Virus record (IMG/VR): IMGVR_UViG_3300013102_000032
Location: 1 to 64,000 of that record
Reading direction: 5' to 3' (one strand)
Source: a virus
Length of the DNA stretch: 64,000 nucleotides
Shown here: positions 1 to 64,000 of the stretch, one piece after another
Layout of the letters: each line of letters begins with the position of its first letter
Position numbering within the stretch: the first letter of the stretch is position 1
The notes under the pieces: model-generated
Databases searched by the model: none
The model's input: the letters and a program-made list of their open reading frames with translations, nothing else
Told to the model about the DNA's origin: nothing
Made by a program: the position numbers and the translations under genes

Positions 1-2
1 CT

Positions 3-1562
3 AGAGCAAGTGAGACTACAAGGGCTTCTTCTGAGAGCACTCGTGTTACTAATGAGAACACTAGAAAGACAGATGAAACAGCTAGAGGTACTGCTGAGAA
101 CACTAGAAAAACAAACGAAACCGCTAGAGGAACTGCAGAAACAGCAAGAGCTACGGCTGAAAGTACTAGAGCTACGAGTGAATCTACAAGAATTACAGAT
201 GAAAACACTAGAAAATCCAATGAAGCTACTAGGGTTCAAAGTGAAACAGATAGACAAAGTACTTTTAGTACTACTATTCAGAATGCTCAGAATGCAACCA
301 ATGGTGCAAACTCTTCTGCACAGCTAGCACAAGCTGTTGCAGATAACACTATACATAAGGGAGAATACAATTCCGCTACGACATATCTAGTTAATAACGT
401 AGTGTCATATAATTACTCATCATACATGTGTATCTCCCAAAGTAAAGGAAATCTTCCAACTAATTCAATTTATTTTAGACCTTTAGCAATGAAGGGTGCT
501 GACGGAACTGGTAGCGTAGATTCTGTAAACGGTAAGGGCGGAGTAGTGATACTAAATGCTGATGACGTAGGTGCTTATAGTAAGTCCGAAACCGACAACA
601 AGATAGCAGGTATTGTAAATTCAGCTCCTTCTACTCTTGACACTCTTAAGGAGTTGGCTAATGCATTAGGAGATGATCCTAATTTTGCTACAACTATTGC
701 TACGCAAATTGGAACTAAAGTTGATAAGGTTACAGGAAAGCAATTATCTACAGAAGACTATACGACAGCAGAGAAAACGAAGCTTAGTGGCGTTGCCACA
801 GGAGCTAACAATTATGTTCATCCTGCAAATCATCCTCCTTCTATAATTGTACAAGACGCTAGCAATCGTTTTGTTACCGATGCCGAAAAAACAACTTGGA
901 ACGCTAAAGCTAGTACTGCAGTAGCTACTACTACTGTCAACGGATTGCAGTCTAGTGCTGATAAAACTAAACTAGATGGAATTTCTACAGGGGCTAATAA
1001 CTATACCCATCCTGCCACACATCCTCCTTCTATCATAGTACAAGATGCTAGTAATAGATTTGTAACTGATGCTGAGAAGACTACGTGGAACGCTAAGGCT
1101 TCTACTGCTATTGCAACAACAAGCACTAATGGACTAATGAGTTCTGCTGATAAAACAAAATCAGACGGAATTTCAACAGGTGCTAACAAAGTATTAAACC
1201 ATGCGAACAACGGTTCTATTTCTGTAGACGGTGTTGAACAGGTTGTGTATGTTCATCCTGCTAATCATCCTGCTTCTATGATTACACAGGATGCCAACAA
1301 CCGTTTCGTTACGGATGTACAAAAAAATAAACTAGACGAACTAACTTCTACTATTAGTATAGAGGAATTTACTGCATCTGCAAATCAAACAATCTTCGAT
1401 CTTAGCAAAGCGTATATCAAAGACAAAAATAGATTGAGAGTGATTGTTGGCGGAGTAGAGCAATTTCCTGTATTGAATTTTGCAGAGACATCTACTACTT
1501 CATTTACATTGAGCGAAGGTGTTCCGCAGGGTATGAAAATTGTGAGCATCTGTTTAATTTAA
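3..1562 (+). CDS. Tail fibre protein, 5' end cut off by the window
   Basis: The reading frame is open from the first bases and ends with TAA at 1560-1562, so the start lies upstream; 519 residues are visible. The N-terminal part is a run of heptads of the form T-R-x-T-x-E-x, as in coiled-coil stalks of phage tail fibre and baseplate proteins. A linker follows, then about 63-residue tandem repeats with the HPPSI, DAEKTTWNAKAS and SADKTK motifs seen in many phage fibres. The last 70 residues form a separate tip domain. Its place at the head of a fibre cluster suggests a structural, trimeric, host-facing protein. The fibre role is well supported; the receptor is unknown. Confidence 0.85.
   Translation, partial: RASETTRASSESTRVTNENTRKTDETARGTAENTRKTNETARGTAETARATAESTRATSESTRITDENTRKSNEATRVQSETDRQSTFSTTIQNAQNATNGANSSAQLAQAVADNTIHKGEYNSATTYLVNNVVSYNYSSYMCISQSKGNLPTNSIYFRPLAMKGADGTGSVDSVNGKGGVVILNADDVGAYSKSETDNKIAGIVNSAPSTLDTLKELANALGDDPNFATTIATQIGTKVDKVTGKQLSTEDYTTAEKTKLSGVATGANNYVHPANHPPSIIVQDASNRFVTDAEKTTWNAKASTAVATTTVNGLQSSADKTKLDGISTGANNYTHPATHPPSIIVQDASNRFVTDAEKTTWNAKASTAIATTSTNGLMSSADKTKSDGISTGANKVLNHANNGSISVDGVEQVVYVHPANHPASMITQDANNRFVTDVQKNKLDELTSTISIEEFTASANQTIFDLSKAYIKDKNRLRVIVGGVEQFPVLNFAETSTTSFTLSEGVPQGMKIVSICLI
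18..248 (+). repeat. 21-base tandem repeat encoding coiled-coil heptads
   Basis: Eleven consecutive 21-base units each encode seven residues of the pattern [TA]-R-x-[TS]-x-E-x. The third codon frame is the coding one. The repeat also keeps another frame open by chance, which can mislead gene callers. Confidence 0.8.
807..1185 (+). repeat. 189-base tandem repeat in tail fibre
   Basis: Two units (807-995 and 996-1184) encode near-identical 63-residue blocks carrying HPPSIIVQDASNRFVTDAEK. A third, partial and diverged copy starts near 1252 (HPASMITQDANNRF). This is typical fibre-shaft duplication and can change copy number by recombination. Confidence 0.8.
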
Positions 1563-1587
1563 AATATAATTGAGGGAGCGATTGAAA

Positions 1588-4500
1588 TTGACTCTAAGAA
1601 AAATAGATAGAAATATGATTGATGATACATTAATCACTGATATAGCAAATATACAAGATAAATTAACTGAAACTAATAGACAGACTACAACCGTGAGTAC
1701 AGGTGTTTCGGTAATAAACGCTACACAAAATGCATTGGCATCTGCTGAAATTGAAGGGCGTACACTGACTTCGCTTGCAAATAGTAATTTAGAAAGTGGC
1801 AAGAAATATGTTTTAGCTGATCCAAAAACTAGAGTTACAGTAGACAACGTATTATACAGTGGAGTAGCTAAGTTTACGAAGGGACAGGCTACTGTTAGTA
1901 CGGCTAATTATGTTGGTAAGGTTAGTGGTTCTACGGTTGTTAATGCAAACGTAGCGAAATATCAACATAATACCACTAGCTTAATGACACCATCGTCAAC
2001 TGTACAAGTATATGAGTTATCGTCTTACAACAACCTTGCAAGTCTAAATAGTGCTAACTATACTTACTCGACAACAACGAATGGAGCAATATCCCAATCC
2101 CTATTCTCCTTTGACATCATCCAACAAATCGAACGCAATCTAGGTGTGATTCCACGCACGACACTTGCGGATAAGATTCAGTGGGTGAAGGATAATGTAG
2201 AGAGTTTAACAGCCAACTGGCATGGTTTCGGTTCGAGTGTAGGAGGGAATAAAGCAACTCTTTCTGTATGGGTGTCCAATAGTAACGCATGGATGTATTC
2301 GACAAGCACAGCATCTTCAACAGTTTCTAAATTAACGATAAATGCCGTAGCACCTATTAATAATTACATTGACTCCAACGGATTTATGCATTACCTTGCT
2401 TATGCAGACGCAAGTGACGGAGTAATTGCAAGTACGATAAATACAGATTACATCGACTTGGTTATCACACTCAAAGCTACGGCACAACTTAACACTAGAG
2501 CGAGAATCATACGTGTGGAGAGCTTTGAGGGAAAAGTTAGTGGTTCGGTGGTGGAGAATCCGCATAAGACGTTCAGAGCAACTTCGTCAACACTTACTAT
2601 TCCATCGGAATTCTCATTAGAACATTCTCAAGCTTGGTATGACTTAATTAATAAAATAGACGACACATCTTATAGTTATAGCGGTACTATAAACGGTCAC
2701 ATGTCGCAAACTCCCTTCTCCTTCAACCTAATCGAAGCAGTAGAGCGAAATATCGGACGTATCCCACGCTCAACCGTTGCAGATAAGGTGGCGTGGTTGA
2801 ACGCTAATTTGAGTAAATTGACGGCTAACTGGCATGGGTTTGGTAGTAGCGTAGGTGGGAGTAAAGCTAATTTCGCTATGTGGCGTAACAATTGGACTTC
2901 TAATGTAGTTTCACATACAAATGGTACGGTTTCTAAGTTGACATGTACCGCTTCCGATATACTTAACTACCTTGATGTCAACGGTTTCGTTCACTTCCTA
3001 GCATACGCAGATCCATCGGACGGTGTAACCGCAAGTGCAATAAACACGGATTACATTGATTTAGAAATCGAAGTATCACCAACGGCAGACTTTACAAATC
3101 CGAGAGTAGCGTTATACGAAGTTGCAGACGAAGACTACAACAAGATTCTCGTTGATTGGAATGCAGGCGAAGTGGCGAACCGCTTCCCTATCGTGGAAGG
3201 TGTTCAACATTTACAAGGAGTAGGTGTGCTTGCGGAAGGTGAGAACTTGCTACCTCCGTTTAGTGAGTGGGCGTTACATGCTAATGCGAAAGTGATTGCT
3301 CCGTATGAGTTGGAGTTGAATGCGACTGCTACAGGACAGGTAACATCTTACATCATGAAAGTTATTAAAGGTCAAACTTACAACATAAACTTGCTAGGCG
3401 TAGGTAAAGTGGCGGTTTACAAATCTATAGGTGGAGTAACAAGTGGAAGTATTATTACGTATTCAAATCTACCATATACAGGAACGTTTACACCTACTGA
3501 CGTTGATGAGGTTAAAATATTTTTATCAAATGACACAACTGCAACTGGCACATTCAAATTCACTAACCCAATGCTAACACTAGGAAGTGTAGTTAAGCCA
3601 TTCGTACCACGCAATCCATCCTACCTATTCGCAGATGTAAAACTAGGCGGAATCGGAATGGGGCGCGACAGGTTATCACAAGGCGATAATAATACGTGGT
3701 TGTTGCGTGAAAGTGTGAAGAAGGATCTAATTTTGGATGGTAGTTTGGCGTGGGGAGCAGGGAACGATTACGCAGGATATAAAAGGACTTCTTACGCTAC
3801 CTTAGTTCCTGCAATTCCAGATTCCAATGTAACTATTGACCATAGGGGAATTGTGCTTGTATCCAAAGATACTACGGCTAGTCCTAATAGGTCTACTGTT
3901 AGTTCTGCAGGAGTTGTATATGTCTCTGTTTCGGACACAGATACAGGATTCGCTGAATCTTTTATACCTGTATCTGCTGATTGGAAACGCTATTTCAATG
4001 GTTGGAAATACGTAGACGGCACAACATGGACATCTGTCACAGGAAACGGTCAAACGGCAACAGTACAGGTGGCATTAGATACGAAGCCAACGGACTACAC
4101 TCCGTATAAGGTGAGCCACGTTTTGACTGCTCCACAAACGATTGACGTTACTAATCTTGTGGAAGGTAACTTGAAGGTGAGCGGATTGACGCAAGTTGAG
4201 GCGTTGAGTGGGGTTGTGCGTAGAGAGAAGGTAACGCCTGTTTTATTGGCAGGGAAATATTATATCAATCGTATATCCCAAAGTTCATCGTTATTCAAAA
4301 ATAAAAATAATGCTATTTTGACAGTATATAAAAATGGCAATAAAGACAATCGTTGGACATTCATAACTAGTAGCCTTTATAACCGAATGGGTGCATCTAT
4401 AAATGAAGCGAACTTCGATACAAACGCTGAGTATACAGTCACTTACATCATGTTGGATAAGCTGTTATTAACCACTAACCCAACAAACGTGAAGTTGACA

Positions 4501-4959
4501 TATGCTTCAAATATTTCTTCTGTTGTTTCTGATCTAGTTACAAAAGTAGAAGACAGTATGAGCTTAAAGGATTATGTAGATAGAGCTATATTAGGACTTG
4601 CAACACATCTGGCAGATAATACATCTCATGTATATTACTCAGATGACACTGGAACGAATAACGCAAAGAAAGTATCTATCATTCCTAAGCCTACTACATA
4701 TAAACTAGGTCTTGGAATATCATTTAAGAACAAAATAGAAAATACAAATTCAGTAACTATTAATGTTGATAGTTTAGGAGATAAACCTATCGTTAAATCG
4801 GACGGTACTGCCTTAGTGTCTGGAGATTTAAAAGCAGATAGTATTTATACAGTTCGCTATAATGGCGTGTCTTTTATCTTACAGGGTGAAAGGGGCGGTT
4901 TAGGAAGTAGTGAAACAGGATCTTTTATTATAGATGTTAATAGCATTTTGGGAAGTTAA
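1588..4959 (+). CDS. Large tail fibre protein with duplicated domain
   Basis: This is a 1123-residue, Thr/Ser/Asn-rich structural protein. I place the start at TTG 1588 because AGGGAG at 1573-1578 is nine bases upstream; in-frame TTG codons at 1570 and 1582 are too close to or upstream of that site. Residues of about 109-310 and 314-497 are two copies of one domain, sharing TANWHGFGSSVGG, INTDYIDL and HYLAYAD-type motifs. The C-terminal 90 residues (HVYYSDDTGTNNAKK, then a beta-rich block) resemble common fibre C-termini. It follows the first fibre by 25 bases. The exact role (shaft, tip or receptor-binding protein) cannot be read from the sequence. Confidence 0.75.
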   Translation: MTLRKIDRNMIDDTLITDIANIQDKLTETNRQTTTVSTGVSVINATQNALASAEIEGRTLTSLANSNLESGKKYVLADPKTRVTVDNVLYSGVAKFTKGQATVSTANYVGKVSGSTVVNANVAKYQHNTTSLMTPSSTVQVYELSSYNNLASLNSANYTYSTTTNGAISQSLFSFDIIQQIERNLGVIPRTTLADKIQWVKDNVESLTANWHGFGSSVGGNKATLSVWVSNSNAWMYSTSTASSTVSKLTINAVAPINNYIDSNGFMHYLAYADASDGVIASTINTDYIDLVITLKATAQLNTRARIIRVESFEGKVSGSVVENPHKTFRATSSTLTIPSEFSLEHSQAWYDLINKIDDTSYSYSGTINGHMSQTPFSFNLIEAVERNIGRIPRSTVADKVAWLNANLSKLTANWHGFGSSVGGSKANFAMWRNNWTSNVVSHTNGTVSKLTCTASDILNYLDVNGFVHFLAYADPSDGVTASAINTDYIDLEIEVSPTADFTNPRVALYEVADEDYNKILVDWNAGEVANRFPIVEGVQHLQGVGVLAEGENLLPPFSEWALHANAKVIAPYELELNATATGQVTSYIMKVIKGQTYNINLLGVGKVAVYKSIGGVTSGSIITYSNLPYTGTFTPTDVDEVKIFLSNDTTATGTFKFTNPMLTLGSVVKPFVPRNPSYLFADVKLGGIGMGRDRLSQGDNNTWLLRESVKKDLILDGSLAWGAGNDYAGYKRTSYATLVPAIPDSNVTIDHRGIVLVSKDTTASPNRSTVSSAGVVYVSVSDTDTGFAESFIPVSADWKRYFNGWKYVDGTTWTSVTGNGQTATVQVALDTKPTDYTPYKVSHVLTAPQTIDVTNLVEGNLKVSGLTQVEALSGVVRREKVTPVLLAGKYYINRISQSSSLFKNKNNAILTVYKNGNKDNRWTFITSSLYNRMGASINEANFDTNAEYTVTYIMLDKLLLTTNPTNVKLTYASNISSVVSDLVTKVEDSMSLKDYVDRAILGLATHLADNTSHVYYSDDTGTNNAKKVSIIPKPTTYKLGLGISFKNKIENTNSVTINVDSLGDKPIVKSDGTALVSGDLKADSIYTVRYNGVSFILQGERGGLGSSETGSFIIDVNSILGS
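1909..3085 (+). repeat. Internal gene duplication within the fibre gene
   Basis: Two segments of about 550-600 bases (near 1909-2510 and 2525-3085) encode homologous domains. Protein similarity is strong but DNA identity is patchy, which points to an old duplication followed by divergence. Confidence 0.7.
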
Positions 4960-4972
4960 GGGGAGATATATT

Positions 4973-5044
4973 TTGATAGAAATTGAATGCATAAAATTAA
5001 AAAATATAAAAATAGAATACGGCTTTTGGAGAGGGGGAAATTAA
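4973..5044 (+). CDS. 23-residue leader-like ORF coupled to the next fibre gene
   Basis: A TTG start at 4973 follows GGGGAGA (4960-4966), and the TAA stop (5042-5044) directly abuts the ATG of the next gene. The Shine-Dalgarno of that next gene (GAGAGGGGG) lies inside this ORF. The peptide is rich in Ile and Lys and has no recognisable domain. The arrangement allows translational coupling, but the ORF is too short to be sure it is a real gene. Confidence 0.4.
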   Translation: MIEIECIKLKNIKIEYGFWRGGN

Positions 5045-8000
5045 ATGCCAGTATTTACGAGAACGGATGTTACTGTTGTAAATAGTACGTATGATACAAG
5101 TGGTAATGGTGGGAGAAAGTTAGTTCGGTTGGATAATGGATGGTTGGTTTCAGTTGCTAGAAATAACACGGCAGATACAACTGGAAGCTTTTACTTCTAT
5201 GTGTCTAAAGACAATGGACTCAGTTTCACTCAGTTATGCTATTTACAGAACACTAGCTACCCTATAGGAAGTAATATTTCCATTGTTGCAGTTGGTACAA
5301 CAGTTCATTGGATTGTTACAAACAACAACTCTGGAATTAATCACTCAAAATTTGATGCAACTACTGTTACAAATACTAACCAACTTACAGGATGGGTATT
5401 AGTAGATTCAAATCAAACCGCATTAGGAAACGTTTCACTAGCAATAAACGAAGCGAAAACAGAATTACACGCAACATGGGCTAGCAAAAACTCATCATAT
5501 CCAAACAGTTTTAACATTCGTTATTCTAAAGGCGTAATTCAAACGGATGGCAGTGTAATATGGAGTGCGGTTGAGCAAATAATTGCTTCAAACAACTCTG
5601 TAGTGAATAATAGCAACCCTACTATAGTTGTAAGAGGTGACGGAAGTCCTTATATTATTTATACGCTAAACACTCCTACAGTTAGTGCTTTGTACGGATG
5701 GTGCAAGGTAGGTTCAAGTTGGACTAACTTATGGTATTTAGACTTTGGAACTAACATTCAAGCAAATCCATCTGCAATATTTGTACCTAAGAGTATAAAC
5801 GGCTTATCTAATGGTCGTATATGGGTTACGTGGTTTGGTAAGGATGTGACAAACACTACTAAAGATGTTATTAAAGTGTCGTATTCTGACGATGGCGGAT
5901 CGACATGGGCAACGCAAAAAATTGTTTCTTCAACCAGTGGAAACTGCAGATTCCCATCTATAACAGTAAGTAAAGCAGATAAGGTATATATTGTCTATGA
6001 ATTGCATTATAGCGGTACAGATATAGATATAGCTTTTTCGTTGTTAGCACCAAACGCTACTGATTTTACACCACTTTCCATGAATAATGGCGTTGGACTT
6101 CAAATGTCGCCCTCTACTCTAAGCGACACATCGTTCTCCTTTGATATACCTTTAACCATATATAAGGATGTTGCCAAAGTAGGATTCTACGGAACATGGT
6201 ATGAAAATCCTAACAAACCAGAAAAACCACAAAGTATATCAACGCCTACTTCTTTTAATGTAGGACAGAACGCTACCGTATCTTGGTCGGCAGTTCCTAA
6301 TACTGATGGCAACGATGAGGCTATTAGTTATCAAGTAGATATTCTAGAACCAAAGACAACTAATTGGATTAATGTTTCTTCTGGCTCAGAGACTGCAAGT
6401 GCAACGTTTACCGTTCCACAATTAGCTACTGGACATACTAAGATTAGAGTTAGAGCTTATGACAGATATGATTATGGAGAATATATTGTATCAGAGTATG
6501 GACTATTAATAGGTGCGGTGGGATGGAATGTATCGGATGCTACAGTCATCAATCAAGCGTATGATACGAGTGGCAACGGTGGGAGAAAGTTAGTTCGGTT
6601 GAAAAGTGGAAACTTATATTCAGTAGTTAAAACAACAACGGCTTTTGCTATTTACAAATCAACTGACAATGGAAGCACATTTACTCAATTTAAAGGCTTA
6701 AATTCTTGGACTTCGGTTCAAGATGTCACTGTTGCGACTGATGGAAATGTTCTTTATCTTGTTTTTACTTATAATAATAATTCATGTTCATCTTATGCTT
6801 ATAAAGAAGATGGAACTATAATAAGTGGAACGAATGTTACTATTGATTCATCACAATCCGCAATGGGTAACGTATCACTCGCAATCAACGAAGCGAAAAC
6901 AGAACTACACGCAACATGGGCGAGTAAAAACTCATCATATCCTAACGCATGGAATATTAGATATGCAAAAGGAACAATTAATACAGATGGCGGTGTAACG
7001 TGGGGTACGGTTGTACAAAAAACAACATACACTGTGGCAGGTCAAGATGCTGTAAATCCATGCATAGTTGTCAGAGGTAATAATCCAACAATATTTTACA
7101 TGTATGCACAAGTGTCAAACTACACTCTTTGTTGTGAAAATTGGGATGGTGCGAGTTGGGGAGGCATTAAATCAATCTATCTAGGATATACTTACGCCCA
7201 ACTCTTCCCGTCCGCAATATTCGTGCCGAAAAGCATAAACGGTCTAGTTAATGGACGCATATGGGTTGCGTGGTGCGGATATGATGCAACAGACACATCA
7301 TATTTGAACACTAGAGTTTCTTACTCAGATGATGGTGGGATTACGTGGTCTGCTATGCAAAAACTAACTTTTGGTAATTCAGCCAACGCTCAATCTTTCG
7401 GCTCTCCTTCGATTACGGCAAACGCAAGGAACGAATTGTTTATAGTAGTTTCGGGTGGTAACACCTCCAATGGAGTAAATAAGTTAGTAAATAAAACTGG
7501 CACATGGGGAACGTATAGCAGTATTAAAAACGTATCAAATGCTTATCCTTCGGCATTATACGACCCATCGTTAGATTTTACTGAACCTTTATTTATCTAT
7601 AAAGATACGGCAAAAGTAGGATTCTACGGAACATGGTCAGTAACAGAAATATCTACACCTGTTGGCAGTATTGGAGAAAAAGTAAGCAAAGATAATTTTT
7701 TCCCATATACAGTTGCAACAGGTGGTACGATGAGCACTATAACTGAAAAAATAAATGGTGTCACAATCGGTAGTAAGACGGCAACTAGTGGTCAGAGTTT
7801 AGCCATTGGATTGACTAAAGAGCAGTGGGACGAGGTTAGGTTTGGGAAGTACTGCGAAGACAATCTCTCAATCCCTAGTAATGTTATAGATTGGGAACAG
7901 GGAGTTTATGACAGGGCGATAGGCTTTGGTGCAAACAAAAGCCTATCTACGGCATCGCTTAGACTGAAGTCTCCTGTGATAGTAAAAGGTGGTAGAACTT

Positions 8001-8713
8001 ATCAAATAAAAGTCCCTAGCGGTTACGCAGTAGAAATACTTGATACTAATTCATCAAACATTGTCCAATCTACGTCTGGTTGGCGATATTCTAATTTTGA
8101 ACTTACTACATCTACTAACGCAACGCAACTATACGTCCTGTTTGGATTCGTGGGCTTTGCTACGATAACTCCGAACGCAGTATTACCAATTGATACACAA
8201 AGCTATAATATGACAAACACTCTAACTATCGAAATGGGTGTCAACAAATGGGAATACACATTCGATAAACGTCTTGCGACAGATAGTGATATATCAAGCA
8301 TTGCAAACGCAGTAAGAGATACGAACGAAGTATTTTTACCTGCTGTTAAGAGCGAACTTATTACGGCTATTCGTAGCAAAGGTGGAGTAGTGAGCGATGT
8401 AGCTAAGTGGGAAGAGATAGAGAATGCTATTAAGGATATGAGTGTTAAGAAATTTAAGTCTGGTACATTCACTATTAGCGGAGCTTCGGTTGCAGTTACA
8501 GGATTAGGATTTAGACCTAAGTCATTATTTATTAAGTTAAGTGTATCTACTTTCTATTTTGGCGATGAGTCAGTAAGTTCAGGATTATATGGGGTACTAA
8601 GTGGTTCTGTTGCGGGGACAGTAGGCATAACTAGAAGTAGTGATGGTTTTACTATACCTTTAAATGCGACACAGTTTCCGAATGGCACATGGACATATGA
8701 AGCAACAGAATAG
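5045..8713 (+). CDS. Very large tail fibre with Asp-box (BNR/sialidase-like) repeats
   Basis: This 1222-residue protein contains several Asp-box motifs of the S-x-D-x-G-x-[TS]-[WF] type: SKDNGLSF, YSDDGGSTW, STDNGSTF and YSDDGGITW. These mark beta-propeller blades of the sialidase/BNR superfamily. Residues of about 1-390 and 490-860 are two copies of the same propeller-like unit, with a FnIII-like linker between (KPEKPQSISTPTSF onward). The last 150 residues are a tip region with a helical segment and a beta-rich end common in phage fibres. Long stretches of near-identical DNA link the two copies. It may bind or cleave surface glycans; catalytic residues cannot be assigned by eye. Confidence 0.75.
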   Translation: MPVFTRTDVTVVNSTYDTSGNGGRKLVRLDNGWLVSVARNNTADTTGSFYFYVSKDNGLSFTQLCYLQNTSYPIGSNISIVAVGTTVHWIVTNNNSGINHSKFDATTVTNTNQLTGWVLVDSNQTALGNVSLAINEAKTELHATWASKNSSYPNSFNIRYSKGVIQTDGSVIWSAVEQIIASNNSVVNNSNPTIVVRGDGSPYIIYTLNTPTVSALYGWCKVGSSWTNLWYLDFGTNIQANPSAIFVPKSINGLSNGRIWVTWFGKDVTNTTKDVIKVSYSDDGGSTWATQKIVSSTSGNCRFPSITVSKADKVYIVYELHYSGTDIDIAFSLLAPNATDFTPLSMNNGVGLQMSPSTLSDTSFSFDIPLTIYKDVAKVGFYGTWYENPNKPEKPQSISTPTSFNVGQNATVSWSAVPNTDGNDEAISYQVDILEPKTTNWINVSSGSETASATFTVPQLATGHTKIRVRAYDRYDYGEYIVSEYGLLIGAVGWNVSDATVINQAYDTSGNGGRKLVRLKSGNLYSVVKTTTAFAIYKSTDNGSTFTQFKGLNSWTSVQDVTVATDGNVLYLVFTYNNNSCSSYAYKEDGTIISGTNVTIDSSQSAMGNVSLAINEAKTELHATWASKNSSYPNAWNIRYAKGTINTDGGVTWGTVVQKTTYTVAGQDAVNPCIVVRGNNPTIFYMYAQVSNYTLCCENWDGASWGGIKSIYLGYTYAQLFPSAIFVPKSINGLVNGRIWVAWCGYDATDTSYLNTRVSYSDDGGITWSAMQKLTFGNSANAQSFGSPSITANARNELFIVVSGGNTSNGVNKLVNKTGTWGTYSSIKNVSNAYPSALYDPSLDFTEPLFIYKDTAKVGFYGTWSVTEISTPVGSIGEKVSKDNFFPYTVATGGTMSTITEKINGVTIGSKTATSGQSLAIGLTKEQWDEVRFGKYCEDNLSIPSNVIDWEQGVYDRAIGFGANKSLSTASLRLKSPVIVKGGRTYQIKVPSGYAVEILDTNSSNIVQSTSGWRYSNFELTTSTNATQLYVLFGFVGFATITPNAVLPIDTQSYNMTNTLTIEMGVNKWEYTFDKRLATDSDISSIANAVRDTNEVFLPAVKSELITAIRSKGGVVSDVAKWEEIENAIKDMSVKKFKSGTFTISGASVAVTGLGFRPKSLFIKLSVSTFYFGDESVSSGLYGVLSGSVAGTVGITRSSDGFTIPLNATQFPNGTWTYEATE

Positions 8714-8724
8714 GAGGGAATAAT

Positions 8725-9135
8725 ATGAAGCGTATATTTTTTGACAATGCAACAGGAGAGATTATTTTAGAGATTCAACCGCAAAACGACATCTTACCGT
8801 CAGTAGAACGGAATATTGAGCAGTTTATCATATTGTCCGAACGTAACAGAGAAACATTTGAAGTAATAGAATTACCATACGGAGCATATACTCAAGATTT
8901 TGCAATTGCGATAAGGTATAAAGTAAATATAGAAACAAAAGAACTTGTATTTCAATACATAGACGAAAATGAACCAGAGGTTGAACAACCGTTTCAACCT
9001 CCTTTAAGTGAAAAGATCGAAGAGTTAGAAGCGACATTTATGTATGATTCTATGATGAAAGAAATGGCAATCGAAGAATCTAACACACAACACGCAGAGC
9101 TAATGTATCAACTAATGATGAATGGAGTGTTATAA
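8725..9135 (+). CDS. XkdW-position phage tail protein of unknown function
   Basis: A 136-residue acidic protein starting at ATG 8725 behind AGGAGG. The N-terminal 75 residues look beta-rich and the C-terminal 40 helical (EKIEELEATFMYDSMMKEMA). It lies between the last fibre gene and an XkdX-like gene, the position of xkdW in PBSX-type tail modules, and ends one base before the next ATG. No catalytic motif is visible. The XkdW link is by position and size only. Confidence 0.6.
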   Translation: MKRIFFDNATGEIILEIQPQNDILPSVERNIEQFIILSERNRETFEVIELPYGAYTQDFAIAIRYKVNIETKELVFQYIDENEPEVEQPFQPPLSEKIEELEATFMYDSMMKEMAIEESNTQHAELMYQLMMNGVL

Positions 9136-9279
9136 ATGGATTGGTTTACAAGTATTAAAAAGTTCTATCCTAAGTATTGGGATAAGAAAATGGTTGGAGA
9201 TGCTGTTGTTGCAAAGAAAATAACAGAAGAACAATATTTTGAGATAGTTGGAGAAGAATACGTTTCTCCTACTGTATAA
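9136..9279 (+). CDS. XkdX family protein
   Basis: This 47-residue protein begins MDWFTSIKKFY and ends with KKITEEQYFEIVGEEY, the pattern of the short XkdX family found after tail fibre genes in Bacillota phages (aromatic N-terminus, then K-I-T-x-E-x-Y and G-E-x-Y). The family has no known biochemical role. Its ATG directly follows the stop of the upstream gene, so translation is probably coupled. Confidence 0.75.
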   Translation: MDWFTSIKKFYPKYWDKKMVGDAVVAKKITEEQYFEIVGEEYVSPTV

Positions 9280-9421
9280 AATATAGATTTTATCAAGAAA
9301 TAAATGTCAGATAAATACAAAAACATAGTTAAAATGCAACAAATAATTAACACATCACTCTCCTACTTTGATACTTTAGACACATATTATAGAGTGATAA
9401 AAATACTAGGAGGAAATAATA

Positions 9422-10102
9422 ATGACAAATTTTATTTATATTACGCTAGACACTACAGCTCCGTCTAATCCAAGTATCAAAGTAGAAGGAGATGCTATAT
9501 TCACCACAAGTCAATTAGTAACACTGACAATAGGAACTGGCGATTCGGTTACTACTAATTACCAAATGAAAATTTGGGGAGATGTTGACACCGCTTACAA
9601 TGCTAATATAAAAGGGACAGAAGTACTATCTAACTGGATTCCATATAACGCTAGTCAACAAATTAAATTATCTACTATAGATGGAACAAAAAATGTAAAT
9701 CTAAAAATTAGAGACGATGTACATAACGAATCTTCTATATCTACTGATAGTATTAAATTAGATACTAAAATACCAACAGTAACAGCTACTAGTGCAGATG
9801 TTTCAAAGATTTCAAAAATCGTAGGGAAAGATACATTCTCATTCACATTTAGCTCAGATAAAGATATCTCAGAATACAAAGTTAAACTTGTTGGATTAAC
9901 TAATGCTACTCATGATACTGGAAATTTAATTCCAACTACTAATGGCTCTGTTAATACAAGTGGGGTTGTTACTATATTGGAAGGTCAAGTTACTACTGTA
10001 ACTATTAAGGCTAAAGATCTGGAATTAGCAGGAGCTTCAACAGATGGTCAAAAAGTTGTAAAAATATTTGTAAGAGATGCATTAAACAATTGGAGTGCAT
10101 AA
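9422..10102 (+). CDS. Ig-like virion protein
   Basis: A 226-residue protein that begins FIYITLDTTAP, the edge of a bacterial Ig-like or cadherin-like beta sandwich. A second such domain begins near residue 120 (LDTKIPTVTATSADV). There is no signal peptide or membrane segment. AGGAGG lies about seven bases before the ATG. The next gene begins with a similar LIELDTRAP motif, so the two are probably related surface decorations. The 142-base gap before it holds no convincing promoter. Confidence 0.65.
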   Translation: MTNFIYITLDTTAPSNPSIKVEGDAIFTTSQLVTLTIGTGDSVTTNYQMKIWGDVDTAYNANIKGTEVLSNWIPYNASQQIKLSTIDGTKNVNLKIRDDVHNESSISTDSIKLDTKIPTVTATSADVSKISKIVGKDTFSFTFSSDKDISEYKVKLVGLTNATHDTGNLIPTTNGSVNTSGVVTILEGQVTTVTIKAKDLELAGASTDGQKVVKIFVRDALNNWSA

Positions 10103-10119
10103 TCTAAGGAGAGGGTGGC

Positions 10120-10557
10120 ATGTCAAGTTTTGTTTTAATTGAATTAGATACAAGAGCTCCAGAGGTAGAAATATATGCACCTTCATACTCAGCTACAAAT
10201 ATAACTAATAATATTATTGTGAAGTCAGATGAGAATTTGTCTGACTTCCAAGAAATATATTTGATAGATAGTGAAGGTTTAAGATATGATTACACATTTA
10301 AAAAAGATAAAAACGACACCCTAATAGGAAGTGTTAATTTTCCAAATGATGGCATAGTGACTATATATGCTAGAGTAGAAGATGAAGTTGGTAATATTTC
10401 TGAACTATATAGCAAATCAATTAATATCAAAGAGTCTTTATCTTTATTAAGATTGGAAATTAAGGACAAAGGTATGAATATTAATACTGATAACAAGGTA
10501 GCAAATACATATATAAAAGAACATGTTAGAGATATAAAAATAAAAGAGGTGCTTTGA
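10120..10557 (+). CDS. Ig-like virion protein, paralogue of the preceding gene
   Basis: A 145-residue protein opening with SSFVLIELDTRAPEVEIYAP, closely matching the start of the preceding gene, followed by one Ig-like domain ending in a D-E-V-G-N-I-S strand typical of such folds. The last 40 residues are charged. AGGAGAGGGTGG precedes the ATG. It is probably a virion surface or adhesion module; its partner is unknown. Confidence 0.6.
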   Translation: MSSFVLIELDTRAPEVEIYAPSYSATNITNNIIVKSDENLSDFQEIYLIDSEGLRYDYTFKKDKNDTLIGSVNFPNDGIVTIYARVEDEVGNISELYSKSINIKESLSLLRLEIKDKGMNINTDNKVANTYIKEHVRDIKIKEVL

Positions 10558-10558
10558 T

Positions 10559-10852
10559 TTGGGAAAAAGTAATATTAGTACATATCAGTATGGTAATACA
10601 GTTAGATTTGAATGCACATTTTATAATTTCAATAACGAGAAAGTAAATCCAGATTTAGTAAAGGTTATAGTTTATAATTACAAATATGAAATACTGTTAG
10701 AAGAGATTATAAATAGCGGTATTAATATTGGCGAATATATGTATGATTACACAACAGGAGATAAATCTGAAAAATTGTACTATGAATGGTATGGAGAGAT
10801 TGACGGAAATCCATCTATCAAGCGTAAAGAGTTTCAAACTAGATTTATATAA
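10559..10852 (+). CDS. Small beta-rich tail-associated protein
   Basis: A 97-residue protein with a TTG start at 10559, supported by GAGGTG at 10546-10551. The pattern G-N-T-V-R-F-E-C-T-F, then GEYMYDYTTGDKSEKLYYEWYGEIDG, is that of a compact Ig-like sandwich seen in small proteins of phage tail modules. It starts one base after the previous stop. The structural role is inferred from context. Confidence 0.6.
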   Translation: MGKSNISTYQYGNTVRFECTFYNFNNEKVNPDLVKVIVYNYKYEILLEEIINSGINIGEYMYDYTTGDKSEKLYYEWYGEIDGNPSIKRKEFQTRFI

Positions 10853-10866
10853 TTGGAGGCATTTTT

Positions 10867-11163
10867 ATGAAATATTCTATTAAGGGTTCTACATTTATAA
10901 GCGATGGTACAGAGATTATAATTACTATCAATAAATATAAAATATGGAAATTATTACAATCGAATGGAAAGAGCTTAATAACAGACGATGACATATTCGA
11001 TTTTGAGGTATGGGTAAATGCTCAAGAAGATAAAGACATGTTGTTTAACGATTTAAAAACGTTTATCAATTCATATGGTGGAAATATTAATTGGCATGAA
11101 TGTAAACATGATGAAGACAGTAATGAACCTTGTGTAATAAAAGAATCATACAGAGGTGAATAA
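10867..11163 (+). CDS. Hypothetical protein in tail module
   Basis: A 98-residue acidic protein with start ATG 10867 behind TTGGAGG. It has a beta-rich N-terminus (STFISDGTEIIITINKYK) and a helical C-terminus ending in a Cys/His-containing stretch (WHECKHDEDSNEPC) that is too sparse to call a zinc site. I do not recognise the family. The gene is tightly packed between structural genes. Confidence 0.55.
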   Translation: MKYSIKGSTFISDGTEIIITINKYKIWKLLQSNGKSLITDDDIFDFEVWVNAQEDKDMLFNDLKTFINSYGGNINWHECKHDEDSNEPCVIKESYRGE

Positions 11164-11165
11164 GC

Positions 11166-12779
11166 GTGTTTGGAATAGTAACAGATAAATTAATTAGATA
11201 TTGGCATTATAATGAAGGTCTAGCTAACAATGTTTGGAGAAGTATGCTTAACGCTGACCATAAAATAATCTTGACTGGTGCTTCAAAATCTACTGATGGA
11301 ATCTACTTTGATGGAGTAGATGATTATGGTCAAATGACTCACCCCGAAATTAGTAATACATCACTTACAGTAGAGATTATGGTAACATTAATAAACCCAA
11401 GTAAAAGTGGGTACTCGACAATATTAGGGGAGAATGGAAATACAAAATTTGGGATTTTTAATTCTGATTTAGTTCCTTTGGTAAGATTTAATTCTGAGGG
11501 CGGTCTATACCACAACAAAAAGATAGAATGGAGTAAAAAAAGTCATTTAGTTTATGTTTATGATTCAGTCGATAAATTAGATAAATTATATGTTAATGGT
11601 ATTTTTTCTGGATCAAAGACAAGTAATACAAGTGTGAAAATACCTTCGATTTTAGATTTATTTAGTGGTTTTATTGCTACAGGAGACATTCATTATTTGA
11701 GAATGTACAGTAAAGCTCTAACACTCGAAGAAATTTCTCAAAATTATTTAGCAGGCATAGATGTTGGATTACCAAAAAACCCACCCAATGCTGTAACTAA
11801 CCTGCGTACAATACTAGTATCTGGTAATGTCGTGAATATTAATTGGGATTTAACTGCATACACATCATCATATATTATTACTAGAAATGGCACTCAGATT
11901 GCAGAGGTTTATTCTGGCAACTACAGAGACACAGGTTTAAATAAAAATTCAACTTATATTTATGAAGTAATTGCTAAAAATGATATAGGTGTATCTACGC
12001 CTACTTCACTATCCGTTACTACTGAAAACACAAATTCAGTTAGTATATTTGAAGACTTTGAAGACACAGACTTAAATTTCATATTTACAGGCGATTGGAC
12101 TATGGTGACAAATGTATCTACAAATACTAATCACTCTGGTGTTGGAGCTTTAAGAAGTAAAGTCATTAGTAACAGTTCGAAAAGCATATCAACATTCCAA
12201 TTAAACATTCCAATTGATGCGATTAATATTAAATTTCAATTTAAGTATAAAGTTTCTTCTGAGCAACGTTGGGATAAATTCACTGTATCTATTGACTCCG
12301 TAAAAGTGATTAATGAAGTTAGCGGTGAAATAGATTGGACAACATATAGCAACACATCTCTCACTGCGGGAACGCATACGGTTACATTAGAATATGCCAA
12401 AGACACTTCTAGTAGTGGTGGTTCGGATTTAGTTTATATAGATGATATTGAATTGATGTATGATACTATTGATCCTACGCCTTCACTCCCACCAACTGTT
12501 TTATCTGTAATCGCTAGCAAATTAATAATAAGTGACGAACTAAATATGAATCAGTCTATTATAACTGTTCAATTTGATAAAGATGTAACACAATATGTTG
12601 CAAGATTAAATGGTATAGACCATAATACAGGAGCATTAGTCCATGATGGCGGATCTGTCATCTTTGGTGAAAATGCTGAGATTGTAGTAGATTGGAATGA
12701 GCTATCTTCCGAAGGTGAAAATAGAATAAACATATATGGAAAAGATGCCAATGGGTTGTGGACACCTTATATAACTTGA
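11166..12779 (+). CDS. Multidomain adhesin-like tail protein (LamG-like, FnIII, CBM-like, Ig-like)
   Basis: A 537-residue protein with a GTG start at 11166 (GAGGTG upstream). Residues of about 10-190 look like a concanavalin/LamG lectin domain (GVDDYGQMTHPEI, DKLYVNGIFSG). Residues of about 205-285 form a FnIII domain (PPNAVTNLRTI to PTSLSVTTE). Residues of about 290-435 form a carbohydrate-binding-like jelly roll (FEDFEDTDLNF, YIDDIELMYD). The rest is Ig-like. This mix suggests glycan binding on the virion. The -35 of an internal promoter overlaps the end of the gene. Confidence 0.7.
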   Translation: MFGIVTDKLIRYWHYNEGLANNVWRSMLNADHKIILTGASKSTDGIYFDGVDDYGQMTHPEISNTSLTVEIMVTLINPSKSGYSTILGENGNTKFGIFNSDLVPLVRFNSEGGLYHNKKIEWSKKSHLVYVYDSVDKLDKLYVNGIFSGSKTSNTSVKIPSILDLFSGFIATGDIHYLRMYSKALTLEEISQNYLAGIDVGLPKNPPNAVTNLRTILVSGNVVNINWDLTAYTSSYIITRNGTQIAEVYSGNYRDTGLNKNSTYIYEVIAKNDIGVSTPTSLSVTTENTNSVSIFEDFEDTDLNFIFTGDWTMVTNVSTNTNHSGVGALRSKVISNSSKSISTFQLNIPIDAINIKFQFKYKVSSEQRWDKFTVSIDSVKVINEVSGEIDWTTYSNTSLTAGTHTVTLEYAKDTSSSGGSDLVYIDDIELMYDTIDPTPSLPPTVLSVIASKLIISDELNMNQSIITVQFDKDVTQYVARLNGIDHNTGALVHDGGSVIFGENAEIVVDWNELSSEGENRINIYGKDANGLWTPYIT

Positions 12780-12804
12780 CAAATGAAGTAAATAATGATA
12801 TAAT
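12776..12804 (+). promoter_or_regulatory. Perfect sigma-A-type promoter inside the tail module
   Basis: TTGACA at 12776-12781, a 17-base spacer and TATAAT at 12799-12804, preceded by TGA (extended -10). It has the same AATAATGATATAAT block as the early promoters but sits on the plus strand before the Tal-like gene. Confidence 0.85.
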
Positions 12805-12837
12805 ATCGTTATATGAGTATTATCGTATAACGATATT
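12802..12837 (+). promoter_or_regulatory. Operator-like inverted repeat over the -10 element
   Basis: A perfect 12-base inverted repeat, AATATCGTTATA (12802-12813) and its complement (12826-12837), overlaps the -10 and likely transcription start. TATCGT occurs at 12804-12809 and 12821-12826, and ACGATA at 12830-12835, giving three half-sites. It is probably a repressor site rather than an RNA hairpin, because the left arm lies upstream of the expected start. Confidence 0.65.
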
Positions 12838-12857
12838 TATGAAAGGGGCTAAAGGAT

Positions 12858-15698
12858 TTGTTTATTGATATAAATTATAGTAAAGAGCTAAAAAAAGCTA
12901 AATTACATTTAAGCAAACCTAGCAAGCAGATTATATCTCATATAAGCGAAAGAAGAGATGGCGAGCTTTCAGCAAAGCTAGGAAATATAAACGAACTTAA
13001 TTTTTCTATTCCATATACTGTTGAAGAAAATGGTAAATTAGTTCATAATAAACATGTTGATATGATAAAAGAAAAGATGCTCATAAAGATGTCTTTTAAC
13101 AATACATACGAATGGTTCATAGTTGAATCCATAAAAGAGAATGGTGATGATGAAACTTTATTCAATGTTCAATGTTTCTCATTAGGATTCGAACTGACTC
13201 ACAAGAGAGTGTTGCAGTTGAATTATGAGTCAGTGAATGCAACTAGTTTGCTGAACGATTTGCTAAGCGTTTCTACATGGAAGATAAAAGAAGTTGATCC
13301 TAAATTCGATGCGATGTTTCGTTCTTTTGATTTCTCAAACACTAATAGATTAGATTGTATAATACAAGCCAGTGAAACATTTGGTGCTTTAATAGAATGG
13401 GACACTATAAACAAAAAGATATCATTTGTTAAATTCGAAGCGGATGAAGGAGAAATAAGTACTAGAGGTCAATTTAAAGGGTTGACCGCTAATTATGGCA
13501 AGCTATTACGCTCCGTAGAAAAAGATAGAGTTTCTAACGAACTTACTACTAGACTATATGTTTATGGTAGTGAAGAATTAGGTATACATAGTGTAAATCC
13601 TACAGGACAAGGATATCTAGAAGATTTTTCATTCTTTATGTATCCGTTTGAACGCAACGAAAGTAAGCAAACGATTAAGAGCAGTCATTATATGTCAGAT
13701 GAATTATGTCACGCAATATTAGATTTCCAAGAATTGCTATTATCTGTTTCGGAAAGCATAAGAAGTAATATGGATAGCCAAGTATTAAAATCTGCAGAAG
13801 TAGCAAATGAAAAACAAGTCTTAACTACTTTAGAACTAGAGATGGATACAATTCTAAATAAACTAGACGTTGCTAAGTCTACTGAGGATGAGTCTTTAAT
13901 AACGCAATTAGAAGGTGATAGAAGTGCTAAGCAAGCACAGATTGACTCTCAGAGAGCAGTAGTAACCTTAAAGACATCTGAGCTAAACTCTATAAAGATG
14001 GCTTTAGAGAATATACATCAACAATTAAATGAGGATAGCAACTTTACTCAAGAATTACAAGATGAGCTTAATTTCTACGTATTAGAAAAAGAGTGGAGAG
14101 ACGACAGATACATAGATGTTAAAGAGTTGTATGACGATGGTGTGAAAAAATTCAAAGAACTTAGAGAGCCTAATGTAGTTCTATCTATTGATATGGAGAA
14201 CTTCTTAAACATACTTGAAGAGCAGTTTTATTGGGATAAGTTGGTTCTCGGAGATTTGATTAAGATTAAATATACAGAAATGAATTTAGAGTATATGGCT
14301 AAAATCATAGAGATTAAATACAACTTTGATGACAATAGTATCAGTTTGACAATTGCTAATACTACTAAAATTGGTTCAGATATAGAACGTTTAAGAGATT
14401 TGCTATATAAAACAGAAAACGCATCAACATTAATACAGAACAACAAACATAAGTGGGATAAAGTAGGATTTGTTGAAGATGAAGTTTACAAACTAATCAA
14501 CGATACTCACGATGCTAACAAGCGTGAAATTACAGCAGGAGTAGATAATGAAATAACAATAGGCAAGAGAGGTATTATTGCTAGAAGTCCATCAAACCCT
14601 AACGATGTAGTTATTATACAAAGTGGTATTATTGCATTGTCTAAAACCAATGGAGACAAGTGGGAAACCGCTCTTACTGCAGATGGTGTTATTGCGGATA
14701 GACTTGTCGGAAATGTTTTGATTGGTAGAAATTTAATAATGACAAATAGTAGTGGTCATTTTTACTTTGATGACACTGGTATGAGAGTAAAGACTAATCA
14801 GTTCATACTCGAATCTGAAACAGAGACAGAAACGTTTGATGTTATTAAATCGAAAATAGATATGTCGGCAGGTAAAATAGCTTTGATTGTAGGCAGTGAT
14901 AATAAACTAAATGGTGAAGCTATTGCTTCATCTATAGTAGTTAGTCCTAATGCAATAGACTTAATGAGTCAAAACATCAACTTCACATCTAGAGGATTAG
15001 ACTTGGCTTCATCTATAAAGATAAGTCCACAAGCAATAGATTTAATAAGTGAAAGTATAAATTTAACAGGCAAAGTTACATTTTCATCTTTTGATCCTTC
15101 TACTAAAAATTCATTAGAAACTGTGACAGGATGGAAAGCAACTAATAAGACTACTATTGATGGTGGCAAGATAGAAACAAATACTATTGGTGCTAATCAA
15201 ATTAAAACCAATGAACTTATCGTTGGAGTAAATATAGCTATGGGTGCTAATGCGGTTATAGATTGGAATCAAGTTGGAAGTAAGCCTTTTATTCCTTCTA
15301 ATGCTAGCGACATCGGTGCATTATCTAGTAGCTCTCCTATGCTAACATACATAACTGGAACAGGTATATATACAGGAACTCTTTCTGCAGATAAAATTAT
15401 CGGTGGAACTATCACAGGTATAACTATAAATGTTACAACAGATTTAGATGTAGGTAATAACATATATCTGGGCAGAAATACGAATGCCACAAAAATGATT
15501 AAGTTTAACAGTAGTGCAACGATATATTCTGAAAACTCATCATCTCTAAGTGTATCTGCATTAACCTTCTCTGTTCGAGATGGAGATGTAAGATTGGGAA
15601 GTAATGGATATTCTGTAGCATTATATGGAACTGTAGATTTATCTACAGCTAGTTCGGTATCATGGGGTTCACATGCCCCTGTAGCAAAATGGGGGTAA
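12858..15698 (+). CDS. Tal-like phage tail protein (minor structural protein)
   Basis: A 946-residue protein with a TTG start at 12858 (AAGGGG nine bases upstream). Residues 1 to about 490 match the pattern of siphophage tail-associated or prophage tail endopeptidase-like proteins: an early beta-rich hub, then VLQLNYESVNATSLLNDLL and NRLDCIIQASETFGALIEWD. A long coiled coil is inserted near residues 300-400. The C-terminal half is repetitive beta structure (two SSI-x-(V/I)-SP-x-AIDLxSxxIN blocks), as in fibre shafts. It probably forms the tail tip or baseplate hub. An operator-bearing promoter lies directly upstream. Confidence 0.7.
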   Translation: MFIDINYSKELKKAKLHLSKPSKQIISHISERRDGELSAKLGNINELNFSIPYTVEENGKLVHNKHVDMIKEKMLIKMSFNNTYEWFIVESIKENGDDETLFNVQCFSLGFELTHKRVLQLNYESVNATSLLNDLLSVSTWKIKEVDPKFDAMFRSFDFSNTNRLDCIIQASETFGALIEWDTINKKISFVKFEADEGEISTRGQFKGLTANYGKLLRSVEKDRVSNELTTRLYVYGSEELGIHSVNPTGQGYLEDFSFFMYPFERNESKQTIKSSHYMSDELCHAILDFQELLLSVSESIRSNMDSQVLKSAEVANEKQVLTTLELEMDTILNKLDVAKSTEDESLITQLEGDRSAKQAQIDSQRAVVTLKTSELNSIKMALENIHQQLNEDSNFTQELQDELNFYVLEKEWRDDRYIDVKELYDDGVKKFKELREPNVVLSIDMENFLNILEEQFYWDKLVLGDLIKIKYTEMNLEYMAKIIEIKYNFDDNSISLTIANTTKIGSDIERLRDLLYKTENASTLIQNNKHKWDKVGFVEDEVYKLINDTHDANKREITAGVDNEITIGKRGIIARSPSNPNDVVIIQSGIIALSKTNGDKWETALTADGVIADRLVGNVLIGRNLIMTNSSGHFYFDDTGMRVKTNQFILESETETETFDVIKSKIDMSAGKIALIVGSDNKLNGEAIASSIVVSPNAIDLMSQNINFTSRGLDLASSIKISPQAIDLISESINLTGKVTFSSFDPSTKNSLETVTGWKATNKTTIDGGKIETNTIGANQIKTNELIVGVNIAMGANAVIDWNQVGSKPFIPSNASDIGALSSSSPMLTYITGTGIYTGTLSADKIIGGTITGITINVTTDLDVGNNIYLGRNTNATKMIKFNSSATIYSENSSSLSVSALTFSVRDGDVRLGSNGYSVALYGTVDLSTASSVSWGSHAPVAKWG

Positions 15699-15704
15699 TT
15701 AAAA

Positions 15705-16856
15705 ATGGCTTCAATAGGCGTTAATAGTTTAACGTATAATTCCGCTACACTTTATGTGGCAGAGCTAAACACAACGACAACATATAAATCTATTTATATA
15801 TCATGTAATGGTTCTACCTCTCCAAATTTAGCAAAAGGGAGTATCAGTTCTACTTCGAATGGTTGGACTGTGTACGGTCTTAGTGGTGACAGTTATTATT
15901 CTGTAAGTTCTACTATTACATCCTCTGGTGGAAGCGTGGCTTATCCTTCTGGTGGGTTTAGTACTCCATCAGCTCCACAACCGCCAAGTGGCATATCTTC
16001 TGTAAGTTTAACTCCTTCATCTAGTTCGGCTGTGATATATGTATCTTGGTCTTCTGCTAGTGGAGCTACAGGTTATAGGGCTGAAATATATAGAGGTAGT
16101 ACATTTATAGATAGTATAGGAACAAGCGGAACTTCTACTCAGTTCGGAGGTCTATCCGAATATACGGAGTATCGTGTAAAAGTCTATGCTCAAAACGCCA
16201 ACGGCAACGGAGCTCCCAATGATTACAACTATGCAACAACAGGAGATTTTACACCTCCTTCTGTATCTTACTTGGGAGCTTCTGGATTAGGTAGCTTGAC
16301 ATTCTCTTGGAATGCCAGTGATAGCGGAAGTGGATTACGTTCTAGTAATAGATATAGATTATATATAGGTTCTAGAGATGGCAGTTCTGCTACTTTAGTA
16401 GCTAGCGGTTGGACTAACTCATCTAGTACATCTTGGGTAACTGATTCTGGCGGAAACGGATTGATAGCAAATGCATATTATTGGGTTGGAGTAAGAGCTT
16501 ACGATAATTGGGGAAATGAATCATCACTACTATCATATCAAATACAATTCAAAATAACAAGACCTAATAACTGGACTTGGGACTTCGCTAAAAATAGCGG
16601 AGGAACTTTTACTCTAACTGCTAGCGAATGGAATAATTTCACCGCACGAATAAATCAGTTTAGGCTATACAGAGGATACAATACATATGCTTTCAGCACA
16701 GTAGTTAAAGGAAATACTGCATTTGCTTCTCAATTAAATGAAGCGATAATTGGAATGAGGGCGATGTCTTCGCCTCCTGCGGAAGTATCTAGCGGTGCTT
16801 ACGCAAACGCCAGTTTCATAAATGGTTTAAGTAATACATTAAATTCAATAACTTAA
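15705..16856 (+). CDS. FnIII-repeat tail adhesin
   Basis: A 383-residue Ser/Thr/Gly-rich protein with about three fibronectin type III-like domains: near residues 1-90, 95-180 (QPPSGISSVSLTPSSS) and 183-285 (DFTPPSVSYLGASGLG, ending YDNWGNES). A C-terminal domain (RPNNWTWDFAKNSGGTF, TASEWNNFTARINQFR) resembles baseplate or fibre end domains. It starts seven bases after the Tal-like gene and is probably a virion surface adhesin. Confidence 0.65.
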   Translation: MASIGVNSLTYNSATLYVAELNTTTTYKSIYISCNGSTSPNLAKGSISSTSNGWTVYGLSGDSYYSVSSTITSSGGSVAYPSGGFSTPSAPQPPSGISSVSLTPSSSSAVIYVSWSSASGATGYRAEIYRGSTFIDSIGTSGTSTQFGGLSEYTEYRVKVYAQNANGNGAPNDYNYATTGDFTPPSVSYLGASGLGSLTFSWNASDSGSGLRSSNRYRLYIGSRDGSSATLVASGWTNSSSTSWVTDSGGNGLIANAYYWVGVRAYDNWGNESSLLSYQIQFKITRPNNWTWDFAKNSGGTFTLTASEWNNFTARINQFRLYRGYNTYAFSTVVKGNTAFASQLNEAIIGMRAMSSPPAEVSSGAYANASFINGLSNTLNSIT

Positions 16857-16879
16857 AAAGATAAAAGGGGAATATACAA

Positions 16880-17044
16880 ATGGAAAATGTTCAAATACAA
16901 ATGGAAGACGTAATTAATAAATTAAAGAAAAGATTGTCATCAGATGCTTACAATATAGCTATCTTAGAAGCTACTATTGATGTTTACAAGTTAGAAGTAG
17001 AAAGACTAAATAACGAATTGTCAGAATTAAGAAAAAATAAATAA
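16880..17044 (+). CDS. Small coiled-coil protein before the endolysin
   Basis: A 54-residue protein with ATG at 16880 behind AAAGGGGAA. It is nearly all helical with heptad spacing (DVINKLKKRLSSDAYNIAIL, then DVYKLEVERLNNELSELRK). Small coiled-coil proteins between tail and lysis genes are common in phages; the function is not known. The two stops at its end (TAA TAG) overlap the Shine-Dalgarno of the amidase gene. Confidence 0.65.
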   Translation: MENVQIQMEDVINKLKKRLSSDAYNIAILEATIDVYKLEVERLNNELSELRKNK

Positions 17045-17058
17045 TAGGAGTGGATATT

Positions 17059-17889
17059 ATGACGAATGCAAAAGATATATTAATAGCTTTAGATGACGGT
17101 CATGGAATGGAGACGAAAGGCAAGAGAACGCCTGCTATACCAGAGCTAGATAATAGAGTTATTCGTGAAAACGAATTTAACAGAGAGGTTGTTAGATTAA
17201 CTAATATTGAACTGAGTCGATGTGGATTCAGAACATTATTGACCGCTCCAACAGATATCGACACACCTCTATCGGATCGTGTAAAGCTAGCAAATGGCAA
17301 AAAGGTAAACTTGTTTATAAGCTTTCACTACAACGCTAATACAGGTTCTTTTATAACAAATAAAGCAGAGGGATTCTCGGCTCATGTTTTCAAGACAGTT
17401 GGAGATAGTGCTGATTTCGGTAATATACTTTTGAATAATTTATCCAAAGGAACTTATCAAAAAAATAGAGGATTAGTAAAGCAGGATTTATATGTTACTA
17501 GAGAAACAACTATGCCGTCAGTATTGATAGAATTTGGTTTTATGGATAATAAAAGAGAGGCAATGCTTATGATAGATGCAAACTTTCAAAAGGAATGTGC
17601 TATTGAAGTTGCTAAATCCGTATGTGAATTTTATAAAGTTACATATGTAGCAGAAGTCCAAAAAAAAGAAGATAAGGAGGAGGTAGCAGTATCTAATTTA
17701 TTCAATCCAGAATCTTCAAGTGTTGTAGATTCTGTTTCTAATGTCTTATCTGTTTTAGAACAATTCGATAACGGATTGCATAAACAATGGAGACAGCGTT
17801 TGACTGACAATAAGCTGACAGATTCTCAAGCTATAGGATTGCTATATGTGGCTGTAGAGCGTGGATTAATACAATTAAAGAAGCAATAA
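17059..17889 (+). CDS. N-acetylmuramoyl-L-alanine amidase (endolysin)
   Basis: A 276-residue Amidase_3-type endolysin that cleaves the amide bond between N-acetylmuramic acid and L-alanine in peptidoglycan. Zinc ligands are visible as H15 (DDGHG), E39 (RENEFN) and H90 (SFHYNA), with catalytic E158 (LIEFGF). The C-terminal 80 residues, after a KKEDKEE linker, form a small helical domain that may bind the cell wall. Start: ATG 17059 lies eight bases after AGGAG, whereas the in-frame GTG at 17050 overlaps that site. There is no signal peptide, so export depends on holin. Two holin-type genes follow. Confidence 0.9.
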   Translation: MTNAKDILIALDDGHGMETKGKRTPAIPELDNRVIRENEFNREVVRLTNIELSRCGFRTLLTAPTDIDTPLSDRVKLANGKKVNLFISFHYNANTGSFITNKAEGFSAHVFKTVGDSADFGNILLNNLSKGTYQKNRGLVKQDLYVTRETTMPSVLIEFGFMDNKREAMLMIDANFQKECAIEVAKSVCEFYKVTYVAEVQKKEDKEEVAVSNLFNPESSSVVDSVSNVLSVLEQFDNGLHKQWRQRLTDNKLTDSQAIGLLYVAVERGLIQLKKQ

Positions 17890-17965
17890 CATGTATGCTT
17901 TCTAATATGTATAAACAAGGGATGAAAGGGGTTGCAAGCAACAATAGGTAGGAGGAAATTAAGTT

Positions 17966-18295
17966 ATGGATTTCTTGAGAATATTATTAGAAGACACTAG
18001 TTGGTTGACTGCCGTCTCAGCGATAGCAGGTTCTATTATAACATATTTAATAACAAAAGTTAATAAAGATAAAGACGTTTCTATTAGCGACAGAATGCAA
18101 TTGTCCAAAGATCAATATCAACTTATATCTGAACTGAGAGAAATGATGCAGGAGCAGAGAGTTGAAATAGAAAAACTTAGAGATGAAATGAAACAATTAC
18201 AAGATGTCAATGTTAGTTTGATTGTTGAGAATAGAGAGCTACGAATAAAAATTACAGAATTAAATTCAAGATTATCTAAATTTGATTCACAATAA
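17966..18295 (+). CDS. Holin-associated membrane protein (XhlA-like layout)
   Basis: A 109-residue protein with one N-terminal membrane segment (residues of about 14-31, WLTAVSAIAGSIITYLI) and a long C-terminal coiled coil. The layout recalls haemolysin XhlA-type proteins next to endolysins, though XhlA usually has its membrane segment at the C-terminus. It lies between the amidase and the LLH holin and is probably part of the lysis cassette. AGGAGG precedes the ATG. Confidence 0.65.
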   Translation: MDFLRILLEDTSWLTAVSAIAGSIITYLITKVNKDKDVSISDRMQLSKDQYQLISELREMMQEQRVEIEKLRDEMKQLQDVNVSLIVENRELRIKITELNSRLSKFDSQ

Positions 18296-18328
18296 TTTCA
18301 AAATAAAAAACAAAGGGGAATACATAAT

Positions 18329-18667
18329 ATGGAATCTTTACAAGTTGAAATAGTAAATCTAGTTATCTTAATTGTTTCTGGATTAATGGGTATAGCATCT
18401 GGATACGTAACTTCTTATTTGAAGAAAAAAGGTGTAGTAGCACAACTAGAAGGCAATAAAGAGATTGTTAGAATAGTTGTAAATGCTGTTGACCAGATGT
18501 ATAAGAATCTAAAAGGCGAAGAGAAATTAGATTTAGCAAAATTAGAAGTACTTAAAATGGCAAAATCTAAGGGTTTAAATATCAGTGAGAAAGAGTTAGA
18601 TTTATTGATCGAATCTACTGTAAAAGAAATGAATAAGTCAATAAAGAATGAAATTAAAAATAAATAA
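18329..18667 (+). CDS. Phage holin, LLH family
   Basis: A 112-residue protein with an N-terminal membrane segment (residues of about 8-28), then SYLKKKGVVAQLEGNKEIV and VVNAVDQMYKNLKGEEKLDLA. This matches the LLH holin family of Bacillota phages, whose members have one N-terminal membrane helix and a helical cytoplasmic part with the V-x-A-V-x-x-x-E/Y pattern. It would permeabilise the membrane and release the amidase. It is the last gene of the late module and is followed by a strong terminator. Confidence 0.8.
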   Translation: MESLQVEIVNLVILIVSGLMGIASGYVTSYLKKKGVVAQLEGNKEIVRIVVNAVDQMYKNLKGEEKLDLAKLEVLKMAKSKGLNISEKELDLLIESTVKEMNKSIKNEIKNK

Positions 18668-18673
18668 AATATT

Positions 18674-18703
18674 ACTCCCACAAATTAATGTGGGAGTTTT
18701 TTT
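18674..18703 (+). terminator. Rho-independent terminator of the late module
   Basis: Stem ACTCCCACA / TGTGGGAGT (18674-18682 and 18689-18697) with a six-base loop, followed directly by a run of T. Confidence 0.92.
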
Positions 18704-18714
18704 GCGTTTGTATG

Positions 18715-18743
18715 TTGACTTGCTTTATTTATTAATGTATACT
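18715..18743 (+). promoter_or_regulatory. Early-type promoter, plus strand
   Basis: TTGACT (18715-18720), a 17-base spacer and TATACT (18738-18743). It drives the single plus-strand gene that follows. Confidence 0.85.
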
Positions 18744-18774
18744 CAAAACATATAAAACAAAAGGAGATTTGAAA

Positions 18775-19407
18775 ATGAGTATAAATGAAGAGAAAAAGTT
18801 TCTATATTCGATTCTTGAAAATATCACAGAGGAAAGAAAAAAATTAACTAATGCTTATTTGGATATCGTTAATAAAATTACAGAGCTAGAAAAAGAGTCT
18901 AGAAGTTATAGAGAACAGAGTGAGACGAAAGACGCTGTAGAAAAAGTTCAGAATATAGAATTTAAAAAAGAAGCTAAGACACCAAGCATAATGATTGAAG
19001 AGATAGTAGAGGCTGAGCCTGTTGAGGTTACTAAGAAAGAAGATGTGAGAACCTTAGCAGAAATAATAGAAGAACATAATAGAATGCGTGGAGAATCAGA
19101 CGATAAGCCAGATGAATTATCAGAGAGTAAAATACCAAAAGAAGAAATAGAAAGAGAAAAAGATAAACTACCTAGAAAGTCTCCGTATTTGAATATTGAT
19201 AAAGTGAATGGATTGATATCTCAGATATTAAAAGAAAAGGGCTCTCCTATGCATGTAAAGGAGATATTTGCTAAATTAAATTCTATGCTAGATAACGATG
19301 TTAATATTCAGAATCTACGCAATAACATTCTTCCTAGAGTGTGTAAGAGTAATCCTAAAATAGAAAGAGCATTGCGTGGTTATTATCAATATAATTATAA
19401 TGGATAA
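18775..19407 (+). CDS. Coiled-coil protein with C-terminal winged-helix-like domain, possible regulator
   Basis: A 210-residue protein. ATG 18775 is chosen because AAGGAG (18761-18766) is eight bases upstream; the in-frame TTG at 18769 is too close. Residues 1-50 are coiled coil and 55-140 a charged, disordered-looking linker. Residues of about 142-210 (NGLISQILKEKGSPMHVKEI to RGYYQYNYNG) resemble a HARE-HTH or RpoE-type winged helix. It has its own early-type promoter and terminator and lies apart from both modules, which suits a regulator. DNA binding is inferred. Confidence 0.6.
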   Translation: MSINEEKKFLYSILENITEERKKLTNAYLDIVNKITELEKESRSYREQSETKDAVEKVQNIEFKKEAKTPSIMIEEIVEAEPVEVTKKEDVRTLAEIIEEHNRMRGESDDKPDELSESKIPKEEIEREKDKLPRKSPYLNIDKVNGLISQILKEKGSPMHVKEIFAKLNSMLDNDVNIQNLRNNILPRVCKSNPKIERALRGYYQYNYNG

Positions 19408-19431
19408 AATTACACTTTTATCTATAAAGTT

Positions 19432-19470
19432 ACCCCCTCTAAATTACCTTATTAGAGGGGGTTTTATTTT
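19432..19470 (+). terminator. Terminator at the plus/minus convergence
   Basis: Stem ACCCCCTCTAA / TTAGAGGGGGT (19432-19442 and 19452-19462) followed by TTTATTTTTT on the plus strand. It may also stop minus-strand transcripts, though the T run there is poorer. Confidence 0.9.
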
Positions 19471-19477
19471 TTGTATT

Positions 19478-20092
19478 CTATGTATTTTTGTCCTTCTTAA
19501 CCCTTTTCTTAACCGTAGTAGGCTTTTTAGGTTTCTTAGGCTTTTCTTCTTTAGGTTCTCGCATTGCAACAATATCAGACCAAACTGGCTTATCCCACTG
19601 AATAAGATCGTGCTCTATCAGACAAGTCAAGCAAACTGCAAAACTATCACTCTCGTCATCATTCCTAAAAGTTATATCATTATATTTTGTTTTTATTGAA
19701 TTTGCTACGTCTTCTTTCGTAGCATTGCCGTGGACTATTTTTAATTTTACTTCTTTTGGTGCATATAAGAATTGTGGCACATCCCATAATAGATGTTGTA
19801 TTACTCCTGTAGCTTTCGCTATTGCTTGAGTCTCCATAGGGAATCGGCTAAACATCCTCTCAATAGACACGACATAAGGAGGATATTTTTCTATGATGTC
19901 GCTCATCCATAAAGATATCATATGAAGCTTTAACGCATTTAGGTGTAGGTTTTTATGTTCTTTCGTAGCGTATATTTTCTCAGTATTAAAACTGTCAACA
20001 AAGACAAATTCTTTCTTTTCTAGATCGTATATGGTTACTCCTGTATCCTTTAAGGATATGTCTAAACCATATAGAAATTTACCTTTAGTCAT
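19478..20092 (-). CDS. RuvC-like Holliday junction resolvase
   Basis: A 204-residue RNase H-fold nuclease predicted to cut four-way DNA junctions during recombination or packaging. RuvC-type acidic residues are visible: D11 in YGLDISLKDTG, E78 in VVSIERMF, and D146/D149 in NDDESDSFAV. An A-T-G-V-I motif near residue 94 also fits. The C-terminal 30 residues are a Lys/Pro tail that could bind DNA. It follows a 57-residue Cys-rich protein by three bases; the ATG lacks a strong Shine-Dalgarno and is probably translated by coupling. Confidence 0.8.
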   Translation of the reverse strand: MTKGKFLYGLDISLKDTGVTIYDLEKKEFVFVDSFNTEKIYATKEHKNLHLNALKLHMISLWMSDIIEKYPPYVVSIERMFSRFPMETQAIAKATGVIQHLLWDVPQFLYAPKEVKLKIVHGNATKEDVANSIKTKYNDITFRNDDESDSFAVCLTCLIEHDLIQWDKPVWSDIVAMREPKEEKPKKPKKPTTVKKRVKKDKNT

Positions 20093-20095
20093 TTC

Positions 20096-20269
20096 TTACT
20101 TTTTATCTTCTTTTGCTTTGTTGTTGTGGCATGAGAGATGAAATAATTCCTCATCTTTTTCTACGAATAAATTATCTTCATATATGTTTTCTTCACAATA
20201 AGGGCATACACATAATACTTCTTTTTTAACGAATGTGTGGATGCGGTTCTTTACATTTTTATCTTTCAT
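20096..20269 (-). CDS. Small Cys/His-rich protein
   Basis: A 57-residue protein with ATG at 20269 behind AGAGGA. The core C20-V-C22-P-Y-C25 and a later C47-H48 could bind zinc as a knuckle. It is the first gene after a perfect early promoter and directly precedes the RuvC-like gene, so it may work with it; that is inference. No known family is recognised. Confidence 0.65.
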   Translation of the reverse strand: MKDKNVKNRIHTFVKKEVLCVCPYCEENIYEDNLFVEKDEELFHLSCHNNKAKEDKK

Positions 20270-20329
20270 AATCAAAATCCTCTCTATAAACGCAAATAAA
20301 CTAGGCAGTAATTTCTACCACCTAGATTT

Positions 20330-20358
20330 ATTATATCATAATCTTTTGCTAATGTCAA
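20330..20358 (-). promoter_or_regulatory. Early promoter for the RuvC-like unit
   Basis: Minus strand: TTGACA (20358-20353), 17-base spacer, TGA extension and TATAAT (20335-20330). This is a perfect consensus. Confidence 0.92.
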
Positions 20359-20370
20359 GTTATTCAACAC

Positions 20371-23300
20371 TTACATTTCTGTGCTCACATGTTGACGTTG
20401 TGGACTACTTCTAATTATCTTAGCTTTTGTCAGATGCCACTCTAAAACATTAGGATTTCTCTTCCATTTATTATCTTCCATTTTCCATCCTTCTTGCTGT
20501 TCGATATCTACTACTTGTATAACATCTCCAACATACAACATCGGCTCGTCATCTTTCCAGAATTGCTTCTTGTTAATTTTAACGGTAAACTCTTCGCCTG
20601 TCTTAATCTTGTAAAGTAATACTTTTGGTGTGTACTTCTTATCAATCTCCATAACTAAAGCGTAAGAAGGACTTACAGAATCCCATACAGAAACAGCGTA
20701 ACCTAAGTTTTCTTTTTCAAATGCAATCTGTTCGTACAATTCGATCTTACGTGGAGGATTATTTTTCACTGCAATTTCATATTCACGAAGATTCTCAAGA
20801 CGTTGTGCCTTAGAAGCATCAGAAAGTTTGTTATCGTATTTCAATGGTCGTTTGATTGTCTTAGGCGTTTTTCTTACTTCGCCTGTTCTTTTCATAACCT
20901 TAGTTTCGATTATTTCTTTATCTGCAAACTCTGGATACAATTCGAAATTCGCTTTTCTAGGCTTGCCGTTTTCATCATCCTTTGCAACCATTGTTGTATA
21001 GATTTCTAACAAAGCTTCTCTAGTTCCAAATTCCTTGAAGAAGTCTAATCGTATTAAAATTTCCATTTGCTTAGTGTTGGCGGATGTTTGCAATATGTCT
21101 ACCAATAGACCAACCCAATCATTTCTATCATAGTAATTTTTAGATAGTTCAAATAGCTCTTCTGCAACTTTCGCACTAATAAATTTAATAGATGAGATAC
21201 CTTTATAGATGTTGTTATTATCTCTGTTGAAGCTATAATACGCTCTAGACTGACCAAATTGAATAGGCTTAATTTCAATACCTCTCATTTTAGCGTAACT
21301 GATAATCTCAGATGTCTTCTCCTTGTCTCCCTCTTGCAAGTTAAGATAAGAAGATAAAAATTCTAATGGATAGTAATATCGTAACCAAGCACCAATATAT
21401 CCAATGTAACTATAAGGTTGTGAATGATTGATAGAGAATCCATAACGACTAGCATCATCGATAACCTGTAAGAAAGATTCTAAGATTTGTAATGCGTGTT
21501 CCTCAGATTCATCATACACTTCTTTCATGAAGCTAATAAATCCTTCACGTACTTTAGGTAAGTATTGCTCAGTACCTTCTTTCTTAGAAAGCCCTCGTCT
21601 CACCGTATCAGAATCCGCTCCAGTGTGTTTACAGAAATCAGTCAAGAATAACATGATTTGTTCTTGATATATTAAATAACCCAAAGTAGGTTTTAAAGAA
21701 TCATTAAGTGCGTGATGTCCATTGTCTTTAAATATACCCTTTGCTAATTCATATCTGTACGATGCTCCAGAAGGTCGGATAGCTCCATTAGCCATAGACA
21801 ATAAATCAATATAATCAACATCGCCTACGTTGTTCTTAATGTAGTCAAGAGTTTCATCGCTAAACAACTGTTTTAGATAATTGAATCCCAAATCACTCTC
21901 AAATTGGAATATACCTAATGTCGATTCACGCAACGACTTCCAAACTTTTTCATCGCTTATATCGATATTGTCTGGTGTCAATCGAGTTATTCCTGCCTTT
22001 TTGCAAGTTTCGTTTATTAACTCGATATTATCTAATCCTAAGATATCTAGCTTTACATAATTCTGACCATCCAATTCTTTCATATTTACAGATGTTACAC
22101 GATATTTACTTTCTTTTGTATACAGAGTAGATACATTAGTGTCTAAGTCAATAGGAGATACTACGAATCCACTAGGATGACTACCCATAGACTCTATAAC
22201 GCCACTCAACAAATCAACATATTCAAACATTTCTGGATACTTTTCTCTAAACTTCTTGTCAATGTGGTCTTTTCCGTTGAATGTCTCTACTGATTTAGCT
22301 ATAGTATCTACTACATCTAACGGCATGTCCATCCCTTTACCAACTAATCGTATTGATCCTTTTAGGGCTTTTGTATTGAAAGTGATAATCTCTGCAAAAT
22401 CTATTCCTTCTAAAGTTGACAAATAATCTATAACCTCTTGTCTACGAGTTGGAGGGAAATCTATATCAATATCCGCTAATGAAATTCTGTCTGGATTCAA
22501 GAATCGGAAGAAGTTTAGTTTATGCTTAATAGAGTCCATTTCTGTGATTCCTAAAACATATGCTATTAAACTACCATTCACAGAGCCACGACCATACCCT
22601 TGATAAATATCTTTTGAATGACACCAGTCAATGATATTCTTTTGTAATAACATATAATCTACTGTATCTAATTTTACGTATGTATCAAATTCTTCTTTTA
22701 TTCTGTTGAAGTATTCCTTCTTTTTGTCAGCAGGAAATTTATTAATTCCACGTTTTACAACGCCTTCATTAATCATTTCTTGAAACACTTCTAGTGGCTT
22801 GTCGTACATCTTTGGATACTTAGGAGTTCCATCTAAAGTGAACTCTTCAACCATGTCAGCCATTACGTTCGTATTATGTATAGCTTCTAAATATATATGT
22901 CTTGGTAGAGCACCCTGCTTTTCAAACATATCAACTAGCTCTGGATATGATTTAAAAGTTAAATCAAAAACATCTTCATCGCCATAACTAGCACCTTTAG
23001 ACTTCAAGTACAACTGTCGTGCTCTTGCATGTTCTCTATTAAGAGAGTGAGTATCTGTCCCTGCAATCAGAGGAATATTTAACTCTTTAGACAATCTCAT
23101 CAACATCTGATTGAATTGCACTTGCTCTGGATGACTATGGTATTGCACTTCAAAAAACATACGATGCTTATTTCTAGCCATCCAATTTAATAAATCTTCC
23201 AACTCTCTCTTAGCATTCTTATCTTTTACTCCAAATTCTCCATATGCTCTATTCTGTAGTCTCCACAAAGGAGAGGCTAAGCAAGCGGATGTCATAAGTA

Positions 23301-23745
23301 TGTTATCTGAGGTATTTTTAAGCTCATCAAATGTCATCCGTGGATTATAGTAATAGTGACCATCTTTCTTAAAAGAGTCAGAAGTCATTTTGTTTAATTC
23401 CATTACACCGTCATAGTTTTTAGCTAACAACATGTAATGGAAATTATCTCTTTCTAATATTAGCTTTCCTGTTTCTTCGCCAAACTCATCTCGCTCTTTG
23501 TCGATTTTTTGAGTTAAGTAAATCTCATTAGCGTGGATGTATTTCATTCCACGCTTTTCAGTATCCTTCTTCTTATTAATCCAGTTCATTACACTACCAT
23601 GTTCACTTATTGCGAAAGCAGTCATACCTAATTCTTGAGCTTTATCTAGGTAGTCTGTGTATTTTGTAATTGAATCTGCACCTGTACCTGCGGTAAGATT
23701 CGACAAATCACTATGGTCATGATATAATACGTAGTTATCCGTCAC
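20371..23745 (-). CDS. dnaE: DNA polymerase III alpha subunit, DnaE type
   Basis: A 1124-residue C-family replicative polymerase. Order: PHP domain (YHDHSDLSNL near residue 8, EHGSVMNW, GTDTHSLNREHAR); palm and fingers (GRGSVNGSLIAYVLG, then catalytic Asp residues in LADIDIDFPPTRRQEV, later HPSGFVVSP); helix-hairpin-helix region (NHSQPYSYIGYIGAWLRYY); C-terminal OB-fold. There is no inserted DnaQ-like exonuclease, so this is DnaE and not PolC. The metal-binding residues of the PHP domain look kept. The GTG start overlaps the upstream stop in a GTGA arrangement. It is the phage replicase. Confidence 0.95.
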   Translation of the reverse strand: MTDNYVLYHDHSDLSNLTAGTGADSITKYTDYLDKAQELGMTAFAISEHGSVMNWINKKKDTEKRGMKYIHANEIYLTQKIDKERDEFGEETGKLILERDNFHYMLLAKNYDGVMELNKMTSDSFKKDGHYYYNPRMTFDELKNTSDNILMTSACLASPLWRLQNRAYGEFGVKDKNAKRELEDLLNWMARNKHRMFFEVQYHSHPEQVQFNQMLMRLSKELNIPLIAGTDTHSLNREHARARQLYLKSKGASYGDEDVFDLTFKSYPELVDMFEKQGALPRHIYLEAIHNTNVMADMVEEFTLDGTPKYPKMYDKPLEVFQEMINEGVVKRGINKFPADKKKEYFNRIKEEFDTYVKLDTVDYMLLQKNIIDWCHSKDIYQGYGRGSVNGSLIAYVLGITEMDSIKHKLNFFRFLNPDRISLADIDIDFPPTRRQEVIDYLSTLEGIDFAEIITFNTKALKGSIRLVGKGMDMPLDVVDTIAKSVETFNGKDHIDKKFREKYPEMFEYVDLLSGVIESMGSHPSGFVVSPIDLDTNVSTLYTKESKYRVTSVNMKELDGQNYVKLDILGLDNIELINETCKKAGITRLTPDNIDISDEKVWKSLRESTLGIFQFESDLGFNYLKQLFSDETLDYIKNNVGDVDYIDLLSMANGAIRPSGASYRYELAKGIFKDNGHHALNDSLKPTLGYLIYQEQIMLFLTDFCKHTGADSDTVRRGLSKKEGTEQYLPKVREGFISFMKEVYDESEEHALQILESFLQVIDDASRYGFSINHSQPYSYIGYIGAWLRYYYPLEFLSSYLNLQEGDKEKTSEIISYAKMRGIEIKPIQFGQSRAYYSFNRDNNNIYKGISSIKFISAKVAEELFELSKNYYDRNDWVGLLVDILQTSANTKQMEILIRLDFFKEFGTREALLEIYTTMVAKDDENGKPRKANFELYPEFADKEIIETKVMKRTGEVRKTPKTIKRPLKYDNKLSDASKAQRLENLREYEIAVKNNPPRKIELYEQIAFEKENLGYAVSVWDSVSPSYALVMEIDKKYTPKVLLYKIKTGEEFTVKINKKQFWKDDEPMLYVGDVIQVVDIEQQEGWKMEDNKWKRNPNVLEWHLTKAKIIRSSPQRQHVSTEM

Positions 23746-24254
23746 TTACTCATCAACTCCAGTTTTTGAATTTCTTTCATTCGTTTTATGACAATCTCTT
23801 TGCTGTCTAAGTACTCCTTATCTCCGAAAGCATCGTGAAGCATGTTTAAATCATTTATAACATCTAAACATTCATCGATAGTTTTAAATGTGGTGTAATC
23901 GACAATGCTCTTGTCTATTTTAGACTCATGAAAATCTCTGCTATCATTAGCAATTCTTACGAAGTCTGGCACACCATACAATCCCATATCTTCTCTATCT
24001 TTCTTAATGATATGATGAAGCATTTCATTATTGACACTACCTAATCTTGAATGGATAGCTAGTTCATCATATTTTACAATCTCAAAACTCGCATCTTCTT
24101 GTACTGGATATATCTGCATAATCTCATAATCCTTATCTTCTGCGACTTCATCAGTTAGAAATTCTTGATACTCAAGGAAATCAACAACCATAAAGATTTG
24201 AGTTCCGCCCACTTTTTTCAAGTAGACGGCATCTCCTATGTTAAACCAATTCAT
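23742..24254 (-). CDS. Hypothetical protein translated with DnaE
   Basis: A 170-residue acidic protein. The first 35 residues (NIGDAVYLKKVGGTQIFMVV) look like a small SH3-like barrel and the rest is mainly helical. It has the promoter-proximal place in the polymerase unit and shares a four-base overlap with dnaE, so the two are likely made together. A role in replication is possible but not shown by any motif. Confidence 0.6.
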   Translation of the reverse strand: MNWFNIGDAVYLKKVGGTQIFMVVDFLEYQEFLTDEVAEDKDYEIMQIYPVQEDASFEIVKYDELAIHSRLGSVNNEMLHHIIKKDREDMGLYGVPDFVRIANDSRDFHESKIDKSIVDYTTFKTIDECLDVINDLNMLHDAFGDKEYLDSKEIVIKRMKEIQKLELMSK

Positions 24255-24287
24255 AATAGCACCCTCCTTAATTTTATTGTTAAATTA

Positions 24288-24316
24288 ATTATACCACATA
24301 ACATCAAATAAGTCAA
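24288..24316 (-). promoter_or_regulatory. Early promoter for the DnaE unit
   Basis: Minus strand: TTGACT (24316-24311), 17-base spacer ending TGG, TATAAT (24293-24288). Confidence 0.88.
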
Positions 24317-24352
24317 CGGTTTATACTATTATTAGTTGCTATTGTAACTTTG

Positions 24353-24961
24353 TTAAAAACTATGTAATTGAATTAAATTCTTATAACAACTAAAACATAC
24401 TGATTCATACTTTTGTTCTTTATTTTCAAAGTCTTCCACATTCACAGATTCGCCATCTTTTTGAATTTCTCCGTTTAGATATAGAGTGTGATGTGTGGCA
24501 TAATTATTACAATGATCGCATGACATATCTAAAGTAGTCAATCTAAAACCGCACTCCATAGCTCTTCTAACAGGTTCAAACATCTTGCCATTATAAGACA
24601 TCATAAGTCCATAAGCGTAGATGTCAACATTGAAAGATATAGATATTTCAGCAATCATCTCTACCTGTTCTACTGTAAAGAATTGTAATTCATCTATTAG
24701 TATTACATCTGGACTTTCAATCAATGTTGCTTCAAACATAATAACTCCATCGTCATCTTTTGGCACTACGATAGCAGGTCTTTTAATTGGCAAAGCCCTA
24801 GAGACAACGTTAGCACCATCTCTAGTGTCTGTTTCTGGTTTGAATGTCAATACTTTTTTACCTTGTTCGTCTAGTAGATAACCTTTCATAATTAACTGTG
24901 CCGACTTTGCCGATTTCATAGTTCCTAATATTAAATCTCTAACTCTCAAATCTCTAGACAT
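24353..24961 (-). CDS. tdk: Thymidine kinase
   Basis: A 202-residue type II thymidine kinase that phosphorylates thymidine to dTMP. The P-loop is G-T-M-K-S-A-K19-S, where A replaces the usual G before the Lys. The DELQFF motif (D91-E92) matches the DEAQFF box. Zinc ligands are C149/C152 and C190/C193 (CDHC, CFSC). The lasso-like region YGLMMSYNGKMFEP is present. The gene follows an HD nucleotidase-like gene by 15 bases, so phosphorylation and dephosphorylation of nucleosides are encoded together. Confidence 0.9.
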   Translation of the reverse strand: MSRDLRVRDLILGTMKSAKSAQLIMKGYLLDEQGKKVLTFKPETDTRDGANVVSRALPIKRPAIVVPKDDDGVIMFEATLIESPDVILIDELQFFTVEQVEMIAEISISFNVDIYAYGLMMSYNGKMFEPVRRAMECGFRLTTLDMSCDHCNNYATHHTLYLNGEIQKDGESVNVEDFENKEQKYESVCFSCYKNLIQLHSF

Positions 24962-24976
24962 AATAACTCTCCTTGT

Positions 24977-25813
24977 TTATAGAATTTCTTCAATAAAAAA
25001 TTCAACATTCTTCTTAGCTTCTCGATTATACCAATCCAATGCAAACGGTTCGTATTTAATCTTATGAATCTTTATTAGCTCTGTCATGTCTAATATTGGA
25101 TTCAAGTTATACAATTCAAGAGCAAATTCTTCCGCATATTTCAAAGCCTCTTCCTTACTGTCGAATTGCATATTTTTAACTTCATTAATTTTATAATTAT
25201 CCGTCTTAATGCTCGCATAGATATTAAATCTTCTACCCTTTGCAATTCCAGTATACTCCGCCATTAAATCTTCAAAAGCCTCTACTAGTAGTGAGTTAAT
25301 ATCATTACCATATTTGCACCGTTCTTTGTTGATAGAGAATGACGGATCGAAAATCACATTAGTATATGTAAGCTCATTAATAAATTGAGAGTAGTCATGT
25401 AATGTTAAGTCTCTCATTTCTAAGACCAACATAGTGTTGTCGATTCGCTTAACCATCAATTCATCTTCTTCCGTCAGTGGTTCTAATAATAAATGCTCTT
25501 CGATTGCTCTCTCTACAGCATGTTCAATAGCCGAAAATTCTTTTAACAATTTCTTTAATGGTGTTGGACAGTCGCCTACATAAGCTTCTGTAAAATCGTG
25601 CTTAAACCAATGTAATTTTTGTAAAGTTGTATATCCTAGTTTTTCAGCTAATTTCAATCCTAAATAAGTATGTTCTCCAACGCTATAAGGTCTAATAGAA
25701 TGTCCTAAAAATCTATTAATATTAGGCAAAGAGTGTAGAATATCTGGAATATGAATACTGTCTTTTTTAATGTTTAAATAATCAAAGTTTCTTCCTGTGT
25801 TCGTTACTAACAT
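24977..25813 (-). CDS. HD-domain phosphohydrolase, 5'-deoxynucleotidase-like
   Basis: A 278-residue protein. Residues of about 35-180 form an HD domain resembling YfbR-type 5'-deoxynucleotidases: RFLGHSIRPYSVGEHTYLG, then LHWFKHDFTEAYVGDCPTPLK with the H-D pair. The last 80 residues form a separate alpha/beta region (RRFNIYASIKTDNYKINEV) I do not recognise. It may remove phosphate from dNMPs to tune pools for the adjacent thymidine kinase. The exact substrate is inference. Confidence 0.75.
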   Translation of the reverse strand: MLVTNTGRNFDYLNIKKDSIHIPDILHSLPNINRFLGHSIRPYSVGEHTYLGLKLAEKLGYTTLQKLHWFKHDFTEAYVGDCPTPLKKLLKEFSAIEHAVERAIEEHLLLEPLTEEDELMVKRIDNTMLVLEMRDLTLHDYSQFINELTYTNVIFDPSFSINKERCKYGNDINSLLVEAFEDLMAEYTGIAKGRRFNIYASIKTDNYKINEVKNMQFDSKEEALKYAEEFALELYNLNPILDMTELIKIHKIKYEPFALDWYNREAKKNVEFFIEEIL

Positions 25814-25842
25814 AACATCACTCCTAAATAAGTTTATAATTT

Positions 25843-25871
25843 ATTATATCATTATTTTTTACTTTTGTCAA
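25843..25871 (-). promoter_or_regulatory. Early promoter for the HD/tdk unit
   Basis: Minus strand: TTGACA (25871-25866), 17-base spacer ending TGA, TATAAT (25848-25843); a perfect consensus directly after a terminator. Confidence 0.92.
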
Positions 25872-25873
25872 TA

Positions 25874-25903
25874 AAAAAATGATAGATTTCTCTATCATTT
25901 TTT
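25874..25903 (-). terminator. Terminator after ClpP-like 1
   Basis: Stem AAAAAATGATAGA / TCTATCATTTTTT (25874-25886 and 25891-25903) with a four-base loop and a T run on the minus strand. Confidence 0.85.
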
Positions 25904-25911
25904 AGTTTTTA

Positions 25912-26529
25912 TTAAATTGCTTCTAAGCTTTCTGACAACTTTTCGTATTCTTCTTCTGTAATAATATCATACTTCTTTTCTGGCTTTAACATGATATCGT
26001 CAGCCACACCAAGGAGTACTGCTTTCTTTCCAGAGAAGAAGAAGTCTCTTTTTTCTTTACGTATTTTAGCCATATGTTCAGCATTAATTTTAGTCTTATC
26101 TAAGAATATACTGTCGTACATTTCTTGAAGAATATTAGCCTCCTTAATGCCGTCTTCATGGTCTTTGATATGACCTTCATTGCCATAGGCTACAGAGTGA
26201 TACATAAATCTACAGAATCGATGTGCAATTCTAACGTCTCCAGAGATAAAGATCGCCAAAGCCATAGATGCTACAACTCCTAAACCGTAAGTGATAATAG
26301 GAGTGTCTGACATTTCCATAGCACCAATAATGGCATTTCCTGCCGTAGCAGAACCGCCTCCACTATTGATAAACATTTCGATAGGCTTTGGTTCGTAAGT
26401 ATTGATTACAGACATTTGTTCATCGTAATCATTAATTGCAGTAATAATGCTTACAATTTCTCCTGCCAAGTTATCTGTAATTTGCTCTGAAATAATTATT
26501 TTTCTACTAAACTCTTGTGCTTCGACCAT
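25912..26529 (-). CDS. ClpP-like serine protease 1 (S14 family)
   Basis: A 205-residue protein with the ClpP/crotonase-type fold signature: the substrate-strand motif EMFINSGGGSATAGNAI, catalytic S88 in LGVVASMALA and H111 in RFMYHSVAYG. Length is close to normal ClpP. It is the last gene of the YqeY/thyA/DHFR unit. It could process virion proteins or replace or modify host ClpP. A second, diverged ClpP-like gene lies at 39.5-40.1 kb. The catalytic Asp cannot be fixed by eye. Confidence 0.8.
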   Translation of the reverse strand: MVEAQEFSRKIIISEQITDNLAGEIVSIITAINDYDEQMSVINTYEPKPIEMFINSGGGSATAGNAIIGAMEMSDTPIITYGLGVVASMALAIFISGDVRIAHRFCRFMYHSVAYGNEGHIKDHEDGIKEANILQEMYDSIFLDKTKINAEHMAKIRKEKRDFFFSGKKAVLLGVADDIMLKPEKKYDIITEEEYEKLSESLEAI

Positions 26530-26547
26530 ATGGCGACACCTCTTCTT

Positions 26548-27057
26548 TTATGATTTTACCAACTTTTCAACTCTTTCATATGTTGCAATTGTAAAAGAGT
26601 ACTTGTGTGATTTGTTAGCCTTATTGGGCTTTACGTTGGTCAACTTCCAATCTTGTACCCCAAAATTGGGGAAGTAAGTAGTCGCTTTGTTACTTGCGTT
26701 ATGTACATGTGTTAATATTAACTTTTCAGCATATGGAATAAATTGACGATATACTTCACCGCCACCTATTACATAAACATCTTCTGTTAAAGCTTTTGAT
26801 AAAACTTCCTCTATAGAGTTAATTATTGTAACTCCATCGATACTTAAAAGAGGATCTCTAGTCAACACATAGTTATCTCGATCTTTTAGAGGTTTCTTTT
26901 TTAATGAGTCATATGTCTTTCTTCCCATAACAACCGTATGACCTTTTGTTGTCTTTGTAAAGTGAGCCATATCTTTAGGTAGATTGTATAGTAAATTACC
27001 TTTTTCATCTCCGATACCGTTATTAGTATCAGTCATTGCAATTAAAATAATTGGCAT
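26548..27057 (-). CDS. folA: Dihydrofolate reductase
   Basis: A 169-residue DHFR reducing dihydrofolate to tetrahydrofolate with NADPH. Motifs seen: IAMTDTNNGIG at the N-terminus, NLPKD29MAHF with the substrate-binding Asp, VVMGRKTYDSL, and YVIGGGEVYRQF. It recycles the dihydrofolate made by the thymidylate synthase in the same unit. The ATG overlaps the upstream stop by one base (TAATG). Confidence 0.93.
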   Translation of the reverse strand: MPIILIAMTDTNNGIGDEKGNLLYNLPKDMAHFTKTTKGHTVVMGRKTYDSLKKKPLKDRDNYVLTRDPLLSIDGVTIINSIEEVLSKALTEDVYVIGGGEVYRQFIPYAEKLILTHVHNASNKATTYFPNFGVQDWKLTNVKPNKANKSHKYSFTIATYERVEKLVKS

Positions 27058-27293
27058 TAATCCGTCTCTCCTTCTTCGTACTCTATAGTGAAGCTTTCTC
27101 CTTTTTTACCTGCCTCCCAAGCCATACGTAATATCTCTGGAATGTCGTAGCAGTCTGAGAAGTTCTCTGACAGAGTATTATCTTCTGGAAATTCAGAGTT
27201 ATGCACGCTGAATTTAGTTGCATCGTTAATAGTAATTTCTAATACCTCATGCAAACCATTGCAACTGTTCTCTCTTAATACTGTTACTCTCAT
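27057..27293 (-). CDS. Hypothetical protein between thyA and folA
   Basis: A 78-residue acidic protein with beta-rich N-terminus (MRVTVLRENSCNGLHEVLEI) and helical C-terminus. No family is recognised. It lies between the two dTMP-synthesis genes and overlaps folA by one base, so coupled expression is likely. AGGAGGAAAC precedes the ATG. Confidence 0.6.
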   Translation of the reverse strand: MRVTVLRENSCNGLHEVLEITINDATKFSVHNSEFPEDNTLSENFSDCYDIPEILRMAWEAGKKGESFTIEYEEGETD

Positions 27294-27311
27294 ATCTGTT
27301 TCCTCCTGTTG

Positions 27312-28166
27312 TTAAATTCCTAGTTCAAATTTCAATTGTGGAATACTAGGCTTATAGTCAATTAATTCGAAGTCATCTACGGTTATTTCATAAAAGTTAG
27401 TGCCGTCTGGTACATTCAACTTAAAAGTAGTTTGCATGTCAGAAGGCGTTCTTTTAATTAACTCTTTAGCTTGTTCAAGATGTCTTGAATATACATGAAG
27501 ATTTTGTACAAAGTGAGAAAACACTCCTACTTGATATCCACAATGTTTTGCTACCATCATCATAAATGCTACATATTGCATTTTATTAATGTGACCTGCT
27601 ACCAAATAGTCAGAAGATCGTTGAATCAAAGTCATGTCAAGAAACATAATTCCATTCACTTTTCTAACAGAGAATAAAGTAAGAAAAGCACATGGTAGCA
27701 ATCCGTCTGTTTCACTAAAGTTATCTTCTTGCCATAATGATATAATATGTCGTCTGCTATATGGATCTTTTACAAGGTTAGTTAGCAACTTGTTCATTAA
27801 GTCATATCTATCAACAGTTGCTCCATATCGAAGACCAATAGTATCGTCCTTTTCCTCACCATCTCCAACTTCCCATTCTCTCCACCACATGATGCCGTAT
27901 TCCCCTTCTAGTCTTGACAGGTTGGAAGTTTGGTCTTGATAAATCCATCTAATCTCGTTGATGCCGTTTTTGATAGCAATCTTTCTTAAGCTAGTTAGAG
28001 GCATTTCACCTTTGCTTAAATCATATTTCTCAAACACTTGCGTTATGTATACTGAATGTGCAGGCTCTCCGTCACTTTCATATCGAGGGCGTGGGTTTTC
28101 GTCCCAACACCCATTTTCTAAGATTTCTCTGATATTCTCTTTGAATAAATCATCTGCTTTTTTCAT
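27312..28166 (-). CDS. thyA: Thymidylate synthase
   Basis: A 284-residue ThyA-type enzyme methylating dUMP to dTMP with methylene-tetrahydrofolate. It shows DPYSRRHIISLWQ (phosphate-binding Arg pair), catalytic C159 in GLLPCAFLTL, QRSSDYLVAGHINKMQY and NLHVYSRHLEQA. It forms a pathway with the adjacent DHFR and, further off, dUTPase and thymidine kinase. Confidence 0.95.
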   Translation of the reverse strand: MKKADDLFKENIREILENGCWDENPRPRYESDGEPAHSVYITQVFEKYDLSKGEMPLTSLRKIAIKNGINEIRWIYQDQTSNLSRLEGEYGIMWWREWEVGDGEEKDDTIGLRYGATVDRYDLMNKLLTNLVKDPYSRRHIISLWQEDNFSETDGLLPCAFLTLFSVRKVNGIMFLDMTLIQRSSDYLVAGHINKMQYVAFMMMVAKHCGYQVGVFSHFVQNLHVYSRHLEQAKELIKRTPSDMQTTFKLNVPDGTNFYEITVDDFELIDYKPSIPQLKFELGI

Positions 28167-28179
28167 TTAATTTAACTCC

Positions 28180-28434
28180 TTATTTCTTGCTGTTTTTACT
28201 CCAATGTTCAAGAGTTTCTTTTATGCTATCTTTTTTCTCTCCAGTCTTAATCAATGGTCGTTTAGCTAAAATAACAAGACTCTTAATCGCTCCAAGTCCT
28301 CCAAATAAGAAATAATATCCTAATGTATTAAGAGCAACTCCAAATAATTGTGCCATTCCTGCTATTACTACTCCTTGAAAACCAAACAAACTTAAAATCC
28401 ATCCACCTAATAAACTAAATGCGATTGAAAACAT
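28180..28434 (-). CDS. Small membrane protein
   Basis: An 84-residue protein with two hydrophobic stretches (residues of about 3-28 and 34-52) and a charged C-terminal tail (KKDSIKETLEHWSKNSKK). No signal peptidase site is evident. A two-helix hairpin membrane protein is likely. The function is unknown; a good Shine-Dalgarno (AAAAGGAG) supports expression. Confidence 0.6.
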   Translation of the reverse strand: MFSIAFSLLGGWILSLFGFQGVVIAGMAQLFGVALNTLGYYFLFGGLGAIKSLVILAKRPLIKTGEKKDSIKETLEHWSKNSKK

Positions 28435-28449
28435 ATTATCATTCTCCTT

Positions 28450-28779
28450 TTATTTTAATTTAATTTTATATACAGTTACACTTCTATCAGTAAATTGACA
28501 TTTCTTTTTGCCAACAGTTTCTACTAGTCCACTAGAGATTAATTCATTGAGTCTAGGGTGTACGCTATTTCTCTCATTGAATGCCACTAATCCTTGATTG
28601 TATAGTGCTACAGAAAGCTCTTTAGCGGTTGCTCCATTGTTGTAATTAGCAAGACTTTCATATACTAGCTTTTGTCTATCTCCTAAGAAAGTATATTCGT
28701 TTGACTTCTTGACCTTATCAACAATCTTCTTACTTATTTGACTTATATCAAAATTAGGTAAGATTTTAGAAATATCCAT
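28450..28779 (-). CDS. Winged-helix regulator-like protein
   Basis: A 109-residue basic protein. Residues of about 35-105 look like a winged helix: DRQKLVYESLANYNNGATAK, then NSVHPRLNELISSGLVETVG with the recognition-helix pattern, and a C-terminal beta wing. It lies next to another HTH protein at 28791-29267, so the unit may include its own regulators. The DNA target is unknown. Confidence 0.6.
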   Translation of the reverse strand: MDISKILPNFDISQISKKIVDKVKKSNEYTFLGDRQKLVYESLANYNNGATAKELSVALYNQGLVAFNERNSVHPRLNELISSGLVETVGKKKCQFTDRSVTVYKIKLK

Positions 28780-28790
28780 ATCGTCATCTC

Positions 28791-29267
28791 CTATTCTATG
28801 TATTCAAAATTTATTCGTAAAACATAACCTTTGCCATCTTCACCTTCATAATATTCATGCTCTGAATCACAAGACATGCAGAATGTAGTAAATTCATCCA
28901 CTAAGTTATTCTTTCTACTTCCACAACTAGGACATATATCAAGAGTAAACTCGCCATCAATCCTAGTATAAACACTCTCTTCACTAGGTTTCTCCTTGAT
29001 GGCTTGACCAAATTTAACACATGCTTTTTTAACTGTATTTGCATTAATATTTAACTCTCTTGCAATGTCGCTTCTAGAAGCACCGTTGATATCACGCTCT
29101 GCTACAATCTTTTTAAATTCATCGTTGAAGGTATTCTTTGTACGACTTTCATCTTTATATTTTAGCAACTCTTCTATTACGTTATCTTCGCTCAGCCCAA
29201 GCATTTCAGAAATAACTTGTATTGAGTCTCCGCTAGAGTAAGATTCTAAAATTCTATCTAATGTCAT
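28791..29267 (-). CDS. HTH protein with zinc ribbon
   Basis: A 158-residue protein. Two helix-turn-helix-like segments are visible: near residues 12-38 (SGDSIQVISEMLGLSEDNVI) and 58-82 (SRSDIARELNINANTVKKAC). A zinc ribbon follows with CPSCG near 113 and CMSC near 130. This layout suits a transcription or DNA-binding factor acting early. It could also be a degenerate sigma- or recombinase-like HTH; the family is not recognised. Confidence 0.65.
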   Translation of the reverse strand: MTLDRILESYSSGDSIQVISEMLGLSEDNVIEELLKYKDESRTKNTFNDEFKKIVAERDINGASRSDIARELNINANTVKKACVKFGQAIKEKPSEESVYTRIDGEFTLDICPSCGSRKNNLVDEFTTFCMSCDSEHEYYEGEDGKGYVLRINFEYIE

Positions 29268-29291
29268 AACTGTTGCAACCTTCCTGTATGA

Positions 29292-29732
29292 TTATTGCTT
29301 AGATTTATATAAATCACTCGCCATCTTTGAAACTACTTTCATATCAGTCTTTCCTTTTAATTTACTTGACAATTCTTTAATAGCATCTCCGATTTTACCA
29401 TTAGATGCAATAATAGAATCAACAACCTGTTTTACAATTTCAGAAGCTTCTTCTAATGTAAGTTGCTTTGGCAAGTAAGAGAATAGCAATTCTTTCTCTG
29501 CGTTTTGGCTTTCTACGCTACGACCTACCGCAACATATGATTCGATCTCTTTATCTAATTCTTTGATACTCTTAGAGATAACAGATTCAACTTGTTCATT
29601 AGTCAAAGTGGATTTGTTTGCAATCTGTTCTTTCTCAATCTTAGCTAAAAGTAATTGCAATGTAGCACGTTTAGCCTTGTCTCCACTCTTCATAGCCTCA
29701 ATACGATTTTGTTTAATTTTTTCTAACAACAT
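29292..29732 (-). CDS. YqeY/GatB-like protein
   Basis: A 146-residue, nearly all-helical protein with the YqeY pattern: KSGDKAKRATLQLLLAKIEK near residue 16, SYLPKQLTLEEASEIVKQVV near residue 88, and KGKTDMKVVSKMASDL at the end. YqeY shares its fold with the C-terminal tRNA-binding domain of GatB. The role of phage copies is not known. It is the first gene after its promoter. Confidence 0.8.
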   Translation of the reverse strand: MLLEKIKQNRIEAMKSGDKAKRATLQLLLAKIEKEQIANKSTLTNEQVESVISKSIKELDKEIESYVAVGRSVESQNAEKELLFSYLPKQLTLEEASEIVKQVVDSIIASNGKIGDAIKELSSKLKGKTDMKVVSKMASDLYKSKQ

Positions 29733-29763
29733 AACATCAAATCCTCTCGTTTAATATATACTA

Positions 29764-29792
29764 AGTATATCATTATTTTTTATGTTTGTCAA
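29764..29792 (-). promoter_or_regulatory. Early promoter for the yqeY-thyA-folA-clpP unit
   Basis: Minus strand: TTGACA (29792-29787), 17-base spacer ending TGA, TATACT (29769-29764). Confidence 0.9.
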
Positions 29793-29799
29793 CACTTTT

Positions 29800-29840
29800 T
29801 AAAAATTAAACACTTTATATTTTTCTATAAAGTGTTTAAT
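29800..29840 (-). terminator. Terminator after the TM2 gene
   Basis: A 15-base perfect stem (29805-29819 and 29826-29840), six-base loop, then TTTTT on the minus strand. It lies just upstream of the next promoter. Confidence 0.85.
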
Positions 29841-29845
29841 AGTAA

Positions 29846-30151
29846 TTACTTGAAATGAATTTTAACTTCTTCGATAATGCTAAACTCTAACTCTTCTGTT
29901 TTTCGCTCTAATCGTTTTCCGATTAAGAATACGTCAATCAAAGCCCAGATTCCAAGACCTCCAAGAGTTAGAAGTTGTCCTATGCCAACTCCAACATCGC
30001 CTAAGTAGAATCGATGTCCTCCAAATATTCCTAAAAACCACCAAAGCAGATACATTACAACTTTGTTCTTCTGTTTCTTTTCTAGTTCACTCTGCACAAT
30101 AGATAATTGCTCAGAAGACAGTTGTCTTTTTAAGAAAATATTATGACTCAT
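29846..30151 (-). CDS. TM2-domain membrane protein
   Basis: A 101-residue protein with two membrane helices in the TM2 pattern: LLWWFLGIFGGHRFYLGDVG, then QLLTLGGLGIWALIDVFLIG. The G-x-H-R-F-Y-L-G turn is diagnostic. TM2 proteins are common in Bacillota and phages but their function is unclear. This gene stands alone between its own promoter and terminator. Confidence 0.8.
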   Translation of the reverse strand: MSHNIFLKRQLSSEQLSIVQSELEKKQKNKVVMYLLWWFLGIFGGHRFYLGDVGVGIGQLLTLGGLGIWALIDVFLIGKRLERKTEELEFSIIEEVKIHFK

Positions 30152-30192
30152 AATAAAGACCTCGTTTCTATATGTTTTTTTACTACATTAAT

Positions 30193-30221
30193 AGAATATC
30201 ATAATCTTTATCTTTTGTCAA
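30193..30221 (-). promoter_or_regulatory. Early promoter for the TM2 gene
   Basis: Minus strand: TTGACA (30221-30216), 17-base spacer ending TGA, TATTCT (30198-30193). Confidence 0.85.
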
Positions 30222-30224
30222 CTA

Positions 30225-30458
30225 TTATTTAATCTTTTTACCATCTTTAAATCGTTGGATGTTGCTAGGTTTTTCTAGGGTAGCCATATGTTGTACAATC
30301 TTTACTTTAAGCAACATTAACTCATCGGTTTCTTTGTCTTTATTAATATAAAGACTAGGGTGACGGTCTTTCATCTTATAGTTTAATGAAATGCTACCGT
30401 CAATTAAGTCTCTGAGAGTCTCTAGTTCATAAAATGTAAAACTGTTTAAGTCTATCAT
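30225..30458 (-). CDS. Hypothetical protein downstream of the Nampt-like gene
   Basis: A 77-residue charged protein starting at ATG 30458, supported by AGAGGTGG five bases upstream; a longer frame would overlap the preceding gene without a better site. It is mainly helical (FYELETLRDLIDGSISLNYK). No family is recognised. It is the last gene of the Prs-like/Nampt-like unit. Confidence 0.6.
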   Translation of the reverse strand: MIDLNSFTFYELETLRDLIDGSISLNYKMKDRHPSLYINKDKETDELMLLKVKIVQHMATLEKPSNIQRFKDGKKIK

Positions 30459-30477
30459 GTATCCACCTCTTATGATA

Positions 30478-31989
30478 TTATCCGTGTAGGATTTGTCGAA
30501 TCTCAGCAAGCGATTGGTCACGCTTTAACTCACCATCTTCAAATACTGTTTCAAGAAGATTAACAAACGATTTCTCCAATTTTGCTTCTGATTCTTTAGT
30601 AAGACCATCTTGGAAGACAATATTAGCACCTGTAGTCTTGGTGACAAATACTCGCCCACGCTGACTACGCTTAGTGCCATCATCAGTCTTAGGGTCTTTA
30701 AACAGTAATTTCTCTTCGCCATTTACCTGTGTCCATGTAGCTTTGATCGCCTGTCCCCAAGTATCTCTAGTTACGTATTGGTAAGTATAACTTCCGATAC
30801 CTAGTACAATATTGGTTGATGCAAATCCTTTAGCTTCTAATCTACTCATAATTGTTTCAGCACGCTCTAGAGTAATAGAATCTCCATAGATTGCACCAAT
30901 ATGAGGGTCTAGTAATTTATATCCTTTATCAGTGATTATACCACCAAAGATATCCCACAATGCTTCAATCAAACCTTTTCTTTCTAATTCAGTTTCAGCA
31001 TTTGGACTACCGCAAATGATATCCTCTGGTGTTCCACTATCTGGTCGAATAACAATTCGTCCATCACGATTCATAATTTCATTTTTAAGTCGTGGAAGGG
31101 TTTCTCCGATTACTTTCCAGAAGTCATAAGTATCGGATACGATAGATAAGAATCCGCTTGGCACTCTATTTAAAAGATGTTTATAAGCATCATACTCATC
31201 TCGCTCGCCATCCGCAAGAGTTAATGAAGACATGATAGAATGCTCTGTAGCAACAATACTAACGCCTACAATTTCTTTCTCAACATCTGCATTGTAATAG
31301 TTTTCAAGATAAGAAATAGAAGGAATGCTATCAGTACCATAAGATGATAATAAGTGACCTGCTCCACTAGACATTGCAGACTCTAAAGAAGACATTCCAC
31401 GCATACTGAAATCATGTGCTTGAAACTCTACTCCATCTGTATTACCAACTGTTTTCATAGCATACTCATTTAATATTTTACGATATTGATATGCAGTAGT
31501 GGCAGATGTAATCGGCAACCAAACCTCGGTAGAAATTAAAGTCTCTAAATAGTTTGTAAGCCAGAAAAAGTTATTATGAGTATTTTCGATTGTTAATACA
31601 GGCACTTTGACTGGTGAAAGAGTTCCCTCTTTTAAAGCTTTGAGTCGGATAGGTAAATATCCTAAATCATGCAATTCAGCAATATGAGAAGCATCTGGAT
31701 TCTCTACTCCTAAAGCATACTTGATAATTCGTACATACTCAGCGATCACATCCGCTTTTGGTCTACTAAAGAAGTATTCGTTGAAGTAGTTGATTAAATA
31801 TTTCTTAACGAATCCTTGAATACCAAATACCACAACTTTATTTGCAATTGGGAAGTATTTATTACTTCGTGGTGTTAGTGTACTATAAATTCGTTCTGTT
31901 CCATTGGGGTATAAATCCTTATGTCCGACCTTATAGAAATCGCAGAGTAATGTTGGTGGTACTAAGAATTTTTCTGTTGTTTTTTTCAT
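30478..31989 (-). CDS. Nampt-like phosphoribosyltransferase, candidate NARP1 Namat
   Basis: A 503-residue protein of the nicotinamide phosphoribosyltransferase (NadV) family. Key features: TLLCDFYKVGHKDLYPNGT near residue 13, DFSMRG at 193-198, catalytic-type H250 in VATEHSIMSS, and RPDSG at 315-319. Classical members make NMN from nicotinamide and PRPP. In the phage NARP1 pathway the homologous Namat instead joins nicotinamide to ADPR-pyrophosphate to give NAD+. The neighbouring Prs-like gene, and the lack of any NMN adenylyltransferase in view, favour the NARP1 reading; sequence alone cannot settle it. Confidence 0.9.
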   Translation of the reverse strand: MKKTTEKFLVPPTLLCDFYKVGHKDLYPNGTERIYSTLTPRSNKYFPIANKVVVFGIQGFVKKYLINYFNEYFFSRPKADVIAEYVRIIKYALGVENPDASHIAELHDLGYLPIRLKALKEGTLSPVKVPVLTIENTHNNFFWLTNYLETLISTEVWLPITSATTAYQYRKILNEYAMKTVGNTDGVEFQAHDFSMRGMSSLESAMSSGAGHLLSSYGTDSIPSISYLENYYNADVEKEIVGVSIVATEHSIMSSLTLADGERDEYDAYKHLLNRVPSGFLSIVSDTYDFWKVIGETLPRLKNEIMNRDGRIVIRPDSGTPEDIICGSPNAETELERKGLIEALWDIFGGIITDKGYKLLDPHIGAIYGDSITLERAETIMSRLEAKGFASTNIVLGIGSYTYQYVTRDTWGQAIKATWTQVNGEEKLLFKDPKTDDGTKRSQRGRVFVTKTTGANIVFQDGLTKESEAKLEKSFVNLLETVFEDGELKRDQSLAEIRQILHG

Positions 31990-32035
31990 ATTTGTAATCT
32001 CCCTTTTGTTTGTTTTTAGTTTTTATAATTTTATA

Positions 32036-32878
32036 TTATCCGTTTAATACTTCTTCGATATTATAGATTTGTAATTGCTCTTTAAATTTAGCATTCTCCC
32101 AATTTCCTTGCTCTGTTAAAATCGTGTCTGTTGTGAATACTTTATCAACATGGTCAAATAGCTCACCTTTGAAGATACTGTTTTCAGCATGTGCCACTAG
32201 TAAATAGATTTTCTCAAAACCTTCCGCACGTAAGCGTTTAGCACTATGTACAAAAGTTCCTCCATAAGACGATAAATCATCAACAATTATAGCAGTTTTT
32301 CCTTGCTTGTCTTTGTTTCCAATTAAATCTAATCCTTGGATTTCACCTGTTTTAAAATCTCTTACCTTATGACCAATTAAAACATTGTCTGTCTTCATAT
32401 TTTTATACCTCCGTGATGCACCTAAATCTGGAAACATGATATAATCTTTCTCTATATCAAATCCAACCTCTTCCATCACTTTAGGCAATAAGTCAAAGTT
32501 GATAAATTTAGATTCAACGTTATTTAGTAAAGCAGGAGTAACGTCAGAATGAGGTTCAATAACTACGACCTTACTAAAATTCATTTCGTTAATGAAATTA
32601 GACACATACTTTAACGTAAACGGAGATCCCTCTTCACTTCTATCCATTCGACTATAAGGCATGTAATAGATTGTCAGTTTAACTGCATCTATTCCAAAGA
32701 ATGAATCTAGATAATTTTTTACAAACCGTAGTTTAATCAAATCTGAATCGTCTTCGAATTTGAAATGTATCTTTGGAAACATTAGCGGAATACCTTTTTC
32801 AATACTGTCATGTACTAATTTTGTTTCTCCGTTTGGAAATTTCTCGAATACAACTTCTTTACCGTTTACTTTAATCAT
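32036..32878 (-). CDS. Prs-like pyrophosphokinase, candidate NARP1 Adps
   Basis: A 280-residue protein with the ribose-phosphate pyrophosphokinase fold: KFPNGET at 13-19, a Y-M-P-Y-S-R-M-D-R loop at 72-80 (YARQDR in Prs), H110, PDLGASRR at 150-157, and PRPP loop VDDLSSYGGT at 199-208. It is shorter than bacterial Prs (about 315). Prs makes PRPP; the related phage Adps instead makes ADPR-pyrophosphate from ADP-ribose. It lies 46 bases upstream of the Nampt-like gene in one unit. Its start overlaps the upstream membrane protein gene by eight bases. Confidence 0.85.
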   Translation of the reverse strand: MIKVNGKEVVFEKFPNGETKLVHDSIEKGIPLMFPKIHFKFEDDSDLIKLRFVKNYLDSFFGIDAVKLTIYYMPYSRMDRSEEGSPFTLKYVSNFINEMNFSKVVVIEPHSDVTPALLNNVESKFINFDLLPKVMEEVGFDIEKDYIMFPDLGASRRYKNMKTDNVLIGHKVRDFKTGEIQGLDLIGNKDKQGKTAIIVDDLSSYGGTFVHSAKRLRAEGFEKIYLLVAHAENSIFKGELFDHVDKVFTTDTILTEQGNWENAKFKEQLQIYNIEEVLNG

Positions 32879-33092
32879 TTGTCTTACCTCCGTCTTTTAA
32901 TTTATTCCCCACTGATATCAAAGCCCACGATAATAAAACTATAATAATACTACTAGTAATCATCGTTAGTATTAATGGTGTAAGCATTCCTGCAATTGCA
33001 AATATTAAAATTTCTAAAGCATATATAAAAGCTAAAGTTGGATAGAAGTGCTTTGAATTAATGACCTTATAAAGTTTTTTAATAAATTTCAT
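32871..33092 (-). CDS. Two-helix membrane protein in the NAD-salvage unit
   Basis: A 73-residue protein with two membrane segments (residues of about 17-36 and 38-60). I use ATG 33092, nine bases after AGGAG; the ATG at 33101 directly abuts that site. It is the promoter-proximal gene of the Prs-like/Nampt-like unit. A link to NAD metabolism is by context only. Confidence 0.6.
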   Translation of the reverse strand: MKFIKKLYKVINSKHFYPTLAFIYALEILIFAIAGMLTPLILTMITSSIIIVLLSWALISVGNKLKDGGKTND

Positions 33093-33119
33093 TGTCACCA
33101 TCTCCTTTTCTATATACTT

Positions 33120-33148
33120 AGTATATCATTATATTTTGTTTTTGTCAA
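33120..33148 (-). promoter_or_regulatory. Early promoter for the NAD-salvage unit
   Basis: Minus strand: TTGACA (33148-33143), 17-base spacer ending TGA, TATACT (33125-33120). Confidence 0.9.
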
Positions 33149-33152
33149 CAGT

Positions 33153-33617
33153 TTATTTACTTCTTTTAAATAACTTTTTAAACCATGATTGAGATTCTTT
33201 TTCTATCATTTCTTCTACTTCTACTTCCATTCGTTCTTTATGCTCTCGATAAGCTCTCTCCGCAATCTCCTTGCTCTTCTCTGTTTTATCATCTATAATT
33301 CTTTCGATAATATGAGAAGTAGAGTATATGAATAGATTCTCAGTAGTCCTAATACGCTTTGTAATTGTAACATGCTCATCTATTTCATTAATATATATAC
33401 TATCTCCCACTTCCATTATAGGCAGTGTTAATATTCCTTCCCATAACTTTTCTTCTCCTACTATATTGTCATATTCATAGATGCGAGAATCTGCATTATA
33501 ATCATAACAACGATGGTAATTCATGTGTGACATAAAAAACATACCACTATATCTTCCATATTCGTACATCTTCCTTACTTTCATACCATTTATTATTGAA
33601 TTATATGTTTGATTCAT
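33153..33617 (-). CDS. Hypothetical protein
   Basis: A 154-residue protein with a Tyr-rich N-terminal half (KMYEYGRYSGMFFMSHMNYH), a beta-rich middle and a strongly charged helical tail (AERAYREHKERMEVEVEEMI) ending in a basic patch. No family is recognised. AGGAGG supports the ATG at 33617. The end lies next to the promoter of the following unit. Confidence 0.6.
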   Translation of the reverse strand: MNQTYNSIINGMKVRKMYEYGRYSGMFFMSHMNYHRCYDYNADSRIYEYDNIVGEEKLWEGILTLPIMEVGDSIYINEIDEHVTITKRIRTTENLFIYSTSHIIERIIDDKTEKSKEIAERAYREHKERMEVEVEEMIEKESQSWFKKLFKRSK

Positions 33618-33632
33618 TTTGTTTCCTCCTGT

Positions 33633-33650
33633 ATAAAATTCCTATTTTAT
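33633..33650 (-). repeat. ATAAAA-N6-TTTTAT hairpin, copy 1
   Basis: Arms ATAAAA / TTTTAT with loop TTCCTA on the plus strand. It lies in the leader of the 33153-33617 gene, close to its Shine-Dalgarno. Confidence 0.6.
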
Positions 33651-33666
33651 CAAGTATTCTACATGC

Positions 33667-33696
33667 TTAAAATCACCTCAAAAGAGATGATTTTAA
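33667..33696 (-). terminator. Possible weak terminator
   Basis: Stem TTAAAATCA / TGATTTTAA (33667-33675 and 33688-33696) with inner CTC/GAG pairing, overlapping the stop of the upstream gene. There is no clear T run, so attenuation or RNA protection is equally possible. Confidence 0.4.
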
Positions 33697-34046
33697 TTTT
33701 CGTAAATTACCTGTTTTAGCTTAAACCATATCATACAATCGAAATCTGATAAATAATGAGATTTATCTAGGTCATCTACTATGTATTGTCCATCATTGTT
33801 TTCATATACAAAATATTCTTTTCCGCTTGTTATGTTTACTGGATTACTACAGTTTAGGACAGCTATTAAAATATGATTAGTTTTGTTTCTTTCATATTCT
33901 TCCATTTTCTTTGCCTGCCCAATTATCCAAGACAATAAATCATAATCCTCTGTAGAGAAGTATACTGGACTGTCGAGCGTATAGGCGAATTTAATATAAT
34001 CTAAAAATAATTCGGCATCTTTAATCTTATCGATATTATTCTTCAT
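33693..34046 (-). CDS. Hypothetical protein
   Basis: A 117-residue acidic protein, helical at the N-terminus (DAELFLDYIKFAYTLDSPVY) and beta-rich at the C-terminus. No family or motif is recognised. It is first after an early promoter, with AAGGAG upstream of ATG 34046. Confidence 0.6.
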   Translation of the reverse strand: MKNNIDKIKDAELFLDYIKFAYTLDSPVYFSTEDYDLLSWIIGQAKKMEEYERNKTNHILIAVLNCSNPVNITSGKEYFVYENNDGQYIVDDLDKSHYLSDFDCMIWFKLKQVIYEN

Positions 34047-34066
34047 AATCTCAACTCCTTATATAC

Positions 34067-34095
34067 ACTATATCATTATTATACTTTCTTGTCAA
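34067..34095 (-). promoter_or_regulatory. Early promoter for the 34046-33153 unit
   Basis: Minus strand: TTGACA (34095-34090), 17-base spacer ending TGA, TATAGT (34072-34067). Confidence 0.85.
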
Positions 34096-34110
34096 CAACC
34101 AAATCATCTC

Positions 34111-34410
34111 CTATTTTATCGGCTTTGTAAAAATAAAATATCCTTTAGTTGAATTATTGCTTGACAAATTTGGATCTGATTCTACGTCTAAGATCTCTAA
34201 GTCGGTATTTTCATTTAAAAACGTCTTATAACTTTTAGGAAAGTCCATATTAGAATCTCCTCGTTCTATATAATAAAGATTACCATCTATCAAGGTAGTG
34301 TATGCGGATATAGAATTTTCACCAACGTTGTCTACATTAGTATACGGTTCGCCTTGACATCCAATTAACATAAATGCAGAAATCATTGTAATTGCTATAA
34401 GTTTTTTCAT
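34111..34410 (-). CDS. Lipoprotein 1
   Basis: A 99-residue protein with a classic lipoprotein signal: MKKLIAITMISAFML, then L-I-G-C18 as lipobox. The mature part is small and polar. It would be anchored on the outer face of the host membrane. Early phage lipoproteins can block superinfection; that role is inference. It follows the NADAR gene by 11 bases. Confidence 0.75.
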   Translation of the reverse strand: MKKLIAITMISAFMLIGCQGEPYTNVDNVGENSISAYTTLIDGNLYYIERGDSNMDFPKSYKTFLNENTDLEILDVESDPNLSSNNSTKGYFIFTKPIK

Positions 34411-34421
34411 CTAGTCATCTC

Positions 34422-34901
34422 CTATTTTAAAAATAGTCTCTTTATTAAATTTAAGTCTTTATTTAATTCGCTTCTAATTCTAGTCAGTCTTCCGCAAAAT
34501 TCACTATTAGTTAATACAGTTTTACTAGGGTCTTTCTTGCCCATTGAATGCGTTAGAGTTGCTTTGCCTGTGGCTAATAGAGCTTTGCAAAACTTATCGT
34601 TCTTAGCCAGTCGATCAAACGCTTTATCTAAGAGTTCTTGATAACGATCACTGTGACGGTCAATTTCTTCGCCCTTCCAGTATAATGTCTGAGTACGATA
34701 CCAATTCTTTTTCTTGCCTTTAAACTTGGCTTGCTTGCCAACCAACGTGCAAACGTGTATTTGCATTTCTGGATTAGAATATTTTAATGATTGCAAAAAA
34801 CCTTCCATTGAAGCACATTGAACTCCATCAATCTCAAAATTATGAGGTGAAAAGTTGCTAAGTGCTGATTCTGGATATCCATTACCGCTACCTATGTCCA
34901 T
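34422..34901 (-). CDS. NADAR-family N-glycosidase-like protein
   Basis: A 159-residue protein of the NADAR/YbiA (DUF1768) type. Diagnostic patterns: SALSNFSPHNFEIDG near residue 12, SMEGFLQSLKYSN with E33, KKNWYRTQTLYWKG, AFDRLAKNDKF and LLATGKATLTHSMG. Family members hydrolyse N-glycosidic bonds; some remove ADP-ribose from DNA guanine and counter DarT-type defence, others act on riboflavin intermediates. ATG 34901 follows AAAGGAGAG, so I reject the ATG at 34925, which lies upstream of that site. It lies 1.5 kb from the Prs-like/Nampt-like unit. Confidence 0.8.
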   Translation of the reverse strand: MDIGSGNGYPESALSNFSPHNFEIDGVQCASMEGFLQSLKYSNPEMQIHVCTLVGKQAKFKGKKKNWYRTQTLYWKGEEIDRHSDRYQELLDKAFDRLAKNDKFCKALLATGKATLTHSMGKKDPSKTVLTNSEFCGRLTRIRSELNKDLNLIKRLFLK

Positions 34902-34921
34902 ATTTATCTCTCCTTTATAGT

Positions 34922-35221
34922 TCATCCTTTTAATGATTTTAAGAAATCTATGTCATCCTCTATCTTTTTTAACTCTGATTTTTTCAAAGTCAATTCTTCG
35001 TCTAATTTTTTTAATCTATCAAATTCAAGAGTCCATCTCCAAACGTCATTTTTTATATAACGCCTAATCATAACTCCTTTAAGCCATACTTGTAGGTATA
35101 AAACTTTATAAGGTAAATCGATATTAATATTAAAAGCAAACACTTTATCTTGCCCTGCATATAATGTATCTTGCTCTTTTTTGTCTATTTTTGTTCCGAT
35201 TACAACATATGTTTCTTCCAT
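34922..35221 (-). CDS. Hypothetical protein with C-terminal coiled coil
   Basis: A 99-residue protein: a beta-rich N-terminal half (TYVVIGTKIDKKEQDTLYAG) and a coiled coil over the last 35 residues (KKLDEELTLKKSELKKIEDD). ATG 35221 fits AGGTGA about ten bases upstream better than the GTG at 35230. No family is recognised. Confidence 0.55.
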   Translation of the reverse strand: MEETYVVIGTKIDKKEQDTLYAGQDKVFAFNINIDLPYKVLYLQVWLKGVMIRRYIKNDVWRWTLEFDRLKKLDEELTLKKSELKKIEDDIDFLKSLKG

Positions 35222-35230
35222 TATTATCAC

Positions 35231-35329
35231 TCACCTTTTATTTTTGTTAAAGATTCTACCTTGCATAAATCCCAATACGTATACAAACACTGAATATAAG
35301 ACGAATACAATCACTGGAAGTGCAACCAT
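35231..35329 (-). CDS. 32-residue membrane peptide
   Basis: ATG at 35329 lies five bases after GAGGAAG. The peptide is one membrane helix (LPVIVFVLYSVFVYVLGFM) with a basic tail (GRIFNKNKR). It is packed between two genes in an operon, which supports its being real. Single-helix early phage peptides often act on host membrane proteins; no target can be named. Confidence 0.6.
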   Translation of the reverse strand: MVALPVIVFVLYSVFVYVLGFMQGRIFNKNKR

Positions 35330-35365
35330 AAGTTCTTCCTCTCTATGTAATTAGTTTTTATAAAT

Positions 35366-35584
35366 CTATAATCTAGTTAAATCGAAAGGAGTAGCTTCTC
35401 TTTGTGCTATGATAGCAAATAACTCCTGTTCATGACTGTCATTAAGACATTGGTATGTTGCAATACTTTTAACCATCTTCATTCCAAAAACATTTATAAA
35501 TTCTCTTTTGCTATTCCAATAAATGCCTTTATCACCGCATCTAGGACATTTGTTTTCGTTCACACGCCAAACGGTTAAATCCAT
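35366..35584 (-). CDS. Small zinc-ribbon-like protein
   Basis: A 72-residue protein with CPRCGDKG near residue 13 and a later Cys/His cluster (YQCLNDSHEQE). One C-x-x-C plus C and H could hold a zinc ion. No family is recognised. An ATAAAA hairpin copy lies in its leader and overlaps the end of the next gene. Confidence 0.6.
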   Translation of the reverse strand: MDLTVWRVNENKCPRCGDKGIYWNSKREFINVFGMKMVKSIATYQCLNDSHEQELFAIIAQREATPFDLTRL

Positions 35585-35601
35585 TACATCATCTCCAATT
35601 C

Positions 35602-35619
35602 ATAAAATTCAGTTTTTAT
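35602..35619 (-). repeat. ATAAAA-N6-TTTTAT hairpin, copy 2
   Basis: Loop TTCAGT. The TAA stop of the upstream gene lies inside the ATAAAA arm (minus strand), and the next gene's Shine-Dalgarno follows the other arm. Confidence 0.65.
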
Positions 35620-35846
35620 CTAATTGTCATTCTTTCAATGTGAAAAGGATAAGTACCTTCTGAGTATTCTGCACAAGTTTCACAATCGAAACAATTAACT
35701 TTAAAGCCTAAAGGTTTTAGCTTTTCGTTAATGTAGCTTTTTTCTTCTTCGGTTATGATTCGTTTAATACTTCCTTCAACAGTACAATTACTCTTTTCAC
35801 TCATAGCTTCATCTAGAAAGCCTTGCAAAGCACTATCTAATTTCAT
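35616..35846 (-). CDS. Small Cys-containing hypothetical protein
   Basis: A 76-residue protein with a charged helical N-terminus and a C-x-x-C-x-x-C-like cluster (NCFDCETCAEYSEG near residue 51). It might bind metal. No family is recognised. GGGGTGG precedes ATG 35846. Confidence 0.6.
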   Translation of the reverse strand: MKLDSALQGFLDEAMSEKSNCTVEGSIKRIITEEEKSYINEKLKPLGFKVNCFDCETCAEYSEGTYPFHIERMTIR

Positions 35847-35861
35847 ATGTCCACCCCATTC

Positions 35862-35879
35862 ATAAAATTGAGTTTTTAT
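35862..35879 (-). repeat. ATAAAA-N6-TTTTAT hairpin, copy 3
   Basis: Loop TTGAGT. It contains the TAA stop of the 35876-36022 gene in its first arm (minus strand). Confidence 0.65.
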
Positions 35880-36022
35880 ACATTTGTGTCTTTTATTCTA
35901 ATTTTCAATATATCCAATGTATCTATAACTCCTTGTGCGAATCCTTCTCCCCATGCACCATCATAAGGGTCAACATCAATTAATTCTAGCAACTGTTTTC
36001 GTTGTTCTTCTGTAATCTGCAT
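35876..36022 (-). CDS. 48-residue hypothetical protein
   Basis: ATG 36022 is preceded by AAGGGTG. The acidic, helical protein (MQITEEQRKQLLELIDVDPY, then DGAWGEGFAQGVIDTLDIL) has no recognisable motif. Both ends lie in hairpin-flanked junctions like its neighbours. Confidence 0.65.
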   Translation of the reverse strand: MQITEEQRKQLLELIDVDPYDGAWGEGFAQGVIDTLDILKIRIKDTNV

Positions 36023-36036
36023 ATTATCACCCTTTC

Positions 36037-36054
36037 ATAAAAGTAAACTTTTAT
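36037..36054 (-). repeat. ATAAAA-N6-TTTTAT hairpin, copy 4
   Basis: Loop GTAAAC; the arms can extend to ATAAAAGT / ACTTTTAT. It overlaps the stop of the 36051-36200 gene. Confidence 0.65.
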
Positions 36055-36200
36055 CTATCATAATCCTTTACGATTACTTCTGCTTCATCAAGCCATTCAC
36101 TTATATCGCCATATGAATCGTGAGGAATATCGCCATGCGACCTTAAATCATCGACTTCATTTCTAATATTGTTGATTAATTTTAATAATTCACCTATCAT
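36051..36200 (-). CDS. 49-residue acidic hypothetical protein
   Basis: ATG 36200 follows GGAGGGTG. The protein (MIGELLKLINNIRNEVDDLR, then SHGDIPHDSYGDISEWLDEA) is acidic and helical, without a known domain. Its net negative charge would suit a DNA-mimic or inhibitor role, but nothing in the sequence proves that. Confidence 0.65.
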   Translation of the reverse strand: MIGELLKLINNIRNEVDDLRSHGDIPHDSYGDISEWLDEAEVIVKDYDR

Positions 36201-36213
36201 ATTGTCACCCTCC

Positions 36214-36231
36214 ATAAAAGTAAATTTTTAT
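36214..36231 (-). repeat. ATAAAA-N6-TTTTAT hairpin, copy 5
   Basis: Loop GTAAAT. It directly follows the TAG stop (36234-36232) of the upstream gene on the minus strand. Confidence 0.65.
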
Positions 36232-36453
36232 CTATTGTTTCCATCTGTCTAATTCGTCTTGATAGTTAGAAATTACAGTATCGAAGCCATTCGACAATTT
36301 ACCTATCACATCTTTACGATGAATATCTTCTGTCCAAATACACTTAGGAAACCAATACTTCCTAGGTTTGTACAACTTATATTTGTACATTGGCGTTATA
36401 GAATCTCCCCAAAATGACACCTTGATTATAAACCCTTTATATTCTTCTTTCAT
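36232..36453 (-). CDS. Hypothetical protein
   Basis: A 73-residue Tyr/Trp/Lys-rich protein (MKEEYKGFIIKVSFWGDSIT). ATG 36453 is eight bases after AGGAG; the GTG at 36462 and ATG at 36459 are too close to that site. No family is recognised. Confidence 0.55.
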   Translation of the reverse strand: MKEEYKGFIIKVSFWGDSITPMYKYKLYKPRKYWFPKCIWTEDIHRKDVIGKLSNGFDTVISNYQDELDRWKQ

Positions 36454-36468
36454 TGTCATCACTCCTGT

Positions 36469-36486
36469 TTAAAATTAAGATTTTAT
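36469..36486 (-). repeat. Hairpin of the ATAAAA family, copy 6
   Basis: Plus-strand arms TTAAAA / TTTTAT (one base off the main form), loop TTAAGA. The TGA stop (36488-36486) of the HD gene touches the arm. Confidence 0.6.
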
Positions 36487-37154
36487 CAATGTGCAGGTAC
36501 GAATTTATTACGGTTTAACTCTTCTATTTCCGCTTTCAATCTAGCTACTTCTTCATAATGCTCTTTGATTTCCCATAAGTGAGGTTCAATTGTAGTCTTT
36601 GCTGAATTGAAATATCCTGCATATCGTGGATATCTAATTCTTCCTTCTTTGAATAATGGGATGAAATGCTTTTCAGTTTCCATAGCTTGTCTAAGCTTTT
36701 TCTCTGGCGTAGCATCTCGTAGCGTTCCGAAATTGTGCTTTCTGTCAGAAGTCTTCAATAATAAAGCTCTTACATCTAATAAAATAGGCTGTAGATAAGC
36801 TACCATATTCTCATCTATCTTATAGTCAATTCCTTCTTTTTTAGTAACCAAGTCCACCATAACTGCAACATTGCTATTAAATTTATCTTCAATCATTCGA
36901 TTAGTTACTCCGTAGATATCTTCTGGTGCATCGTGCAATAACATTCCAGTAAGAATATCTTGGTTTCTTATTCCATGATTGAATAAATCTTGCGTGGTGG
37001 CTACGAGATGATAGTAATAGTGAGTGCCGTTATGCCTTGAGAATCCTTTTTCCGTACACATCTCTTCTATCATCCAATCCAAAGCTCTTAGTGAATCATC
37101 ATACCCTAAATTAGATAATGACCTTTCTAAATGTCTAACTAAACTTTCACTCAT
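36486..37154 (-). CDS. RelA/SpoT-type HD phosphohydrolase (candidate alarmone hydrolase)
   Basis: A 222-residue HD-domain protein resembling the hydrolase half of RelA/SpoT proteins and MESH1: a His-rich helix (HYYYHLVATTQDLF near residue 45), then L-L-H74-D75-A-P-E-D, IEDKFNSNVAVMVDLVTKKE and K-T-S-D137-R-K-H-N. No synthetase, TGS or ACT domain is present. It may remove the 3' pyrophosphate of (p)ppGpp or a related nucleotide, damping host stringent response or alarmone-based defence. Substrate is inference. It is first after a perfect early promoter. Confidence 0.75.
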   Translation of the reverse strand: MSESLVRHLERSLSNLGYDDSLRALDWMIEEMCTEKGFSRHNGTHYYYHLVATTQDLFNHGIRNQDILTGMLLHDAPEDIYGVTNRMIEDKFNSNVAVMVDLVTKKEGIDYKIDENMVAYLQPILLDVRALLLKTSDRKHNFGTLRDATPEKKLRQAMETEKHFIPLFKEGRIRYPRYAGYFNSAKTTIEPHLWEIKEHYEEVARLKAEIEELNRNKFVPAH

Positions 37155-37184
37155 ATTCTCGTCCTCCCCATTTGCTTATATCTT

Positions 37185-37213
37185 ATTATATCATTATTAA
37201 AAGCTTTTGTCAA
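37185..37213 (-). promoter_or_regulatory. Early promoter for the 37154-34111 unit
   Basis: Minus strand: TTGACA (37213-37208), 17-base spacer ending TGA, TATAAT (37190-37185); a perfect consensus. Confidence 0.92.
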
Positions 37214-37219
37214 CAGTTT

Positions 37220-37777
37220 TTAAATCTTTTCTAACATTTTAACATCTAATGTCTTTGGATGTAGATGGGTTATATTTCTCTGTCTTTTGACCGCATATTT
37301 TACAGTTCCCCAAGTGCCTCCATCTTTACCTTCATCCCATACTGCTATAACAAGCTTAGCATTGTCAACCATCCATTTGTCTCTCACATGCATACACCAA
37401 GGGGTATAAGGCTCGTCTGAAACATAATATACTAAGTCTGCTTGTTTTATTACTTTATGATAAACCTCTATATCGTTTTTATTCCATCTAGAATATTGCT
37501 CTGCACATGGAATGGCACAGACTAGCTTTATGTGAGGGTATTTTTCTTTTAACTTAAGTACAATCTGTGCAGACCAAATATCAACACCAATAGCCATGCC
37601 AGTTATAAACGTATCAATTCCTCTTCTTTCGATCTTATCAATGATTGTCTCTTTTAACTTCATAAGCATCTTAACATTTTCTGGATGGCGATAATCATAA
37701 CTAGGAAATTTATCTGGTCTATGTCCAGTGAAGCACAGAGTTTTATCGAAATTCATATCATAAACTGTATGTAGCAT
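37220..37777 (-). CDS. SLOG-domain (YpsA/DUF1273-like) protein
   Basis: A 185-residue Rossmann-like protein with the DUF1273 signature: CFTGHRPDKFPSYDY near residue 15, TFITGMAIGVDIWSAQIVL, VCAIPCAEQYSRWN, YVSDEPYTPWCMHVRDKWMV and DGGTWGTVKYAV. SLOG domains are predicted to bind or process nucleotide-derived ligands such as ADP-ribose compounds, and occur in nucleotide-signalling conflict systems. The gene ends a transcription unit and faces the NADAR/HD cluster. The activity is unknown. Confidence 0.75.
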   Translation of the reverse strand: MLHTVYDMNFDKTLCFTGHRPDKFPSYDYRHPENVKMLMKLKETIIDKIERRGIDTFITGMAIGVDIWSAQIVLKLKEKYPHIKLVCAIPCAEQYSRWNKNDIEVYHKVIKQADLVYYVSDEPYTPWCMHVRDKWMVDNAKLVIAVWDEGKDGGTWGTVKYAVKRQRNITHLHPKTLDVKMLEKI

Positions 37778-37793
37778 ATTATTCCTCCTATAG

Positions 37794-37825
37794 AAAATGG
37801 TAGTTCAATTATGAACTACCATTTT
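37794..37825 (-). terminator. Hairpin terminator after the 37832-38218 gene
   Basis: Stem AAAATGGTAGTTCA / TGAACTACCATTTT (37794-37807 and 37812-37825), four-base loop and a TTTTC tail on the minus strand. The U run is short, so read-through into the SLOG gene is possible. Confidence 0.65.
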
Positions 37826-37831
37826 TGTTGT

Positions 37832-38218
37832 TTATAATTTTTCCTTTACAATGACATTATCTTTAATGCTATATACTTGCATTCTGTCTCCGCCTAGATT
37901 GAATAATCCATTGTTATCACTCTGTAGCAAGGTTGGCTTTATTACTTTTGCAACTAGATCTTCTCCATCTTTCATTGATAGTATAGATTTATCTATCAGA
38001 ATGTGAGTGGCGTAAAGAGCCTTTGCACCCTTTCCAATTGGATTAGAAGTAACTGTACTACCGTCTTTAAACGAAGTATAACCAATGGTATCTTGATTAA
38101 TCTCTCTTCCTTCATCTAATAAATCATTGACTACTCTATTAAACATAACTTGTCTAGAGACTGTATTTTGTAAGCTTCCATTATCTAAATAAAATATAGA
38201 CACTCTTTTTACGCTCAT
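37832..38218 (-). CDS. Hypothetical protein downstream of DNA ligase
   Basis: A 128-residue protein (MSVKRVSIFYLDNGSLQNTV). ATG 38218 follows AAAGGAGAG; the frame is open upstream into the ligase gene, but the only good ribosome site points to this ATG. Mixed alpha/beta. No family is recognised. Confidence 0.6.
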   Translation of the reverse strand: MSVKRVSIFYLDNGSLQNTVSRQVMFNRVVNDLLDEGREINQDTIGYTSFKDGSTVTSNPIGKGAKALYATHILIDKSILSMKDGEDLVAKVIKPTLLQSDNNGLFNLGGDRMQVYSIKDNVIVKEKL

Positions 38219-38231
38219 TCTTATCTCTCCT

Positions 38232-39536
38232 TTATTCATAATTAATATCTTCAATACCCTTGTCTGTACGTATTGATTTGAAAACAGGAAATCTCAATGA
38301 AGGTAATTCTGTCTTTTCGTCTTTACTTTCCTCGAAGAATTGGACTTCAATAATCTTGCCAACAATTTCGCTTGGATTTGCAATAAATTGTCTACGTTGC
38401 TCCAGTGTAAAGCCAGAGCCAACGCCCACGGAATTGCCTTTGTACTCAACATTTACACGACCTAGCAACCCTTTGAATTGTCCGTCAATAGCTTCTTCTA
38501 TATCTAGTACAAGTAAATCAGCAGTCTGCATAGTTTTTACTTTTTGCAAACCAACAATACGCTTATTCTCATAATATCCATTAGCAGTATTGACCATCAG
38601 ACCTTCGTATCCATCTTTCTCAACTTGCTCTAACAGTGTTGGAATTACGGATTTATCTGTTCCTACGTATAACACAGGGAGAATGCTGATATTTTTAGTT
38701 GATTGAATAAATTTAGATATCATTGTATCTAAATTATATCTTCTCTCTTCGTAAGTCTTTTCTGATTTTCCATTTTGAAATTCTGAAATAGATAGATAGT
38801 CAAAGATATGAAATTTCAAACCCTTTTTATCTCCATCTTTTCTTACGACTTTTTGCGTAGCTCTGAATAATTCATCAGATGGAAGGTTGTTTATATTGAA
38901 TAATAGCAACTCACCGTCATAAACACCATTTGGTAAATTGGCAAATTGCTCTTCTAACTCTACCATCCCCTCAACAGGCTGTCCTTTGCGACTGAAAAAC
39001 TTAACAACACTATTGTCTACAATTGCAACACATCTGTTTCCATCTAGTTTGAGAGTAACGTAGAATTTTCCAGTAACTTTGTCAGATTTCTTAGCGAATG
39101 ATTCAGCTAACATTACTGCAAAACTAGGGATAGTTCCTTTGCCATAAACTTTATTGACCGTCTTTTCTGAGATGCCTAGTTTTAAATCTTTTGTTACAAA
39201 CTTCTTTACAAATGTTTGCAGTTCTTCGCTTTCAAGACCTTCTATGTATCGCTGAATCAATGCTATATCTTCATCCCTACCAGTGTTACTTACAGAAAGA
39301 TGTTCAATAATATCGTCCAAACTTCGGATAGGATGATATTTTTCACTAATACCGCTAACATCTTTATTCATTTTCTTAGTTGAAATACCTGTGACTATGT
39401 ATGGATTTAGCAAGAAGATAAGAGCTTCACGGAAATCCATGTCGCCCTTATTATTCTTAAGTATCTGTTCTTTTGCTAGTTTTCCGCTCTGATTCTCTAA
39501 GCTAGTCATTATATTATATATATTATGTATATTCAT
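38232..39536 (-). CDS. ATP-dependent DNA ligase
   Basis: A 434-residue DNA ligase sealing nicks through a lysyl-AMP intermediate. Motif I is K163-L-D-G-N-R; later motifs include FFSRKGQPVEG, VYDGELLLF, LKFHIFDYL and EGLMVNTANGYYENKR, followed by an OB-fold (GLLGRVNVEYKGNSVGVGSG). An N-terminal helical domain of about 150 residues precedes the catalytic core. Its ATG overlaps the upstream ClpP-like stop (TAATG). Confidence 0.92.
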   Translation of the reverse strand: MNIHNIYNIMTSLENQSGKLAKEQILKNNKGDMDFREALIFLLNPYIVTGISTKKMNKDVSGISEKYHPIRSLDDIIEHLSVSNTGRDEDIALIQRYIEGLESEELQTFVKKFVTKDLKLGISEKTVNKVYGKGTIPSFAVMLAESFAKKSDKVTGKFYVTLKLDGNRCVAIVDNSVVKFFSRKGQPVEGMVELEEQFANLPNGVYDGELLLFNINNLPSDELFRATQKVVRKDGDKKGLKFHIFDYLSISEFQNGKSEKTYEERRYNLDTMISKFIQSTKNISILPVLYVGTDKSVIPTLLEQVEKDGYEGLMVNTANGYYENKRIVGLQKVKTMQTADLLVLDIEEAIDGQFKGLLGRVNVEYKGNSVGVGSGFTLEQRRQFIANPSEIVGKIIEVQFFEESKDEKTELPSLRFPVFKSIRTDKGIEDINYE

Positions 39537-40126
39537 TATACCGAAGCTCCTTTTTTCGTTGGGCGAGTAATCAACTCATCTACTAAGCCTAATTCCAATG
39601 CTTCTTCTCCTGTAAAAAACCAATCTATCTTTCTATCTCTTAGTTCTAATAGCTTTCTTTTCTTAATATCTGTTTTATCAACTAGGAAATTATCTAACAT
39701 TTCTTGAAGCCTAACACTCTCTTCAACGTGTTGAATTTCATCCATTAGCTTCCCATGATGCCCACTAGTTAATTGATGTTGCATAAACGTAGCCAATTTG
39801 TGTGCAAATCTCTTATGACCTGCGGAGAAAATAGTTAAACCCATGCTCATAGCTTTGCCATAACAATATGTATGTATTGGAGTTTCGCTAGTCTCAATCA
39901 TGCCTACTAGAGCCATTCCGCTATAGCAACTTCCACCAAAAGAATCTATAATTATTTTAATTGGTTGACGAATATATCCAACAGTAATTTTGCTTTGTTT
40001 GTCATCGTAGTCATTGAATTTACGAATACCTATAATCACATCTTTTATTGACTCTGCTGAAATTTCTTTATTTAATAGAAACTCTCTATCTGGAAGCATG
40101 TTTGGATTAATGTTGTTGTTTGTCAT
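39536..40126 (-). CDS. ClpP-like serine protease 2
   Basis: A 196-residue ClpP-fold protein: IKIIIDSFGGSCYSGMALVG, catalytic-type S94 in YGKAMSMGLTIF and H117 in ATFMQHQLTS. It is diverged from ClpP-like 1 at 25.9-26.5 kb and lacks an obvious propeptide. It lies between the PNK-HD and DNA ligase genes. Targets are unknown; the two phage subunits might form a mixed ring or associate with host Clp ATPases. Confidence 0.75.
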   Translation of the reverse strand: MTNNNINPNMLPDREFLLNKEISAESIKDVIIGIRKFNDYDDKQSKITVGYIRQPIKIIIDSFGGSCYSGMALVGMIETSETPIHTYCYGKAMSMGLTIFSAGHKRFAHKLATFMQHQLTSGHHGKLMDEIQHVEESVRLQEMLDNFLVDKTDIKKRKLLELRDRKIDWFFTGEEALELGLVDELITRPTKKGASV

Positions 40127-40146
40127 GATTAATCTCTCCTTTTTCT

Positions 40147-41145
40147 TTAGTGAGACAGAGTATCTGCCTCACGTAGAAATTCTAATTTATTGTAGAAATC
40201 TTCTCCTACACGTTCTTTTAGCTTTTCTCTATTTGCATTGTCGTCTAATAGATACATATGGAATTGGATAAGTATAGATACATCTTCGATGAATCTATCT
40301 TCAAAGTTCATTTGCTTCAAGAAGTTTACGGCAATTTGAGATCCAACACACTCATGACCAATGAATTGTGCATGTCTCATTTCTTCGCCCTTTCGACTAA
40401 TGAAAGTCTTGCAAAACTCCTTGCCGATATCATGTAGCAATGCAGTCCAAAGCATTAACTCTTTATCTTCGCCATCGTAGTTATCTAAAACATGTTTATA
40501 GACATAATAAATATGTCGGCTCACCGATAAGGTGTGCCATTTTGAATCTTGAGACAAATCGTAGATTTTAAAGAAGTCTTCAAAGTAGGAGGCTAGAAAC
40601 TTCATCAAATCATATCCTTCTCTACCTAGTAAAACCGCTACTCGAATCGCATCTGTAAACTGTTTTGGCAAATCGGTTTCAATAATCTCGTCTGTGTATT
40701 CGAAGATGATATTATCCCAACCCTCAGACTTAATTGGAATTTGCATAGTTTTATACATTCGCTCGATAACATCAACTGGCACTTTTCTATCTCGACCATC
40801 ATTACGAATAAGAATCTCTTCGTATGGAGTTGCAACGTAGATAGCAATCTTTTTTACTGACTTTGGAAGTTGCTTAAGCAATCCTTGTCTTTTCTTTCGT
40901 GAGATATTGGTAGCATCATAGATTACACTTCTACCATTCTTCAAAGATTCCTTAGTTCTAGTAGCCATAGTTGCAAATACTTCACCATTGATATCTTGTC
41001 TATTGACATCTCCTGTTAGCTCTTCTCTAATTGCATCGGAAGAGATGTAGTCGATATCATCTCTCCCTTTCATTAGATCTTCTGCAACAGTAGATTTACC
41101 ACTTCCTGCAATTCCTACTAGCATAATAAATTTTGATTCATTCAT
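40147..41145 (-). CDS. Polynucleotide kinase fused to an HD domain
   Basis: A 332-residue fusion. Residues of about 1-160 are a P-loop 5'-kinase (GIAGSGK17ST, SSDAIREELTGD, IYDATNISRKKR, RNDGRDRKVP). Residues of about 175-332 are an HD phosphohydrolase (SRHIYYVYKHVLD, LLHDIGKEF, FIGHECVGSQ). Such enzymes can add 5' phosphate and remove 2',3'-cyclic or 3' phosphates from broken RNA. The RNA ligase gene lies 10 bases upstream, so an RNA-repair pair is likely. Confidence 0.85.
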   Translation of the reverse strand: MNESKFIMLVGIAGSGKSTVAEDLMKGRDDIDYISSDAIREELTGDVNRQDINGEVFATMATRTKESLKNGRSVIYDATNISRKKRQGLLKQLPKSVKKIAIYVATPYEEILIRNDGRDRKVPVDVIERMYKTMQIPIKSEGWDNIIFEYTDEIIETDLPKQFTDAIRVAVLLGREGYDLMKFLASYFEDFFKIYDLSQDSKWHTLSVSRHIYYVYKHVLDNYDGEDKELMLWTALLHDIGKEFCKTFISRKGEEMRHAQFIGHECVGSQIAVNFLKQMNFEDRFIEDVSILIQFHMYLLDDNANREKLKERVGEDFYNKLEFLREADTLSH

Positions 41146-41155
41146 GTTATCACTC

Positions 41156-42427
41156 CTATTCTGCAGATTCAGCTTCTTCCATATCTAAAACATCGTCAGA
41201 TTTAATAATTCCTTCTAGTACTTTGAAGTTGAAGTTCTTATGTTTCAAAGCTGTGAATTTTTCTTTTCCTTCGATTCGCACAATGATACCTTCACGTAAA
41301 TGTGTTTTGCCAATAGGGTCAACACCATCTTCATACTTAGCAACTCGTTCTAATAAATCGTTATTTGTTGTATATGTGAATCTGTCTAACTCTGGTGTAT
41401 ATTTAACTCCCATTTGCTCACAACGAATTTTTACTAAATCTGTCGGATACTCTACAACATATCCATCTTCGTTAGTCATAGTCATTCGGTAAGCATAGAT
41501 GTCACTTTGTCCAACCGCACAACCATATGTGAATCGAGTTTTATCGCCATATTGTTTAATAAACTCTTTATCTCTAGTTTTCTTATTATCACATTCTGGC
41601 ATAATCAAACCGCCATCTTCTGTATATCCTACTACTTCATAGAAAATAGTTTCGCCTTTTTTCAATTTTCCTTCAAACAAATCGTGCCACTGTTTACGAA
41701 ATTGATTGCCACCATAAAATCCGCCATCAAAGCTCTCAAGATTTACTCTTCGAGTACCTGTGGCTAACTCCCACTTATTCTGTTTAGGTAACTTGATGCC
41801 AACTTTTTTCAACAAATCTCTTAATTTAGATGTCTCTTTTTTAATAGTATTAGTTGTACGCTGAGAAGTACCATGCATTTTTAAAGTAATTACACATTGG
41901 TCGCCTTCTTTAAATCTATTAGTATTGTAAGCTAGTTGTGCAGTATCAATGTGTTGCTCAAACAAAGGATACAAATTCTCTTTCTTTTTAGCATTACCCT
42001 TAGTGCTTACAGTACCACCTTTAGCTTTGCCTTTAGGTACGTATTTCTCACAGATTAAGACACCGTTGATAGTAGAGATATTATCTCCTTCTTTTAACTT
42101 TGTAACATCTGTAAATTTAGAAAGGCTATTTACTGATAAAAATAAACCATCAGATTTTTCTCCACGCAATTTAAGACTAGTAATATGACGCTTTTCTGGA
42201 TCTAAATATCCACCTTCATTACTTCCGCTAATACGTACTAAGTTGTTCTCTGTTGCAAATTCTACACTCAACTTTCCGTCAGTTGGGAAGTACACTCCTA
42301 AATCTCCAACCTTAACATCTAATCCAACGATAACATCGTTCCCAAATAATGTAGCAACTTGTAATCGGTCTGCGTTAGAATGCTTTCTCAATTCTTTAAC
42401 TGTTGTAACATATCCACAATAACTCAT
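41156..42427 (-). CDS. RNA ligase with N-terminal OB domain (Rnl5/DraRnl-like)
   Basis: A 423-residue ligase. Residues of about 1-130 look like an OB-fold (TVKELRKHSNADRLQVATLF, then GLDVKVGDLGVYFPTDG) and the core carries the nucleotidyl motif L-K183-M-H-G-T-S. Later motifs are FYEVVGYTEDG and LREGIIVRIEG with FTALKHKNFNFK. The order resembles Deinococcus-type RNA ligase. It seals 3'-OH/5'-P nicks in RNA and probably works with the adjacent PNK-HD enzyme to repair tRNA cut by host defence nucleases. Confidence 0.85.
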   Translation of the reverse strand: MSYCGYVTTVKELRKHSNADRLQVATLFGNDVIVGLDVKVGDLGVYFPTDGKLSVEFATENNLVRISGSNEGGYLDPEKRHITSLKLRGEKSDGLFLSVNSLSKFTDVTKLKEGDNISTINGVLICEKYVPKGKAKGGTVSTKGNAKKKENLYPLFEQHIDTAQLAYNTNRFKEGDQCVITLKMHGTSQRTTNTIKKETSKLRDLLKKVGIKLPKQNKWELATGTRRVNLESFDGGFYGGNQFRKQWHDLFEGKLKKGETIFYEVVGYTEDGGLIMPECDNKKTRDKEFIKQYGDKTRFTYGCAVGQSDIYAYRMTMTNEDGYVVEYPTDLVKIRCEQMGVKYTPELDRFTYTTNNDLLERVAKYEDGVDPIGKTHLREGIIVRIEGKEKFTALKHKNFNFKVLEGIIKSDDVLDMEEAESAE

Positions 42428-42469
42428 TCAACATCTCTCCCTTTTATATGTTTCTTCTCTACTTATATT

Positions 42470-42498
42470 ATTATATCATTATATGTTGCACTTGTCAA
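42470..42498 (-). promoter_or_regulatory. Early promoter for the RNA-repair/ligase unit
   Basis: Minus strand: TTGACA (42498-42493), 17-base spacer ending TGA, TATAAT (42475-42470); a perfect consensus. Confidence 0.92.
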
Positions 42499-42509
42499 CA
42501 ACTAATCTA

Positions 42510-43319
42510 TTATTTTATTAATTTTGATAAATCTAATCTTCCTTTAATCATTTCTTTAATCTCATCATTAGATAATTCTATACCTTTTTTTCTGTAATAA
42601 GAGATTAATAACGCTATGCTACCTGCTACCAAAGGCGATGCCATACTTGTGCCATTCATAATAGCGTATTTACCATCTTTATACGTACTTAATACTTCTA
42701 CAGATGGAGCTAGTACATCATATCCATAGTTAGAGAAATCCGCAACATTACCATCTAGGTCTAAGCCACCAACAGATATTACTTCATTCATAGAAGCAGG
42801 ATATCTAGAAGGAGAATTTATGTCATTGCCAACCGCACAAACTATAGTAACACCTGCCTCATAAGCTTCTATTATTCTCTGTATTAATATCTGAGGGATA
42901 TAATGTTGCACTCCTAGACTAATAGATAATACATCTGCTTTTAGATTAATCGCATGAGTGATGCCATCCATAACATTGCTAATACTACCATTTCCATCTT
43001 TGTCTAGCACTTTTATAGCATGTAGTTTAGCCATCGGTGCAACACCTGTACGCTTGCCAACTAACAATCCTGCAACATGAGTTCCATGACCAAGCTCGTC
43101 AGATACGTCAAGGCTCTTTTCTATCATATTGAATCTACTAATAACTCTATCGCTAATGTCTTTGTGATTTACATCTACACCTGTATCCATTGTTACTATT
43201 GTAACGCCTTCGCCCTTTGTTTTACTATGAGCTTTACTAACATTTATAAAGTCTAATGCCCAACTATTTTGATCCTTTTTTAATCTGTCCAATACTTCAA
43301 CCCTGTTTAAGTCTCTCAT
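42510..43319 (-). CDS. Intracellular subtilisin-like serine protease (S8)
   Basis: A 269-residue subtilase with a complete triad: D45 (TMDTGVD), H78 (GHGTHVAG) and S225 (NGTSMASPLVAG), plus oxyanion N165 (AVGND). There is no signal peptide; a short N-terminal segment of about 25 residues precedes the core, as in Bacillus intracellular subtilisins. It should act in the cytoplasm on host or phage proteins. The start overlaps the upstream stop by four bases. Confidence 0.92.
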   Translation of the reverse strand: MRDLNRVEVLDRLKKDQNSWALDFINVSKAHSKTKGEGVTIVTMDTGVDVNHKDISDRVISRFNMIEKSLDVSDELGHGTHVAGLLVGKRTGVAPMAKLHAIKVLDKDGNGSISNVMDGITHAINLKADVLSISLGVQHYIPQILIQRIIEAYEAGVTIVCAVGNDINSPSRYPASMNEVISVGGLDLDGNVADFSNYGYDVLAPSVEVLSTYKDGKYAIMNGTSMASPLVAGSIALLISYYRKKGIELSNDEIKEMIKGRLDLSKLIK

Positions 43320-43522
43320 TTAGTAGCTCTCTCTTCTTCTATTCTCTGTTTTGCCATGATTGTATCATGCTGATACTTTAGTACCTCTATTTCTTTTTTG
43401 CACTTAGGACAATACATAACAAATAGTTCTTCTAGGTCATAACCTACTCCAGAATCTATGTCCTTCTTATGTGTGGTAAGAAGGACATATTTGTGCTTGC
43501 AAAAATATCGTCTAAGTGTCAT
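43316..43522 (-). CDS. Small zinc-ribbon-like protein upstream of subtilisin
   Basis: A 68-residue protein with YCPKCKKE near residue 37 and an N-terminal FCKHKY pair that could complete a zinc site. It overlaps the protease gene by ATGA, so the two are translated together. The role is unknown; a link with the protease is only suggested by coupling. Confidence 0.6.
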   Translation of the reverse strand: MTLRRYFCKHKYVLLTTHKKDIDSGVGYDLEELFVMYCPKCKKEIEVLKYQHDTIMAKQRIEEERATK

Positions 43523-43524
43523 AA

Positions 43525-43791
43525 TTATTCGTTCTCCTTAACTGTAACAGTTCCCTCAAACACTCCAAATACTGAATCCGCTTGGAATTTATATTCCTTT
43601 GGCTCATATCCTTCTTCCATAGGCTCTGTAAGATACCATATGGTATCATCTTTCCAAGTTATATTGATAAGTTTTTCGCCTTGTGGCAATTCTACATCAT
43701 AATCTCCACCAAAGCTTTTAGCTCCTATTTGACTACATCCTGTTGCTAACAATGTTGATGCGATTAATAATGTTAATATAATTTTTTTCAT
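43525..43791 (-). CDS. Lipoprotein 2
   Basis: An 88-residue protein with signal MKKIILTLLIASTLL and lipobox A-T-G-C19; the mature domain is small, acidic and beta-rich. It would sit on the outer membrane face. Its place among early genes suggests an effect on the host surface, such as superinfection exclusion; that is inference. AGGAGG precedes ATG 43791. Confidence 0.75.
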   Translation of the reverse strand: MKKIILTLLIASTLLATGCSQIGAKSFGGDYDVELPQGEKLINITWKDDTIWYLTEPMEEGYEPKEYKFQADSVFGVFEGTVTVKENE

Positions 43792-43792
43792 A

Positions 43793-44416
43793 TTATAATT
43801 CCTCCTTGGTTTCTAGTTCCGATTTTAATGGTGCTAGTACTCTTAATTCAGATTTAAGACTGTTGTAGATTGGCTTAAACATTGGGTCTAAAACTTTCCA
43901 ATCTGGCTTAGTGCTCATGATAACCCCTAATAACACATTGACAGAAGAGTAATTAACAATCCTGCCGTGTTTCGCAATTTGAATAGCGAAATCTAGAATG
44001 CGGAGTGAATGGAATAAGCTCTTTAGACCAATATATACCTCTCCATCTCTAATCTTCTTTTTGCATTTGACATAACTATTAGAAGCCACTGCCGAAAACT
44101 TTCGTCTAAGCTTCTCTAAGTCAAGGTCAAAATGTATAAGATATCTATCATCTTCGCTCTGAAAAATACATTCTAAAATATGTACATCATGCTCTTTAAT
44201 CATATCTATAAATAAAGGCTCGCTATATACTGTGTAATCGGAGTCCTCATTTCTTACGTTGTAAGAAAACTTCTCTTCTGATTTAACAACTACTATATAA
44301 TCTCTGTCGGAATTTATCGTTCTAGTACGATATACAGATGAGCCATATTCATACAGTCGAATAATTGGCTCTGTAATTCTTTCTTTTTCAATAAATGTGC
44401 CGTTGGCGTTATTCAT
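43793..44416 (-). CDS. Minimal nucleotidyltransferase-like protein
   Basis: A 207-residue protein with the nucleotidyltransferase signature G25-S-S, then D37-R-D39-Y-I-V-V-V, and a helical C-terminus (SLFHSLRILDFAIQIAKHGR) as in the HEPN-like partners of such domains. ATG 44416 follows AAGGGAGTG; the longer frame begins inside the upstream gene. The substrate cannot be predicted; toxins, tRNA enzymes and regulators share this fold. Confidence 0.65.
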   Translation of the reverse strand: MNNANGTFIEKERITEPIIRLYEYGSSVYRTRTINSDRDYIVVVKSEEKFSYNVRNEDSDYTVYSEPLFIDMIKEHDVHILECIFQSEDDRYLIHFDLDLEKLRRKFSAVASNSYVKCKKKIRDGEVYIGLKSLFHSLRILDFAIQIAKHGRIVNYSSVNVLLGVIMSTKPDWKVLDPMFKPIYNSLKSELRVLAPLKSELETKEEL

Positions 44417-44429
44417 GTTTATCACTCCC

Positions 44430-45092
44430 TTACATTCTCTCTGATAAGTAATCATAAGCTTTTTTAAGCTTTTTAAAGTTGGCTTCTAGACCGCCAACAT
44501 CTGGATGATGTATTTTAGAAAGCTTTCTATATGAAGACTTTAAATCACTAGCAGTAAATCCATCTTGAAGACTCATAAGCTTCATAGCATTAACTCTATT
44601 ATTGTCTACTGTTCTTTGTTGCGTATAGCTTTGTTGTCGTTGGTTCTGTTGTTGTTTTTGTTGTTGCCGTTGATTATTAATATGATCTCTCAATAGTCTT
44701 TCAAACAACTCGTCCATCTCTCTTTGTTTACGCTCTTCATCCCATTTACGTAGTTGCTCTTCATACTCTCTCATTCTACGTTGTTCTGCTTTCTCATACT
44801 CGACATATTCTTCTTCCTTTTTCTTTCTGTCTCTTGTAATCTTGCTATCTCTAAGATAGAATACATATGATGTATTTAGTAAAATGACAGGAATAAATAG
44901 AAATAAATATACAATAAGACTAGGAAACATTATTAATGATGAGATTAAATATGCAAACATAAATATAAATGGCGTTAAATTAATATAGAAAGCAGTGTTA
45001 TCATCCATAACATCTTCATATATCTTAGGACTTCTTCTTATTACGTTGTAGTAAAATCTGAAAAATGAAAAAATAGGTGATTCAAATTTCAT
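44430..45092 (-). CDS. Membrane-anchored J-domain protein
   Basis: A 220-residue protein with two membrane helices (residues of about 35-75), a highly charged helical stretch (KKKEEEYVEYEKAEQRRMRE), a Gln-rich linker, and a C-terminal J domain of about 55 residues with the H-P-D signature (YRKLSKIHHPDVGG). It should stimulate a DnaK-type chaperone at the membrane. A C-terminal J domain with N-terminal membrane anchor is an uncommon order in phages. Confidence 0.8.
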   Translation of the reverse strand: MKFESPIFSFFRFYYNVIRRSPKIYEDVMDDNTAFYINLTPFIFMFAYLISSLIMFPSLIVYLFLFIPVILLNTSYVFYLRDSKITRDRKKKEEEYVEYEKAEQRRMREYEEQLRKWDEERKQREMDELFERLLRDHINNQRQQQKQQQNQRQQSYTQQRTVDNNRVNAMKLMSLQDGFTASDLKSSYRKLSKIHHPDVGGLEANFKKLKKAYDYLSERM

Positions 45093-45107
45093 TTGCGTTC
45101 ACTCCTT

Positions 45108-45275
45108 CTATTCGTGTTTTAGTAAGCTCTTTATATACCAATGTAACTCTAATTCGATATTTGCCATTCGAATATTACGCTCCAGTAATTGTTCTACAGA
45201 TTCTTTAATTGCTTCTTTTGCTTTGTTTAAGATTGCAATATCTTCTTCGTCTAAGATATGTTTTCCATCGATCAT
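45108..45275 (-). CDS. 55-residue helical hypothetical protein
   Basis: ATG 45275 follows GAGGTG with a short spacer. The protein is all helix (KHILDEEDIAILNKAKEAIK, then QLLERNIRMANIELELH) and coiled-coil-like. It sits 15 bases upstream of the J-domain gene. No family is recognised. Confidence 0.6.
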   Translation of the reverse strand: MIDGKHILDEEDIAILNKAKEAIKESVEQLLERNIRMANIELELHWYIKSLLKHE

Positions 45276-45284
45276 AATTTCACC

Positions 45285-45542
45285 TCATTTAACACATCCG
45301 TAAATATTGGTCTTGCCTTGTTTATCTACGATTATATATTCTCCGTCAATCTTTTCACAATCATTTCTATTATCTTTATGCGACATTGATGACGCTATTA
45401 CTAAAGCGAATACTACCGCAAAACCAAATGCTATAACTAATCCCACAGACATATAAGTATAGTCAACAGGTGTTTTATTCTTTTCTTTCCATTCTTTTAA
45501 CTCACGTTTTTTTCTCTTTTGATATTCATATCCGTCTAGCAT
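45285..45542 (-). CDS. Small single-pass membrane protein
   Basis: An 85-residue protein: basic N-terminus (GYEYQKRKKRELKEWKEKNK), one membrane helix at about residues 30-50, and an outer part with two cysteines (DCEKIDGEY and IYGCVK) that could form a disulfide. The Shine-Dalgarno (GGCGGTG) is weak. The function is unknown. Confidence 0.55.
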   Translation of the reverse strand: MLDGYEYQKRKKRELKEWKEKNKTPVDYTYMSVGLVIAFGFAVVFALVIASSMSHKDNRNDCEKIDGEYIIVDKQGKTNIYGCVK

Positions 45543-45577
45543 TTATGTTTCACCGCCATCCTATAATTTTCAACTGT

Positions 45578-45595
45578 ATAAAAGAGTCGTTTTAT
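45578..45595 (-). repeat. ATAAAA-N6-TTTTAT hairpin, copy 7
   Basis: Loop GAGTCG. Unlike most copies it lies in an intergenic region, 53 bases from the nearest stop, next to a 38-base palindrome. Confidence 0.6.
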
Positions 45596-45600
45596 CAATT

Positions 45601-45638
45601 TTTAAGTACCATATAATTCGAATTATATGGTACTTAAA
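45601..45638. repeat. 38-base perfect palindrome
   Basis: TTTAAGTACCATATAATTC is followed directly by its exact reverse complement, with TTCGAA at the centre. It lies nine bases after the guanylate kinase stop. A T run is absent on both sides, so it is not a standard terminator; mRNA 3' end protection, protein binding or cruciform formation are alternatives. Confidence 0.85.
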
Positions 45639-45647
45639 GTGTTAATT

Positions 45648-46190
45648 TTAATATTGTTTCGCAATATTAATCAATATATCAACAGTTTTTCCACTTTTAC
45701 CTCGTACATTTTTTACAACATAATCAAACTCGCCCTTATTAGAAATTTCCTCATCATATGTAGAAATTCTTCTCAATGCTTTTTCTAAAGAGTCGCCACG
45801 CAACAACATATTAGCCATGCAATCCTCTTTGCTCATATGTAGGAAGATCCCTACTGCATCTGGATACAATCTTTTAATCTGACTATAGCCATTGTATTCT
45901 GCAATAATAAATACATGTGCAGATTTATCCATTACTCTAGCAATCTCTTCATGAGAGATAGCATACTTGTAACCGTCATACTCTACATATTCAGCAAACT
46001 TTCCGCCTTTTAGATTTTCATCAAACGTCTGGTCTTTAACAAAATAATAAGTCTTCCCATCGATTTCACCTTTTCTAATAGGTCTTGTAGTATGAGAAAT
46101 ACATTCACTCCATACATTTAACTCTGACACTCTATGAGATAACGATGTCTTACCGCTTCCACTTGCACCAACTATAACAAATAATGACAT
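45648..46190 (-). CDS. gmk: Guanylate kinase-like protein
   Basis: A 180-residue P-loop kinase with GASGSGKTS at residues 8-16, SHTTRPIRKGEIDGKTYYFV (GMP-binding region), FAEYVEYDGYKYAIS and RRISTYDEE. It converts GMP/dGMP to the diphosphate. Its length and motif order match bacterial Gmk. It supplies dGDP alongside the other nucleotide enzymes of this region. Confidence 0.88.
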   Translation of the reverse strand: MSLFVIVGASGSGKTSLSHRVSELNVWSECISHTTRPIRKGEIDGKTYYFVKDQTFDENLKGGKFAEYVEYDGYKYAISHEEIARVMDKSAHVFIIAEYNGYSQIKRLYPDAVGIFLHMSKEDCMANMLLRGDSLEKALRRISTYDEEISNKGEFDYVVKNVRGKSGKTVDILINIAKQY

Positions 46191-46202
46191 ATATATCTCT
46201 CC

Positions 46203-46424
46203 TTATTTACGATTCTTCCTACGTGATGCTTTAGCTAATTTACGTCTTGCTTTTGTCTTTGCTTTAGTCTTATTACTTACTTTATTAATTCCATTGACAT
46301 TCTTTAATCCTTGTTTAAATAACGCCATCGTTTCATCAAATGTCATACCTTCTTCGTCAGCAATTCCTTGAATTATCTCTTCTAATGTTTGATTCTCTTT
46401 TGGCAATACTTGTTCTTTTTCCAT
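46203..46424 (-). CDS. Small basic protein
   Basis: A 73-residue protein: acidic helical N-terminus (LEEIIQGIADEEGMTFDETM) and a very basic C-terminus (KTKAKTKARRKLAKASRRKN) that may bind nucleic acid. No family is recognised. It is first after a perfect early promoter, 12 bases upstream of gmk. Confidence 0.6.
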   Translation of the reverse strand: MEKEQVLPKENQTLEEIIQGIADEEGMTFDETMALFKQGLKNVNGINKVSNKTKAKTKARRKLAKASRRKNRK

Positions 46425-46451
46425 TGTAACATCTCCCTCTCTTATACTACT

Positions 46452-46480
46452 ATTATATCATTATTTTTATCTTTTGTCAA
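46452..46480 (-). promoter_or_regulatory. Early promoter for the gmk unit
   Basis: Minus strand: TTGACA (46480-46475), 17-base spacer ending TGA, TATAAT (46457-46452); a perfect consensus. Confidence 0.92.
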
Positions 46481-46486
46481 GCGTTT

Positions 46487-47023
46487 TTAAAATGGTAAGT
46501 AATTCCAATCGTAACTATTCTTAAATGTAGTTACCGTAGGCTTTCCTTCCCAATCTCCAGAAACATTTCTTTTTCCATACTTGACCATATTCTCTAATTG
46601 CTCCTTGTTTAATATTGCAAACTCTGGAGTATCTGTTTCCCATCCTAACACAATCAAGACATCTGCATTTTGTTCTATGTATGATTTGATAAGATTTAAC
46701 TTCAACCTAAATTTCAATAGATTGTGCTTTATAATCTTAACCTCCATAGGCTTTCCATTTACAATAAAGTCGGCATCATCTTTAACCTGTGTAACCTCTA
46801 TAAATTCTCCAGAGTTATCGACACCGTTATCAACAACGTCTAAATCTTTACCTGTTTTAGATTTATAAAACTTGGCATAACGATTTATAACTTCTCTTTC
46901 ATTTGTATGTCCTTGTTTTATATCTTCTTTAAACTGTTCATATGTACGACCAGATAGCCGTCTGTACTCAGCCTTATCTACACCTTCGTGATGCTCTATC
47001 AAATGTGCATTTGTAACCCTCAT
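46487..47023 (-). CDS. PD-(D/E)XK nuclease-like protein
   Basis: A 178-residue protein with EREVINRYAKFYKSKTGK near residue 42, then D-A-D-F-I-V-N-G-K-P-M-E-V-K-I, matching the D-x(n)-E-x-K core of PD-(D/E)XK nucleases, followed by a helix and LIVLGW strand typical of that fold. It could be a DNA endonuclease for recombination or host DNA breakdown. Catalysis is not proven. Confidence 0.65.
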   Translation of the reverse strand: MRVTNAHLIEHHEGVDKAEYRRLSGRTYEQFKEDIKQGHTNEREVINRYAKFYKSKTGKDLDVVDNGVDNSGEFIEVTQVKDDADFIVNGKPMEVKIIKHNLLKFRLKLNLIKSYIEQNADVLIVLGWETDTPEFAILNKEQLENMVKYGKRNVSGDWEGKPTVTTFKNSYDWNYLPF

Positions 47024-47050
47024 CCTATCACACTCCTTTTATATAAATCT

Positions 47051-47079
47051 ATTATATCATTATTCTTTATACTTGTCAA
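47051..47079 (-). promoter_or_regulatory. Early promoter for the PD-(D/E)XK-like gene
   Basis: Minus strand: TTGACA (47079-47074), 17-base spacer ending TGA, TATAAT (47056-47051); a perfect consensus. Confidence 0.92.
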
Positions 47080-47080
47080 T

Positions 47081-47114
47081 AGAAAAAGAAGAGATAAATT
47101 AATATCTCTTCTTT
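47081..47114 (-). terminator. Terminator after dUTPase
   Basis: Stem AAAGAAGAGATA / TATCTCTTCTTT (47085-47096 and 47103-47114) followed by TTTTTC on the minus strand. Confidence 0.85.
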
Positions 47115-47121
47115 AAATTAA

Positions 47122-47913
47122 TTACTTACCACTTTGACCAAGCATAGTTTTTCCACGCTCAGATTCAATATCTTGTAATTTATCATATGTAATTTCGCTA
47201 ACAGTTGCTTTTGGCACTAGATCAACTGTTCCTTGTGCGATTGCCTTTGAAAGCGGATAGTATATGTATTTCTCATCTTCTTCTACTTTATCTACTAAAC
47301 TTGAAATGACAACTGATTTGCGTAATGGAGTTAATGCAATAAACATTTCATTACGGAATCCACTATCGACAACACCTGCAAGTACGCTCATAGACTGCAC
47401 TCCTGTACTACCTCGCTCATGCTTCAAGTTTAGATAATGAGTATTCGGCATCGCCACCGCTAATCCTGTTGGTACTAATGTCGTTGTTAATACAGGGCAT
47501 AATGCCTCGTAGTAAACAGTTCCATCTTCTAACTTGTTTGGGTAAGCTTCTAAATTAGCATAGATGTCATACCCTGCATCCTCATCACGCTTAGATGGAA
47601 TAATTGCATCTTCACGTACCTTTGCAAAGTATACTTGTGGATAGAAGATATTATTAATTAACTTGATAGCTTCATCTATCTTGTTTCCACCTGTAGATTT
47701 TACTAGCTTTTCTTTAGCAGAATACTTTAACTTGTCGAAGCCCCACATTTTATCTGTGTGTTCTTTTGTTTCGTTGCCGTCTTTATACGTTACAGTCATA
47801 GTTAAGTCTTCTTTGTTGATACTCTTAACTTTTCCTTCTTTTTTCAGCTCAACAATCCATACAACCTCGCTATCTTTGTAGAATCGTTTTTGTTTTTTAT
47901 TTTCGTTTGTCAT
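47122..47913 (-). CDS. dut: dUTPase with N-terminal extension
   Basis: A 263-residue trimeric-type dUTPase hydrolysing dUTP to dUMP and PPi. Motifs: DAGYDIYA, HERGSTG, GVVDSGFRNEM and KAIAQGTVD. The usual C-terminal motif V (R-G-x-x-G-F-G-S-S/T-G) is altered to RGKTMLGQSG. About 90 extra N-terminal residues include a small beta-rich domain (KRFYKDSEVVWIVELKKEG). It supplies dUMP to thymidylate synthase and has its own promoter and terminator. Confidence 0.88.
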   Translation of the reverse strand: MTNENKKQKRFYKDSEVVWIVELKKEGKVKSINKEDLTMTVTYKDGNETKEHTDKMWGFDKLKYSAKEKLVKSTGGNKIDEAIKLINNIFYPQVYFAKVREDAIIPSKRDEDAGYDIYANLEAYPNKLEDGTVYYEALCPVLTTTLVPTGLAVAMPNTHYLNLKHERGSTGVQSMSVLAGVVDSGFRNEMFIALTPLRKSVVISSLVDKVEEDEKYIYYPLSKAIAQGTVDLVPKATVSEITYDKLQDIESERGKTMLGQSGK

Positions 47914-47972
47914 TGTGGAATTTCCCCTTTTGTTTTAATTAATAATAGAGTAGACTATTTATCTACTCTATT

Positions 47973-48001
47973 ATTATATCATTATTTTTTGCGACTGTCA
48001 A
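47973..48001 (-). promoter_or_regulatory. Early promoter for dUTPase
   Basis: Minus strand: TTGACA (48001-47996), 17-base spacer ending TGA, TATAAT (47978-47973); a perfect consensus. Confidence 0.92.
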
Positions 48002-48025
48002 AGTATCATGCTACGTTTTTATTAA

Positions 48026-49000
48026 TTAATAATCATAATCACTATCTCTCATTGATTCTGCAGGCGACATAAGGTATCCATTACCAACCGAAGAAAAGAA
48101 GTCATGATTAGATGTACTTGTAGACAATCCATTTAGTACGATTGGATTTATATCATTTGCACCCTCTGGAAATAAAGGAGATAAGCCTAGGTTCATTAAA
48201 GCTTTATTCGCATTATATCTAAGGAATACTTTTACATCTTCTGTCCAACCAATTTCATCATATAGATACTCAGTGTACTTTGCTTCATTTTCGTATAGTT
48301 TATAGAGTAATGAGTAAGCCCATGCCGACAGTTCATCTTGCTCTTCCTTACTTAGCTCTTTAAATCCTAACTTAAACTTATAACCAATATATCCACCATG
48401 CTCTGACTCATCACGAATTATCAATCTAATAACTTCCGCTACGTTCATCAAAGTTTTATTTCCTAAGTAATATAGTGGAGTATAGAAACCACTATAAAAC
48501 ATAAACGACTCTAGGAATACACTTGCTACCTTCTTCTGTAGAGGCGTTCCGTTTTGATAGATGTCATCGATGATAGTAGCTTTATTTTGAAGAAACTCAT
48601 TCTCAGTGATCCATTCGAAAATGTCACGAATTTCTTTGTTGGTATTCAATGTACTATAGATAGAAGAGTAACTTCTTGCATGTTCTGTTTCCATCCACTG
48701 TATTTGATTTAATACATCGACTTCCATATCAGTTCTAGCATCATCACGAAGAGATGCTACGCCACTACGAGATTGTAGTGTGTCTAACAATGTTAATCCA
48801 CCAAAGACTTTCTCTACCAAACGCTTCTCAACGTCTGGTAGCTTACTCCAATCCGACTTATCTTTCGACACTGGCATACGTGTTGAAAACCATGTCTGAG
48901 CAGTCAGTTTCTCATATGTAATCTTATCAACTATATCTTCTACTGCATTCCAGTTTACACCTTCATACACCTTTAATTCTTGCAGTTCTTTCATTGCCAT
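48026..49000 (-). CDS. nrdF: Ribonucleotide reductase small subunit, class Ib
   Basis: A 324-residue radical-generating beta subunit. The metal-site pattern is visible: METEHARSY (E-x-x-H), ESFMFYSGFYTPLYYLG, and RDESEHGGYIGYKF (second E-x-x-H). Length and the nrdH-nrdI-nrdE-nrdF order mark class Ib, whose Mn/Tyr cofactor is assembled with NrdI. It is the last gene of the nrd unit. Confidence 0.95.
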   Translation of the reverse strand: MAMKELQELKVYEGVNWNAVEDIVDKITYEKLTAQTWFSTRMPVSKDKSDWSKLPDVEKRLVEKVFGGLTLLDTLQSRSGVASLRDDARTDMEVDVLNQIQWMETEHARSYSSIYSTLNTNKEIRDIFEWITENEFLQNKATIIDDIYQNGTPLQKKVASVFLESFMFYSGFYTPLYYLGNKTLMNVAEVIRLIIRDESEHGGYIGYKFKLGFKELSKEEQDELSAWAYSLLYKLYENEAKYTEYLYDEIGWTEDVKVFLRYNANKALMNLGLSPLFPEGANDINPIVLNGLSTSTSNHDFFSSVGNGYLMSPAESMRDSDYDY

Positions 49001-49014
49001 TTCCGTTTTCCTCC

Positions 49015-51201
49015 TTAGATTGAGCAGTTAGCACATTCATTTACTGATACTGATTCACTTCCGTCATCAGTATAGGTACGAATATAGTAAATACTCTTAA
49101 TACCATGTTTCCAAGCGTAGTTTCTAAGGATACTCAAATCTCTTGTAGTTTTTGTAGTCGGATACTCACTGCCAACTTTCCACTCATACATTCCTTCTGG
49201 TAGTTCTGACCTCATAAACATAGTCATCGATAAACCTTGGTCTACGTGTTTCTGTGCCGTTGCATAAATATCGATTATTTTTCTTTGGTCGATATCGTAA
49301 GCCATTGTATAATATGGAATTGTTTCATCTGACAAGTATGGTGCAGGGTAGTAAACCTTACCACGCTTACCTTCTACCCTTTCCTCAATACGTTGAGTAA
49401 TCGGATGAATACTTGCCGTAGCTTCATTCACATAAGATATACTTCCAGTAGGAGCTACCGCTAATCTATAAGCATTGTAAATTCCATGCTCCATAACTGA
49501 TTCTTTTAATGCTTTCCAGTCCTCAATAGTTGGAATATAAATTCCTTTAAATAACTTCTTAACTACTTCAAGTTGTGGCGTATATTCTTTTTCTAGATAC
49601 ATATTGAAGTATTCGCCAGTAGCATATTTAGACTTATCAAAATCAACGAATGTCTCTTTTCTCTCAATAGAGATGTTATTGCTCTCTACTAGAGTCCAGT
49701 AATTAAGCAACAAGAAGTAGATGTCTACAAATTCGATAGACTCTGGCGAGCCGTAATGTATCTTATTTTTAGCTAAGTAGCCATGTAAATCCATAGCTCC
49801 AAGACCTGTTGAATGATTTCTATTATTGCCGTTTACAACAGATGGCACTACGTCTACATTAGAGCTATCTGAAACTTGAGTTAAGGCTCTATGCATTACT
49901 CTAATAGATTTTCCAACGTCTTTTGATGCCATTAGATTAGTTGTATTTGTTGATGCAAGGTTACAACTAATATCATATCCTAACTCTTTATAAGTTTGGT
50001 CATTATTAATTACAGAATCTTTCATTACTTGAAAAATTTCTGTGCATAAATTACTCATAGTGATAATTCCGTTAATAGGATTAGCACCGTTCGCAGTATC
50101 TATATTAATAATATATGGATATCCACTTTCATTTTGAAGATTACTAATTTCTTGTTCTAAGTCACGAGCTTTGACTTTAGATTTTCGAATGTTAGGATTA
50201 TCAACCATATTGTCATACTCTTTTGTGATATCTACATTAGAGAATGGTACACCGTATTCTTTCTCTACATCATGAGGACTGAATAGATACATGTCAGAAT
50301 TTTTCTTAACAAGTTCGTAGAATTTGTCTGGCACTACTAACCCTAATGATAATGTTTTGATACGAGTTTTCTCATCTGCATTTTCTTTTCTTACAGATAG
50401 AAAGTCAACAACGTCTGGATGGAATATGCTTAAGTAAACTACTCCTGCTCCGTCTCTTGCTCCGCCTTGATTAGCGTAAGAGAAAGCATCTTCTAGAATC
50501 TTCATGATTGGTACTATACCATCAGCAAGACCTAGTACACCTTTGATTGGATCGTTGTTGGCACGCACGTTGGTAAGCACTACTCCTACACCGCCACCTA
50601 TTTTAGATAGTTGCAATACAGAGTTCTGCAGTCTGCCGATACTATTCATGTTATCGCCTACAGTCAATAGGAAGCATGACACCATTTCCCCTGCTCTCTT
50701 CTTGCCTGCGTTCAAAAATGTGGGTGTTGCAGGTTGGAATCGTTGATTAATAAGTTCATCGGCAATATCCAATGCCAACTCTTCACTACCATTAGCTAAA
50801 AGCATGGCATTAAAAGCCAGTCGGTCTTCAAATCTCTCTAAAAACAACTTCTTATCATCTGTTTTCATTGCGTATTGTTCATAGAATTTATACGCACCCA
50901 TAAAAGAGCGGAATCTATGCTTCTTGTTGTATATTTTTTGGAATAGTTTTTTTACAAACTTTCTATCGTACATTTCTACTAAATTCTTATGTATGTAATC
51001 ATTTTCTACTAAGTAGTCTAACTTCTCATCAAGCGTATGGAAAAACATTGTATGCGTATTCACATACTCTAAGAAGTAAGCCTTGACTGCTTCTTTGTCT
51101 TTATCTAACTGAATCTTTCCATCCTTGGGAATATTAATTAAGTTATTCAACTTAAAATATGTATCCTCTTTAGCCTTACTCTTTAACTCTGGTGATTTCA
51201 A
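49015..51201 (-). CDS. nrdE: Ribonucleotide reductase large subunit, class Ib
   Basis: A 728-residue catalytic alpha subunit reducing NDPs to dNDPs. Features: RFQPATPTFLNAGKKR, MVSCFLLTVGDNMNS (active-site Cys), GGVGVVLTNVRA, NLCTEIF, and the C-terminal tail NECANCSI with the redox-active Cys pair. There is no N-terminal ATP cone, as expected of NrdE. The TTG start lies inside the end of nrdI (26-base overlap), behind GGAAGTGG. Confidence 0.95.
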   Translation of the reverse strand: MKSPELKSKAKEDTYFKLNNLINIPKDGKIQLDKDKEAVKAYFLEYVNTHTMFFHTLDEKLDYLVENDYIHKNLVEMYDRKFVKKLFQKIYNKKHRFRSFMGAYKFYEQYAMKTDDKKLFLERFEDRLAFNAMLLANGSEELALDIADELINQRFQPATPTFLNAGKKRAGEMVSCFLLTVGDNMNSIGRLQNSVLQLSKIGGGVGVVLTNVRANNDPIKGVLGLADGIVPIMKILEDAFSYANQGGARDGAGVVYLSIFHPDVVDFLSVRKENADEKTRIKTLSLGLVVPDKFYELVKKNSDMYLFSPHDVEKEYGVPFSNVDITKEYDNMVDNPNIRKSKVKARDLEQEISNLQNESGYPYIINIDTANGANPINGIITMSNLCTEIFQVMKDSVINNDQTYKELGYDISCNLASTNTTNLMASKDVGKSIRVMHRALTQVSDSSNVDVVPSVVNGNNRNHSTGLGAMDLHGYLAKNKIHYGSPESIEFVDIYFLLLNYWTLVESNNISIERKETFVDFDKSKYATGEYFNMYLEKEYTPQLEVVKKLFKGIYIPTIEDWKALKESVMEHGIYNAYRLAVAPTGSISYVNEATASIHPITQRIEERVEGKRGKVYYPAPYLSDETIPYYTMAYDIDQRKIIDIYATAQKHVDQGLSMTMFMRSELPEGMYEWKVGSEYPTTKTTRDLSILRNYAWKHGIKSIYYIRTYTDDGSESVSVNECANCSI

Positions 51202-51556
51202 TTCTTTCCACTTCCTTCTTAAATGCTAAAACATCGTTGTCTCCACTAAATTCAAAATCAAATATTAATGGTTTATTGTATTTTTTTGATAAATCTTTTG
51301 CATTAAAAACATATTCTGTACCGAAGTTTCTACTTCCACTTCCCACGATTCCTTTGAGATGCTTAAGATTATCTTTGTATTCTATAAAATCACTGAAAGT
51401 ATTAGTTATACTGTCATCATACGTTGGCACAATGACAATATAATCTCTATTTACCTCTTTTAAAGAATCATTAAAATCTATCTCCAAAGAATCCATATCT
51501 AGAAAGCTAACAAATTTGTAAACATTCCCTGTAACAGACATGAATACTATCAGCAT
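51176..51556 (-). CDS. nrdI: NrdI flavodoxin-like protein
   Basis: A 126-residue flavodoxin fold protein with the phosphate-binding start IVFMSVTGNVYKFV and the GIVGSGSRNFGTEY loop typical of NrdI. It supplies the oxidant for Mn-cofactor assembly in NrdF. It overlaps nrdE by 26 bases and follows nrdH by two bases. Confidence 0.9.
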   Translation of the reverse strand: MLIVFMSVTGNVYKFVSFLDMDSLEIDFNDSLKEVNRDYIVIVPTYDDSITNTFSDFIEYKDNLKHLKGIVGSGSRNFGTEYVFNAKDLSKKYNKPLIFDFEFSGDNDVLAFKKEVERIEITRVKE

Positions 51557-51558
51557 TA

Positions 51559-51801
51559 TTACTTCAATGCCTTTAGTTTTTCTGGTTGGAAGTCAAAGAA
51601 TGGCTCTACACCCTCTGCAACTACCACTGGCATAGTACGAAATTCTAATTCTTCAACAACGAAACGATAGCCTTCACGACCTTTATCTGTATCGTCTTCT
51701 ATATTGATTAAATCAAATTCGATCCCTTCACCTTTTAAAACTGCTTTAGTCATATCGCATTTTGGACAACCATTCTTCGTATAAACTGTAACTTTACTCA
51801 T
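51559..51801 (-). CDS. nrdH: NrdH glutaredoxin-like protein
   Basis: An 80-residue redoxin with active site C12-P-K-C15 and the T-M-P-V-V cis-proline motif near residue 56. It delivers electrons to NrdE. The gene order nrdH-nrdI-nrdE-nrdF is complete. Confidence 0.92.
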   Translation of the reverse strand: MSKVTVYTKNGCPKCDMTKAVLKGEGIEFDLINIEDDTDKGREGYRFVVEELEFRTMPVVVAEGVEPFFDFQPEKLKALK

Positions 51802-51803
51802 AA

Positions 51804-52016
51804 TTATAAATCTCCCTTTTCGTTTGTTTTAATCCAGTATCCTTCTGAGATGCTTTCAATCATTTCACTTCTGTCGTAAAATAATTCGACAGTAGTATTA
51901 TCTTCTAATTTAAAAGTTACAAGATAATTGCCATCGGCTAATTCCAATACTCTGAATATAGTGCTAGAATCATTCTTTGATACCCATTGTGAAGGGTGTA
52001 ATCTAAAGTAGCTCAT
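51804..52016 (-). CDS. Small protein leading the nrd unit
   Basis: A 70-residue protein (MSYFRLHPSQWVSKNDSSTI) starting at ATG 52016 after GAGGT; an upstream in-frame start lacks a ribosome site. It is beta-rich, with the look of a small SH3-like or tudor-like barrel. It is the first gene after the nrd promoter; any role in nucleotide reduction is unproven. Confidence 0.55.
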   Translation of the reverse strand: MSYFRLHPSQWVSKNDSSTIFRVLELADGNYLVTFKLEDNTTVELFYDRSEMIESISEGYWIKTNEKGDL

Positions 52017-52124
52017 TGAATACCTCGCTTTTGTTCTATGTATTTTATTAAAGATAAGAATTTTCACCACCCTCTAATAAATATAGTGACGGCATCTAAC
52101 GAATACCGCCACATCAGTATAACC

Positions 52125-52153
52125 ATTATATCATAATCTATTATACTTGTCAA
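52125..52153 (-). promoter_or_regulatory. Early promoter for the nrd unit
   Basis: Minus strand: TTGACA (52153-52148), 17-base spacer ending TGA, TATAAT (52130-52125); a perfect consensus. Confidence 0.92.
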
Positions 52154-52174
52154 TTAGTTGGCTACATCTTAATA

Positions 52175-53665
52175 TTAATAATATGCTTCTATTAAACCTT
52201 TTTCTTCTGCCCATTCTTTTATAAATTCCTTCTCTTCTTCTCTGACTGGACGATTAGCAAATCCTCTTGCTTGACGTATATTAAAACCACGTACTTCAAT
52301 CGTAGCTAATGGTTTGTCAATTTCTTCTACATCACGTAAGAATAGAATCTTACATTTATCGCTAATAATATCTTTAGAGTAAGAAGCGACACAATGGGAT
52401 AGCTGATTTCCTTCTTTCATAAGGTCTTCGGAAGACTGTGGAGATACAATCGCATATTTACTCTTTTTCTTTTCATAGACTAGATTTTTATAAGATTTTT
52501 TATCTACAGACAACTTAAATAACTTATGTTGCTCTTTTCCGTCATTAATTAGCTTGTAGTTCATCTGTACGACATCATGCTCTTTCTTGAGAGATTTAGG
52601 GTATTTCTCATAATCTAATCCCATACTTCTAGACATTCGTATGTAATCTCTTAAATATGTACAAGCGTTCGTGGGCGACTCGATCCCTTGAGTTAATCTA
52701 CATTCTCTAAACAGGTATAATACTAGTTTTTTGATATTAGTATAATCATAGTCAACATGAATTTGCATCAGTCTCTCTATAGTATTAGAAAGTTCTTTGA
52801 TGTTACTTTCATCTTTGACTATAGCCATGATATCTTGAAACTTGTTATTATCAAGATGCTTGAAGTGTCCTTGAAGCTCTTGTAATACTCTTCTGTCAAT
52901 AGAAATATCTTCTCTAATATAAGACATCATGAATCTAGGCACTTTAAGTATCTCATGAGGTTTTGTCTTAGTTGTATCTACTAAAGTATCTGCAGTTCCA
53001 CTACGATAATGATTTCCTCTAAAGAATCTATTAACGTTTGGCACACCTGCATTTGCTAATATTTGCAACCAACTATGCTCATCCGCCATAAGCCTAATTA
53101 GACCTCTCATTATATTATTCTTTTTATTATAGCTAACGTGAGATAAGCTATTAACAACTTTATAAAGACCCTCTGTAACCTCTGTTGATATATATTGAAT
53201 AAATGCACTATCATCTAAACCAGTAAAAAACAATCTATTGGTATCGTCTAATCTATTATATCTTACATTGTCTGCATCATAGTCGTACTCAACCTCATCA
53301 TTTCTCCACACTTTAAGAGTTTTATCTACGATATCATACTCCATCTCTCGCTTAAGGTTCTCTTTTAAAGTAATCAGAAATCCTTCATCATACCTAATGC
53401 TTAAGTTTGTACGCTTTATTTTAAAACCACGATTATCTCTTCTAGAATACTCTAGATACGGAATAACAAATCTACCGCTATTGTTACAGTGCTTTCGATC
53501 AACAAAGTAATCGTTCTTACAACCTTCGCATTGTATTTTATTATCATAATAGCCATTTATTAAAGTATGTACTCCACAACTGCATACACCCACAGCTTGA
53601 TGGTATCGATTATTCCTTTTAACTATAATACCAAATCTATAATTGTCAGTTAGAGACTTGCTCAT
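52175..53665 (-). CDS. PcfJ-like protein
   Basis: A 496-residue protein. The C-terminal third carries the PcfJ-like core: EGNQLSHCVASYSKDI, ILFLRDVEEIDKPLATIEVR and IRQARGFANRPVREEEKEFI. An N-terminal zinc ribbon is likely (VCSCGVHTL, QCEGCKNDY, then HC). PcfJ-like proteins were first named on a conjugative plasmid and occur in many phages; no activity is established. It is a single-gene unit behind its own promoter. Confidence 0.75.
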   Translation of the reverse strand: MSKSLTDNYRFGIIVKRNNRYHQAVGVCSCGVHTLINGYYDNKIQCEGCKNDYFVDRKHCNNSGRFVIPYLEYSRRDNRGFKIKRTNLSIRYDEGFLITLKENLKREMEYDIVDKTLKVWRNDEVEYDYDADNVRYNRLDDTNRLFFTGLDDSAFIQYISTEVTEGLYKVVNSLSHVSYNKKNNIMRGLIRLMADEHSWLQILANAGVPNVNRFFRGNHYRSGTADTLVDTTKTKPHEILKVPRFMMSYIREDISIDRRVLQELQGHFKHLDNNKFQDIMAIVKDESNIKELSNTIERLMQIHVDYDYTNIKKLVLYLFRECRLTQGIESPTNACTYLRDYIRMSRSMGLDYEKYPKSLKKEHDVVQMNYKLINDGKEQHKLFKLSVDKKSYKNLVYEKKKSKYAIVSPQSSEDLMKEGNQLSHCVASYSKDIISDKCKILFLRDVEEIDKPLATIEVRGFNIRQARGFANRPVREEEKEFIKEWAEEKGLIEAYY

Positions 53666-53693
53666 TCAATCACTCCTTTTTGTTTGTATGATA

Positions 53694-53722
53694 ATTATAT
53701 CATTATTTGTGTTACTTGTCAA
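53694..53722 (-). promoter_or_regulatory. Early promoter for the PcfJ-like gene
   Basis: Minus strand: TTGACA (53722-53717), 17-base spacer ending TGA, TATAAT (53699-53694); a perfect consensus. Confidence 0.92.
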
Positions 53723-53725
53723 TGA

Positions 53726-53977
53726 TTATACAGTTTTAAATTCAAAAATATCAAGCACAGTTCCTATTTGATTAAATGATTTACGTACTGATTCTCCGTT
53801 TTGTAAATTCTCAACTTTTATATAGCTAGCGTAAGTACCTCTGTTTCCGCCTGCATACTTAACTGGAATTGAAAGCATTATCTTGTCACCAATTAAAAGG
53901 TCTTTAAACATTTCTGCCTTGGTATTCTTTTTAATATTTACTATTTCTAGAATTTCACTTTTTAAGATAATATCCAC
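53726..53977 (-). CDS. Hypothetical protein after topoisomerase A
   Basis: An 83-residue beta-rich protein with GTG start at 53977, five bases after GAGGTG. The frame is open further upstream, but that part runs through the topoisomerase terminator and stop, so the short form is preferred. It resembles a small OB or SH3-like fold (LLIGDKIMLSIPVKYAGGNR). No family is recognised. Confidence 0.6.
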   Translation of the reverse strand: MDIILKSEILEIVNIKKNTKAEMFKDLLIGDKIMLSIPVKYAGGNRGTYASYIKVENLQNGESVRKSFNQIGTVLDIFEFKTV

Positions 53978-54004
53978 ACTGTCACCTCTATTCTTATTAA
54001 AATA

Positions 54005-54033
54005 AATACCGTAAGATTTACTTACGGTATTTT
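54005..54033 (-). terminator. Terminator overlapping the topoisomerase A stop
   Basis: Stem AAATACCGTAAG / CTTACGGTATTT (54005-54016 and 54022-54033) with a five-base loop holding part of the TAA stop (54018-54020), then ATTTT. It may attenuate rather than fully stop transcription into the next gene. Confidence 0.75.
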
Positions 54034-56147
54034 CCAATGCCTGCCGATTTAACACGATAATACTCTAGGTCGTCTGAATCAAAATTGCTAGACAATACGT
54101 ATTCGACAGTCGTGCTTTCATTTTTAGTCTTCTGAATCTGTACTCCAATTGTGGTTTTACTAGTCTTAGAGTTGACTAAAGATGTGTTAAATAACAATAC
54201 TTTGTCAATAGATGAAACTGTAACCAAATCAATGTCATCATGGATATGATTAAAGTAAATTGCTTTTTTGTCGGCATATGCATTTTTAAGCATACTTCTA
54301 TTTTGCTTTGTTTGATATGCTGATAACTCAATCTTAGCGACCTTACCATCCTCAAAGCCAATCAATAGATTTCCTGTGTAGTCATTTGTGACTGTTACGA
54401 ATTGAATCTCTTCATCATCCAGTTTTAATAGTGATGGTAAGTATTCGCCCATTACAGAAGGTTTATGGTCTTCTAGTTCATGAGCCTTATATTTGTACAC
54501 ATTCTTTTTATCTGTAAATACTAATATATCAGAATTATTAGTAGTCTCAAACTCGCTAACAATTTCATCTCCATCTTTTACCTTGATAGCGAAGCCACCA
54601 CGTAATGATGTTAATGGAATTTTCTTCAAGTAACCTTCTCTAGTTACGAATACTTTTACATTGTAATCTTCAATAGATTCTTCTGCAATGTTGATTGTAG
54701 GAATTTCACTAACTTCAATTATTTTGCTCTTACGATCTTCTCCGTATTCCTTCTTGACACTTTCTAGTTGACTGATTATCAATTTAGCCAATACAGATTT
54801 GTTATTAATGATTTCGCCTAACTTCTCAATCTCTTTATCCAACTCTTCAATCTCAGAAATACGATTGATTAAGTATTCTTTATTAAGATGTTTTAACTTG
54901 ATTTCAGCAACGTACTCCGCTTGCTTCTCATCGATACCAAACTCTTTGATTAAGTTTGATACAACGTCTTTATTAAGCTTAGTTTCACGAATGATATGAA
55001 TTGCTTTATCAACATCTAATAATACTTTCTTCAAAGCTAGTAATAGATGTTTCTTCTCTATTTTCTTATTGATGTCAAAGTTAGCCCCACGCTTAATTGC
55101 GTTGGCTCTAAACTTAACCCACTCGCTAACTATTTGTTTTACGCCTAGTACTTGTGGACGACCATCAACAACGATATTGAAGTTACAAGAAAAAGCATCT
55201 TCTAATGCAGTCATTTTATATAATTTCTCAACCAATAGCTCTTTGTTAGTGCCTTTTTTAACAATGACTTCGATACCCTTAGTTTCATTGCCATAAATAT
55301 CGTCAACATCAACTACCTCTTTTAAACTACCGCTCTTTACAAGTGCTGAAATTTTATCAATGATAGCTTCATACTTTGTTTCATATGGCAGTTCCTCAAA
55401 GATAATTGAGTTCTCTGTTATAGTATGGGTAGCACGAATCCTTACAGAGCCTACTCCTGTATCTAGAATCTTATCCATCTCTTTCTGATTATAGATTATA
55501 TTACCACCTGTAGGAAAGTCTGGTGCTTTGATGTAGTCAGATACCACAACATTTTTAGGATTCTTGATGAATGCTACTGTGAAATCAATAACCTCTTTCA
55601 AATTGAAAGATGCAATATTAGTAGACATACCAACGGCAGTTCCAGTTTGCACATTCGTCAAAATATTAGGGAATGTAACTGGCAATAACTTAGGCTCTTT
55701 CATTTCTGAATCATAGTTATCTACCATTTCAACAGTGTCTTTATTAATATCTGCAAATAGCTCTTTTGCTATTTTTGCCAACTTAACCTCTGTGTAACGT
55801 GCAGAAGCGTATTTCATATCTCTAGAATATTGCTTACCAAAGTTCCCTTTAGAGTTAATATATGGCAATAGCAAGGCTTCGTTATCTGTAGCCATACGCA
55901 CCATTGCTTCATAAATCGCTCCATCACCATGAGGATGTAGGAACATCGTAGAACCTACAACCCCTTGTGATTTTTTACGATTACTATTTAATAACCCCAT
56001 CAGATACATTGTATACAATATTCTTCGTTGAGACGGTTTAAATCCATCGATCTCTGGTAACGCTCGATACAAAATTACGTATGCTGAGTACGGCATGAAA
56101 TTTGTAACCAAGCTATCTGTAATATTATGTTTTAACATTTGTGTCAT
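54018..56147 (-). CDS. Type II topoisomerase subunit A (GyrA/ParC-like)
   Basis: A 709-residue DNA-cleaving subunit. The winged-helix cleavage domain shows DGFKPSQRRILYTMY, HPHGDGAIYEAMVRM and the active Tyr118 in SARYTEVKL. A coiled-coil arm follows near residues 370-460 (KHLNKEYLINRISEIEELDK), and the C-terminal part looks like a beta-pinwheel. Whether it acts as gyrase or topoisomerase IV cannot be read safely; the gyrase box is not obvious. It pairs with the B subunit just upstream. Confidence 0.92.
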   Translation of the reverse strand: MTQMLKHNITDSLVTNFMPYSAYVILYRALPEIDGFKPSQRRILYTMYLMGLLNSNRKKSQGVVGSTMFLHPHGDGAIYEAMVRMATDNEALLLPYINSKGNFGKQYSRDMKYASARYTEVKLAKIAKELFADINKDTVEMVDNYDSEMKEPKLLPVTFPNILTNVQTGTAVGMSTNIASFNLKEVIDFTVAFIKNPKNVVVSDYIKAPDFPTGGNIIYNQKEMDKILDTGVGSVRIRATHTITENSIIFEELPYETKYEAIIDKISALVKSGSLKEVVDVDDIYGNETKGIEVIVKKGTNKELLVEKLYKMTALEDAFSCNFNIVVDGRPQVLGVKQIVSEWVKFRANAIKRGANFDINKKIEKKHLLLALKKVLLDVDKAIHIIRETKLNKDVVSNLIKEFGIDEKQAEYVAEIKLKHLNKEYLINRISEIEELDKEIEKLGEIINNKSVLAKLIISQLESVKKEYGEDRKSKIIEVSEIPTINIAEESIEDYNVKVFVTREGYLKKIPLTSLRGGFAIKVKDGDEIVSEFETTNNSDILVFTDKKNVYKYKAHELEDHKPSVMGEYLPSLLKLDDEEIQFVTVTNDYTGNLLIGFEDGKVAKIELSAYQTKQNRSMLKNAYADKKAIYFNHIHDDIDLVTVSSIDKVLLFNTSLVNSKTSKTTIGVQIQKTKNESTTVEYVLSSNFDSDDLEYYRVKSAGIGKYRK

Positions 56148-56171
56148 TCATATCATCCTTTCATTACTACA

Positions 56172-56200
56172 AGTATACCATTATTTTTTGCATTAGTCAA
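56172..56200 (-). promoter_or_regulatory. Early promoter for topoisomerase A
   Basis: Minus strand: TTGACT (56200-56195), 17-base spacer ending TGG, TATACT (56177-56172). The -35 lies within the 3' end of the B-subunit gene. Confidence 0.85.
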
Positions 56201-58151
56201 GAGGTTCATCAATATATTTATGAAGATTGTCTTCAATATATTGTTTACGTCCAGACAAATCATCTCCAAGAAGCATGTCGAAGTAATCCCTCATCTTCTC
56301 ATCTGTATCTGCTTGAATTTGAATTAGCTTACGAGTCTTAGGATTCATCGTTGTGTCCCACATCATTTTAGGTGTATTCTCACCTAGTCCTTTTGATCGT
56401 TGGATGTTAATTTTTCCTTTTAGATTTGCCACAATTTCATCTTTTTCTTTGTCATTGTAGGCAAAATATGATACATCGTCATTCTCAATCTCGTATAATG
56501 GAGATTCTACAATGAATACCTTACCTTCATGAATAAGCGTAGGCATTAAGGCATATATAAGAGTTAGTATTAAAGTCCTAATATGGAATCCATCAACATC
56601 TGCATCTGTTGTGATAACAATCTTAGACCATCGTAATTTTTTGATATCAAACTCGCCAATGTCTTTAGTAAACTTAGACTTGACTTCTACTCCACATCCT
56701 AATAATTTAATAATGTCTAAGATTATCTCATTACTGAATATTCTACTATGGTCTGCTTTTAAACAGTTTAATATCTTACCACGAATAGCAAGAATAGCTT
56801 GTATGCGACTATCTCTACCTTGTTGCGTAGATCCTAGAGCAGATTTACCCTCTACTATGTATAACTCTGTTTCTGAATTATCTTTTGACTTACAGTTTAC
56901 AAAACCATCTACACGATTAGTTAAATTATTAACTGTACCACCAAGCTTTTTCTTAACATTTAATCGTGTCTCTTCGGCTTTCTCGCGACTACGCTTATTA
57001 ACAAGTACTTGAGATAAAATCAATTTAGCCTCATTAGGATTTTCAATAAGATAGATTGACAATTGCTCACGTAGCCATTTAGTTATTTCTGTCTTCATGA
57101 AATCAGAATCAATCTTCTTCTTAGTTTGGTCTGAGAATAAAGAAATTGTAGAAGCGGTACTTGAAATAATGATAAGACTGTCTGAGATATCTTCGAAAGT
57201 TACCTTCTTCTCATTCTTATTATATAAACCTTGGTCTTTTAAGAATTTATCAATTACAAATGTAAATGAGTTCTTAATAAAGTCTTCTGGTGTTCCGCCA
57301 TTTTCTAACCATGAAGTATTGTGATAATATCTATTAAATGAAGTTTCACGATTAAAGCTAAAATGAATATCTGCCTTAATCTTATAATCTTTATCCGACT
57401 CGTTATCCTTACCTCTTCGCTCAGTAGACAACGATATAACATCGGTTAAAATATGGTCTGCATTAGATAAAGACTTAATATAGTCAACGATACCGTTCTC
57501 ATAGTAAAACTCTATAGTTTCACCGTCTTTGGCATTTAATATAAATTTCAATCCACCATTTACAATAGCTTGGTCACTAAGAGTAGAAACAATAAAGTCG
57601 TCACTAATTTCTCCTTTACCACGAAATACTTCTGTGCTAGGAATCCAAGTAATTTCAGTTCCATCCGCTTCACCAGTATCATTTTTCGATTCAGTGAATG
57701 ATTTCTCTACGCCTTTTTCATATTCAACTGTGTATTTCTTACCATCACGATATGATGTTACTTTGAAGAAGTCAGAAGTATAGTTAGTACCTGTAGCACC
57801 AACACCGTTTGTTCCTAAACTATACTCATAATTTCCACCGTCTTCATCATTGTTCTTGTATTTTCCACCTGCCCAAAGCTCATCGAATACCTTCTTGTAA
57901 GCAAATTCTCCGTCACTATTCTTACCCATAGGTACTCCACGACCAAAATCTCTTACAGTCGTAGAGCCATCGCTATTCTTAGTTACACGAATTTCATCGC
58001 CATATCCTGCACGACCTTCATCTATAGAGTTACCTCCAATCTCTAGAAATGTATGGTCATTACTTTCTAAACCAATCGAAGCAGGTTTCTCCCTTACTCC
58101 GCCTAATATTCCTAGAGATTTCATGGAATCAGCATTATATTGTTTTGTCAT
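56193..58151 (-). CDS. Type II topoisomerase subunit B (GyrB/ParE-like)
   Basis: A 652-residue ATPase subunit. The GHKL pocket shows EIGGNSIDEGRAGYG, VRDFGRGVPMG and SLGTNGVGATGTNY. The TOPRIM domain shows LYIVEGKSALGSTQQG and TTDADVDGFHIRTL, and the end carries RSKGLGENTPKMMW. N-terminal YNADSMKSLG matches the family start. It forms a heterotetramer with the A subunit downstream. It is separately promoted from A. Confidence 0.93.
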   Translation of the reverse strand: MTKQYNADSMKSLGILGGVREKPASIGLESNDHTFLEIGGNSIDEGRAGYGDEIRVTKNSDGSTTVRDFGRGVPMGKNSDGEFAYKKVFDELWAGGKYKNNDEDGGNYEYSLGTNGVGATGTNYTSDFFKVTSYRDGKKYTVEYEKGVEKSFTESKNDTGEADGTEITWIPSTEVFRGKGEISDDFIVSTLSDQAIVNGGLKFILNAKDGETIEFYYENGIVDYIKSLSNADHILTDVISLSTERRGKDNESDKDYKIKADIHFSFNRETSFNRYYHNTSWLENGGTPEDFIKNSFTFVIDKFLKDQGLYNKNEKKVTFEDISDSLIIISSTASTISLFSDQTKKKIDSDFMKTEITKWLREQLSIYLIENPNEAKLILSQVLVNKRSREKAEETRLNVKKKLGGTVNNLTNRVDGFVNCKSKDNSETELYIVEGKSALGSTQQGRDSRIQAILAIRGKILNCLKADHSRIFSNEIILDIIKLLGCGVEVKSKFTKDIGEFDIKKLRWSKIVITTDADVDGFHIRTLILTLIYALMPTLIHEGKVFIVESPLYEIENDDVSYFAYNDKEKDEIVANLKGKINIQRSKGLGENTPKMMWDTTMNPKTRKLIQIQADTDEKMRDYFDMLLGDDLSGRKQYIEDNLHKYIDEPLD

Positions 58152-58180
58152 TTATTCCACCCTTTCATTAACACTCTATA

Positions 58181-58209
58181 AGTATACCATTATATTATAC
58201 ACTTGTCAA
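58181..58209 (-). promoter_or_regulatory. Early promoter for topoisomerase B
   Basis: Minus strand: TTGACA (58209-58204), 17-base spacer ending TGG, TATACT (58186-58181). The -35 overlaps the end of the upstream nucleotidyltransferase gene. Confidence 0.88.
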
Positions 58210-58932
58210 CATCTTTCTCTTAATGAGTCTCATGATGCTATTTTCAATCGTTTCTTTTAATTCAAGATTCAACGATTGTTCTCCATACTTCTTGCCTAAC
58301 GGTAGGAATGTATGTTCATAGTAATCTTTAGCAAGTTCTTCATATTCACCTCTAGTAAGCTCTCCGTTTCTAATCGCAGACATAAATCTTAATTCGCTAC
58401 CAAAGTATCTAATGCTACCTTCAAAGTCTTCAAAATTAGTCGATTCAAATTTCACTATAGTCTTCATCGATCTAAAAGCATGAAGGGCTTGTTTAGTATC
58501 ATATCCATACTTGTCTACTAGATGTTGAGTTCCCTCTGTACCTTTGCCAATGGCATTAAATTTGTTAAAATACATTCCCTTACACGCATTGAATAGGTGT
58601 GGTAGGTTCATCTTATATATATCCTTTTTTAATCTAACAAGATTGAGAATTTCAATGTTGCCACTAGGGATATACAAATCATCAGAAGCTAATACTTCTA
58701 GGTAGTTAATATTCGCCTTGAAAAACAAATCACTTAACTTTCGAATGTCATGAATATCGTTATCTTCTGTTGGTGTTATAATTGACTTAGCATACCTTTG
58801 TCCCAAGTATAATTCCTCAAACGTAGGAAGTACGAAAACCTTGTAATCCTTATCTGACTCTTCATTAGCTAAGTTGTAGTTATGTGAGCCAACCAATGCT
58901 TTTAACACTATATCTCGTCCGTTTATTTTCAT
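58195..58932 (-). CDS. Predicted nucleotidyltransferase (YcgL/COG3541-like)
   Basis: A 245-residue protein with the signature VGS16HNYNLANEES-D27-K-D29-Y-K-V-F-V-L-P, typical of phage nucleotidyltransferases of the YcgL-like group, and a helical C-terminus (MKTIVKFEST, ELTRGEYEEL). Family members occur widely in phages; their substrates are not established. It is a single-gene unit with its own promoter. Confidence 0.8.
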   Translation of the reverse strand: MKINGRDIVLKALVGSHNYNLANEESDKDYKVFVLPTFEELYLGQRYAKSIITPTEDNDIHDIRKLSDLFFKANINYLEVLASDDLYIPSGNIEILNLVRLKKDIYKMNLPHLFNACKGMYFNKFNAIGKGTEGTQHLVDKYGYDTKQALHAFRSMKTIVKFESTNFEDFEGSIRYFGSELRFMSAIRNGELTRGEYEELAKDYYEHTFLPLGKKYGEQSLNLELKETIENSIMRLIKRKMLTSV

Positions 58933-58956
58933 GCTATCATCTCCTTTTATTCTATT

Positions 58957-58985
58957 AATATATCATTATTTTTTACTGTTGTCAA
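58957..58985 (-). promoter_or_regulatory. Early promoter for the nucleotidyltransferase gene
   Basis: Minus strand: TTGACA (58985-58980), 17-base spacer ending TGA, TATATT (58962-58957). Confidence 0.87.
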
Positions 58986-58989
58986 TAGG

Positions 58990-59012
58990 CAAAATAAAAA
59001 GCAACCAATTAT
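58990..59012 (-). terminator. Possible weak terminator after the 59009-59224 gene
   Basis: GCAA / TTGC arms near the gene end are followed by TTTTTATTTT on the minus strand. The stem is short, so confidence is low. Confidence 0.35.
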
Positions 59013-59224
59013 GATTGCCAACTCTCTCTATCTACTACTCCATCATGTACGATATATGGGTCTGGGTCGCCCTTTACCCACACATCGAAATCCATTGTAT
59101 CTCTAAAAGCAATCTTAGTCCAATCTCCACCATACCATTTTCTAAACCATGCTAACTGAGTAAATCCGTACATATCTAATTTATAAACAAACTCTTTTAG
59201 TTTTCTATTTTTCAAAATAGTCAC
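59009..59224 (-). CDS. Hypothetical protein
   Basis: A 71-residue protein rich in aromatic residues and Asp (LAWFRKWYGGDWTKIAFRDT, then DVWVKGDPDPYIVHDG). No family is recognised. It follows the MBL-fold gene by 11 bases and may be expressed with it. Confidence 0.55.
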   Translation of the reverse strand: MTILKNRKLKEFVYKLDMYGFTQLAWFRKWYGGDWTKIAFRDTMDFDVWVKGDPDPYIVHDGVVDRESWQS

Positions 59225-59235
59225 TCCTAGCCTTA

Positions 59236-60138
59236 TTAATATCTGTCAATTAATTCAAAATTATCTAAATCTTCATACATAACTGTTTTATTAAGTCCTC
59301 CAGACACATAAGAATCACTATTTCTATACAGTATAGGCTCTAGCCAACAACCGCCTAATTTATTTATAAATCGTAAAGCATAATCTTTGCCTTCTATATT
59401 GAATATATCACCTTCTCTATAATCGATAGGTGTAACGGTTTTGAATCCTAAGTTTCTAGCTTCATTAATATCAAAGCTCTCATCTAAATGCATACAATAA
59501 ACCCTATCTCTAACGCTCTTATCTACTAATTCATCTAACTTTCTTAAAGATAGATGTACATTTCCTTCGTAATCAGCTTTGCAAGTATCTTGATAGAAAT
59601 AGTCATACCATCCACCTTTTAATAACTCTAAAACATTACTAGGAATCTCATTTGAATCTCCGCTATAATAACCATTATCGCCTTTAAAAGAAATGCCATA
59701 TCCATAACATGTAAGCTCTGGTACATGATTAACTTTTAGAGCACTTATTAATAAACGCTCTCCATTCATATCAATATTTGCAAAAACATCCATTCTTACA
59801 AAGTTATATAATTCACCTCTAACTCCCATTGCTTTTAATGTAATCATAACATTAACATCTTTCGGAGCTAAGACGGTTAAACATGGTTTCATTATTTCAC
59901 CCATAGAGTAATAACTGTAGAAGATCAAATCTCCCAATGAGCCTACGTGATCTGGATGAGTATGCGTAATCAGTACATAGATTTTTTCTACGCCATCTAA
60001 TAAGTTCATCTTTCTAATTCTGTCAAAAGTATTACTTCCGCAATCGATCAGAAATAATGTACTTCCATCTTTTATGTATGCACTATTATTTCCAAGCTCT
60101 GTATTAAACGCACTTCCATATCCTATAAACTTCAACAT
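59236..60138 (-). CDS. MBL-fold phosphodiesterase-like protein (tRNase Z/Apyc1-like)
   Basis: A 300-residue metallo-beta-lactamase fold protein. It begins KFIGYGSAFNTELGNNSAYI, as in the tRNase Z/phosphodiesterase branch, and carries T-H59-T-H61-P-D63-H64-V-G-S, a later H in KVNHVPELT, the S-G-D-S metal bridge and C-M-H-L-D. Phage Apyc1 proteins have this layout and hydrolyse cyclic nucleotides used by Pycsar defence. A tRNase or other phosphodiesterase role is an alternative. AAAGGAG precedes the ATG. Confidence 0.75.
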   Translation of the reverse strand: MLKFIGYGSAFNTELGNNSAYIKDGSTLFLIDCGSNTFDRIRKMNLLDGVEKIYVLITHTHPDHVGSLGDLIFYSYYSMGEIMKPCLTVLAPKDVNVMITLKAMGVRGELYNFVRMDVFANIDMNGERLLISALKVNHVPELTCYGYGISFKGDNGYYSGDSNEIPSNVLELLKGGWYDYFYQDTCKADYEGNVHLSLRKLDELVDKSVRDRVYCMHLDESFDINEARNLGFKTVTPIDYREGDIFNIEGKDYALRFINKLGGCWLEPILYRNSDSYVSGGLNKTVMYEDLDNFELIDRY

Positions 60139-60194
60139 TTTACCATTCTCCTTTTTGTATAAAACATTATTTCATTACATATAATATCAATACG

Positions 60195-60257
60195 AACTAG
60201 AGCTGAAAGCAATCTTGGGAAAGGGTTGTTTGATTTCAGCCATCTTAGGCTCTAGTT
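60195..60257 (-). other. Bulged long inverted repeat in the leader of the MBL gene
   Basis: AACTAGAGCTGAAA (60195-60208) pairs with TTTCAG (60234-60239) and CTCTAGTT (60250-60257), leaving a ten-base bulge and a 25-base loop. It lies between a small gene and the MBL gene and could form a structured RNA or a protein-binding site. It matches no riboswitch I know. Confidence 0.5.
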
Positions 60258-60404
60258 TCATTTTCTTGCTGTTTGGATGAATCTTCTCACTAGTCCATCT
60301 TTAGAGTCTATATCTACCTTCTTTGCATTATGAGGCTTAATATCCTTGTAATGCTTTAATTTTTCTTCGGCTCTTTTAATTAATTCATCTTTATTCAAAT
60401 TCAT
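60258..60404 (-). CDS. 48-residue basic hypothetical protein
   Basis: A small basic helical protein (KDELIKRAEEKLKHYKDIKP, then SKDGLVRRFIQTARK). The ATG at 60404 directly follows GAGGTG; a TTG two codons later is better spaced, so the protein may be 46 residues. A weak promoter-like pair (TAAACA-N17-TATAAA, 60537-60509) lies upstream. No family is recognised. Confidence 0.5.
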   Translation of the reverse strand: MNLNKDELIKRAEEKLKHYKDIKPHNAKKVDIDSKDGLVRRFIQTARK

Positions 60405-60451
60405 CACCTCTTAACTGATTTTAAAATCCACTATTACTGAGGTGCGTAAAA

Positions 60452-60568
60452 ATGCCGTCATGGCTATACCAACACTTTATAAACACTCCGTTATTTCCTG
60501 CACTTTGTTTTATAACAATCGCAATGTTTCTTGTTTATATGATAAAGTCAAAAAATACAAATGACTAA
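60452..60568 (+). CDS. Plus-strand 38-residue membrane peptide
   Basis: ATG 60452 lies seven bases after TGAGGTG, and TAA at 60566-60568 is followed at once by a terminator on the same strand. The peptide has one membrane helix (LFPALCFITIAMFLVYMI) and a polar tail (KSKNTND). It runs against all neighbours and converges on the XRE gene. I found no clear plus-strand promoter. A type I toxin-like or holin-like peptide is possible; expression is unproven. Confidence 0.5.
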   Translation: MPSWLYQHFINTPLFPALCFITIAMFLVYMIKSKNTND

Positions 60569-60569
60569 G

Positions 60570-60606
60570 TAGTTCGCAGTTTGGTCGAAAGGCGAACTAA
60601 TCTTTT
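60570..60606 (+). terminator. Plus-strand terminator between the membrane peptide and XRE genes
   Basis: Stem TAGTTCGC / GCGAACTA (60570-60577 and 60592-60599), 14-base loop, then ATCTTTTTT on the plus strand. The arm overlaps the stop of the minus-strand XRE gene. Confidence 0.7.
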
Positions 60607-60857
60607 TTCATTACAATTTCTAATCTATATCCTAATGCTTCTGCTAATTTATATAACGTTGAAAATGAAGGAATGTCTACACCGTTCTCAATTCTTGAAA
60701 TAGTCTTTTGTGCCACAGTTGATAGTTCTGATAGTTTTCTTTGAGATATACCTTTTTCTGTTCTTATATCTATGATTTCACCAACAAGTTCAAGTTTTGC
60801 GTATAGTTCGCCATCAGTGTTTTTTAAAGCTTCTTTGATTTCTTCAAAAGTGCTCAT
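60597..60857 (-). CDS. XRE-family HTH regulator / antitoxin-like protein
   Basis: An 86-residue protein with a typical HTH_3 domain: IIDIRTEKGISQRKLSELST, then KTISRIENGVDIPSFSTLYK and LAEALGYRLEIVM. The HigA/antitoxin-like end suits a small repressor. ATG 60857 follows AAGGAGTG; the ATG at 60926 lies near the inverted repeat and lacks a ribosome site. It probably binds the 18-base inverted repeat upstream and controls its own unit. Confidence 0.85.
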   Translation of the reverse strand: MSTFEEIKEALKNTDGELYAKLELVGEIIDIRTEKGISQRKLSELSTVAQKTISRIENGVDIPSFSTLYKLAEALGYRLEIVMKKD

Positions 60858-60930
60858 GAAATATTCACTCCTTCGTAGTTTGTGTCTACTGTGCAATACG
60901 ATTGATAAAATTGATGTTTTATCCATTTAC

Positions 60931-60983
60931 AAACACAACATATAGTGTGTCAATCGGTATATCATACACTATATGTTGTGTTT
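60931..60983 (-). promoter_or_regulatory. XRE operator: 18-base perfect inverted repeat
   Basis: AAACACAACATATAGTGT (60931-60948) and its exact complement (60966-60983) are separated by 17 bases that hold a TTGACA-like -35 (60953-60948, minus strand). The -10 is weak (GTAAAT), which suits a regulated promoter. Confidence 0.7.
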
Positions 60984-60987
60984 TGAC

Positions 60988-61275
60988 TCAACCAATATGT
61001 AAATCCCAATAATCATACGCATCTTCGATTAATTTAACCAAATCTTTATCTGGTTCACTATACCATATTCCATAATCGACAAATAATCTATGATAGAATA
61101 TTGTAGCCGACCTTCTATAACTTCCCTTGCGGATATAAGTCTCACCATTACCCATACGACAGAAGTAATAATCCTTCCATCTAAACCAAGTTTCACCATT
61201 TCTCCCTAATACTTCTTCGTGAGGCAGATATGTCATTAGCCTTACGATTCCACTATAGTCTAGCTTCATTGCCAT
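60988..61275 (-). CDS. Hypothetical protein
   Basis: A 95-residue protein with many aromatic and Arg residues (MKLDYSGIVRLMTYLPHEEV, GETWFRWKDYYFCR). Mixed alpha/beta. AAGGAG supports ATG 61275. It lies directly upstream of the XRE operator. No family is recognised. Confidence 0.55.
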   Translation of the reverse strand: MAMKLDYSGIVRLMTYLPHEEVLGRNGETWFRWKDYYFCRMGNGETYIRKGSYRRSATIFYHRLFVDYGIWYSEPDKDLVKLIEDAYDYWDLHIG

Positions 61276-61578
61276 TTATATCCGCTCCTTGTTAGCCATT
61301 TTCTTATAAAGATAAGGGTATTTCTTTCTCAAAATAAATTCCTTTACTGTTCTGGTGGTGCGTGGATATATATCTTTAAAGTATATAATAAGAAACATAA
61401 GTGTGAAAATCATAGTTAATATAAATGGTGCTAGTATTGATACTGGCGTTCCCAAGCTCATTATAAACCATGTCAAACCTATGAATACTGGATACATCTT
61501 GAAGAAATCTCTCACATACTTAAACTTTCTAATGTCATAGTATAATGCGTATGAGTAGTGTTTTAGTTTTGCTATCAT
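61276..61578 (-). CDS. Two-helix membrane protein
   Basis: A 100-residue protein with two membrane segments (residues of about 29-45 and 47-65) and basic ends (KEFILRKKYPYLYKKM). ATG 61578 follows AAGGAG better than the GTG at 61590, which overlaps that site. Its stop directly precedes the next ATG. The function is unknown. Confidence 0.6.
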   Translation of the reverse strand: MIAKLKHYSYALYYDIRKFKYVRDFFKMYPVFIGLTWFIMSLGTPVSILAPFILTMIFTLMFLIIYFKDIYPRTTRTVKEFILRKKYPYLYKKMANKERI

Positions 61579-61608
61579 GTTTTCTCTCACTCCTTATCAT
61601 CTATATAT

Positions 61609-61637
61609 AGTATACCATTATTTTTATCGTTTGTCAA
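61609..61637 (-). promoter_or_regulatory. Early promoter for the 61578-60988 unit
   Basis: Minus strand: TTGACA (61637-61632), 17-base spacer ending TGG, TATACT (61614-61609). Confidence 0.88.
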
Positions 61638-61640
61638 CAG

Positions 61641-61829
61641 TTAATTTTCATCTTCGGATAATTGAAAGCCTTCTAGTATCTTATTCTCTTCCATATCTAT
61701 ATAAAAATAAATGTCAGTATCTCTAAGTCTATATAAACCTACAATACCAACATTATCATATCCTACTTCATCGCCATTCCAATCCGATGACCATAGCAAA
61801 TCTTTATTAAATTCTAATACAATTGTCAT
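61641..61829 (-). CDS. Small acidic hypothetical protein
   Basis: A 62-residue acidic, beta-rich protein (LEFNKDLLWSSDWNGDEVGY). It overlaps the upstream gene by four bases (ATGA), so the two are coupled. No family is recognised. Confidence 0.55.
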   Translation of the reverse strand: MTIVLEFNKDLLWSSDWNGDEVGYDNVGIVGLYRLRDTDIYFYIDMEENKILEGFQLSEDEN

Positions 61830-62098
61830 AAATTTGCTTCCTCATCAAGTGTTTCAGCATTGTCTTTCATGTATTTGGACAACTTTTTGTATCCATCTGT
61901 ATTTATATCTTCTGAAAACCCTCTGAAACCAACTCTTGCAGGATATACATTTGTTATTTCTGTTACTTGACCACCTTTGCCATCTGGACACCTTACCTCT
62001 TCCACAACTAAAGCCCATCCAAACGCATGTAATGTTGTATTTATAAACCAAAATAATCCTGTGTCTCTAAACTCTTGCCATGATTTTTCTTCCATCAT
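61826..62098 (-). CDS. Hypothetical protein with W/F-rich fold
   Basis: A 90-residue protein (SWQEFRDTGLFWFINTTLHA, FGWALVVEEV, VYPARVGFRGFSED) resembling small phage proteins of unknown role. ATG 62098 is eight bases after AAGGAG; the GTG at 62107 overlaps that site. It has coupled translation with the next gene. Confidence 0.6.
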   Translation of the reverse strand: MMEEKSWQEFRDTGLFWFINTTLHAFGWALVVEEVRCPDGKGGQVTEITNVYPARVGFRGFSEDINTDGYKKLSKYMKDNAETLDEEANL

Positions 62099-62110
62099 AT
62101 TTTTCACTCC

Positions 62111-62395
62111 TTATTCATATCCTACAATCTCTGTTTTGATCTTTGGATTCATCTGCCTTGCGGTATATCCTATACTATTACAAACATCGCAATCGCTATT
62201 TAAAGGTTGTAAATCTTCTGCCCATCCGCTATCTGGAAGACCTCTAGGATACATGTTTATAATTTTGGTAGTAAATCCAAAACCTTGACACTTAGGGCAT
62301 TCAAATTTATTTATACCCTTCTTTTTCTTAATAATCTCTTCTATTTGTATATTTCCATATTGCTCCATCAAAATCTCTAGGTCACGTATCCTCAT
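62111..62395 (-). CDS. DnaJ-type zinc-finger-like small protein
   Basis: A 94-residue protein with C-P-K-C-Q-G-F-G-F near residue 33 and C-D-V-C-N-S-I-G-Y near residue 69, close to the C-x-x-C-x-G-x-G repeats of DnaJ zinc fingers. No J domain is present here. It probably binds one zinc ion; partners are unknown. AGGAGG precedes the ATG. Confidence 0.65.
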   Translation of the reverse strand: MRIRDLEILMEQYGNIQIEEIIKKKKGINKFECPKCQGFGFTTKIINMYPRGLPDSGWAEDLQPLNSDCDVCNSIGYTARQMNPKIKTEIVGYE

Positions 62396-62405
62396 GATAT
62401 ACCTC

Positions 62406-62582
62406 CTATGTGAATCTTAAATACAATCTTTCTTCGTTACGGTACACTTGTACATCTCCTATATCAACTACTGTTTCAATGTATTTTCCACCATAATCTT
62501 CGCCAATATCAGTTCGAATTTCAATATCTCCGCTTAAAAACATTTCTTTAAGAGCCTTCTTCAACTGTTCTTCAAAATTCAA
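62406..62582 (-). CDS. Small hypothetical protein
   Basis: A 58-residue protein with a TTG start at 62582, six bases after GAGGTG. Helical N-terminus (FEEQLKKALKEMFLSGDIEI) and beta-rich C-terminus. No family is recognised. Confidence 0.5.
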   Translation of the reverse strand: MNFEEQLKKALKEMFLSGDIEIRTDIGEDYGGKYIETVVDIGDVQVYRNEERLYLRFT

Positions 62583-62619
62583 TATCAACACCTCTTATTT
62601 TATAGAATTTTACTAATCT

Positions 62620-62838
62620 TTAATAGTATCTCTTTTCAATTTTAATATAATCATATTCAACTTCATCTTCTTTTGAAAGTTTAACATGTAGTGCAATTTC
62701 TGTTTCATTTGGATAAAAATCGAAAGGAATAGACTCTTCTACAATTCCTTTTCCGATAAATTTATTTCGCCAATGTCCACCAATAAGCATGTCTATAAAT
62801 ATATTTCCGTAATAACAGATTACAAATTTCTCCTTCAA
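62620..62838 (-). CDS. Small hypothetical protein with TTG start
   Basis: A 72-residue beta-rich protein (KFVICYYGNIFIDMLIGGHW). TTG 62838 lies seven bases after AGGAGG, which makes the start convincing. No family is recognised. An ATAAAA-family hairpin precedes it. Confidence 0.6.
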   Translation of the reverse strand: MKEKFVICYYGNIFIDMLIGGHWRNKFIGKGIVEESIPFDFYPNETEIALHVKLSKEDEVEYDYIKIEKRYY

Positions 62839-62853
62839 ATTTATTCCTCCTAG

Positions 62854-62871
62854 TTAAAATGAGAATTTTAT
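62854..62871 (-). repeat. Hairpin of the ATAAAA family, copy 8
   Basis: Arms TTAAAA / TTTTAT, loop TGAGAA; it contains the TAA stop (62870-62868) of the upstream gene. Confidence 0.6.
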
Positions 62872-63128
62872 TCATCTATTCTTAATTCTAATGCTTGCCT
62901 CCAACAGTTATAACATTGTAAAGATTGTGCTTGCCATCCATGCACATCTTCCTTTTCACACAATCCTTCAAAATCATCAAGTCCAAAGTTCATTGGACAC
63001 CCTGCTAAAATTGATAAGTCACCATTTTTAATATCTTTCTCATTATCTAAACAGTTCTGTAAATGTTCAATATCATGAGTTTTAATAGTCTCGCAATAAT
63101 TTAGAATAACATCTTTTCCTGTTTTCAT
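62868..63128 (-). CDS. Cys-rich small protein
   Basis: An 86-residue acidic protein with five cysteines, including AGCPMNFGL, EGLCEKED and LQCYNCWRQALE. It may bind metal or form disulfides. Similar short proteins lie in phage early regions, but no function is known. AAGGGGTG precedes the ATG. Confidence 0.6.
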   Translation of the reverse strand: MKTGKDVILNYCETIKTHDIEHLQNCLDNEKDIKNGDLSILAGCPMNFGLDDFEGLCEKEDVHGWQAQSLQCYNCWRQALELRIDE

Positions 63129-63142
63129 ATCTTCACCCCTTA

Positions 63143-63160
63143 TTAAAATAGAAGTTTTAT
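63143..63160 (-). repeat. Hairpin of the ATAAAA family, copy 9
   Basis: Arms TTAAAA / TTTTAT, loop TAGAAG, starting five bases after the TAA stop (63167-63165) of the upstream gene on the minus strand. Confidence 0.6.
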
Positions 63161-63164
63161 CAAT

Positions 63165-63413
63165 TTATCGTCTTATGTATTCTTGTCTTCCACTAGCGTA
63201 GTATTTTACTTCTTTATACATAGGGTCATCTAGTTTTTCTACTCTCAAAACTATATTATCTTTATGCCTGTCTCTATTAACAATTGCTTGACAAGGGTTC
63301 TCTTTGGTGCAAGTGCATTTTGATTTATTCACATACCCTTGCCCACCTTCTTTTGCATAGCAGAATTTATTTTCTTTTACTATTTTTTGTATCATATCAA
63401 GTATCTCGCTCAT
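63165..63413 (-). CDS. Small Cys-containing hypothetical protein
   Basis: An 82-residue basic protein with a Cys cluster (KSKCTCTKENPCQAIVNRDR) that could hold metal. A helical N-terminus and a basic tail (YYASGRQEYIRR) are visible. AAAGGAGG precedes ATG 63413. No family is recognised. Confidence 0.6.
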   Translation of the reverse strand: MSEILDMIQKIVKENKFCYAKEGGQGYVNKSKCTCTKENPCQAIVNRDRHKDNIVLRVEKLDDPMYKEVKYYASGRQEYIRR

Positions 63414-63427
63414 AGCTTTCCTCCTTT

Positions 63428-63445
63428 ATAAAACTCGCATTTTAT
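63428..63445 (-). repeat. ATAAAA-N6-TTTTAT hairpin, copy 10
   Basis: Loop CTCGCA. It contains the TAA stop (63444-63442) of the methylase gene. Confidence 0.65.
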
Positions 63446-64000
63446 CTATTAACTTTTACTAATTTTTCACTAGATTTTGTTATCGCCTTATGGCTCAAGT
63501 TAGAATTATGCACTTTTTCCCATAGAATTTCATGCTCAACATACTGTGGTATATCACATTCAGAAACTAGCACAACATTATTTTTACTCATTTCTTTGCA
63601 CCAATTCCAAAAATCTTCATGATTAAAATCATCACTATCATATCTGGTACTTTTTTGAGTTGTATTTGCATATGGTGGGTCACAATATAATACAGCATTT
63701 TTAATATCAGAATAGTCACGATAATCTTTGCAAGTAAATTCAACATCTATTAAATTACTCATCTGTTTTATGGTTTTTTCGATACTACCCTCTATATGAT
63801 TATCATATCTACTTCTCGCAAATCCTCCCCACCATTTGCCACCATATGAATAGTGAAATCCAACTAATCCCACAAGATACTTTGGTAAATTGTTCTGATT
63901 ATTTTTAACATAAGTATAATACTCTTTTGTAAATTGTAATTTATTTGGTTGCCAACCGCTCTGTAATTCTTTCCACATTTCTATTAAGAATGAATGACTG
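63442..64000 (-). CDS. D12-class DNA adenine methyltransferase, start beyond the window
   Basis: The frame stays open to the window edge (186 residues visible), so the N-terminus lies outside. It shows WKELQSGWQPNKLQFTKEYY, then VLYCDPPYANTTQ with the catalytic DPPY motif and FWNWCKEMSKNNVVLVSE, the order of Dam/D12-class enzymes that methylate adenine N6 using SAM. The SAM-binding F-x-G-x-G motif would lie upstream. It probably protects phage DNA from restriction. Confidence 0.88.
   Translation of the reverse strand, partial: SHSFLIEMWKELQSGWQPNKLQFTKEYYTYVKNNQNNLPKYLVGLVGFHYSYGGKWWGGFARSRYDNHIEGSIEKTIKQMSNLIDVEFTCKDYRDYSDIKNAVLYCDPPYANTTQKSTRYDSDDFNHEDFWNWCKEMSKNNVVLVSECDIPQYVEHEILWEKVHNSNLSHKAITKSSEKLVKVNR

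Follow-up and report, generated by a model that had tools for sequence, protein, structure and literature searches.

Two adjacent genes in this viral DNA encode proteins with the folds of Prs and Nampt, which raises the question of whether the pair makes NAD+ by way of PRPP and NMN or rebuilds it from the products of defence enzymes. Defence NADases of the TIR, SIR2 and SEFIR types release ADP-ribose and nicotinamide. These products are the two inputs of NARP1, a pathway reportedly published by Osterman et al. in 2024, so that the module lets a phage restore NAD+ after the defence has acted. We favour, with a probability of about 0.95, the reading that the pair is a NARP1 module composed of Adps and Namat. 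In the mechanism that we propose, the phage would transcribe an early unit holding both genes during infection. Adps would convert ADP-ribose and ATP into ADP-ribose pyrophosphate (ADPR-PP), which Namat would join to nicotinamide to give NAD+. These two steps would dispense with an NMN adenylyltransferase and replenish NAD+ after the cell's own defence had destroyed it.

Gene order and promoter of the unit

The window, that is the whole stretch of DNA analysed, covers bases 1-64000 of a virus record that is 72,608 bases long and has 33.8% G+C. The reading frames of Adps and Namat are both intact, lie on the minus strand and occupy the positions given in the original prediction. The features of the locus are as follows.

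33120..33148, minus strand: promoter (extended -10), TTGACA-N14-TGATATACT, heading the unit; 11/12 hexamer positions match
32871..33092, minus strand: small membrane protein of 73 aa with a hydrophobic stretch, from translation; first gene of the unit
32036..32878, minus strand: predicted Adps, Prs fold, 280 aa; from homology to the SPbetaL1 and P. foliorum pairs and from motifs
30478..31989, minus strand: predicted Namat, Nampt fold, 503 aa; from homology, clamp motif, contact residues and tree
30225..30458, minus strand: small protein, 77 aa when started at the ATG that follows AGAGGTGG; final gene ahead of the next promoter

The promoter motif of the unit, TTGACA-N14-TGNTATNNT at 33148-33120, recurs on the minus strand at 30221-30193. 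Since these two copies bracket the 73-aa protein, Adps, Namat and the 77-aa protein, the four genes plausibly form one transcription unit. The single early promoter of the original prediction is real as a motif: at no more than one mismatch, the pattern occurs at 20 sites in the window against a mean of 0.99 in shuffled sequence. Three of the 20 are not independent, because the pattern was defined from three sites already seen. Eighteen of the copies are on the minus strand (e.g., 33120-33148, 29764-29792 and 37185-37213), and most end in AATAATGATATAAT or a close variant. We infer that the unit is expressed early. Good ribosome-binding sites precede both the Adps and the Namat gene, which are separated by 46 bases, and the last 8 bases of the 73-aa gene are shared with the start of the Adps gene, so that translation of the two is probably coupled. 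Family searches with the longer reading frame of the small protein at 30225..30458 gave no match.

For the leading membrane protein, the ATG at 33092, about 9 nt after AGGAG, is a better start than that of a 76-aa reading frame, in agreement with the 73 residues first proposed. Its position at the head of the unit and its overlap with Adps might suggest a functional third component that, for example, imports or retains substrate. We consider this very unlikely, as searches of phages and viral contigs found no relatives, and 27 related loci contain no homologue beside Adps. We thus reject a conserved third NARP1 component and agree with the earlier view that the protein stands outside the known pathway; it is probably an incidental local passenger gene. 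At a single related locus (L020), Adps is directly preceded by a small protein that has a hydrophobic stretch but is unrelated in sequence to the 73-aa protein.

Sequence features of Namat and Adps

Namat matches the families NAPRTase (7.9e-36) and NF006629 (1e-163) and is 61.9% identical to the Namat of Bacillus phage SPbetaL1 (WIT26983.1). The motifs that had first suggested a Nampt-like protein, ATEHSIM with H250 and RPDSG, are present as quoted. Among solved structures it matches 9W5W and 9W5X best, at E about 1e-202, whereas human Nampt reaches only about 1e-67. The clamp residues of Namats grip the adenine of ADP-ribose pyrophosphate and are absent from PRPP-using Nampts. A published signature of Namats, GSX-Phi-X-Phi-X-Phi-TRD (Lan et al. 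2026, PMC12774641), appears in the window protein as GSYTYQYVTRD; true Nampts show a GG(G/A)LLQ-type sequence at this place in the alignment. Human Nampt and four phage proteins (L032, L033, L034 and L035) served as Nampt controls, and the clamp motif, sought by alignment, was absent from all of them.

According to the data statement, 9W5W and 9W5X are the NAD+ and nicotinamide complexes of SPbetaL1 Namat (PMC12774641). When the contacts are mapped by alignment, 17 of the 20 residues that touch NAD+ are identical in the window protein, the changes being A362 to S371, F392 to Y401, which keeps the aromatic ring, and R40 to K44. All seven nicotinamide contacts are identical and the catalytic H250 is kept, as are S195 and S400, where both human Nampt and its phage counterparts have Gly. 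The clamp itself corresponds to K44 (followed by Y45), Y401, Y405, T407 and D409; at its two aromatic positions, Nampts carry Gly/Ala and Lys/Gln/Ala. Clamp loops are described with either Arg, or Lys/Tyr and then a stacking residue ('Lys, then fourth residue stacks') (PMC12774641). K44-Y45 in TPRSNKYFP fits the Lys form, an assignment that rests on aligning a short variable loop in which a human Nampt Lys aligns too. The helix part of the clamp correspondence is independent of this loop.

Two side observations concern Namat genes more widely. Many of them, including close relatives, carry an in-frame insertion of ~75-97 residues right after RPDSG (L011, L019, L020, L021, L024, L026, L029 and L036), which the window copy lacks. 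In two viral contigs the gene is broken, by a split reading frame in L003 (3947-5484) and by a 1.4 kb interruption near the clamp motif in L004 (3953-6930); the Adps of L003 is in pieces as well.

Adps, for its part, matches ribP_PPkin (1.6e-26) and phrog_619 (5.7e-80) and is 55.9% identical to SPbetaL1 Adps (WIT26982.1). The Prs-like motifs PDLGASRR and VDDLSSYGGT of the original prediction occur as quoted, and the protein retains FPNGE, YMPYSRMDR and the catalytic-loop K-x-R. Against TIGR01251, the model of the Prs subfamily, it scores 92.9-94.8 bits, under the cut-off of 113 bits that a protein exceeded in all 14 control genomes. It departs from Prs in having HSDV in place of HAxQIQGFF and SSYGGT in place of DTxGT in the phosphate-binding loop, differences that are at most suggestive. 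A literature search for a residue signature of Adps specificity found none, and the ADP-ribose specificity of the window protein is predicted from its homology and partnership. In an Adps tree, three Prs rows split off at 100/100; within the remainder the tree is weak, with many long branches and an uncertain root.

In SPbetaL1 the two genes likewise stand in the order Adps then Namat, with the same catalytic residues and type of clamp. The SPbetaL1 clamp, however, uses Arg40 where the window protein has Lys44/Tyr45, its genes overlap by one base instead of being separated by 46, and of the two loci only that in the window has the small membrane gene before Adps. Given ADPR, ATP and nicotinamide, the purified SPbetaL1 enzymes form NAD+, and the pair shields cells from Kongming, an NADase defence (PMC12774641). 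A chromosomal pair from Paenibacillus foliorum, in a bacterium rather than a phage, is also adjacent and shows 50.8% identity for Adps and 62.1% for Namat; in the work of Lan et al. (2026, PMC12774641), the pair of this species made NAD+ and, in E. coli, neutralised the defence SPARSA. The closest named relatives are those of the large Bacillus phages FADO, vB_BsuS_PJN02, 2S-4 and vB_BcoS-136 (Namat 65-67%, Adps 58-63%). Phage vB_BcoS-136 shares the gene order of kinase and DNA ligase genes, then Adps-Namat, then thyA, dfrA and clpP, but its Namat has an extra insertion of ~75 residues after RPDSG that is missing from the window protein. DNA comparison of the whole region with known phages gave trivial matches only. 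Taken from these close relatives, with 56-62% identity and conserved specificity residues, the predicted chemistry of the window pair is strongly supported. The exact biological benefit of the pair is less strongly so.

Alternative routes and alternative benefits

That the pair is an ordinary PRPP synthetase and Nampt, whose NMN is turned into NAD+ by a host or unseen phage adenylyltransferase, is what general annotation models imply in naming a ribose-phosphate pyrophosphokinase and a nicotin(am)ate phosphoribosyltransferase, and Namat can indeed use PRPP as well in vitro (PMC12774641). The sub-threshold TIGR01251 score and the altered HAxQ and phosphate-binding loops of Adps speak against this, as do the clamp of Namat and its position in the tree. 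Alignment and tree-building, the check suggested at the outset, set Namat apart from Nampts: in a maximum-likelihood tree, 27 Adps-linked proteins separate from five Nampts at 100/100, a split found in 100% of bootstrap trees, and the window protein sits among Bacillus and Lysinibacillus phages. Nearly every protein with an adjoining Adps relative has the clamp motif, in looser form in a Listeria protein (GAYMYSFSLSRD); the solved protein 9KE8 has GAQTYQRNTRD. Adjacency is conserved: an Adps relative lies within the fetched flank at 19 of 21 viral loci found through Namat alone, and Namat is immediately downstream at 22 of 23 loci found through Adps alone in bacterial genomes, mostly of Paenibacillus and Cohnella.

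Salvage of the NARP2 or cellular type (Nampt plus NMN adenylyltransferase) shares the Nampt fold and catalytic core, but has neither the adenine clamp motif nor an Adps partner and requires the adenylyltransferase. The KVP40 region, examined as a control for this NMN route, lacked the wanted gene, and phages with an adjacent adenylyltransferase were therefore taken instead. In these, the Nampt adjoins that gene and not a Prs-like one: L032 and L033 lie beside an NMN adenylyltransferase and L035 beside a putative cytidyltransferase, which would place it on the same route. L034 has no Adps in its flank. The original prediction had also noted that no NMN adenylyltransferase was in view, and a PF01467 profile search of the entire 72,608-base contig, whose completeness is uncertain, returned no match, with 14/14 controls matched. 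This gives weak support to NARP1, because related phages measure about 160 kb and the contig may cover half of the genome; an adenylyltransferase could sit on the missing part. Together, the identity to two active pairs, the clamp motif and contacts, the tree and the conserved adjacency uphold NARP1 over plain PRPP/NMN synthesis, which we regard as extremely improbable.

A separate question is what the NARP1 enzymes are for. Their main benefit might be general NAD+ upkeep and recycling of ADP-ribose during infection, and chromosomal NARP1 pairs do occur in Paenibacillus and Cohnella, where their physiological role is unknown (PMC12774641). For the close homologue from SPbetaL1, however, counter-defence has been demonstrated (PMC12774641). 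The DNA ligase that the phage encodes gives matches to the ATP-dependent type and thus itself needs no NAD+, and further candidate counter-defence genes lie in the neighbourhood. We accordingly consider general supply unlikely as the main benefit, and infer that counter-defence is what selection has favoured.

Other candidate ADP-ribose genes and the place of NARP1 in phages

Further genes on the contig may act on ADP-ribose. At 34422-34925 (minus strand), some 1.3 kb away from the promoter of the NARP1 unit, lies a gene of the T4 gp30.3 family (Pfam Phage_30_3, 4.5e-56) with weak NADAR similarity (E 0.029), a possible ADP-ribose-processing enzyme. A clear NADAR-domain protein (E 2e-39) is encoded outside the window, at 71664-72158 of the contig (minus strand; L040/L041), so that the contig holds two NADAR-related proteins besides NARP1. 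The gene at 37220-37777 (minus strand) encodes a YpsA-type SLOG protein; SLOG proteins are proposed sensors or cleavers of ADP-ribose derivatives. A survey of NAD+/ADP-ribose systems in viruses (PMC9503650) predicted that NADAR and SLOG proteins process such derivatives, and a preprint describes a glycosidase within a NARP1 operon that feeds ADP-ribose to the pathway (PMC13232231). By analogy with RyDEP in mycobacteriophage DyoEdafos, NARP1 could be part of a wider programme in which the two NADAR-related proteins and the SLOG protein free ADP-ribose from signals or conjugates for Adps, an extension that we regard as distinctly unlikely. Searches of the contig for RyR-domain (RyDEP-like), Tad2-like and Nudix proteins detected none, although the RyR search was run without a positive control and its negative result carries little weight. 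PADLOC gave no match for ten proteins, as expected from models that cover defence and not counter-defence.

The minus strand carries other cargo. The protein at 59236-60138 has a metallo-beta-lactamase fold and resembles the anti-Pycsar protein Apyc1 (44.5 bits against a cut-off of 50), and that at 36486-37154 is an HD_4 protein, of a class that includes (p)ppGpp hydrolases, and a possible modifier of the stringent response. A kinase with an HD domain (40147-41145), an RNA-ligase-like protein (41156-42427) and an RlaP-like nucleotidyltransferase (58195-58932) make up a probable RNA-repair set. A YqeY-like protein (29292-29732) and a subtilase (42510-43319), unusual cargo for a phage, also belong to the minus-strand cluster.

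As far as sequence can tell, the pair displays every feature of NARP1 membership and is a case of the published system rather than a new one. NARP1 is common in phages: among 50,697 phage records, 1,938 have a Namat/Nampt-like gene and 1,401 an Adps/Prs-like one, so that another copy was to be expected, and the window pair is a further example of the pathway. The case provides one more phage contig with a well-supported NARP1 and brings no new principle. Across about 35 sampled proteins, the clamp motif separates Namat from Nampt almost without exception, and phage proteins annotated as 'nicotinamide phosphoribosyltransferase' can thus be re-read by sequence. Since rebuilding NAD+ answers several NADase defences generally, carriage of NARP1 helps to predict which defended hosts a phage can overcome.
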